NCBI GenBank assembly: GCA_016875135.1
Contig: VGSE01000006.1
Coordinates: 1 to 37,023, forward strand
DNA length: 37,023 nt
From: Deltaproteobacteria bacterium
Lineage (GTDB): Bacteria; Bdellovibrionota; FAC87; UBA2466
Direction: 5' to 3'
Below the pieces are notes generated by a model that had not been told where the DNA came from, made no database searches, and saw only the letters and a program-made list of their open reading frames with translations. This document shows, in pieces, positions 1 through 37,023 of the stretch (the first letter of the stretch is position 1; the number at the start of each line of letters is the position of its first letter). The translations under genes and the position numbers were made by a program.

Positions 1-127
1 GATAAGTTTTCCTGGAGTTTCATTTGAGAATTCACCTCACCGTTAAACGGCCAATAAACTCTGCGCCTTAAACCAATTTCATGGCCGTTTAAACCTCTTA
101 AAAAGCCCACTCAAAGGGTGCAGGTAT
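1..127 (+). repeat. Dispersed repeat family, copy 1 (may extend left of the window)
   Basis: Bases 1-127 are identical to bases 213-339 (gataagttttcctggagtttcatttgag...ctcaaagggtgcaggtat). Confidence 0.97.
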
Positions 128-150
128 CTTTGAGTAGGCTTTTTAAGAGG
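94..150. repeat. Long near-perfect hairpin (23-nt arms, 11-nt loop)
   Basis: cctcttaaaaagcccactcaaag / ggtgcaggtat / ctttgagtaggctttttaagagg; one non-Watson-Crick position in 23. Confidence 0.9.
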
Positions 151-203
151 CTGGTCCGATATATTTTTTCCTAAATTGCAAAGACTTATAGAGGACCAAG
201 GTT
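135..203 (+). repeat. Left arm of the 69-bp inverted repeat flanking the ABC transporter gene
   Basis: Reverse complement matches 2420-2488 at 65 of 69 positions. Confidence 0.95.
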
Positions 204-342
204 ATAAGATGTGATAAGTTTTCCTGGAGTTTCATTTGAGAATTCACCTCACCGTTAAACGGCCAATAAACTCTGCGCCTTAAACCAATTTCATGGCCGT
301 TTAAACCTCTTAAAAAGCCCACTCAAAGGGTGCAGGTATGAA
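202..342 (+). repeat. Dispersed repeat family, copy 2
   Basis: Bases 213-339 are identical to 1-127. The longer 202-342 interval aligns without gaps to 20105-20245 with about 16 mismatches in 141 positions. Confidence 0.97.
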
Positions 343-476
343 AATTTAAATACTTAGCCCTCAATGGAAGCCGGTTTAACATGAGTTCAATTTCTAAACT
401 CAAAAAACCGATAAGAAAACTAAACGTATCAGATATTTAATTAGGTCCCTTTATTTTTTTACGAGGCCCAATCACT

Positions 477-2309
477 GTGAAAGTTTTTCGTTGGTTTAAA
501 GATTTTCGAGAGATTCTCGAAACTATCAAGCTTCAGAACAGGATAGGTGTGCCTAAATGGCTATTTTACTGCGCGATCTTAAGCTCAATTTTGATGACTT
601 ACAGCCAGTTGCAGATGATCTATTACCTGAATCCGCTCGTAGGCGGAATTATTTCAGGAGATTTTTCATCAGTTAAAAACCTTTTGTTTTATAAGCTTAC
701 TGAAAAGCTCTTGGGAATAGTTATTAGTAAACAGTCAGAGTTGCTGTTGTTTGTTGCACTCTGTATCTACGGTATAACCTTGCTAAAGTCTTTTTTTCAC
801 TATGTCGCAACTCTAGCGATGGGTAGATATTCCCATCAAGCTGCTAGTTGTCTACGCCAACTCATTTTTCAGCGCTTTCTAAATTTTGGAAAAGCTTACT
901 TTGATAAAAACAGCGTGGGATCGCTAACAACGGTTATGTCTGGTTGCGTCGATGGTTTCTCAAATCAACTCAATCAACTTCAAGGATTTTTTATTACACT
1001 GCTCATGGCTAGTCTTTACTTTAGTGTCTTACTGCGCATTTCTTGGCGGATGACTTTAGTGGTGGGGTTCTTAGTTCCATTTTTCAACTTCTTCGCAGGC
1101 AAAGCTGGGGCCAAGATTAGAGAATTGTCCAAGTCGAGGGTTCTCGCTGAAAAATCGTTTGGAGCCAAACTTCACGAAGTCTTAACCGGTTTCATGATAG
1201 TTAAAGCCTTTAATAAAGAGCATGTTGAATCGACAATTTTCAGGTCTAATAGTGATCGAGAGTTAAATTTAAAATGGTCCTCTTTAAAATGGGAGGCTTT
1301 GCTATCTCCCATCTATGACGTTAGCTCAACAACAACTTTTTTAATTATCGCTGTTCTCATTTCAAAACTAGCTATTATCGAATTTGTAGGGGCAGCAAAC
1401 TTATTAGTATACTTTTACGTAGTTCAGCAATTTATACCTACGTTTCAACGATTTCAAAATTATCGAATTGAATTTGGAAAATCTTCCAGTTGGAATAACG
1501 AGTTAAAACTCGTTATTAATGAAATTGATCGATATCAAGTTGCAGAGGGCGAGAGAATATTCAAGGGATTTGAAAAAAGTATTAAGTTTAAAAACTTCAA
1601 CTTTTCTTATGTTCAGGATAAGCCGGTTCTTACAGGTGTTAGTTGTGAGATCTTTCAAGGCAAACAGGTAGCTTTGGTAGGGCCGACAGGAGCCGGAAAA
1701 ACAACGCTGGTTAACTTAGTTTTAAGATTGTATGACTGTCCTGCGAACTCGCTCTATGTTGATGGTCATGATATTCGGAATTATAAAACTTCGAGTCTTC
1801 GAGAGCGAATGGCCTTTGTCAGCCAAGATATCTTTCTTTTTGATGCTTCGGTGAGATACAACCTAACTTATGGCGTTTCGAGCTCCTTTTCAGACGATAA
1901 ACTGCAGGATGTGGCCAAAAGAAGCGGGGTTCATCAATTTGTAAAAGACCTTGCAGACCAGTATGAAACGGTCATTGGAGAGAGAGGAGTTAGGTTGTCC
2001 GGAGGGCAAAGACAACGAATTGCTCTGGCTAGGGCTCTGCTTCGGGATGCGGAAATCTTTCTTTTTGATGAACCTACTAGCGCCTTGGACATTCTCACAG
2101 AACGTGAAGTCGTCTCGTCAACGCGAGAACTGCTCAAAGGAAAGACCGTTGTGACAATCGCTCATCGCTTATCAACAATTCAGAACTCCGATACGATTAT
2201 TTTTATCAATCAAGGTCAAATCGTAGCGCAAGGAACCTTCTCGGAGTTGCTAGCTAATAATCCCTTCTTCTGTGAGTTTGTAGGTACCGAATTTAAAAAA
2301 TCCGCTTGA
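477..2309 (+). CDS. ABC transporter, fused permease and ATP-binding protein (MsbA-like type I exporter)
   Basis: 610 aa, GTG start. N-terminal hydrophobic segments; Walker A GPTGAGKTT, signature LSGGQRQRIALARALL, Walker B FLFDEPTSALD, H-loop IAHRLST. Confidence 0.95.
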   Translation: MKVFRWFKDFREILETIKLQNRIGVPKWLFYCAILSSILMTYSQLQMIYYLNPLVGGIISGDFSSVKNLLFYKLTEKLLGIVISKQSELLLFVALCIYGITLLKSFFHYVATLAMGRYSHQAASCLRQLIFQRFLNFGKAYFDKNSVGSLTTVMSGCVDGFSNQLNQLQGFFITLLMASLYFSVLLRISWRMTLVVGFLVPFFNFFAGKAGAKIRELSKSRVLAEKSFGAKLHEVLTGFMIVKAFNKEHVESTIFRSNSDRELNLKWSSLKWEALLSPIYDVSSTTTFLIIAVLISKLAIIEFVGAANLLVYFYVVQQFIPTFQRFQNYRIEFGKSSSWNNELKLVINEIDRYQVAEGERIFKGFEKSIKFKNFNFSYVQDKPVLTGVSCEIFQGKQVALVGPTGAGKTTLVNLVLRLYDCPANSLYVDGHDIRNYKTSSLRERMAFVSQDIFLFDASVRYNLTYGVSSSFSDDKLQDVAKRSGVHQFVKDLADQYETVIGERGVRLSGGQRQRIALARALLRDAEIFLFDEPTSALDILTEREVVSSTRELLKGKTVVTIAHRLSTIQNSDTIIFINQGQIVAQGTFSELLANNPFFCEFVGTEFKKSA

Positions 2310-2419
2310 AAGGGTGCCTATCGACTTCTCGGCCGAAAAAGTAGCGGGTGCCATTGGGATTTCATCATAACTGCAGACTTGTGGCCGCTTTTCGTTTACC
2401 GTCCAATTCGAGTTATTTC

Positions 2420-2488
2420 AACCTTGGTCTTCTATAAGTCATTGCAATTTAGGAAAAAATATATCGGACCAGCCTTTTAAAAAGCCCA
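2420..2488 (-). repeat. Right arm of the 69-bp inverted repeat flanking the ABC transporter gene
   Basis: aaccttggtcttctataagtcattgcaatttaggaaaaaatatatcggaccagccttttaaaaagccca is the reverse complement of 135-203 with 4 mismatches. Confidence 0.95.
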
Positions 2489-2619
2489 TTGGTACGAAGG
2501 AACTTCTCTCTGAAAAGCATGACAAGCGGGCTTGATACGTTGGGTTCAGTACAAACCTCTCCTGTGGGCAGTAACCCGTCATCTCCTTTTTTAAATTTTG
2601 GTTCGAATAGTTTGACTAA

Positions 2620-2695
2620 TGGTGGAGGTGAGGGGGATCGAACCCCTGACCCCTAGCTTGCAAAGCTAGTGCTCTCCCAGCTGAGCTACACCCCC
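2620..2695 (-). tRNA. tRNA-Ala (anticodon TGC)
   Basis: Reverse strand GGGGGTGTAGCTCAGCTGGGAGAGCACTAGCTTTGCAAGCTAGGGGTCAGGGGTTCGATCCCCCTCACCTCCACCA: full cloverleaf, GGTTCGATCC T-arm, TTTGCAA anticodon loop, encoded CCA. Confidence 0.98.
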
Positions 2696-2766
2696 AACTT
2701 AGATAGGACGAAGTTGTACAGTCCTTTCAGGTCGAAAGCAAGTCTGACCTTAACGAAAGATTCTTG

Positions 2767-3795
2767 CTATTTGTGCTTGTCCAAGTAGTCCAAAGGCACA
2801 ATTTCAGGTGCCACAGGATACTGATAGCTTCTATAGCCCTTGAAACTGACCTTTCCCCCTTCTTCCCAAGCCTTTTCCCAAAATGTGGCTAAAAGCAAAC
2901 TTGAACGAGCCAATTGAGAGCAAATAAGCTTCTTAAAGACTTTCGCCCCTTGCTCCACCGATGGACGTTTCGCATAGGTTTTTGTCTCCTTATCTGAAGG
3001 ACTCAAAATTTTATCCAATGCTTCGACTTGCACAATCTCCCCAGCCGATTGCACACTCAGGTCCTTAATCATCTCTACGACTGAACGATTTAATTTCATT
3101 TTTAGAGCCCTTGTTTTTTTCTTGATAGCGGTCGCCTGTTCAAAAACATTACTCACCAAACCTAAATCCATCGCCGATACGGACATCGATTCGTAATAAG
3201 CATGAATTCCCCCCCTGCCCCGCTCCCACCCGTCGTAATCCGCCGTATTGTGATAAGGCATTGAAGCATCACCCACGAAATGGCCCATCAAAGAAATATT
3301 GGTTACAAATTCAAAAATACCCCGGTTGTAGGGATTTGTTTTGCTCTGATACTCTTCCTTATCAGGGAAAGAAGCATTTTTTGCGAGCTTAACCCCATCG
3401 ACTGCAGCTCGATAAAACTGTTCGGCTCTCCACCAAAGAGTTCCTAATTCTACTGCCAATTCCGCTTTTGATTTCGACTTTTCACTGGCAATTCGATTCA
3501 AATCCAATGGAACTTCTGAAATTTTGTAATTTAAATTTTCAGGATCCATAAAGTGGCTAGCGTCAATCTCATTGGCGTTTTCAGGATGACTCTTCCAGTG
3601 AATATCAGGGATATTGCAAACATGGCCCGACATGTGACCTCGTCCCTGAAGGAAACGGGAAAGTTCTTCACTCTCCACCAGACGGGTTGCCACTTCGCAA
3701 ATCACATGATGCCCGCGTTCTCCCCAAGCAAAACTTCTGTCGGAAGTTAATAACAAAAAGACTGCGCCTAGTAGTCCTACCGAAAACCATTTCAT
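2767..3795 (-). CDS. S1/P1-type zinc-dependent nuclease family protein (secreted)
   Basis: 342 aa; signal peptide then WGERGHHVICEVA at the start of the mature protein and GHFVGDASMPYHNTADYDGWERGRGGIHAYYE, resembling S1/P1 nuclease zinc-ligand motifs. Confidence 0.8.
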   Translation of the reverse strand: MKWFSVGLLGAVFLLLTSDRSFAWGERGHHVICEVATRLVESEELSRFLQGRGHMSGHVCNIPDIHWKSHPENANEIDASHFMDPENLNYKISEVPLDLNRIASEKSKSKAELAVELGTLWWRAEQFYRAAVDGVKLAKNASFPDKEEYQSKTNPYNRGIFEFVTNISLMGHFVGDASMPYHNTADYDGWERGRGGIHAYYESMSVSAMDLGLVSNVFEQATAIKKKTRALKMKLNRSVVEMIKDLSVQSAGEIVQVEALDKILSPSDKETKTYAKRPSVEQGAKVFKKLICSQLARSSLLLATFWEKAWEEGGKVSFKGYRSYQYPVAPEIVPLDYLDKHK

Positions 3796-4018
3796 TTCAT
3801 TGCCCCCTAAATGACTTGTGCTCTAACTCAAGAGAAAGAGCCGCATTCATTTCTCAAGTATCAAGCCTTGTTCTCAGGGTCAATGTCACTGGTGAATAAG
3901 ATTTCAAAAAAAATAAAACTCAAAAAAACATTTACTTTCATAAACTTAAAAACTGTCTAAACCTTAAGTACAGAATCTTTACTCCAAAGTCTTTATAATT
4001 GCGAAATGGGGGTTTTAA

Positions 4019-4375
4019 ATGAAGTCTAGGACTTTGTTGGGATGGTTATTAGCTCTTTTGTTACTCGTGACGTCTTGCGTTCAGACTCGCGTAAAAACAT
4101 ATGACGCATTAATCGAACCTAGACTTGGTAAGTCAAAAAAATCAGAGATGAGAGCTGTTCTCGGCAACCCGATATTTTGCAAACAAGAAGAAAAATATGA
4201 AAAGTGCGAGTATCGTTCGGCCTATTCACAAAACAACCCTGTTCCCGATATGTTTCGAAAATCCGAGGCGATAGCTCCCGATCTCTCCCCTTATGAATAC
4301 TTTGACGTCCTGCATTTATACTACGATGGGTTTCATATCCTTCAGGAATGGGAGCCTGTCGTCATCCATCCCTAG
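4019..4375 (+). CDS. Small putative lipoprotein of unknown function
   Basis: 118 aa; MKSRTLLGWLLALLLLVTSCVQ resembles a lipobox signal (LVTSC). Confidence 0.7.
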   Translation: MKSRTLLGWLLALLLLVTSCVQTRVKTYDALIEPRLGKSKKSEMRAVLGNPIFCKQEEKYEKCEYRSAYSQNNPVPDMFRKSEAIAPDLSPYEYFDVLHLYYDGFHILQEWEPVVIHP

Positions 4376-4503
4376 CTCATCGCAGCAAATCGCGCCACGC
4401 CCCATACAAAGACAAACACAACGTTTCCCTTCTAAACCACTGAAACCTCTTAGTTTTTTGTCATTTTTTGCCGAAAAGTTAAGAGAAGATCCTTATAAAC
4501 TTC

Positions 4504-6642
4504 ATGGCAAAAGAACTTAAAATTCCACTGAAATATAAATTCCTAAGTGTACTCATGTTCACGATCACACTGGGATTTTCTACTTTCTTTGCTCTCGCCT
4601 ATCGCACATTTTCACAAGACAAAAAACTTTTTGTCATGGAGCTCAATCTCTCTATTTTGAAAACAGCCATCAGTGACACTAGAGCCGACTTAAAAAGCCG
4701 CGTTGATGAACTGCAAATATCTCTTCCTAAAATCTATGAAAACAGCAACATACTACCAAGCCAATTATTTCGAGAGATTTCAGTGCAGTACCTCCCAGGT
4801 GAACTTTTAGGAGTTCGCTTTTATCGTCGAAATTTAGAGAACTCTTCGATAAACCTCATTAAAGAATTTAAAAACACCGACCTATTACAGAACAAATCTC
4901 TTCCTGACACTCTCTCGACCGAACTCGATAAGAGCACCCCCCTAGAACTAAGCCAGTTTAACTTTTCCGAAGGCACTAAACTATTCAATCGCTCTTTAAA
5001 AATAAATACTTCAGTAGGAGAAACTGTTTTACCTGTATTAACTTTTTTAGTTCCTGGAAATTTTGTAAACGACAATTCAAAAACAGTCATCATCGTCGTT
5101 GATATCATTCAGGACTTCTTAAGAAAAAAATTAAACCAATCGGAAATAGCCGAAGTCTTTTTGATAAATAAAAATGGATTACTTCTAAGCCATAGTTCTT
5201 TAACGAACTTGTTTCAAAATACCCAACAGCCTTTCAACCACCCTATTGCAGGAAGACTTAAGAATCGGCAACTCCCTAAAGAAAGCCTTGAACTCTTAGT
5301 GAACAATGAAAATTATCTCTGCAATATTTCAGAAACAGCCCTGCCTGATATTTATGCTGTATCTCAAATTAAACGAAGTGAAGCTTTCCAAGCCTTAAAA
5401 GTATTGATGCGTGAAACGTTGCTAACCGGGGGCTTTATCTTAAGTATTGCTCTCATTCTCAGTATCATTTTTTCAAATACTCTCACTTCAAATATTAAAA
5501 AGCTTAAAGAGGCAGCTGAAGCTATCGGTCACGGTAACCTTGACGTTAACATCAACGTCAAATCTAACGACGAAATCCAAAGTGTGGCAAGTAGCTTTGC
5601 ATGGATGTCCTCTCGAATTAAACAACTGATTAAAGAGACAATAACTAAAGAACGCATGACTAAGGAGCTAGAAACTGCAAAGCTCATCCAATCCACGCTT
5701 CTAAGTTCAAGTCACGCTAACAACGATGCCGCTCAGGTCGAGCCTTTTTACCTCTCGGCCTCTGAGTGCGGTGGAGATATTTGGGATGCCTACCAAATGG
5801 GTTCAACTTTGACAGCACTCGTGGGAGATGCCACTGGCCACGGAGCGGCTGCAGCCATCGTTACTGCGGTCGCTAAAAGTTGTTTCCTCACTTTAAACTC
5901 TGTTTACTCGAATCAACCGCTAAAACCTGACCAATTTCTTCATCGATTAAATCAAGTTCTCTACGAATCCTGCAAAGGAAAGCTCTTAATGACGATGTCT
6001 GTGGTTCAACTAGATTTAAATTCCGGAGAACTAACTTTAAGCAACGCCGGTCACGAAGCTCCTCTCCTACTTCGAGCCAGTAACGACCCAGAATCGAAAA
6101 ACAAATGCGAGCCGCTCTTTGTGAGTGGTGAGAGATTAGGATTTGCCCCAGATTCCAAATTTGAAAACTTTAAGACCCAACTTACCCCTGGAGACACTAT
6201 CCTCATTTATACCGATGGGGTCTCGGAAGCTATCAACGCCGACAAAAAACAGTTCGGCGAAAGAGCCATTAAAAAACTTTTTAACCGATTAGGCACCCAA
6301 GAACTTGTCCAGATTAAAACTCAACTCTACGAAGAACTTAAATCTTTCATGGGTGATATTGCTCAACAAGATGACATTACTTATGTACTGCTCAAATGGC
6401 ACCACAAAATCGAAAAGATAGAAACGGAATCGCTCATATCCCAGCCCACTATATATAATGAGGTGGTAAGTCGCGTCATCAGCCATGAAGCGACTAACCA
6501 GAAACAGGAACATCCCTCCGTGTCACTAATAGAACTTGCAAAAAAACCGGATTTTACCGAAGAGGAGATAGACACTCACTATGCGCGAATCGATGAAACC
6601 ATGAAAAATCCCAAAGACCCCTCAGAGGGAGAGGCTGCATGA
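4504..6642 (+). CDS. Membrane HAMP-domain PP2C/SpoIIE-type serine phosphatase (RsbU-like) with putative extracytoplasmic sensor region
   Basis: 712 aa; two TM segments, HAMP region (LTSNIKKLKEAAEAIGHGNLDVNINVKSNDEIQSVASSF), phosphatase motifs GGDIWDAY, VGDATGHGAAAA, IYTDGVSEA, DDITYVLL. Confidence 0.9.
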   Translation: MAKELKIPLKYKFLSVLMFTITLGFSTFFALAYRTFSQDKKLFVMELNLSILKTAISDTRADLKSRVDELQISLPKIYENSNILPSQLFREISVQYLPGELLGVRFYRRNLENSSINLIKEFKNTDLLQNKSLPDTLSTELDKSTPLELSQFNFSEGTKLFNRSLKINTSVGETVLPVLTFLVPGNFVNDNSKTVIIVVDIIQDFLRKKLNQSEIAEVFLINKNGLLLSHSSLTNLFQNTQQPFNHPIAGRLKNRQLPKESLELLVNNENYLCNISETALPDIYAVSQIKRSEAFQALKVLMRETLLTGGFILSIALILSIIFSNTLTSNIKKLKEAAEAIGHGNLDVNINVKSNDEIQSVASSFAWMSSRIKQLIKETITKERMTKELETAKLIQSTLLSSSHANNDAAQVEPFYLSASECGGDIWDAYQMGSTLTALVGDATGHGAAAAIVTAVAKSCFLTLNSVYSNQPLKPDQFLHRLNQVLYESCKGKLLMTMSVVQLDLNSGELTLSNAGHEAPLLLRASNDPESKNKCEPLFVSGERLGFAPDSKFENFKTQLTPGDTILIYTDGVSEAINADKKQFGERAIKKLFNRLGTQELVQIKTQLYEELKSFMGDIAQQDDITYVLLKWHHKIEKIETESLISQPTIYNEVVSRVISHEATNQKQEHPSVSLIELAKKPDFTEEEIDTHYARIDETMKNPKDPSEGEAA

Positions 6643-7376
6643 GTTTGGTCCAATCTCGAAATATCATTTTGCCGACTTCCGCTACGGGGGTTTTTTCCAA
6701 GAAAGAAGCTGCAAGTTTAATTGCTTCCGGTTGTTCCCACATTCACTCCTCTCAACTCGGACAACGAGATCCTTTAGCCGTTATGACTTATCAATCGATC
6801 GACTGCCATCAGACGGCCTGCTATCCTTGGGAAAAAAGTCAAGGTCTTCAGCAAGTCTCTCTCGACTCAAGTAACTCAAGATACACTCTGATTAATCAAA
6901 TCTCAAACTCTTTACAGATCAAACCTACCACTCAACTGTGTGACAGAGTGACTACTTGCCTTGAGGAATTATTTACCAACAGTCTTTTTCACGCATACCA
7001 TCTCGCTGACGGTAGCGAAAAATACAACCGAAACGAAAGCGTCGTGCTCAATGCCAACGAAAAGATCCTTATTGAATTTGCAAGAAGCTCGGAGGGTATT
7101 TTCATTTCGGTGAGAGACTTCGGAGAGGGGCTTCCGTTTCCTAAAATTCAAAATTATTTCAGACGGTGTTATGAACAACGAGATCAATCTCAAATTGAAA
7201 CCAAAAATAGTGGGGCAGGTTTGGGTCTCTATGTTGTATTCGAATCAGCATCGCACTTAAAAATTGTTTCAACTCTAAAACAAGGAACGCTAGTGAGCTG
7301 TTGGTTTTCTAAAACCTCTGCTTTCGACCCCAATTACTTTTCTTTTAATTTTTTTCAGGGAGAAATCAAAAAATGA
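6639..7376 (+). CDS. HATPase_c-domain protein (RsbW/SpoIIAB-like anti-sigma or serine kinase)
   Basis: 245 aa; N-box EELFTNSLFHAY, G1 VRDFGEGLPF, G2 GAGLGLYVV. ATGA overlap with the upstream phosphatase gene. Confidence 0.8.
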   Translation: MSLVQSRNIILPTSATGVFSKKEAASLIASGCSHIHSSQLGQRDPLAVMTYQSIDCHQTACYPWEKSQGLQQVSLDSSNSRYTLINQISNSLQIKPTTQLCDRVTTCLEELFTNSLFHAYHLADGSEKYNRNESVVLNANEKILIEFARSSEGIFISVRDFGEGLPFPKIQNYFRRCYEQRDQSQIETKNSGAGLGLYVVFESASHLKIVSTLKQGTLVSCWFSKTSAFDPNYFSFNFFQGEIKK

Positions 7377-7858
7377 ATACAGCAGAATTACTTAATGATC
7401 ATTTCCGATTCGAGGTCTCAACGGCAGAAAACAGGTCTCACATCAAACTTATTGGCATCATCGATGAAAATGCAGACTTTTCTTCTTTACTTAAATTAAA
7501 AGGTCAAAATATTTCATTTGATTTTAAAGATGTTTCTTCCATTAATTCTTGTGGTATCCGAACTTGGGTGAATTTCATGAAAGAGCTGATAGGAACTCCT
7601 ATCGAGTTTGTCGAGTGTCCGCCACTTGTCGTTCGACAAATGAATATGGTCCCTAGTTTCCTAGGTTCAGCGATAGTGACATCGGTTTATATCCCTTATG
7701 TCTGTGACGAGTGTGATCATGAACAACAACAGAAAATATCCATTAAAGACTATAAATCGGGATTAAAAATCGCTCAAACCATCACATGTGAAAAATGCTC
7801 ATCTAACACAATGGAGCTCGACGGCAATGTCAAACAATACTTTGCGTTTGTTAAATAA
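7373..7858 (+). CDS. STAS-domain protein (anti-sigma-factor antagonist-like) with C-terminal zinc-ribbon-like region
   Basis: 161 aa; VSSINSCGIRTW resembles the SpoIIAA/RsbV phosphosite region; C-terminal CDEC...CEKC pair. ATGA overlap with the upstream gene. Confidence 0.75.
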   Translation: MNTAELLNDHFRFEVSTAENRSHIKLIGIIDENADFSSLLKLKGQNISFDFKDVSSINSCGIRTWVNFMKELIGTPIEFVECPPLVVRQMNMVPSFLGSAIVTSVYIPYVCDECDHEQQQKISIKDYKSGLKIAQTITCEKCSSNTMELDGNVKQYFAFVK

Positions 7859-8864
7859 CAAACCTAATTTGGAAGAAGAAAATTTTGGGCCACTTTTAGA
7901 AGACTGGCATACTCTTCATGAGCCTCTACTTCATATTCTCCTCGATGCCTACTGTGTCGTCGATCTGAAAGGCAATGTGGTTAAATGTAACATCGCCTTT
8001 GAATCACTCCTCGAACAATCACAACGAAGAATCTTTAAAAACCCTCATTTTAATTTCTTTATACATAGTGCTACGACACCAGAAAGCTGGGAAAAGGTAT
8101 TTTCAGAGGGGCAAAATTGGTTTCGGGACGATGAAGTTGCTATTGAAATCAAAATAAAAGGCGAAGTCGCATCTAAAATGAAAAAGTTAATCGTCGCTGC
8201 AGTTCCTGTTTTCTCTGCAGAGTCTCAACGATTAGGAACGCTGGTGACCTTAAGAGATGTTACTGATGAGTCCAATGTTCAAAATGAAAGAATTGAAAGT
8301 ATCAACCGTTCCAACACCGATGGACTAACCCAACTGTGTAATAAAGTCTTTAGCGAAAAATGGTTGAGGCGACAACTTGAACTCGTTTGTAAAATAAAAT
8401 CCCCTCTCTCCATCATGATGGGAGATGTTGACCACTTTAAAAAGGTCAATGATACCTATGGGCACCAAGCCGGCGATCATGTACTCAAAACAGTAGCCAG
8501 ATTACTTCAGGAGTCGATTCGAAAAGGGGATGTAGCAGGCCGTTTTGGGGGGGAAGAATTCATTTTGATCATGCCTGATACCAGCCAAACTGGCGCCCTA
8601 ATTGTAGCGGAAAGGTTTAGAAAGCTGATTGAAAACGCTAAGGTTGAGTTTGAAGGTAAGGTGATTCCCCTGACGATAAGCTTAGGAACCTCTACGTTCC
8701 TAGTTCCAGAAAAAACGGAAAATCCTTTAGCAGAAATTACCGATAAAGCATTGATCTCTCAGTGCGATTTGGCTCTTTATGAAGCCAAACATTCCGGCAG
8801 AAACCGAACCTGCCAATTTGAGAATCTTCCGAAAGAAAAAGTAACCGATCCTAAAAAGTCTTAA
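7827..8864 (+). CDS. PAS-GGDEF diguanylate cyclase
   Basis: ORF opens at 7788; start at the second Met (MSNNTLRLL) is likely. PAS-like N-terminus (HILLDAYCVVDLKGNVVKCN), DGLTQLCNK, MMGDVDHFKKVNDTYGHQAGDHVL, RKGD I-site and GRFGGEEF active site. Confidence 0.9.
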   Translation: MSNNTLRLLNNKPNLEEENFGPLLEDWHTLHEPLLHILLDAYCVVDLKGNVVKCNIAFESLLEQSQRRIFKNPHFNFFIHSATTPESWEKVFSEGQNWFRDDEVAIEIKIKGEVASKMKKLIVAAVPVFSAESQRLGTLVTLRDVTDESNVQNERIESINRSNTDGLTQLCNKVFSEKWLRRQLELVCKIKSPLSIMMGDVDHFKKVNDTYGHQAGDHVLKTVARLLQESIRKGDVAGRFGGEEFILIMPDTSQTGALIVAERFRKLIENAKVEFEGKVIPLTISLGTSTFLVPEKTENPLAEITDKALISQCDLALYEAKHSGRNRTCQFENLPKEKVTDPKKS

Positions 8865-8882
8865 ACCACTTTTAAGATCGGT
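8844..8882. terminator. Stem-loop spanning the diguanylate cyclase stop codon (possible terminator or mRNA-stabilising hairpin)
   Basis: accgatcctaaaaagt / cttaaacc / acttttaagatcggt: 7-bp outer stem plus inner stem with mismatch. No clear T-tract. Confidence 0.4.
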
Positions 8883-8903
8883 CCTTAATTAAAGAACTCA
8901 AAA

Positions 8904-9056
8904 TTATTTTTGAGAGAGAATCTTGTAGACTCCAGTACCGCAAACGGAACAAGCCCCCTTCATGGCGGGTCTTCCATTTTTCATTTTGACTTCCTGACAG
9001 TCCTTCATAGAAACCTTTTTTCGGCATTTCACACAATATGCTGTTTCCTCAGCCAT
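8904..9056 (-). CDS. DUF5679-like small zinc-ribbon protein
   Basis: 50 aa, below the ORF-track cutoff: MAEETAYCVKCRKKVSMKDCQEVKMKNGRPAMKGACSVCGTGVYKILSQK; two CxxC pairs and a KNGRPAMKGACSVCGT core. Confidence 0.85.
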   Translation of the reverse strand: MAEETAYCVKCRKKVSMKDCQEVKMKNGRPAMKGACSVCGTGVYKILSQK

Positions 9057-9175
9057 GCTGCTTATCTCCCTTCGAGTTGATAATAAAATTGTAATGACAA
9101 TAAGGGGTTATGACTAGGCTATTTTTAAAAATAAAGAATCTTTCATGACTCAATACGACAAAGCATGGAATAGAT

Positions 9176-11152
9176 TTAGAAAGTGTTCAACTGAGCGAGA
9201 TCCGAAACAATCGCAATCGCTTCTTCTAAATCCTTATCCTCGACCAAAGAAGGCTCTGAGTCCAACCGTTCCCGGCTTTTTGCTCTCAGTAGCTCTATGT
9301 TTTGATGGTGTTGAGTTAATCTATTTTCCAACTCTTTTTTTAACTCTTGATCCACAATAGGCAAAATCTCTTGCGTGTTTTTTGCAAGTGGATCACCCGA
9401 GTTACCATCCTTCACAACAATGTCTGTCTCAATTCCACCATTGGCCGGCGTATGCCCTAAAGGGGAATAGAAAACACTAGTTGTCAATTTGACCACACCA
9501 GCTCCTAAATTCTCCCCATAAAACGGAGAGAGTAAAAACGGATCCTCCAAGGGAAAAAGTTTCTGAACAGTTCCCTTCCCATAGGTTCTTGAGCTCCCAA
9601 CAACGACAGCTCTTTGATAATCTTTCAGTGCTCCGGTTAAAACTTCTGCCGCACTCGCACTATCCTCATCCACCAAGATCACTGTGGGACGATGATAGAG
9701 AGGCTGAACTGCGGTGTTATCTTTCAGAATTCGGGTTTTTCCTTCTTCTAAAATCCCAACAATGGGTTTATTACCAACAAACAATGCTCCGAGAGACACC
9801 GCTTCTTCAAGATATCCTCCGGGATTGCCTCTCAAATCAAGAACCAAGCCAGCATGGGAAGTCTCTTTTAATAGTTCTTGTTCCAACCGACTTTTAAAAT
9901 CCTCTGAAACACTCTTTTCTTCGACTCCGCTCTCAAGTCCACCACGACCATAAAAAGTTGGAATTGAAATCACTGCTACTTTTTTTGCGAGCTCAGTTTT
10001 TGGGCTTTTCCAGTTAAAAGCCATTTTGGTCTCCTCAAGATCAAACTGAGTTCTTTCTAGAACTAAATCAACAAAGGTCTTAGAAGGGGATCTGTGCGAA
10101 CAATAGACCCCCAAATTTACTAAGGATTTTTCAGGACCTTTAAGAAGCTTTTTGGCCTCCTCAAAACTTATCGAAGATAATTCAATCCCTTCAACCTTTT
10201 CTATAATATCTCCTTCGTGAAGAGCTCTAGACTTCTTCGCAGAGGAATTATCAATAATCTTTTCAATTAAAAATCCTTGCGGAACTTTTTGTAACCGCAA
10301 ACCTAAACCCGCTGTTGATCCTTTAAGCTCTTCATAAAAATCTTCAAATTCAGAAGGGGAAAAATAAGTTGAGTAGGTATCTAATCCTCCCAAGAGTGCT
10401 TTAGCCAACAAGTTACTCGCTTCGGGCGTCCCCTCAAAATATTTTTGTTCCGATCGATCTTTTAAGAACTTTAAGCGATTTCCTTGATAAGCCTTGAGAA
10501 TCTCTTCATTAGCTTCAAAGGCCATCCGTCCCAACTCCTCTTTCCATCTCTTTTCTAACTCCGCCATCGAGGCCGAAAATCGAGTGAAACGCTTCTCTTT
10601 TTCAATGGTTTTATTTCGCTTATCTGAAGATCGTTTCCTAATTTGATAGCTGACCCGTTGTTGAACCTTGGGATAGTTCTGCTCTAACCATTGCTGCCAA
10701 AGATCACAATTCGAGTTTTCAACAAACTCTTCCCAGCGAGACTGGGAAACAACTTTTAACTGCTCAACTTCCTGAGCCAAAAATAACATCCTGTGAGGAT
10801 CAATTTTCTCAACAAAAATCTCTGCAACTTTAGCGGCTCGCTTAGGATGAAAAAGGTCTTTCGAGCCTAGACCTCCGTAACGCTTCTGCCCCCATTTAGC
10901 TAATTGGATAACTTGACCGCAGGATAATTCAGATTTTTTTAACGGGCGCGCAAATAGGGACTCTTCTTCGGCATTAGTGGGGGGAAACACCCTGCCAACC
11001 CAAAGCGCAGCCAGAATCGCAACAAGCCCAAACCGTACGCCACAACCGGCCCCCAAACCCCTTTTCAAAGAAAAGTTAAAGTGTCGACTCAATTCACACC
11101 CCAATCGTGATTTAGTAACCAAAGCCCCAATGATTAACGCAGTGTAACACAC
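9176..11152 (-). CDS. PDZ-containing S41 family C-terminal processing peptidase (Prc/CtpA type)
   Basis: 658 aa; PDZ region (STAGLGLRLQKVPQGFLIEKIIDNSSAKKSRALHEGDIIEKVEG), LDLRGNPGGYLEEAV, VDEDSASAAEVLTGALKDYQRAVVVGSSRTYGKGTVQ. Start uncertain; signal anchor lies about 40 aa into the ORF. Confidence 0.92.
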   Translation of the reverse strand: MCYTALIIGALVTKSRLGCELSRHFNFSLKRGLGAGCGVRFGLVAILAALWVGRVFPPTNAEEESLFARPLKKSELSCGQVIQLAKWGQKRYGGLGSKDLFHPKRAAKVAEIFVEKIDPHRMLFLAQEVEQLKVVSQSRWEEFVENSNCDLWQQWLEQNYPKVQQRVSYQIRKRSSDKRNKTIEKEKRFTRFSASMAELEKRWKEELGRMAFEANEEILKAYQGNRLKFLKDRSEQKYFEGTPEASNLLAKALLGGLDTYSTYFSPSEFEDFYEELKGSTAGLGLRLQKVPQGFLIEKIIDNSSAKKSRALHEGDIIEKVEGIELSSISFEEAKKLLKGPEKSLVNLGVYCSHRSPSKTFVDLVLERTQFDLEETKMAFNWKSPKTELAKKVAVISIPTFYGRGGLESGVEEKSVSEDFKSRLEQELLKETSHAGLVLDLRGNPGGYLEEAVSLGALFVGNKPIVGILEEGKTRILKDNTAVQPLYHRPTVILVDEDSASAAEVLTGALKDYQRAVVVGSSRTYGKGTVQKLFPLEDPFLLSPFYGENLGAGVVKLTTSVFYSPLGHTPANGGIETDIVVKDGNSGDPLAKNTQEILPIVDQELKKELENRLTQHHQNIELLRAKSRERLDSEPSLVEDKDLEEAIAIVSDLAQLNTF

Positions 11153-11341
11153 GTTAACACCAAAAAGCAGATGCCTTTTAACGGCTTACCTAAACTGTCA
11201 CTTTAGCTGTCTAAAAGTTCGACAAGTGTCGACGAAAAAACTCAATAAAAACCCAATTATTTCCGAAAAGTAGAGCAGAAAGTGCACAAAGTGTAAACAA
11301 CTAAAGTTGTTTGATTTCAATAACTTATGATGTGACGCACT

Positions 11342-11370
11342 TTGACATAAAGCGAGGAGGTTGGTATTAT
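11342..11370 (+). promoter_or_regulatory. Sigma70-type promoter upstream of the Flp pilin gene
   Basis: TTGACA (11342-11347), 17-nt spacer, TATTAT (11365-11370), about 60 bp before the pilin ATG, which has an AAGGAGA RBS. Confidence 0.7.
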
Positions 11371-11430
11371 TTCAATATCGGAACGTTGCTCTAAACAAAA
11401 ACTAAATACAACAAGCAAGGAGAAACACCA

Positions 11431-11616
11431 ATGTTGAAACAATTCCTAAGAGAAGAAGAAGGGCAATCCACCGTAGAGTACCTACTTATCATCGCAGTGG
11501 TGGTAACTGTAGTGACCGCTATGGGGTCGAAAATAAAACCGGCTATTGAGCAACTAACTACAAACATTTTTGGTCGCATCAATAAGCAAGTTGGTAGCTT
11601 GATGGGAAGTCCTTAA
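11431..11616 (+). CDS. flp: Flp/Fap-type pilin, probable major pilin
   Basis: 61 aa; EEEGQSTVEYLLIIAVVVTVVTAMGSKIKP: class IVb prepilin processing motif G/Q-STVEY and hydrophobic helix. Confidence 0.9.
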   Translation: MLKQFLREEEGQSTVEYLLIIAVVVTVVTAMGSKIKPAIEQLTTNIFGRINKQVGSLMGSP

Positions 11617-11650
11617 CTAAGACTTCCTAAAAAGACCAACAAAAAACTTT

Positions 11651-11857
11651 ATGAAGCACGTTGAGCTAAAAGTTTTTAAAGGGAATCGGCGCGGCCAAAG
11701 CACCGTCGAGTATATTTTGATGGTGGCTATGGGAGCTCTGTTTTCGATTCAGATCACTCGCTTCTTTAATGATGTTTTTAAAGATGGCTTGGTGGGTCTG
11801 GAGAAAAATATTGCCTCAGAGATGGCTACAGGCCTCGGCTTTGGCAATAGTGACTGA
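11651..11857 (+). CDS. Second Flp-type pilin or pseudopilin
   Basis: 68 aa; NRRGQSTVEYILMVAMGALFSIQI: same processing motif. Confidence 0.8.
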   Translation: MKHVELKVFKGNRRGQSTVEYILMVAMGALFSIQITRFFNDVFKDGLVGLEKNIASEMATGLGFGNSD

Positions 11858-11896
11858 CTCCTTTTCTGACCTTTCGCATAACTAAAGGGGACGTCT

Positions 11897-12400
11897 ATGT
11901 TCGAAGGGTACGAAATTGTGGTGTGGTTTGTACTCATCGTGGCATCGATTACAGATCTGCGCTGGGGAAAAATCTACAACCATCTTACATTGACCTCAAT
12001 GGGGGCAGGTGTGTTAGTACGCCTAGGCCTCGAAGGTACCGCCTCAATTTCAATCACCTTAAGTTCAATCGCAATCGCCTTTGTGTTCTTTTTTCCGCTT
12101 TACTACTTAAAAACTCTGGCTGCCGGAGACGTCAAACTTCTCATGGCTATTGCCCCTTGGGGAAATTCTCAATGGGTGATTCGTTTAAGTCTCACTTCTA
12201 TCCTCTTAGGCGCTCTTGTCGGACTTTTTATCTTAATCAAAAAAAATGGGATTCTCAAAAGTGCAGCCTCTATGGCTAGGGCGTTTCACTCTCCTAAAAC
12301 AACAAATGAGAAAATGACCCGAATGCCGTTCGCCCCTGCATTTTTCTGCTCTTTTTTATTCTTAAAAATATCGGAGGCCAAGGGATGGTTGTTCTTCTAA
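11897..12400 (+). CDS. cpaA: TadV/CpaA-type prepilin peptidase
   Basis: 167 aa hydrophobic protein; VASITDLRWGKIYNHLT and AAGDVKLLMAIAPWG resemble the aspartate-containing A24 peptidase motifs. Confidence 0.85.
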   Translation: MFEGYEIVVWFVLIVASITDLRWGKIYNHLTLTSMGAGVLVRLGLEGTASISITLSSIAIAFVFFFPLYYLKTLAAGDVKLLMAIAPWGNSQWVIRLSLTSILLGALVGLFILIKKNGILKSAASMARAFHSPKTTNEKMTRMPFAPAFFCSFLFLKISEAKGWLFF

Positions 12401-12618
12401 AAAATCACAGAGGACAAACCACCATCGAGTGGATCATGCTTCTCGCGGCATCTTTTACTACAGGTTACTTTATCATTACGGGCCCTTTTGCCACTTTTAC
12501 GACTGATCTTTTCAATAGAATTCGAGTCTTTACCCACAATATTGTTTTGCAAGGAGAGTCGGACGCTAAAGCAGCCCCTCCCTTAACCCCCAAAAGGTTT
12601 AAACCGGTACATTTATGA
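12385..12618 (+). CDS. Small pseudopilin-like protein of the Tad locus
   Basis: 77 aa; NHRGQTTIEWIMLLAASFTTGYFI; overlaps the cpaA 3' end. Confidence 0.65.
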   Translation: MVVLLKNHRGQTTIEWIMLLAASFTTGYFIITGPFATFTTDLFNRIRVFTHNIVLQGESDAKAAPPLTPKRFKPVHL

Positions 12619-13148
12619 AAATACCGTCAGTAAAAAAGTTAAATGAAAAAGGACAATCGGCGATTGAATTCATAGTTGTCGTTGTGGTTGTCTTTTTCTT
12701 TCTGCTTTTCTACTTGAGCTTTTCTATTACTTTGGTGGCCAGCGAATATGTCGACTACGCGACTTTTATGGCTGCGAGAACCTATAAATCGGGTAATATC
12801 GACCGAGACAGTCAGGAAGAGGCCGCTAGACGAGTCTTTACGCAATATCTCAGTCCCGTCGAGTCCATCATACGAAAGCCACAACTGAATTTTAGCCCGA
12901 CTAATGTCGCTTTCCAAACCGAAGGAGTTACTGCCACATACGAAGTGGATTTATTTTACTTGCCCCCAGTTTTTATTAAGGACGGATCAGCCCCGCCAAG
13001 CCGACTACCCCTCTCATCTCAAACCTTATTAGGACGGGATCCCCCTCTAACGGAATGTTTAAATTTTTTCCAAAACTTTGTCGGAACCATGGGGCTCAAT
13101 GTCGGCAATACTTTTTTAGTGAACTTAATGGATGATAACGGATGCTGA
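12615..13148 (+). CDS. TadE-like pseudopilin
   Basis: 177 aa; NEKGQSAIEFIVVVVVVFFFLLFYLSFS then a soluble domain; ATGA overlap with the upstream gene. Confidence 0.75.
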   Translation: MKIPSVKKLNEKGQSAIEFIVVVVVVFFFLLFYLSFSITLVASEYVDYATFMAARTYKSGNIDRDSQEEAARRVFTQYLSPVESIIRKPQLNFSPTNVAFQTEGVTATYEVDLFYLPPVFIKDGSAPPSRLPLSSQTLLGRDPPLTECLNFFQNFVGTMGLNVGNTFLVNLMDDNGC

Positions 13149-13489
13149 ATTTTTTACACAAATTGCGCCAAAGAGGACAGGCTGTTGTTGAAATGGCCTT
13201 AGCTATGCCTTTTCTGATTTGGCTAATTTACTACACTCTCAATGCTTTTTACACCATCCACACGTCCCATATCGCCCAAAAGTATTCGGCCATGAACCTA
13301 TACCAGAGACTCAGTAATCGTTCTAAAATTGTAGTTGATGATGTGGAACGAAAAGTGGTTGGCCGGAAATTTATGGCCGTGCAATACATGGAACCGGAAA
13401 CCAATCGCCCGCCCCAGAGAAAAATTATTGCTGGCCCAAATCCAGTCAACAATATCGTAGGCATCTGCCGAGAACGGGAGTGCAACTGA
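13142..13489 (+). CDS. TadE/TadG-like pseudopilin
   Basis: 115 aa; RQRGQAVVEMALAMPFLIWLIYYTLNAF resembles the TadE-like N-terminal segment. Confidence 0.7.
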   Translation: MLNFLHKLRQRGQAVVEMALAMPFLIWLIYYTLNAFYTIHTSHIAQKYSAMNLYQRLSNRSKIVVDDVERKVVGRKFMAVQYMEPETNRPPQRKIIAGPNPVNNIVGICRERECN

Positions 13490-13490
13490 C

Positions 13491-14441
13491 ATGGAAAAGA
13501 AACGTGCCTTTATTATTTCAACGATTTTCTTAGCGATTTCGATAGCCTTAATTTCGGCTTACACCGATGCGCTCGAAACAGAGCTCACCAAAAACTTCGG
13601 GGTCAAAATTGGGGTCGTGGTCGCTAAAGAAGCCATACCTGAATACGGAATTATTCGAAATGACATGCTTGAAGTTGTTCCCACATTCAAAAACTTTCTA
13701 CAATCTCAAACCATTACTGTAGCGCTGGGTGATGATATCGCAGCAAAAAAAGCTGTTAATGAGGTTGCCGGCAAAGCAGCCTATGTTCCAATCTATGCCG
13801 GGGAGCAAGTCACATTAACCAAATTGGTTCATCAAGATGGAAAGCCTGTACTTGATAGGCAAGTGGAAAAGAAAATGCGTGCAATAACTGTAGCCATTAG
13901 CCCCGCTACGGGCGTCGGTCGGTTAATTCGCCCCGGCAATCGGGTCGATATTTTAGGCAAGGTTAACTATGAACTCAATGGAGCAGAACAATTTGAGGTT
14001 AAAACATTTTTCCAAAATATTTTGGTCTTAGCCACAGGTAAAAACCTTCAAAATGCAGTGCCAACCAAGGTCACAAGAGAGGTCCTATCTGCTTTGGAAG
14101 CCAAATTTGAAGAACAAAGAAGAAAAGATCTCTACACGACAAACGTCGATTCAGGAACCGGCCGACCCGATGACAACTACACACACATGACTCTACAACT
14201 GCTTCCTGAAGATGCTGATAAGCTCCTTTTCTTACAGAGCAAAATCGGAGATGGCGGCCTCTACTATAGTCTTCGAAACAGCTCTGACACAAAGGTCTCA
14301 ACATTAGAGACGACCATTTTAGATCAAGTTCTAGGCCCTGACAGCGAACTTGGCAGGAGCAAAATAAAATTCACTCCTAGTCCGCCGATACCACCTAAGT
14401 TTTACGACGCTATAGGAGAGAAAGTGATTCCAAAGTTTTAA
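13491..14441 (+). CDS. cpaB: CpaB/RcpC-family Flp pilus assembly protein, paralogue 1
   Basis: 316 aa; N-terminal TM, SAF-like region (VVVAKEAIPEYGIIRNDMLEVVP), MRAITVAISPATGVGRLIRPGNRVDILG. Confidence 0.9.
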   Translation: MEKKRAFIISTIFLAISIALISAYTDALETELTKNFGVKIGVVVAKEAIPEYGIIRNDMLEVVPTFKNFLQSQTITVALGDDIAAKKAVNEVAGKAAYVPIYAGEQVTLTKLVHQDGKPVLDRQVEKKMRAITVAISPATGVGRLIRPGNRVDILGKVNYELNGAEQFEVKTFFQNILVLATGKNLQNAVPTKVTREVLSALEAKFEEQRRKDLYTTNVDSGTGRPDDNYTHMTLQLLPEDADKLLFLQSKIGDGGLYYSLRNSSDTKVSTLETTILDQVLGPDSELGRSKIKFTPSPPIPPKFYDAIGEKVIPKF

Positions 14442-14451
14442 GGAGAATTTT

Positions 14452-15396
14452 ATGCAAGATCAACGAGCTTTTCTCATTTCAGTCTCCTTCTCGGTTCTAG
14501 CGATGTACTTAGTCTATCAGTACATCTCAGGCCAAGAAGAACGCTTAACCGGAATGTATAAAAAAACAGTGTCCGTGGTTCGAGCCAAAAAAGATATTTT
14601 GCAATACGCCTCTATCAGACCTACAGATATTGAAACCATCTCGGTTCCCATCGCAGTAGCTCCATCGGGTGCAGTCGATATCAAAGAAGATGCTTTTGAT
14701 GCCGTAGCTGCAGTACCTATCAGCCAAGGAGAGTTTATTCTTGATAACAAACTCATTTCAAAAAATGTTTACTCCGGACTAGAGTCTCAGATTTCAGTTG
14801 AAAAACGGGCGATTAGTATTCCGGTTAATGTCAAAAGCGGCGTCGGTTACCTTCTACGTCCTGGGAATCGCGTCGATATCGCAGCTCACTTTGAGTATCT
14901 TCTGCCGGCTCCTGGAAGTAATGGAAAGAAAAATGCATCCGAAGTAAAAGTGTTTTTACAAGACGTCTTAATTTTAGCGTCAGGAAGAACGATTCAGACG
15001 AGTCCACCTAAAGCAGTCGATCAAGATGTCATTCGAAGTTTAAGGGGACTCAAAGATGACTCTCTATCCAAACAAAGTGATTCGGAACTTCGCGAAGCTC
15101 TTAACTACGCTAAGGAAGATAGAAACTATCAAACAGTAACCCTTGAGGTTACCCCTCAACAGGCTCAAACCTTAGTTTATGTTCAAAGCCTTTACGGAGA
15201 ATCACTAACCCTTCTTCTACGGCATAATGATGACCGACAATTAGAGAGTAGACAGCCCACTAACCTAAGTAGAGTAATGGGGCCTGAATCCTATCTGAAC
15301 AAACCCAGAGCAAGTGCTCCTATTGCGATTCCAAAATACAAATTTTTTGACTATGTCGGAGAATCCAGCGTCCCAGTTCCGGCAGGAGGACCCTAA
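14452..15396 (+). CDS. cpaB: CpaB/RcpC-family Flp pilus assembly protein, paralogue 2
   Basis: 314 aa; same architecture: VVRAKKDILQYASIRPTDIETISVP and KRAISIPVNVKSGVGYLLRPGNRVDIAAHFEY. Confidence 0.9.
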   Translation: MQDQRAFLISVSFSVLAMYLVYQYISGQEERLTGMYKKTVSVVRAKKDILQYASIRPTDIETISVPIAVAPSGAVDIKEDAFDAVAAVPISQGEFILDNKLISKNVYSGLESQISVEKRAISIPVNVKSGVGYLLRPGNRVDIAAHFEYLLPAPGSNGKKNASEVKVFLQDVLILASGRTIQTSPPKAVDQDVIRSLRGLKDDSLSKQSDSELREALNYAKEDRNYQTVTLEVTPQQAQTLVYVQSLYGESLTLLLRHNDDRQLESRQPTNLSRVMGPESYLNKPRASAPIAIPKYKFFDYVGESSVPVPAGGP

Positions 15397-15399
15397 GAT

Positions 15400-17013
15400 A
15401 TGAAATATTCAAAAAGAAAAAGAATCTTTTCCCTAGCACTTCTCAGCGCAATTATGGTTTTTCAGATTCAAGCTCCCAGCCGACTTCTTGCAGCTAATGA
15501 GACAAGTGAAGATGCTGAAGAGCCAAAAACTATCAAAGGCAAAGATAAAACCCTAACTCTTTCCGAAGGAACCTCTCGCCAACTCGAATTTCCCTTTGAC
15601 CTCGGTAAAGTCGACATCGGAAATGATGCGCTCTTTTCTTTTGTCCGTTTTCAGAAAAATGGAAAGGAACGAATCATTCGGTTCCTTCCCAAAACTGCCG
15701 GAACGACAACCATGACCATCTACGACTCTGAGGACAACCCTCGGATTACTTACACAGTGAGAGTAACTCGAGAAGACATGGGACAAATCATTTCTCAACT
15801 CGAAGAACTTCTTGGTGATGTTGAGGGTTTAAAGATCAAATCAGTCGGAGGGACTATTATTTTAGATGGAGAGATCTTATTACCTAAAGACATGATTCGG
15901 ATCAATCGAGTTATTCAGGCCATGAAAGAGAGAGACCCCAAAAAAAGCCCAACCCCAATCAAAAACCTAACAACAATCGGTAAAGTCACAATGAACATAT
16001 TAGCCGAGCGAATCGAAAGGGAAATCGGATCTCCAGAAATCCAAGCAAGAGTCATTAACAACACCATACTTTTAGAAGGAACAGCTGAAGGCGACGCCGA
16101 TGCCGATCGAGCTTTTGAAATTGCAAAAACATATCTCCCCGATGTGGTCAAACCCAACACGGCCGGAGAGTTTTCGACGGTTCAAGCTCGGCAACAAGGA
16201 GGAGATGCCGGAGGCAGCCCCATTATTATTGACCTAATGAGAGTCAGACCGAGACAAGCCTCTCCTCCCAAACAAGATATTAAGATCACTATCAATTATG
16301 TAGAGCTCACCAACGAGTATCAAAAAGCTTTTAATTTTCAGTGGCGCCCTCTAGCTTCAGACCAAAGCACTGCAACTTTTGACACTTCTCTTGGTGAAAT
16401 AAGCGCGAATCTGATTGCAACCATTACAGGGCTACTTCCTAGACTCAATACCGACAAAAATCACCAACACGCCCGAGTATTAAAACAACAAACAATCATT
16501 GTGGAAGACGGTTCGGACAAGGAGGCTGCTGTAGATAGTTCATTGGACATTTACACTAGAGTGGTCGACAACCAAGGCAATGCTCAACTCAGCCCAATCC
16601 AAGTTCAAAACTCACTCAAAGTCAGAGCAGCTACATTGCCTGGCTCCGACTCCATTTCTTTGGGCTTACAAGTGAATTTAACTTCACTAGTAGGAACGGA
16701 TAATGGACAACCCATAGTCGCAAGAAATTCCATGCAGACCAAAGTCAATATCAAAAACGGAGATTCGGCTGCGCTCGGAGGCTATGCCATCGATAATGCC
16801 TTAGCCGGATATAACCGAGATCCTCAAAGAACGATCACTAATGGGCCTCAGAATAACAACGCCTCACCGATTTTCAACTTCAATCGAACCAAAGGTTTTC
16901 GACGGGATAAGCAACAGTATGTCATCTTTGTAACCCCGGAAGTTTTACGAACTGCTAGCGCTGGTACTGACGATATCACACGTAAATTCAGATTAAATGC
17001 AGGGGAAAGATAA
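15400..17013 (+). CDS. cpaC: CpaC/RcpA-family outer membrane secretin of the Tad system
   Basis: 537 aa; signal peptide, pilus/BON-like N-terminus, secretin-type C-terminus (SLGLQVNLTSLVG, MQTKVNIKNGDSAALGGYA, KQQYVIFVTPEVL). Confidence 0.9.
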   Translation: MKYSKRKRIFSLALLSAIMVFQIQAPSRLLAANETSEDAEEPKTIKGKDKTLTLSEGTSRQLEFPFDLGKVDIGNDALFSFVRFQKNGKERIIRFLPKTAGTTTMTIYDSEDNPRITYTVRVTREDMGQIISQLEELLGDVEGLKIKSVGGTIILDGEILLPKDMIRINRVIQAMKERDPKKSPTPIKNLTTIGKVTMNILAERIEREIGSPEIQARVINNTILLEGTAEGDADADRAFEIAKTYLPDVVKPNTAGEFSTVQARQQGGDAGGSPIIIDLMRVRPRQASPPKQDIKITINYVELTNEYQKAFNFQWRPLASDQSTATFDTSLGEISANLIATITGLLPRLNTDKNHQHARVLKQQTIIVEDGSDKEAAVDSSLDIYTRVVDNQGNAQLSPIQVQNSLKVRAATLPGSDSISLGLQVNLTSLVGTDNGQPIVARNSMQTKVNIKNGDSAALGGYAIDNALAGYNRDPQRTITNGPQNNNASPIFNFNRTKGFRRDKQQYVIFVTPEVLRTASAGTDDITRKFRLNAGER

Positions 17014-17022
17014 GGAAATCAT

Positions 17023-19191
17023 ATGGCCAACGGCTATGTCATCTCGGTTCTAGGAGGTAAAGGGGGCGTAGGCAAATCTACATTTGCAGTTAACTATGCC
17101 ATTGCCACCAGTATCGATTCTAAATCAAAAGTCTTGCTCGTTGATTTAGACCCTAAAGCTTGCGGGGATATCGGCATGTTGCTTGGGACCAAACCCAAGA
17201 GAACTTTACTCGAGCTTGGAGCCCTCGAAGGAAGATTCGACCCTAATGCCTTACAAAACTATGTTGCAGTTCACCCCTCGGGTATTCACTATCTTCCAAG
17301 TGTACTCGAACCGGAACAAATGAGCTCTCTAGATCCTTCTCATGTAGCAAAAGGGCTATCTCTACTCACCGGTTTCTATAATTACATTATTGTTGATTTA
17401 GGTTCAGATATCGATCCCCCTTCCGTTAAAGCTTTAGAACTTTCTGCCCTCATTTATGTGCTGACTTTACCGGAAATTATCGTTCTACATCACACTCGGC
17501 GAATCATTGAAAAAGTACAAAACCTACTCTTCCCTCCTGAAATGATCAAGCTCGTCGTCAATCGATTCAGTGTCTCCAAAGGAATTACCCCACAGTTGAT
17601 CCAAAACAATCTAAAAAAATCGGTTTTAGGAGTTATTCCAGAGGACGAACTCACCACTGTAAGCTCAATGACTAAAGCTCAGCCTTTCATCACTTCAGCC
17701 CCAAGAACCGAGATCACCAAAAGCTACTTCTTTTTGGTACGTAATATTCAACAACAGCAAATATTAGAAAAGCTCTCCCAATTAAAAAAACCTTCGGATG
17801 CTCTGTCACGATTGGGAGGAAGTAAAACGGCTGCCGCTGCTAAACCAGGAGATAAGGCTCCGAGTTTAGTAGTCTTTGACCGCAGTCAAATGAAAGATGA
17901 GAAACCCGCCGATCAGTGGTCCTCGCTGAAACAAAGAGTCCACAAACAATTGATTGAAACAATGGACTTAAAGAAAGTAGACACTGAGACAGGCAATGAC
18001 CCTAAAAAGAAAGCCGTATTAAGAGAGAAAACAAAAACAGTCGTCGTAGAGCTGCTGGATAAAGAAGACCACCCTTTTCGATCCAGGGATGAAATTCAGA
18101 AATTGGTCAAAGAGATTCTAGATGAGGCCCTTGAATTAGGCCCCATTCAAGATCTGTTAAATGATGACTCCGTAAATGAAATTATGGTCAATCGCAAAGA
18201 CCAAATCTTTGTGGAACGAAAAGGAAAGCTTGTCCTGTCCAATACGACTTTTTCGGGGACTGCTCAACTCTTAGCTTGCATCGAAAGAATTGTTACGTCC
18301 GTTGGAAGAAGAATCGACGAGAAACAGCCCTATGTAGATGCCCGATTGGCCGACGGATCTCGTGTGCATGCGATCATTCCACCGCTCTCCATTCAAGGGC
18401 CCATGTTAACAATTCGTAAGTTCTCCAAAAGTCGTCTAACCTACAAAGACCTAGTCAAATACGGATCGATGACTGAAGAGATGGCTGATTTCTTAAGATG
18501 CTGTATCGAAGCTAGACTGAACATCGTTATTTCTGGGGGAACCGGTTCAGGGAAAACCACTCTACTCAATATCATGGCAGCGTTTATTCCCCCTGGGGAA
18601 AGAATTTTAACGGTAGAAGACTCAGCAGAATTACAACTCCCTCAAGACCATTGGGGACGCCTTGAAACGCGTCCGCCTAACATGGAGGGCAAAGGGGAGG
18701 TATCAATTAGGGATCTTGTTAGAAATACTTTGCGCATGAGACCCGATCGAATTGTGATCGGGGAGTGTCGTGCCGGAGAAGCTTTGGATATGTTACAAGC
18801 CATGAATACCGGTCACGATGGAAGTATGACGACCGTTCACTCTAACACCCCAAGAGATGCGGTCGCTCGATTGGAAACTCTGTGTTTGATGGCGGGCATG
18901 GATCTTCCTGCAAAAGCAATTCGAGAGCAAATTGCCTCGGCAGTGAACTTAATCATTCAACAGACGAGACTCTCGGATGGATCGAGAAAAGTCACAAGCA
19001 TCACGGAAGTCATCGGAATGCAGGGAGAAGTAGTTACTATGCAAGAGATCTTTGGCTTTAAAAAAACCGGTATGGACAAAGACAGAAAAGTGACCGGTAA
19101 GTTTGTTGCTACAGGATTTATCCCTAAATTTATCGATGAACTGGACCAACAGGGCATTAAAATTCCGAGAGGAATTTTTTCAGTGGGTTAA
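17023..19191 (+). CDS. ParA/MinD-like (TadZ/CpaE) ATPase fused to TadA/CpaF secretion ATPase
   Basis: 722 aa; N-terminal [18 protein letters not shown] and [15 protein letters not shown], then CpaF motifs [71 protein letters not shown]. Confidence 0.95.
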
Positions 19192-19193
19192 TT

Positions 19194-20069
19194 ATGATCG
19201 CATCGCTTTTAAAATTTTTATCGATTGGCTGGGTGGGTGGAGTTCTCTTGGTAGGTTTACTTTTAAATGGGGAACAACTCTACGGTTGGGTTGGTTTCAA
19301 AAGCAAATCGGAACAGGAGGAGATGCGGCGTCTTCTTGACTTGATGTTTATCGCGATTACCCCTCAAAAACTGAACCTTTTTTATATTCTGTATCTCACG
19401 AGTTTATTTGCCTTAGGGATCTTGTTTTTCGCCCCTTCTGTCGGCAGCATTGTTTTTTTTGGATTTCTATTGGTATTTTTAGGTTGGACGCTCCCCAGGC
19501 GAGTGCTCACTTTCATGCATAAAAAACGAATTAAAAAATTTGTTCTCCAAATGATTGATGGTCTGTCCTTAATGTCCAACGGTCTTCGATCGGGACTTAA
19601 CGTTCCTCAAGCTTTACAAATTGTGACTGAAGAGCTGCCTAATCCCATTTCTCAGGAGTTCGGACTAGTCCTTTCCCAAAACAAGTTAGGTGTCACTCTG
19701 GAAGATGCGATGTCCAATCTTTCGGTTAGAATGCCGGCCGATGATATCGAAATGTTCACAACCAGCGTCAATATTTTGAAAGAAACAGGCGGTAACTTAG
19801 CCGAGACCTTTGACACCATCTCCAAAACTATTCGAGAACGAATTAAGGTCGAATCTAAAATCTCAGCCATGGTCTCTCAAGGAGTGCTCCAAGGAATTAT
19901 TGTGGTACTCATGCCCTTTGCTTTAGCGGCTATTTTATATGCGGTCGATCCGGAGCGAATTGCTCCCATGTTCACTACAATTCCCGGATGGGCTCTCTTG
20001 CTTTTAATGATGTCTTTACAGTTTCTAGGAGGATTCACAATCTGGAAAATTGTGCAGATTAAAGTTTAG
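19194..20069 (+). CDS. tadB: TadB-like T2SSF-domain inner membrane protein
   Basis: 291 aa; FVLQMIDGLSLMSNGLRSGLNVPQALQIVTEELPNPISQEFGLVLSQNKLGVTLEDAMSNL, with flanking TM segments. Confidence 0.88.
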   Translation: MIASLLKFLSIGWVGGVLLVGLLLNGEQLYGWVGFKSKSEQEEMRRLLDLMFIAITPQKLNLFYILYLTSLFALGILFFAPSVGSIVFFGFLLVFLGWTLPRRVLTFMHKKRIKKFVLQMIDGLSLMSNGLRSGLNVPQALQIVTEELPNPISQEFGLVLSQNKLGVTLEDAMSNLSVRMPADDIEMFTTSVNILKETGGNLAETFDTISKTIRERIKVESKISAMVSQGVLQGIIVVLMPFALAAILYAVDPERIAPMFTTIPGWALLLLMMSLQFLGGFTIWKIVQIKV

Positions 20070-20104
20070 ACGCACCAAATCGGAACACCCTAACTCACTG
20101 CGCT

Positions 20105-20245
20105 TTATAAGATTTGATAAGTTTTCTTGGAGTTTCATTTGATAATGCACCTCATCGTCAAACGGCGAATAAATTTAGCGCCTTAAACCAACTTCATGGC
20201 CGTTTGAACCTCTAAAAAAGCCGGCTCAAAGGGTGCGGGTATGAA
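20105..20245 (+). repeat. Dispersed repeat family, copy 3 (diverged)
   Basis: Gap-free alignment with 202-342, about 89% identity (16 mismatches by eye). Confidence 0.95.
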
Positions 20246-20275
20246 GAATATCGTTTCGGGAGTATAATACTTAGA

Positions 20276-22021
20276 ATGAAAAACATATTAAAAAAACTTT
20301 TCTTCACCGGCTTTGTTTTTCTTTTTGGTTTTACTGCCGCTATTCATGGGGTTATCGTAAACCGGATAAACGGAGGAATGAATGCCGTTTATGTGGATTT
20401 TAGTCTTCCCGGATTGAGCGTTCCATTAGAGGTCATAAGGGCCTACAACAGTATCACGGCAATCAACGAAGCCACGGCTTGGCCCGGTTCTTTTGGTTGG
20501 GGCTGGACATCTCCTTTCGAAACAACTCTAACCATCACGGCAGAGCGTAATGCCATCCTTAGAGACGGGGGCACGGGAAACACTCTTTATTTCAAACCTG
20601 AAAAAGAAGATCCCGCAACCCGAGAGCAATTTATCAAAGCGGTCACTCGAGCTTACTACGAATCCAAAAGTGGAAGAGCCCTATCTGAGGACGAGCTTAA
20701 AACCCTAAAACTTCCTGAGAAGATGGCGAAGCAAATTCAATCAAGTGTGCAATTTAGAGCCGAAATTGCCTCAAATTATCAAATTCAAGTCACGATTCCC
20801 AAAGGGGAGCTTTTGGTTTCAAACGAATATGGTTATCAGACGCTTACCTTTAAAAATAATCAATGGATTCGCGAAAAAGAGGGTTTACTTCAAATTTTTG
20901 ATAAAGAAGGCCGAATCATCAAACATGTCGACAAAAACAATACCTCTTTCACTTTTGTCTACTCCTCCGGACCAAAATCACAGCTAATTGAGGTTCACGA
21001 TCAAGATAAAGCCTCGAGTATCAAATTAAGCTGGAGACAAGATCGAATTGTACAAATCGTCGACAATAAAGGATCTAAGGGCAAGTATGCCTATGACAAT
21101 AGCGGAAATTTAATTTCTGTGACCGATTCCACTGGGCAAGTATTTAACTATAAGTACGAAAACAAAAAGTTTCCTCACCTTATCACTCAGATCGTTTACG
21201 TTTCTGAATCCTCCTCAAACCAAACAGTAACACGTAATTTTAGATATGATGAAAATGGACTCGTTATTTATCAAAAGGAAAAAGAGGGCGTTGAAATCAG
21301 CTATGCCTATGGTCGAAATGCTACCGACCCCGAAAACAATTTCTCGACTAAAGTTACTTTTAAAAATAAAGGAGTAACCTTAGAAGAAATGGATGAGTTT
21401 TTTATAAAGAATCGTTCCGACGGCTCCAAATACCTTTACAAGCACGATAGCAAAGGGCCTACAGGAAATCTAACAACCACCTTCACCCCTTGTTGCGGGA
21501 AGCCCTCTCAAATAGTTCGAAATGGTGAAACCACTAATTTCAAATATGACGCTGAAGGTTTTTTAACTGAAAAAGTGGGCCCCTCGGAAAACTTAAAAAT
21601 CGAATACAATCCCAAATGGAAAAAAATCTCTAAAATCGTCCAAAATGGACTCACTTCAAGTTTCGAATATGATTCGAGGGGAAATCTAGTGAGAGCTACC
21701 AATAGTAGAAAAGAGCAGGTTTCTTTGAAGTACGATCGATACGGTAAAATCACCGAAATGGTGGATGGGAACTCAAATCTTTTGTCGTTCAAATATGGCC
21801 CTATCGGTAAGCCTACGTTTATTTCTCAAAAAGGGATTGGCACCGTTCTTATTGAATACGATAAAGATGGGAAAATTATAAAAACTGAAACTTTGGGACC
21901 GGAAAAAACTATGCGTCGTCCCACCCAAAACAGTTCCCAAGAAATTGCCCGAAAGGTCATGAAAAACTTTCAAAATTTACTCAACGTTTTACGGCCTGCA
22001 GGCCTCTCGACGAACGGATAA
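20276..22021 (+). CDS. Short secreted YD/RHS-repeat protein (DUF6531-like N-terminus)
   Basis: 581 aa; signal peptide; FSLPGLSVPLEVIRAYNS...GSFGWGWTSPFETTL; multiple YDxxG repeats (YDNSGNLISVTDSTGQVFNYKYE, YDSRGNLVRATNSRKEQVSLKYDRYGKITEMVDGNSN). Confidence 0.88.
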   Translation: MKNILKKLFFTGFVFLFGFTAAIHGVIVNRINGGMNAVYVDFSLPGLSVPLEVIRAYNSITAINEATAWPGSFGWGWTSPFETTLTITAERNAILRDGGTGNTLYFKPEKEDPATREQFIKAVTRAYYESKSGRALSEDELKTLKLPEKMAKQIQSSVQFRAEIASNYQIQVTIPKGELLVSNEYGYQTLTFKNNQWIREKEGLLQIFDKEGRIIKHVDKNNTSFTFVYSSGPKSQLIEVHDQDKASSIKLSWRQDRIVQIVDNKGSKGKYAYDNSGNLISVTDSTGQVFNYKYENKKFPHLITQIVYVSESSSNQTVTRNFRYDENGLVIYQKEKEGVEISYAYGRNATDPENNFSTKVTFKNKGVTLEEMDEFFIKNRSDGSKYLYKHDSKGPTGNLTTTFTPCCGKPSQIVRNGETTNFKYDAEGFLTEKVGPSENLKIEYNPKWKKISKIVQNGLTSSFEYDSRGNLVRATNSRKEQVSLKYDRYGKITEMVDGNSNLLSFKYGPIGKPTFISQKGIGTVLIEYDKDGKIIKTETLGPEKTMRRPTQNSSQEIARKVMKNFQNLLNVLRPAGLSTNG

Positions 22022-22025
22022 CACT

Positions 22026-22340
22026 ATGAAAAAGCCAGATCTCAATGAGATTCTAAAAAAGACTAAAGATTTAAAATCGAAAGCCTCCCAACTGACCCAA
22101 GAAGCCGGAAAAGCAGCCTCCATGGTAAAAGATGCTGTTAGCATAGGAGTTTCGAGTTCAAAAAATGTAATGGAAAAAGCCAAAGAGATAGTCACCCCAG
22201 AACGAATATCTCAAGGGCTAGAGGCCACTTCAAAAGGCATGGAAATGGCAGCTAAAGGCGCAAAACAATTAGCAAATTCAATAGATAAGGCGTCTAAAGA
22301 AGTTCGCAAACTCGGAAGCAAGATAAAACCCAAATCGTAA
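22026..22340 (+). CDS. Small lysine/alanine-rich predicted helical protein
   Basis: 104 aa starting 4 nt after the RHS-like gene; LEA- or phasin-like composition (KASQLTQEAGKAASMVKDAVSIG, GLEATSKGMEMAAKGAKQLANSIDKASKEVRKLG). Confidence 0.7.
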   Translation: MKKPDLNEILKKTKDLKSKASQLTQEAGKAASMVKDAVSIGVSSSKNVMEKAKEIVTPERISQGLEATSKGMEMAAKGAKQLANSIDKASKEVRKLGSKIKPKS

Positions 22341-22432
22341 GTTTTTGTATAGCGTAATCAAGTCAAACGGATTTGATGACAAATCTGGCGCCTTGCGCTA
22401 AAAATCCGCATTAAAAGAAGAAAAAATCTGTA

Positions 22433-25400
22433 ATGGTAAGTGATTTAAAAGATATTTCCCTCGGTATTTCAGGCTTCAATTTTTCTGATCTCTATAACCC
22501 TCTGCGGTTAAAAGACCTTCACACAGAGTTTTGGAAATATTGCCAGGAAAACTCTCCCGATACTGTCAAAAAATTCGCTGCACTTTGTGAAGCGACCCCT
22601 TACGCCGAGGAGGGCAACACGCTCATTGAAGTGGCCAGAGTTATTGGGGAGTTTACCGCTAAACTCTTCAACATCAACAATCCGGTCGCAGCAATAAAAA
22701 CAGCTACCAAGCAATTACATCCCACTTTTAGATTCAAAAAGGATTTCTTAAACATTCGAGTTTTTAAAAGGTTTACAGAGGCTCCTTGTTCTGCAGAAGA
22801 ATGGAAAGCCTTAGAAGCTTTAATTAAAAAAGTTATCGCTCAGGCCCCTCAAACAGGGGCAAAAGAGGACGAAGTTCAAATAGCAGAGACCGTGCTTTTT
22901 CTGCTCGACAGTGAAAAAGCAATCAAAGCCGGAACTTTAAGCACTTCCGATCAAAACCGAGTTCAAAACCTCTGTCTCCATTTTTCCGGGTCCGACGCTG
23001 CAGAGAAAATTATTGTGGCTCTTAAAGCTTTTGAGGACTGGTGCGTTCAGGTTTGGGTAGCCCCGGAGAGAAGAAAAACAATTAGTGGTTGGGGTTCTTT
23101 TATTCGAGCAGAAAAACTTGATTTTGATCACCTCGTCGAAACGGTTCACCCCAAAGCTGACCTTCCTGAGATGGTTTACGGCCCCGAAGAACACTTACGT
23201 CACCGAGTGGGTTTTAAGTTGACCGATCCTCGAATGACCACCAAGGAGTATCTCAGAGAAGTAGACTATTGCATCTACTGTCATGAGAGAAAAAAAGACT
23301 CCTGTTCCAAAGGCTTTGAGGAAAAAACCGGCGGTTATAAAACGAATCCATTGGGAATTCCATTAACAGGATGCCCTCTTGAAGAACGCATTTCAGAAAT
23401 GCATGTTCTTAGGCGAGAGGGTGAAATCATTGGCTCTCTTTCGATGATCATGCTGGATAATCCGATGTGCCCGGGTACCGGCCATCGAATTTGCAACGAC
23501 TGCATGAAGGGTTGTATTTTTCAAAAACAAGACCCTGTCAATATTCCCCAAACTGAAACCGGAACACTAAATGATGTTTTAAATCTTCCTTACGGCTTCG
23601 AAATTTACAGTCTTTTCACTCGATGGAATCCTCTAAACCGTAAGCGTCCCTATGCTCTACCCTACAACGGAAAAAATATTCTCGTCGTAGGACTAGGACC
23701 TGCAGGGTACACAGCCGCACATTTCTTTGCCAATGAAGGTTTTGGAGTTGTCGGAATTGATGCTCTTAAACTAGAACCTGTCGACGCCACTCTCACCGGT
23801 CGAGGAAAAGCCTTCCCCAAGCCCCTTCAAAACTTTTCGGAACTCAAAAAGGAACTTGATGAAAGATTTCTCATGGGGTTTGGCGGGGTCTCTGAGTATG
23901 GAATTACAGTAAGATGGGACAAAAACTTTTTATCGGTCATCTATTTAAGTCTTTTACGACGCAAAGGCGTTCGTTTTTACGGCGGAGTCCGATTTGGTGG
24001 AACCCTCAATTTGGAAGACGCTTGGAGCTTAGGATTTGACCATGTGGCTTTAGCCACTGGAGCCGGTCGTCCAACTATCATCGACATGAAAAACAATCTC
24101 TGTCGAGGAATCAGAAAGGCCTCCGATTTTCTTATGGCTCTCCAACTAACTGGAGCTTTTAAAAAGCCTTCAATGGCTAACTTACAAGTACGTTTACCTG
24201 CCCTTGTCATCGGTGGGGGTTTAACGGCGATTGATACGGCAACTGAACTTATGGCCTATTACCCACTACAAGTAGAAAAAGCTTTGGAGCGGTTCGAAGG
24301 AGTCAGCCGTGCTATGGGCGAAGAGGCCGCCTGGACAATGTGTTCTCCAGAGGAAAAAGAAATTTTAAAAACATTCCTCGAGCACGGAAAAGCGGTTAGA
24401 GAAGAAAGATCAAAGGCAAAAAAAGAGAAGCGACAACCCAACTTCATCCAGCTCTGCCGTGCCTGGGGTGGGGTCAGTGTGGCCTACCGAAAGAAGCTTA
24501 CCGATTCTCCTGCCTATCGATTAAATCACGAAGAGGTGGAGAAAGCTCTAGAAGAAGGGATTGGTTTTATTGAAAACCTAACCCCAATTGAAGCGGTTAA
24601 AGATACTTATGGAGCCGTTGAAGCTCTCATATTTAAACGCGCCAATGGGGAAATGGTCACCCTCCCCGCCAAATCAGTCATGGTAGCTGCCGGAACAAGC
24701 CCAAATACTATTTACGAAAGAGAATTCCCAGGAAGTTTCAAGCTGGATGAACGTGGAAACTTCTTTCGAAAATATCGTGCCGAATTGACTGATAATAGAT
24801 GGAAACTGGTAGAAGCAGGAAAAGAGGATAAAAAAGCATTTCTTCTATCCTATGAACGCGATGGAAAGTTTGTCTCTTTCTATGGAGATAACCATCCAGA
24901 TTATGCCGGAAATGTCGTAAAAGCCATGGCCTCTGCAAAACATGGGAGTCAAGAAGTAGCTAAACTTTTTGCCAAAGATATTATTTTGGCGGATAAGTGC
25001 CCAACTGAGACGGAACGGTTTGATCACTTAATCAAACACCTTGATGAAGCTCTTATTCCTCGGGTTGTCAAAGTGGTTCGTCTCACTGAAACGATTGTAG
25101 AAGTCATCGTTAAAGGCCATTACGCTGCCACTCGATTTGAGCCGGGTCAGTTTTATCGTTTCCAAAACTATGAAACTTCAGCCCATGTGATTGATGGATC
25201 TCGACTCACAATGGAGGGATTAGCTCTCACAGGAGCTTGGGTTGATAAAGAACACAACCTACTGAGCATGATTGTTCTTGAAATGGGCGGAAGCTCTAAA
25301 CTGTGTTCTATTTTAAAACCGGGAGAGCCGGTTGTCGTGATGGGTCCCACAGGAGCTCCAAGCGAAATTGCTGAGAACGAGACGGTCCTTCTTGCAGGCG

Positions 25401-26029
25401 GGGGATTGGGTAATGCTGTTCTCTTGAGCATTTCTCGAGCACTCAAAGCACGAAACTGCAAAGTTCTCTATTTTGCAGGATATAAAAAAACCAGCGATCT
25501 CTTCAAACAACATGAAATCGAAGAAGCCACCCACCAAATGATCTGGGCTACCGATTCTGGCGAAGCTATTAAAACTAATCGACCCCAAGACCGCTCTTTC
25601 GTGGGGAACATCGTTAAAGCTATCGAAGCTTATGGAAAAGGCGAGCTAGGCGGAGCCCCCTTGTTCCCTCTCCAAACGGTCGATCGAATTTTTGTTATCG
25701 GATCCGATCGAATGATGGCAGCGGTGGGAGCAGCTCGACACGGGGTTTTAAAGCCATACTTCAAGCCCGATCATGTTGCGATAGCTTCGGTTAACTCACC
25801 CATGCAGTGCATGATGAAAGAGGTTTGCGCTCAATGTCTTCAACGTCATGTCGATCCTATTACGGGTAAAGAGAGTTTTGTATTCTCCTGTTATAATCAG
25901 GACCAAGAGATCGATAAAGTGGATTTCAACAACCTCAATGACCGCTTGAAAACCAATGCTCTTCTGGAAAAACTTGCAGATCGCTACTTGGACACTTTGC
26001 TAGAAAAAGGAACTATAGAAAAGATCTAA
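22433..26029 (+). CDS. Large multidomain FAD/NAD(P)-binding and Fe-S oxidoreductase (GltD-like core plus FNR/PyrK-like C-terminus)
   Basis: 1198 aa; Cys-rich CIYCHERKKDSC and CPGTGHRICNDCMKGCIFQKQDP, NILVVGLGPAGYTAAHFFANEG, VIGGGLTAIDTATEL, VMVAAGTSPN, then FEPGQFYRFQNY, VVVMGPTGAPSEI, LAGGGLGNAVLLSI and CMMKEVCAQC. Confidence 0.85.
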   Translation: MVSDLKDISLGISGFNFSDLYNPLRLKDLHTEFWKYCQENSPDTVKKFAALCEATPYAEEGNTLIEVARVIGEFTAKLFNINNPVAAIKTATKQLHPTFRFKKDFLNIRVFKRFTEAPCSAEEWKALEALIKKVIAQAPQTGAKEDEVQIAETVLFLLDSEKAIKAGTLSTSDQNRVQNLCLHFSGSDAAEKIIVALKAFEDWCVQVWVAPERRKTISGWGSFIRAEKLDFDHLVETVHPKADLPEMVYGPEEHLRHRVGFKLTDPRMTTKEYLREVDYCIYCHERKKDSCSKGFEEKTGGYKTNPLGIPLTGCPLEERISEMHVLRREGEIIGSLSMIMLDNPMCPGTGHRICNDCMKGCIFQKQDPVNIPQTETGTLNDVLNLPYGFEIYSLFTRWNPLNRKRPYALPYNGKNILVVGLGPAGYTAAHFFANEGFGVVGIDALKLEPVDATLTGRGKAFPKPLQNFSELKKELDERFLMGFGGVSEYGITVRWDKNFLSVIYLSLLRRKGVRFYGGVRFGGTLNLEDAWSLGFDHVALATGAGRPTIIDMKNNLCRGIRKASDFLMALQLTGAFKKPSMANLQVRLPALVIGGGLTAIDTATELMAYYPLQVEKALERFEGVSRAMGEEAAWTMCSPEEKEILKTFLEHGKAVREERSKAKKEKRQPNFIQLCRAWGGVSVAYRKKLTDSPAYRLNHEEVEKALEEGIGFIENLTPIEAVKDTYGAVEALIFKRANGEMVTLPAKSVMVAAGTSPNTIYEREFPGSFKLDERGNFFRKYRAELTDNRWKLVEAGKEDKKAFLLSYERDGKFVSFYGDNHPDYAGNVVKAMASAKHGSQEVAKLFAKDIILADKCPTETERFDHLIKHLDEALIPRVVKVVRLTETIVEVIVKGHYAATRFEPGQFYRFQNYETSAHVIDGSRLTMEGLALTGAWVDKEHNLLSMIVLEMGGSSKLCSILKPGEPVVVMGPTGAPSEIAENETVLLAGGGLGNAVLLSISRALKARNCKVLYFAGYKKTSDLFKQHEIEEATHQMIWATDSGEAIKTNRPQDRSFVGNIVKAIEAYGKGELGGAPLFPLQTVDRIFVIGSDRMMAAVGAARHGVLKPYFKPDHVAIASVNSPMQCMMKEVCAQCLQRHVDPITGKESFVFSCYNQDQEIDKVDFNNLNDRLKTNALLEKLADRYLDTLLEKGTIEKI

Positions 26030-27999
26030 GGCAAATCCAAACTTGGATTCTTCACAAAAAAACCCGCAGGCAATAGCTTAAAACCTAAATGAGCCACAGG
26101 CATAATGGGCCACTCCTCAGGTCTAGGCACATGAGTTATCCCGACAGTGTACCAAGTCACGATGTCCTGGTTCTCAATCTTCTCATCATTAGTCATCCAC
26201 TGTTTCAGACCATAGCCCAATTTATTTTGATTAATAAAATCACCGGCTGCGTAAATCTCGTCAGTATGAAATTGGGTTGTCCAAAAATGATAATCAATAA
26301 AGCCGGCCCGCTTTCGGACTCCGGATTCGGGAAGGGCGTAAGGAACCGTATTGTCCTCGGGGATCAAAACATATCCCGGTGAATAGCCCAATTCATTTTT
26401 TATATTGGGATTAAACACACGCCATTTTCTAGCTTCCTCTAAACTCATGTTTCGACAAGCTTCTCTCTCTTTTTGAAAAGTTATCTCTTCCATTTCGATG
26501 ACATTTTTCTCTGGGTTTTTAGAATTATCTTTTGCACTTCGCGTGTTAATCTCCATGACCGAGTTATTAGCACCCTCAATATCAAAATCGAGCCGAAAGT
26601 TAAAAAAGTGCTGATGGTGAGGGGCCAAAATATTAGCGGCTACCAAATGGCCGGTGTGTCCTCCTTTATGTAAATTGGGGTCACCTGCCGTCTTAGCGCT
26701 TACACCTTTAGGCAACATAATCCCTGTCAGATCAATTTCCTGTCGAATTCCTCCTTCTTGACCAAAAATCCACTTAAAAGCGTAATCATAATTTCCTACA
26801 GCTGTCGTAAAGGTAATCACCAATTCCCGAGCTCTTCTAGCTTCATTTTTATTCGAGTAAATATCCCAATGCTTCCAAATCATTCCGCCATCACGCTCAT
26901 AAATTCCGACTACATTTTTACTTTCGTAGGACTTCCCGGAGTCATGACTAAAAATAGCGCTAAAAAGCTCCCCATTTTCAGGAATATCTTTACCTTTCTC
27001 TAGAGGAGCTGCAAGTCTTCCCACTCCGTATTCCCCGGCATCAAAAGCATTTCTCCAACTCCAATTCCTATCGGGATCCCCATAAGGAACGACCATTTCA
27101 GAAACTGAGGCCCGATAAAGAATAGGACGAATTTTCCCCTGATCTTCATAGCCGATATCATAAAGCACCAATCCCTCTCTCGGATGAAGCGTCCAACGAA
27201 AATGCCATTTCTGCCAAACGACCTCATGACCTCTAGCCTTAAAACTAACCCCTTTGGGTTGACTCATTTTAAGTGGCTTAAGATCTTTTCTAACCGGAGA
27301 TTGAGATTTAACATCAAACTGCTCTGATTTTTCTGCAATCGGAACAACACCAGTATCGATAACTTCGACGACTTTCTCGGCATTCATATCAACAAGAACA
27401 ATCACCCCCTCAATCGGACGCCCATAAAAATTCATATCCCTTTCTTTTAAGTATGAAATCCCTCTTAAGAGTCGACGGCCATCATCAAAATCTTTATTAA
27501 TCAAATGGCCGGCAGCCCAAGCATCGACCTGAACCTTTGAAAAGTCGGTGACTCCTCTTTTTCTCATCGCGGCTTGCCACTGGAGATCTTTTTTTACAAT
27601 TCCAGGTAATTTTTCATACTCTTCGAGCAAAACCATGGGTTGAGCATTTTTTTCCTCTTTCCACAGAATCAAATTATTTTTCCTGAGATCACAAACGGCT
27701 TGATAAGTCTTATTACCTTTTTTATCAAGCACCCAAAGCAAAGCTTCTCGACGGAAACTTTTTCCTAGAGTCAAAGCTCTTACTTCAGATTTTGGAGGCT
27801 CATTTAAAGCGATCAAAGGAAACATTCCATCTTTGGGAAATTGGGAAGATCCCCTAGCGCATTTAGCCGCTTTTTCGACTTCGCTCCTATTCAAGGGATC
27901 TAAAGGATGCAGTTCAGCCATAACAGCCCATGAAATAAAACAACCCAATCCTATCCATTTTAAAATCATTGTTTCCCCATAGATTTTGGACTTTACCAA
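26026..27999 (-). CDS. Copper-containing primary amine oxidase (TPQ-dependent)
   Basis: 657 aa; AFDAGEYGVG catalytic Asp region, TTAVGNYDYAFKW (TPQ tyrosine motif), NILAPHHQHFFNFRLDFDIEG (copper His motif). True start is probably Met11 (27969), giving a signal peptide. Confidence 0.93.
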   Translation of the reverse strand: MVKSKIYGETMILKWIGLGCFISWAVMAELHPLDPLNRSEVEKAAKCARGSSQFPKDGMFPLIALNEPPKSEVRALTLGKSFRREALLWVLDKKGNKTYQAVCDLRKNNLILWKEEKNAQPMVLLEEYEKLPGIVKKDLQWQAAMRKRGVTDFSKVQVDAWAAGHLINKDFDDGRRLLRGISYLKERDMNFYGRPIEGVIVLVDMNAEKVVEVIDTGVVPIAEKSEQFDVKSQSPVRKDLKPLKMSQPKGVSFKARGHEVVWQKWHFRWTLHPREGLVLYDIGYEDQGKIRPILYRASVSEMVVPYGDPDRNWSWRNAFDAGEYGVGRLAAPLEKGKDIPENGELFSAIFSHDSGKSYESKNVVGIYERDGGMIWKHWDIYSNKNEARRARELVITFTTAVGNYDYAFKWIFGQEGGIRQEIDLTGIMLPKGVSAKTAGDPNLHKGGHTGHLVAANILAPHHQHFFNFRLDFDIEGANNSVMEINTRSAKDNSKNPEKNVIEMEEITFQKEREACRNMSLEEARKWRVFNPNIKNELGYSPGYVLIPEDNTVPYALPESGVRKRAGFIDYHFWTTQFHTDEIYAAGDFINQNKLGYGLKQWMTNDEKIENQDIVTWYTVGITHVPRPEEWPIMPVAHLGFKLLPAGFFVKNPSLDLP

Positions 28000-28055
28000 C
28001 TTACTAGCTAATGTTCAAATTACCCATCAAATACGGAAAGGCAATATAAAGAACT

Positions 28056-29477
28056 ATGACTTGGGATCAAGAACAACTTAAAAAGGATGCTCGGGAATTA
28101 AAAAAACTCGGTTACAATCAGGAACTACTGAGGGGGCTAGGTGGCTTTTCCAATTTTGCAGTGGCTTTTTCTGTCGTTTCCATTCTAACCGGAATAACCC
28201 AGCTCTACGGCTACGGACTACAACATGGTGGCCCTTCTCAAATGTTCTGGGGTTGGATCGTTGTCAGTTTTTTTACTTTGATCGTTTCGCTCGCTATGGC
28301 TGAGCTTGCAAGTGCCTATCCGACGGCAGGAGCTCTTTATCACTGGAGTAGTTTTTTAGGAGGGCGAACGATAGGTTGGTTTACGGCCTGTTTCAATGCG
28401 TTCGGGATGTTTGCGATATTAGCCGGAATTGATTACGGACTCGCTAAATTCTTAATCCCGCTTCTTCATCTCCCGGATACCCCTTGGGTGATTAATCTGA
28501 CCTATGCAGCTCTTCTCTTTTCTCATGCCTTTTTAAATTATCGAGGCATTCGCTTCGTGGGATGGCTCAATGATTTTTCAGCCATCTATCACGTCATTGT
28601 CGTAGCCATTCTCATAGGAGCTTTAGCTTTTAAAGGGTTTCGACAACCTTTAAGTTTTTTAAACCACTTTAATTCTACGGATGGTTTTTCTGTTTCTTAT
28701 AGTTTTATGATTGGACTTTTGCTCGCCCAATGGACTCTGACGGGGTACGATGCTTCTGCTCATGTCACAGAAGAAACTATCGATCCGGGCCGCCGAGCTC
28801 CTTGGGGAATTTTCTTTGCCGTTGTTCTCTCAATTTTTAGCGGCCTCTTTATGCTGATGGCTGTCACTCTTTCGATTCCTGATCTGGCGGAATTTACCCA
28901 GAAAGGAGACTCGGCATTTCTAGATATTTTTCGATTTAATTTAGGAGATGGGTTTGGTTCTCTCGTGGTCGGATTGTGTGCCGGAGCCATGTGGTTATGC
29001 GGGCTTGCTGGTATGACTTCAGCCTCTCGAATGGTCTATGCTTTTGCGCGGGACAAAGGACTTCCTTTTTCCCATTTATTAGCCAAAGTAGATGAAACAC
29101 ACAAGACCCCCGCTCGAGCCATATGGGCTTTGGCGATATTTGCTTTGATTTTAGCTTTTTCCATCAGCATTTATAGCGCCGTAGTGTCTATTGCTACCGT
29201 TGCGCTCTATATTTCCTACGGATTACCCATCGCCACTCGCTTATGGACGCGGCTTACAAAGAAGCATGAAAAGATAGGGCCTTGGAACCTGGGAAAACTA
29301 AGTACTCTGATTTCAGTGCTTGCGGTGGGATGGGTCACTTTTATTACTGTAGTATTTATGCTTCCCCCAAATCACCAGGCCGGACAGGTGATGGGGGGCT
29401 GCGTTGCTATTTTAGTTTTACTCTGGGTGTTCTATGTTAGAAAAACTTATGTCGGCCCCAAATATCAGGAACACTAG
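28056..29477 (+). CDS. APC-superfamily amino acid/amine permease
   Basis: 473 aa, about 12 TM; GGFSNFAVAFSVVSILTGI, LTGYDASAHVTEETIDPGRRAPWGIF and AMAELASAYPTAGALYHW are typical of the family. Confidence 0.9.
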   Translation: MTWDQEQLKKDARELKKLGYNQELLRGLGGFSNFAVAFSVVSILTGITQLYGYGLQHGGPSQMFWGWIVVSFFTLIVSLAMAELASAYPTAGALYHWSSFLGGRTIGWFTACFNAFGMFAILAGIDYGLAKFLIPLLHLPDTPWVINLTYAALLFSHAFLNYRGIRFVGWLNDFSAIYHVIVVAILIGALAFKGFRQPLSFLNHFNSTDGFSVSYSFMIGLLLAQWTLTGYDASAHVTEETIDPGRRAPWGIFFAVVLSIFSGLFMLMAVTLSIPDLAEFTQKGDSAFLDIFRFNLGDGFGSLVVGLCAGAMWLCGLAGMTSASRMVYAFARDKGLPFSHLLAKVDETHKTPARAIWALAIFALILAFSISIYSAVVSIATVALYISYGLPIATRLWTRLTKKHEKIGPWNLGKLSTLISVLAVGWVTFITVVFMLPPNHQAGQVMGGCVAILVLLWVFYVRKTYVGPKYQEH

Positions 29478-29501
29478 AGCTTTTAAAAAAAGGAGTGAGC
29501 G

Positions 29502-30968
29502 ATGAAATCGTATCGAATGTTTGTTAACGGTGAATGGATCGATGCAAAATCCAAGCAAACCCGAGAAATTATCGATCCTGGGAATAGTGAACTCATTGCG
29601 AAAGTCCCCGAATCGGGAAGAGAAGATATTGTTGTGGCAGTTCATGCGGCTAGAACTGCCTTTGATCAAGGCCCATGGAAAAACCTGACTGCCCTTGAAC
29701 GAGGCAAGTTTTTATTTAAAATCTCTGAACTTATCCGACGCGAGTCCAAACGTTTAGCTGAACTCGAAGTAAAAAACTGTGGGAAGCCTTTGGCTGAAGC
29801 TGAATTTGACATCTCTGATGCCGCTAATTGCTTTGAGTTTTACGGAGGGCTTGCCACGAAAATTCACGGAGAAACGATGTCGGTTCCAGCCAACTCAATG
29901 AGTTTTGTCGTACGGGAGCCCGTGGGGGTTTGCGGGCAAATTATTCCCTGGAACTATCCGCTTCTCATGGCTTCGTGGAAACTGGCCCCCGCTTTAGCAG
30001 CCGGCTGTACAGTGATTTTAAAACCCTCGGAGCTAACTCCGCTCACTGCGCTTGAACTTGCAGAGCTCATTCAGGAGGCCGGACTTCCCAAGGGGGTAGT
30101 CAATGTCGTTACAGGCCCTGGAGCCGGAGCGGGTGAGGAACTGGCCTCTAATAAACTGATTAATAAAGTTGCTTTCACTGGGGGAACCGTCACGGGAAGA
30201 AAAGTTTTAGAAGGGGCGTCTTCCAATCTCAAACGAGTCACTCTTGAGCTCGGGGGCAAAAATCCTAACATCGTCTTTGCTGATTGTGATCTAGAGGCGG
30301 CTATCGATGGAGGTTTGTTCGCCGCGTTTGCAAATCAAGGGGAAGTCTGCTCTGCAGGCTCCCGAATCCTGGTTGAAAAATCCCTTCACAAGTCTCTTGT
30401 CGATGGAATGCTAGCCAAAATAAATCGAATCAAATTAGGACATGGACTACTTCCAGGAGTTAAAATGGGTCCTTTGGTCTCTCAACAGCATTTGGAAAAA
30501 GTTCAGAGCTACATTCAAGTAGGGATTCAAGAAGGGGCAAAACTAATCTGTGGAGGCAAAAGGCCTGAAGGCTCTGAATTTTCTAAAGGCAACTTCTTAA
30601 TGCCGACGATATTTGACCATGTCTCACCTCAAATGAGAATCGCAAGAGAAGAAATCTTTGGGCCTGTATTGTCAGTTATTCCCTTTTCTACTGAAGAGGA
30701 AGCTATCCAAATTGCTAACGACACCGAATACGGTCTTGCAGCGGCAGTTTGGAGTAAAAATATTTTTAGAGCGTTGAGAGTTATTCGACAACTTCGAGCT
30801 GGAATCACTTGGATCAACACCTATCATCCAACTTTCAATGAAATGCCTTGGGGCGGTTATAAACAAAGTGGATGGGGCCGAGAATTGGGACTTCACGGAA
30901 TCGAAGGGTATCTTGAGACAAAGCAAATAAATATCAATCTCGATGAAGCACCAATCAACTGGTATTAA
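29502..30968 (+). CDS. NAD(P)-dependent aldehyde dehydrogenase (betaine/aminobutyraldehyde dehydrogenase-like)
   Basis: 488 aa; IIPWNYPLLMASWKLAPALAAGCTVILKPSE, VTLELGGKNPNIVFADCD, FANQGEVCSAGSRILV, EEIFGPVLSVIPF. Confidence 0.94.
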   Translation: MKSYRMFVNGEWIDAKSKQTREIIDPGNSELIAKVPESGREDIVVAVHAARTAFDQGPWKNLTALERGKFLFKISELIRRESKRLAELEVKNCGKPLAEAEFDISDAANCFEFYGGLATKIHGETMSVPANSMSFVVREPVGVCGQIIPWNYPLLMASWKLAPALAAGCTVILKPSELTPLTALELAELIQEAGLPKGVVNVVTGPGAGAGEELASNKLINKVAFTGGTVTGRKVLEGASSNLKRVTLELGGKNPNIVFADCDLEAAIDGGLFAAFANQGEVCSAGSRILVEKSLHKSLVDGMLAKINRIKLGHGLLPGVKMGPLVSQQHLEKVQSYIQVGIQEGAKLICGGKRPEGSEFSKGNFLMPTIFDHVSPQMRIAREEIFGPVLSVIPFSTEEEAIQIANDTEYGLAAAVWSKNIFRALRVIRQLRAGITWINTYHPTFNEMPWGGYKQSGWGRELGLHGIEGYLETKQININLDEAPINWY

Positions 30969-30970
30969 TC

Positions 30971-32314
30971 ATGATCGAAATAAAAACACAAATTCCGGGG
31001 GCCAAAAGTATCGCCCTAATGGAGCGACGGAAAAATGCCGTCGCTCGCGGCCCTTTCCATACAACTCCCATTTTTGCCGCAAAAGCTCAGGGAGCCTGGA
31101 TCACCGATGTTGACGGAAATAAACTCCTCGATTTTTCTTCAGGTATCGGAGTTGTTAATGTTGGCCATTCTCCTACGAGAGTTGTAGAGGCAGCCACAAA
31201 CCAACTCAATCATTTTATTCACACAAGCTTTAACGTCGTAGCGTATGAAAACTACATTACTGTTTGTGAGAAATTAAATTCAGCGATGCCCGGAAAATTT
31301 GCTAAAAAGAGTTTTCTAGCCAACAGCGGAGCTGAAGCAGTCGAAAATGCGATAAAGATTTCCAGGGCCTTTAGTGGGAAACAGGCCATCGTCTGCTTCC
31401 AACATGCTTATCACGGGCGAACTTACATGGCCATGTCCCTCACCGCAAAAGTCAAACCCTATAAATATGGATTCGCCCCTTTCAATTCCGAAGTCTATCG
31501 TTGCCCTTTTCCGTATCCCTATAGATGGCCGACAACAAGTCAACCGGATCAAGTGGCAGAGGAATGCTTTGAAGAATTTAAAACTTTGGTTCAATCGGAA
31601 GTGGGCTCAACTCAAGTCGCGGCTGTCCTTATTGAACCTGTCCTAGGAGAGGGTGGGTTTGTCCCTGCACCCAAGAAATTTCTTTCTCTCTTAAGAGACT
31701 TCTGTACAGAAAACAAAATCGTTCTCATTTTTGACGAAGTTCAATGTGGTTTTGGCCGTACAGGAACACTCTTTGCTTGTGAAAAGCTCGGAGTGACTCC
31801 AGACCTATTGGTGTCTGCTAAAGGAATCGCGGCCGGACTCCCCCTCTCGGCTGTCACTGGAAAAGCTGAAATCATGGATGGCCCGGCCGAAGGAGGCATT
31901 GGAGGAACATTTTGTGGTAATCCGGTGGCCTGTGCCGCAGCTCTCGCTGTATTTGAGGAGTGGGACAAAGGAATTCTGGCTAGAAATACTCTCTCCCTAG
32001 AAAAGAAGTTAGTCGAATATATGGGACAGTGGTTTAAAAACTTTTCTATTATCGGAGATGTTCGAGGTATGGGCCCCATGAGAGCTATGGAATTGGTGAA
32101 AAATAGAGAGACCAAGGAGCCTAATCCGGAAGCTACTAAAGAACTTGTTAAACTCTGTTATGAAAAAGGGTTAATTTTAATGACGGCTGGAACTTTTGGA
32201 AACGTCATTCGACTCTTGCCGCCTCTTTGCACGACAGAGGAAGAACTTGAGGAGGGGTTGAATATTATTCAAGGTTGTTTGACGAAGCTTATAAAAGATT
32301 ACCAATCAAAATAA
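30971..32314 (+). CDS. gabT: Class III aminotransferase, 4-aminobutyrate aminotransferase-like
   Basis: 447 aa; FSSGIGVVNVGHSP, FLANSGAEAVENAIKISRAF, AYHGRTYMAMSLT, LIFDEVQCGFGRTGTLFACE, VSAKGIAAGLPLSAVTG. Confidence 0.88.
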   Translation: MIEIKTQIPGAKSIALMERRKNAVARGPFHTTPIFAAKAQGAWITDVDGNKLLDFSSGIGVVNVGHSPTRVVEAATNQLNHFIHTSFNVVAYENYITVCEKLNSAMPGKFAKKSFLANSGAEAVENAIKISRAFSGKQAIVCFQHAYHGRTYMAMSLTAKVKPYKYGFAPFNSEVYRCPFPYPYRWPTTSQPDQVAEECFEEFKTLVQSEVGSTQVAAVLIEPVLGEGGFVPAPKKFLSLLRDFCTENKIVLIFDEVQCGFGRTGTLFACEKLGVTPDLLVSAKGIAAGLPLSAVTGKAEIMDGPAEGGIGGTFCGNPVACAAALAVFEEWDKGILARNTLSLEKKLVEYMGQWFKNFSIIGDVRGMGPMRAMELVKNRETKEPNPEATKELVKLCYEKGLILMTAGTFGNVIRLLPPLCTTEEELEEGLNIIQGCLTKLIKDYQSK

Positions 32315-33119
32315 TGACAAAACCAATACAGGTCGCAAGCCAAAAAAAGTTCACTTTTTCCATCGTTCGCTCAAAATAGATGGGACTAGGATTTCTTTGA
32401 ATCTCACGAACCGATCTCCAGACAAATCCGACCGCCGATCCAATTAATAGGTAAGCAGCTCCCGATAAAGCGACGGAAATGGTATCAAGAGAGGTATTGA
32501 GTAAAGCATCACCAAGATAGGCCCAAATCCATAAAATTCCGATTCCAACGGAAATAAAAGTTAAAGTTCTTGCCCGAGACAAATTCTTATTAGCAAAAGA
32601 TTCAGCCGATTGACTCAATGTCCTTTCCGATATTGCTGGAGGGGCATTTCTAAAGAGCCTAACCAAAAAGACTGCCATGATAAACACCACCGGAAGTCCA
32701 ATAAAATTTTTAAATTTTAAACTCTGATAATCTAGCCCAGATACACTACGAATAAGATAAGCGACTAAAGGTGTTACAGAGAAGAAAAGGGTCAATTGAT
32801 AAGTTAGCCAAAATCCTCCAAGATAGCTCAAAGCTTTATCTAAAGGCACACTCATTTCAGAGGCAACATAGCTTTTAGATTGTTTAGAAAAAAGATTTAC
32901 CTGCCAAGCCATGAATAAAAAAGCTACAGCGAGCGCTATTTGCCAGGAGCCCATGAGCTTATTTTTTCGAAGTACCGATGAAATGAGTCCAATAATCGTA
33001 TGTTGGGCCGCAATCAACAAACTTAAGTAATATAAAATCCGTGTCGGAATCACACTCCAGGCGACCAAGCCATGAACCTCATTCTCATGAGCCATCAAAG
33101 GAGAAATGTTTTTTGCCAT
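32289..33119 (-). CDS. Polytopic membrane protein of unknown function
   Basis: 276 aa with several hydrophobic segments; 3' end overlaps the 3' end of the gabT-like gene by 26 bp. Confidence 0.65.
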   Translation of the reverse strand: MAKNISPLMAHENEVHGLVAWSVIPTRILYYLSLLIAAQHTIIGLISSVLRKNKLMGSWQIALAVAFLFMAWQVNLFSKQSKSYVASEMSVPLDKALSYLGGFWLTYQLTLFFSVTPLVAYLIRSVSGLDYQSLKFKNFIGLPVVFIMAVFLVRLFRNAPPAISERTLSQSAESFANKNLSRARTLTFISVGIGILWIWAYLGDALLNTSLDTISVALSGAAYLLIGSAVGFVWRSVREIQRNPSPIYFERTMEKVNFFWLATCIGFVIILIGNLL

Positions 33120-33141
33120 AATAACATTGTAACCGATTTTT

Positions 33142-33957
33142 TTACTGTTTCAAAAATTGTATAAGCAAGGTGGGATCGTCGGTCGTGAAACCCGACACTC
33201 CCATTGAAATCAAATCTGTAAAATCACGCACCGTATTAACTGTGTAAGGAAGCACTTCAACCCCTAGTTCAAGAGCTTGTTGAACTTTCGCCTCTGAAAG
33301 ATCCTGATAATGTGGAGCCCATACTTTAGGTTGAAATCTTTGATAAATCTCCAAAAAGGAGAGCTGACTCTGATAAGTTAATACAACAATCGGAATTTCA
33401 GAAGTTTGTTGCCGCACTTCATCTAGAATGGAAAAATCAAATGAGCGCAGTTGTATTTGGTTTAAACCCCATCCTTCTTTGATCTCTCGAACTACTTGCG
33501 AAACAACTTCTTTTGCCGAAGGAGCCTTTTTCTCAATGAGATCCTCTCTTTTAATTTCGATGTCCAAAATAGAAGAGTGCAAAAACTCCTTATCCCACCC
33601 CTTTATGGAATCAAAAACTTGCTTTAACGAAGGAATTTTTTTCTCAAGTTCCGAAAGGTTTCGTTTGTTAGCCAATCTTCGGTCCACTCGAATTTCTAGA
33701 CTTTGTAACTCTTTCATCGTCATCTCCCAAACTGGAAGAGAAGATGACACAGGATTACCTAACTTGTCGCGACACCATTCCGGAGTCACTTCAAAATCAT
33801 GATAAACGACGATTTGACCGTCTCGAGTCAACTGGACATCTAGTTCTATACTATCCACTTTAAGTTCAACGGCTCTGCGGAAAGCCGGCAGGGTGTTCTC
33901 TGCATACTCAGAACAAACCCCTCGATGCGCTTGAACATGAATTTTTCTTTGACCCAT
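33142..33957 (-). CDS. Glycerophosphodiester phosphodiesterase (GDPD family)
   Basis: 271 aa; HVQAHRGVCSEYAENTLPAFRRAVELKVDSIELDVQLTRDGQIVVYHDFEV and C-terminal VNTVRDFTDLISMGVSGFTTDDP. Confidence 0.93.
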   Translation of the reverse strand: MGQRKIHVQAHRGVCSEYAENTLPAFRRAVELKVDSIELDVQLTRDGQIVVYHDFEVTPEWCRDKLGNPVSSSLPVWEMTMKELQSLEIRVDRRLANKRNLSELEKKIPSLKQVFDSIKGWDKEFLHSSILDIEIKREDLIEKKAPSAKEVVSQVVREIKEGWGLNQIQLRSFDFSILDEVRQQTSEIPIVVLTYQSQLSFLEIYQRFQPKVWAPHYQDLSEAKVQQALELGVEVLPYTVNTVRDFTDLISMGVSGFTTDDPTLLIQFLKQ

Positions 33958-33995
33958 TGGCGGTCCCTTAAAAAGAAGTTAGTATCTAGTTCACT

Positions 33996-34304
33996 ATGAA
34001 AGACATAAAATCTCAAGCCCAAGATTGCAAAGTTCAAGTCCTTGTTTGTACCAATGAACGCCCACCCGAAAAAACCTGTTGCTTTAAGTATGGGGGACAA
34101 GAGTTTTATCTAGCCTTAAAAAATCGACTCAAACAAGAGGGGTTGTACGACACCCACTGGGTGACTAGAACCGGGTGCCTCGGTTTTTGCAACAATGTAG
34201 GAACTACGGTCGCTATCTACCGTCAAAATGAACCGACTCAGTGGTTCAATGAAGTCACCCCCGAAGACTTGGATTCCGTGTGGAAAGAGATTGTGAGAGA
34301 ATAA
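33996..34304 (+). CDS. (2Fe-2S) ferredoxin domain-containing protein (thioredoxin-like fold)
   Basis: 102 aa; VLVCTNERPPEKTCCFKYGG...VTRTGCLGFCNNVGTTVAIY. Confidence 0.85.
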   Translation: MKDIKSQAQDCKVQVLVCTNERPPEKTCCFKYGGQEFYLALKNRLKQEGLYDTHWVTRTGCLGFCNNVGTTVAIYRQNEPTQWFNEVTPEDLDSVWKEIVRE

Positions 34305-34308
34305 AGGG

Positions 34309-35127
34309 ATGAACCCCTCTAAATTGCTGCTTTGCGCCCTAATTTATTTAAAGACTCTTTTATGCTTTGCTGAGGCTCCCGCCTCTAAAATGGTAGCCAA
34401 TAATTTTAACGAATTACTTTTTGGTCAAGGAGTCCAAGGGGAAGGAACTTTAATTTTTGGAGATGAAACTGAAACAGAAACTATTATTCTTGGCACTGAA
34501 ACCGGAATATACGGGACCGGCCTTGTTATAAAAGGTGACTGGCTTCCCTCTCCCTACAAAAAAAAATTCAGTTCTCAAACTATTATTCAAGTATCCCTAG
34601 GAACCCTCAAATCCAAACTTGAAGGCAAAGTGCCTCAGTTTGCCATGGCCACTTTTATAAGTTCAGGACCACTTTTAGAAACGACCGCTTATCTATTTGA
34701 AAAAAATTCTAAAACCAATCAACTGCCCTCACATTGGGCTATGTTGAATTTTACCTCTCCCAGATCCCAACTGACCCAAAACGAACAAGAAAAACTTCAA
34801 TCAACTTTTTTTGGTAGCTTAGGAGGGGTCACATTAACGCCGCTAGGAGAATCAGACCAGGTCATCTTAAAAACTAATAGCTCCAAACTTGCCTTCAAGA
34901 AACAAAAGATGAAATTTGAGTTTCAAACTACTTTGGCTACCCCATTTAATGGGTTAGAGAAGAAACTTACCGGTTCGATCGTTTTTCCAGTCTTCACACC
35001 AAGCAGCAAATCGGCAGAGGCGTTAACTCAAAAGATTGGAAAGAGTTTGAATTGGAGCGACTCCGAATCGCCCCAAAAACCCCAAACCCAAAGAAAATTG
35101 ACCGGGGCACCGGAAAAAAACCGCTAA
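34309..35127 (+). CDS. Putative secreted protein of unknown function
   Basis: 272 aa; possible signal peptide MNPSKLLLCALIYLKTLLCFAEA; starts 4 nt after the 2Fe-2S gene. Confidence 0.65.
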   Translation: MNPSKLLLCALIYLKTLLCFAEAPASKMVANNFNELLFGQGVQGEGTLIFGDETETETIILGTETGIYGTGLVIKGDWLPSPYKKKFSSQTIIQVSLGTLKSKLEGKVPQFAMATFISSGPLLETTAYLFEKNSKTNQLPSHWAMLNFTSPRSQLTQNEQEKLQSTFFGSLGGVTLTPLGESDQVILKTNSSKLAFKKQKMKFEFQTTLATPFNGLEKKLTGSIVFPVFTPSSKSAEALTQKIGKSLNWSDSESPQKPQTQRKLTGAPEKNR

Positions 35128-35292
35128 CAAAAAGGGTTATGGTAAGCAAAAAAAACCTCTCCCAAATCCCACTCAACTCATAATCTACTTAACCACCTAA
35201 ATTTAAAGACTTTTTTAGTTGCCTATACGAAATCCAACAATCCATTGATTCCCATTGTAATTCTTCAAGGAATTTCATAGGATGCGGGGCTT

Positions 35293-36255
35293 ATGACACT
35301 CTCTTTGCCCCATGAAGACAACTTTAAGCTGTTGTCGGGATCGGCGAACGTAGCCCTCTCGAAAGCAATAGCTGATCAGTTGAAAATGCCTTTGTGCCAT
35401 GCAGAAGTTCGCCGTTTTTCTGATGGGGAGATTTTTATCGAAATTCAAGAAAGTGTTCGCGGAGCCGATACTTTTATCATTCAATCTACTTGCCATCCGG
35501 TTAATGATTCTTTGATGGAATTACTAATCATGGCCGATTCGTTAAAACGCTCTTCGGCCGCTTCTATTACCGCAGTCGTTCCTTATTACGGCTACGGCAG
35601 ACAAGATAGAAAAGTCCAACCTCGCGTTCCTATCACTGCCAAATTGGTCGCTGACCTCTTAACCGCAGCCGGAATTACTCGAGTGATTTCAATGGATCTT
35701 CATGCGAGCCAAATCCAGGGTTTTTTCAATATTCCTTTTGATCATCTTTTTGCAAAGCCGGTACTCACTAACTACCTCAAACAGAACTATGATACTGAAA
35801 AACTCATCATCGTTAGCCCGGACGCCGGGGGGGTAGAAAGAGCTAGAGCTTTTGCTAAACGGTTAGATGTTCCTTTAGCCATCATCGATAAACGCAGAAT
35901 CAAAGCAAACGAGGTAGGCGGAATGAGCTTAATCGGGGAAGTTCGCAGTCGTCACGCCATCATCGTAGACGACATGATCGACACGGCGGGAACTTTAATT
36001 CAAGCCACAAAAATTTTAATCGATAACGGAGCCGAGCAGGTCAGTGCTGTGTGCTCCCACGGAGTTTTTTCAGGTACGGCGTATGAGCGGATTCGCGACA
36101 GCCAATTGAAGGAAGTCATTTGTACCGACACGATCCCTCTATCGCCGGCATTAGCCAAACTAGCCAAAGTGAAGTGCCTTTCGGTTGCTCCCATCTTGGC
36201 AGAAGCAATGCGTAGAGTACAAACTAGGCAGTCGGTCAGTAGTCTTTTTGATTAA
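35293..36255 (+). CDS. prs: Ribose-phosphate pyrophosphokinase
   Basis: 320 aa; KLLSGSANVALSKAIADQL, YYGYGRQDRKVQPRVPITAKLVADLL, DLHASQIQGFFNIPFDHL, IVDDMIDTAGTL. Confidence 0.98.
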   Translation: MTLSLPHEDNFKLLSGSANVALSKAIADQLKMPLCHAEVRRFSDGEIFIEIQESVRGADTFIIQSTCHPVNDSLMELLIMADSLKRSSAASITAVVPYYGYGRQDRKVQPRVPITAKLVADLLTAAGITRVISMDLHASQIQGFFNIPFDHLFAKPVLTNYLKQNYDTEKLIIVSPDAGGVERARAFAKRLDVPLAIIDKRRIKANEVGGMSLIGEVRSRHAIIVDDMIDTAGTLIQATKILIDNGAEQVSAVCSHGVFSGTAYERIRDSQLKEVICTDTIPLSPALAKLAKVKCLSVAPILAEAMRRVQTRQSVSSLFD

Positions 36256-36277
36256 CGAAAGTAGTAGGTAGATAAAA

Positions 36278-36955
36278 ATGGAACAACAATCTCTTTCAGT
36301 AGAAAGCAGAACAGGTACAGGTAAAAGTGTCACTCGTAAACTTAGAGCCGCAGGAAAACTTCCGGCAGTTCTTTACGGTTTAGGCAACAGCCAACCCGTA
36401 ACTTTAGAACCTAACTTCATCACGCGGCTTTTGCTAAGTGAGGGTGGAAAAAATCAAATCCTAAACCTTAAAGGGGCAGGATTGGATGGCAAACACGCTC
36501 TAGTTAAAGACTATGATATCGACCCAGTAACTCGAAAATTGGTTCACGTTGATCTTTTAGAAATCGATGTGACTAAGAAAATTGAAGTCACAGTACCTTT
36601 AAACTTCGTAGGTAAAGCAGCCGGAGTTGGCGAGGGTGGCGTTCTCAATTTCATCGAAAGAAACATTTCGATCAAGTGTTTACCGACAGCGATTCCTCAA
36701 CACATTGATGTCGACGTAACCGCATTAACGATTGGGCACTCCCTTCATGCTGATGAAGTGAAGCTTCCTGAAGGCATCGAACGAACTTCTAAATTGAACT
36801 CAACTCTTGTGACCTGCGTTCCGCCGACCAAAGAGGAAGAAGCAGTGGCCTCTTTGGCTCCGACTGCTGAGCCAGAAGTTATCACTGAGAAAAAACCTGC
36901 TGAAGGTGAAGCTGCTGCAGGTGGTGAAGCTAAGAAAGAAGAAAAGAAGAAATAA
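36278..36955 (+). CDS. rplY: 50S ribosomal protein L25/general stress protein Ctc
   Basis: 225 aa; RTGTGKSVTRKLRAAGKLPAVLYG, VHVDLLEID, charged C-terminal tail; follows prs. Confidence 0.95.
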   Translation: MEQQSLSVESRTGTGKSVTRKLRAAGKLPAVLYGLGNSQPVTLEPNFITRLLLSEGGKNQILNLKGAGLDGKHALVKDYDIDPVTRKLVHVDLLEIDVTKKIEVTVPLNFVGKAAGVGEGGVLNFIERNISIKCLPTAIPQHIDVDVTALTIGHSLHADEVKLPEGIERTSKLNSTLVTCVPPTKEEEAVASLAPTAEPEVITEKKPAEGEAAAGGEAKKEEKKK

Positions 36956-36976
36956 CTTCTTCTTTGAAACTATTCC

Positions 36977-37023
36977 GTGGCAAATCAAGCTGAGACTTTT
37001 CTTATTATCGGCCTGGGAAATCC
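36977..37023 (+). CDS. pth: Peptidyl-tRNA hydrolase, 5' end only (truncated by window)
   Basis: GTG start: VANQAETFLIIGLGNP, matching the Pth N-terminal (I/V)GLGNPG motif; located after rplY. Confidence 0.85.
   Translation, partial: MANQAETFLIIGLGN

What the first reader, a model, noticed from the sequence alone, without database searches (positions are those of the whole stretch)
20105..20245. Third copy of the repeat 20 kb away, with a compensatory stem change
20105-20245 aligns gap-free to 202-342 at about 89% identity. Copies 1 and 2 can form GTTAAACGGCC...GGCCGTTTAAAC. Copy 3 has GTCAAACGG...CCGTTTGAAC: the T to C change on the 5' side is matched by A to G on the 3' side, keeping the pair (T-A to C-G). 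Shared length, sharp ends (ttataagat...ggtatgaa) and apparent covariation point to a structured element (RNA or hairpin-DNA mobile repeat) rather than random similarity. It is too long and not shaped like a classic REP, and no family I know matches it.
Basis: partly seen in the sequence, partly recalled or inferred. Interest (0 to 1): 0.65.

Follow-up and report, generated by a model that had tools for sequence, protein, structure and literature searches.

The report
Transposon miniature repeat family in Bdellovibrionota
The repeat is part of a 223-base miniature transposable element without its own enzyme, present in roughly a hundred complete or broken copies in this Bdellovibrio-relative genome and almost certainly moved by an IS1-like transposase that has the same ends; it is not a structured RNA.

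Summary
In detail: 20105-20245 matches 202-342 gap-free at 88.7%. The host genome holds at least 97 non-redundant copies or fragments (51 full length). The 223-bp consensus has perfect 33-bp terminal inverted repeats (ATACCTGCACCCTTTGAG...), has no gene, lies between genes (0 of 21 inside a reading frame; 251 of 280 control positions were), and is flanked by 9-bp target-site duplications (16 perfect in 49; none at any other length). It is a MITE. A transposon with matching ends and an intact, distantly IS1-like transposase was found in a relative in another genus. In the sister genome UBA2466 the MITE and IS ends are identical over 24 bp, and the host genome itself holds two IS right halves at contig ends. 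The 'compensatory' stem change is real but minor: one pair of ten, 2 of 44 sequences, and copy 3 carries the ancestral state. Significant covariation lies in the terminal repeats. Copies 1 and 2 are one tandem dimer; copy 3 is left-truncated. This is a new member of a known kind. The odd part is a recurrent tandem junction, apparently formed in situ at ten or so loci.

The parts
1..127 (+). Copy 1 of the MITE (consensus positions 97-223; the contig begins inside it), first unit of a tandem dimer; right terminal repeat at 95-127
128..339 (+). Copy 2 (consensus 12-223), second unit of the dimer; shortened left terminal repeat 128-150 abuts copy 1 (junction GCAGGTAT|CTTTGAG), right terminal repeat 307-339
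20105..20242 (+). Copy 3, the finding: left-truncated MITE (consensus 87-223); right terminal repeat at 20210-20242; 20243-20245 is flanking DNA
20158..20207 (+).
2420..2488 (-). Remnant of the left part of another copy (consensus 19-88) in opposite orientation

Best explanation
The repeat is a non-autonomous miniature inverted-repeat transposable element (MITE), 223 bp when complete, with 33-bp perfect terminal inverted repeats. It codes for nothing. A transposase made elsewhere in the genome by a distantly IS1-like insertion sequence with the same terminal sequence (ATACCTG..CCCTTT..) recognises both ends, moves or copies the element into AT-rich intergenic DNA, and leaves a 9-bp target-site duplication. 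Shown here: element boundaries, 9-bp duplications, copy number, intergenic placement, and matching ends on a transposase-bearing IS in related genomes. Inferred: that this IS family is the present or former source of transposase for these copies, and that no RNA function is involved. Copies 1 and 2 arose by a tandem duplication, copy 3 by loss of its left end.
For: At least 97 non-redundant copies/fragments >60 nt, 51 of them >=210 nt; 205 terminal-repeat sites in the genome against 2 for the reversed control pattern. 9-bp duplications: 16 perfect of 49 elements and 0 at lengths 6-8 and 10-12; per-position match 0.59-0.78 at 9 against 0.10-0.55 at other lengths. 0 of 21 insertions with duplications lie in an open frame of 300 nt or more, against 251 of 280 control positions. 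Terminal repeats covary. Homologous MITE in same-genus genome G004 (UBA2466) at 73% identity with conserved ends. Transposon in G010 with ends ATACCTGATCCCTTT.. and an intact 330-aa ORF; relatives with the same ends in G001 and G005. In G004 the IS end and a MITE end are identical over 24 nt, ATACCTGCCCCCTTTGAGTGGACC. The host genome holds two IS right halves, with ends ATACCTGGCCCTTTTGATTAGGCC, cut off by contig ends. Transposases hit NCBIfam IS1 at E 2e-11 to 1e-10 in four of four proteins.
Against: The host's own IS ends match the MITE ends at only 18 of 24 positions, and the N-terminal half of the host transposase was not found in the assembly, so a working source in this very genome is not shown. 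The three complete ISs examined do not show clear 9-bp duplications. Window copy 3 has no target duplication because its left end is gone.
Confidence: 0.95

Rival explanations
1. A structured RNA (small RNA or cis-regulatory element) present in many copies, the stem being held by selection on base pairing.
For: 10-bp internal stem paired in 97.5% of cells, with one double change (T-A for C-G) in two loci, window copies 1/2 and contig 5 (L077), without single-sided intermediates.
Against: Whole element no more stable than shuffles; no Rfam family at threshold; number of pairs with two-sided change reached by 100 of 500 shuffles for the internal stem; perfect 9-bp duplications show mobility of DNA.
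Confidence: 0.03
2. REP/BIME-type palindromic units moved by a RAYT (TnpA_REP, IS200/IS605-like) transposase.
For: High copy number, intergenic, palindromic, tandem arrangements.
Against: RAYT/IS200-type elements make no target duplication (own knowledge); here 9-bp duplications are clear. The ends match an IS with an IS1-like transposase.
Confidence: 0.01
3. Same MITE, but mobilised by a different, now lost transposase that merely shares terminal sequence with the IS1-like IS seen in relatives.
For: Host IS ends match the MITE ends at only 18 of 24 positions; the interior of the MITE shows no similarity to the IS beyond the ends; the host IS copies are broken by contig ends.
Against: In sister genome G004 the IS end and a MITE end are identical over 24 nt.
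Confidence: 0.25

Closest known systems
Bacterial MITEs, e.g. MITEAba12 of Acinetobacter (PMC6382973)
   Same: Short, gene-less, terminal inverted repeats shared with an autonomous IS only at the ends, 9-bp target duplications detectable in a good part of the copies, AT-rich targets
   Different: Longer (223 against 113 bp), longer ends (33 against 16 bp), different parent family, about 100 copies or fragments in one genome; tandem units with a recurrent junction and a 52-bp minimal version
IS1 family insertion sequences (NCBIfam NF033558)
   Same: The partner transposase hits the IS1 model significantly and has a zinc ribbon and a C-terminal RKxxxTTK-like block; a 9-bp duplication is typical of IS1 (own knowledge)
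   Different: Scores 42-44 bits against a cut-off of 100; single ORF of about 300-330 aa instead of the short two-frame IS1; the glutamate of the GQGEL block seen in other IS1-like proteins of the phylum is missing in this subgroup; ends unlike those of IS1
REP/BIME elements with RAYT
   Same: Many intergenic palindromic copies
   Different: No terminal repeats or target duplications of this kind in REP; no RAYT involved

Membership tests
MITE | Terminal inverted repeats | tested here: met
   33-bp perfect repeats in the consensus
MITE | Target-site duplication of fixed length | tested here: met
   9 bp: 16 perfect of 49, none at other lengths
MITE | No transposase gene; short; many copies | tested here: met
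   223 bp, at least 97 copies or fragments
MITE | Shares ends with an autonomous transposon | tested here: met
   IS in G010, G001, G005; 24 identical terminal bases between IS and MITE in G004
MITE | Mobilised in trans by that transposase | not testable with these tools
   Needs a transposition assay
IS1 family (for the partner transposase) | Sequence match to the family model over its cut-off | tested here: not met
   42-44 bits against cut-off 100, E about 1e-11 to 1e-10; no genome of 144 in the phylum passes the cut-off
IS1 family (for the partner transposase) | DDE catalytic triad | tested here: inconclusive
   Invariant QFDEM and TDAK aspartates; third acidic residue not identified, the GQGEL glutamate of related proteins is absent; structure model too poor to use (pLDDT 44)
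IS1 family (for the partner transposase) | 8-11 bp (mostly 9) target duplication (own knowledge) | tested here: inconclusive
   9 bp for the MITE; three complete ISs lack a clear duplication
Structured RNA family | Covariation above background in the proposed stem | tested here: not met
   1 of 10 pairs, 2 cells; 100/500 shuffles reach the pair count
Structured RNA family | Transcription of the copies | not testable with these tools
   No RNA-seq
REP/RAYT | No target duplication; RAYT-type partner | tested here: not met
   9-bp duplications and an IS1-like partner

The most novel reading that the evidence does not exclude
The element multiplies locally by a distinct end-directed process. At about ten loci the exact right end (position 223) is joined to position 12 of a second unit, three loci show a second junction (205 joined to 1 or 2), the second unit is mostly the closest relative of the first at its own locus, and the original 9-bp duplication still encloses the composite at several of them. 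This would be a transposase- or hairpin-driven in situ duplication with a fixed junction, rather than ordinary transposition.
Probability: 0.3. Interest if true: 0.5.

Novelty: new member of a known kind. Interest (0 to 1): 0.3.

Why it matters
It explains a very abundant interspersed repeat of this Bdellovibrionota genome and why many of its contigs end inside this element. It adds a MITE and its divergent IS1-like partner to a group for which a literature search here found no MITE paper. The recurrent tandem junctions are a testable case of how inverted-repeat elements duplicate in place.

Tried and rejected
RNA reading: folding, Rfam and pair counts gave no support; the weak miRNA hits at 90-153 are palindrome artefacts of the dimer junction, far below their gathering scores. 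AlphaFold model of the partner transposase: mean pLDDT 44, not used further. PDB sequence search: only zinc-finger matches. Element absent from phage records and by exact pattern from viral contigs; transposase absent from the phage and plasmid collections. The exact micro-element pattern found only the 52-bp case. Literature: no paper joins MITE and Bdellovibrio in the held library.

Full report
Observation. 20105-20245 and 202-342 match gap-free over 141 nt at 88.65%. A search of the window's own genome (2.66 Mb in 290 contigs) gave more than 40 further copies at 87-100% identity, so the repeat is real and abundant. The collected loci hold 97 non-redundant stretches longer than 60 nt, 51 of them at least 210 nt. 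This is a lower bound, because each search scores only 40 candidates.

Anatomy. The consensus starts ATACCTGCACCCTTTGAGTGGGCTTTTTAAGAG and ends with its exact reverse complement. The pattern ATACCTGCWCCCTTTRA with up to two mismatches occurs 205 times in the genome, against 2 for the reversed control. Complete copies are flanked by 9-bp direct repeats: 16 perfect of 49, none perfect at 6-8 or 10-12 bp. The duplications are 76% A+T, and of 21 insertions with good duplications none interrupts an open frame of 300 nt or more, where 251 of 280 control positions lie in one. A 52-bp version made of little more than the two terminal repeats has a perfect duplication TTAGATTTT, so the interior seems not to be needed for movement (inference).

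The window copies. Window 1-127 and 128-339 are two units of a tandem dimer, identical over the 127 bp they share (period 212). The second unit begins at consensus position 12 directly after the right end of the first. Copy 3 (20105-20242) lacks consensus 1-86 and has no target duplication. It sits between a T2SSF-domain gene (19194-20069) and an RHS-repeat gene (20276-22021). A left-part remnant lies at 2420-2488 on the other strand.

The compensatory change. On 44 aligned sequences the internal 10-bp stem is paired in 97.5% of cells, but two-sided change is confined to one pair and two sequences, and 100 of 500 shuffles do as well on the number of such pairs. The C-G in copy 3 is the common state; T-A in copies 1/2 and in one copy on contig 5 (L077) is derived. 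The terminal repeats do covary: 9 pairs and 46 cells with two-sided change against a shuffled mean of 20, 0 of 500 shuffles as high on cells, and far above all slid controls. Related sequences can inflate such counts, but the effect fits two ends that are recognised or copied together. Single-strand folding is no better than shuffled sequence, and Rfam has no family over threshold there.

The mobilising element. A scan of related genomes with the terminal pattern and inspection of the hits found in G010, a family member in another genus, a 1150-bp insertion sequence with the same ends and a 330-aa reading frame. Homologues with the same ends occur in G001 (1271 bp) and G005 (1278 bp); a homologous protein is in G003. 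In G004, same genus, an IS end and a MITE end share ATACCTGCCCCCTTTGAGTGGACC, 24 of 24, and G004 carries a full 222-bp MITE at 73% identity. The host genome itself holds two right halves of such an IS, each cut by a contig end, with ends matching the MITE at 18 of 24 positions. The proteins have a zinc ribbon, invariant QFDEM and TDAK motifs and a C-terminal RHDLSRM.RKVW.TTK block. All four hit the NCBIfam IS1 model at E about 1e-11 to 1e-10 but below its cut-off, and many similar sub-cut-off proteins exist in the phylum. Most of the sampled ones carry a GQGEL-type block that this subgroup lacks, so the third catalytic residue is open. Named records place the relatives in Bdellovibrionales.

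Mechanism. Best reading: a MITE mobilised in trans by a divergent IS1-like transposase, inserting into AT-rich intergenic DNA with 9-bp staggered cuts. Shown: ends, duplications, copy number, placement, shared ends with an IS. Inferred: actual mobilisation by that IS, and the lack of an RNA function.

Unexplained. The junction GCAGGTAT|CTTTGAG (223 joined to 12) recurs on contigs 6, 12, 21, 26, 52, 62, 81, 97 (twice) and 219, and in a diverged form on 17; contigs 93, 167 and 47 show 205 joined to 1 or 2. In seven of the nine adjacent pairs that could be ranked, and in every one of the five with the 223-to-12 junction, the second unit is closest to its own partner out of 96 copies, which speaks for duplication in place. 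Outer 9-bp duplications enclose composites on contigs 12, 21, 26 and 49, even where the second unit is partial. The full head-to-tail junction of the two ends would be a 66-bp perfect palindrome, so trimming of an unstable palindrome is one possible origin; end-to-subterminal joining by the transposase is another. Sequence alone does not decide, and short-read assembly error at such palindromes cannot be excluded at every locus.

Comparison. MITEAba12 (PMC6382973) is a close analogue in kind: gene-less, 9-bp duplications, similarity to its IS only at the ends. The present family differs in length, ends, parent and host. It is a new member of a known kind.

Noticed in passing
window 127/128; also contigs 12, 17, 21, 26, 52, 62, 81, 97, 219 (L110, L046, L113, L061, L025, L071, L062, L033, L023): Recurrent tandem junction joining element position 223 to position 12, with the second unit usually closest to its own partner; outer 9-bp duplications enclose the composite at several loci.
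   Followed up: partly
L043 (contig 167), L080 (contig 93), L183 (contig 47): Mirror-type junction: a right end truncated at about position 205 followed directly by a left end at position 1 or 2.
   Followed up: partly
L069 (contig 49) and L042 (contig 108): Two composites share an identical 25-base joining sequence TTCTTTTTAAATATGCCCCAGTTGA found nowhere else in the genome.
   Followed up: partly
L186 / G000:C32:8921-8972: A 52-bp element consisting of little more than two terminal repeats, with a perfect 9-bp duplication TTAGATTTT.
   Followed up: yes
L096 391-1383, L123 1489-2400, L124 1498-2412 (-), L125 1483-2391: Transposases related to IS1 in Bdellovibrionales lack the GQGEL glutamate that most of the sampled IS1-like proteins of the phylum carry; the third catalytic residue is unclear.
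   Followed up: partly
window 15400-22021: Secretin, T2SSE/CbiA and T2SSF domain genes (Tad-like pilus or secretion cluster) followed directly by an RHS-repeat gene, with copy 3 of the MITE between them.
   Followed up: no
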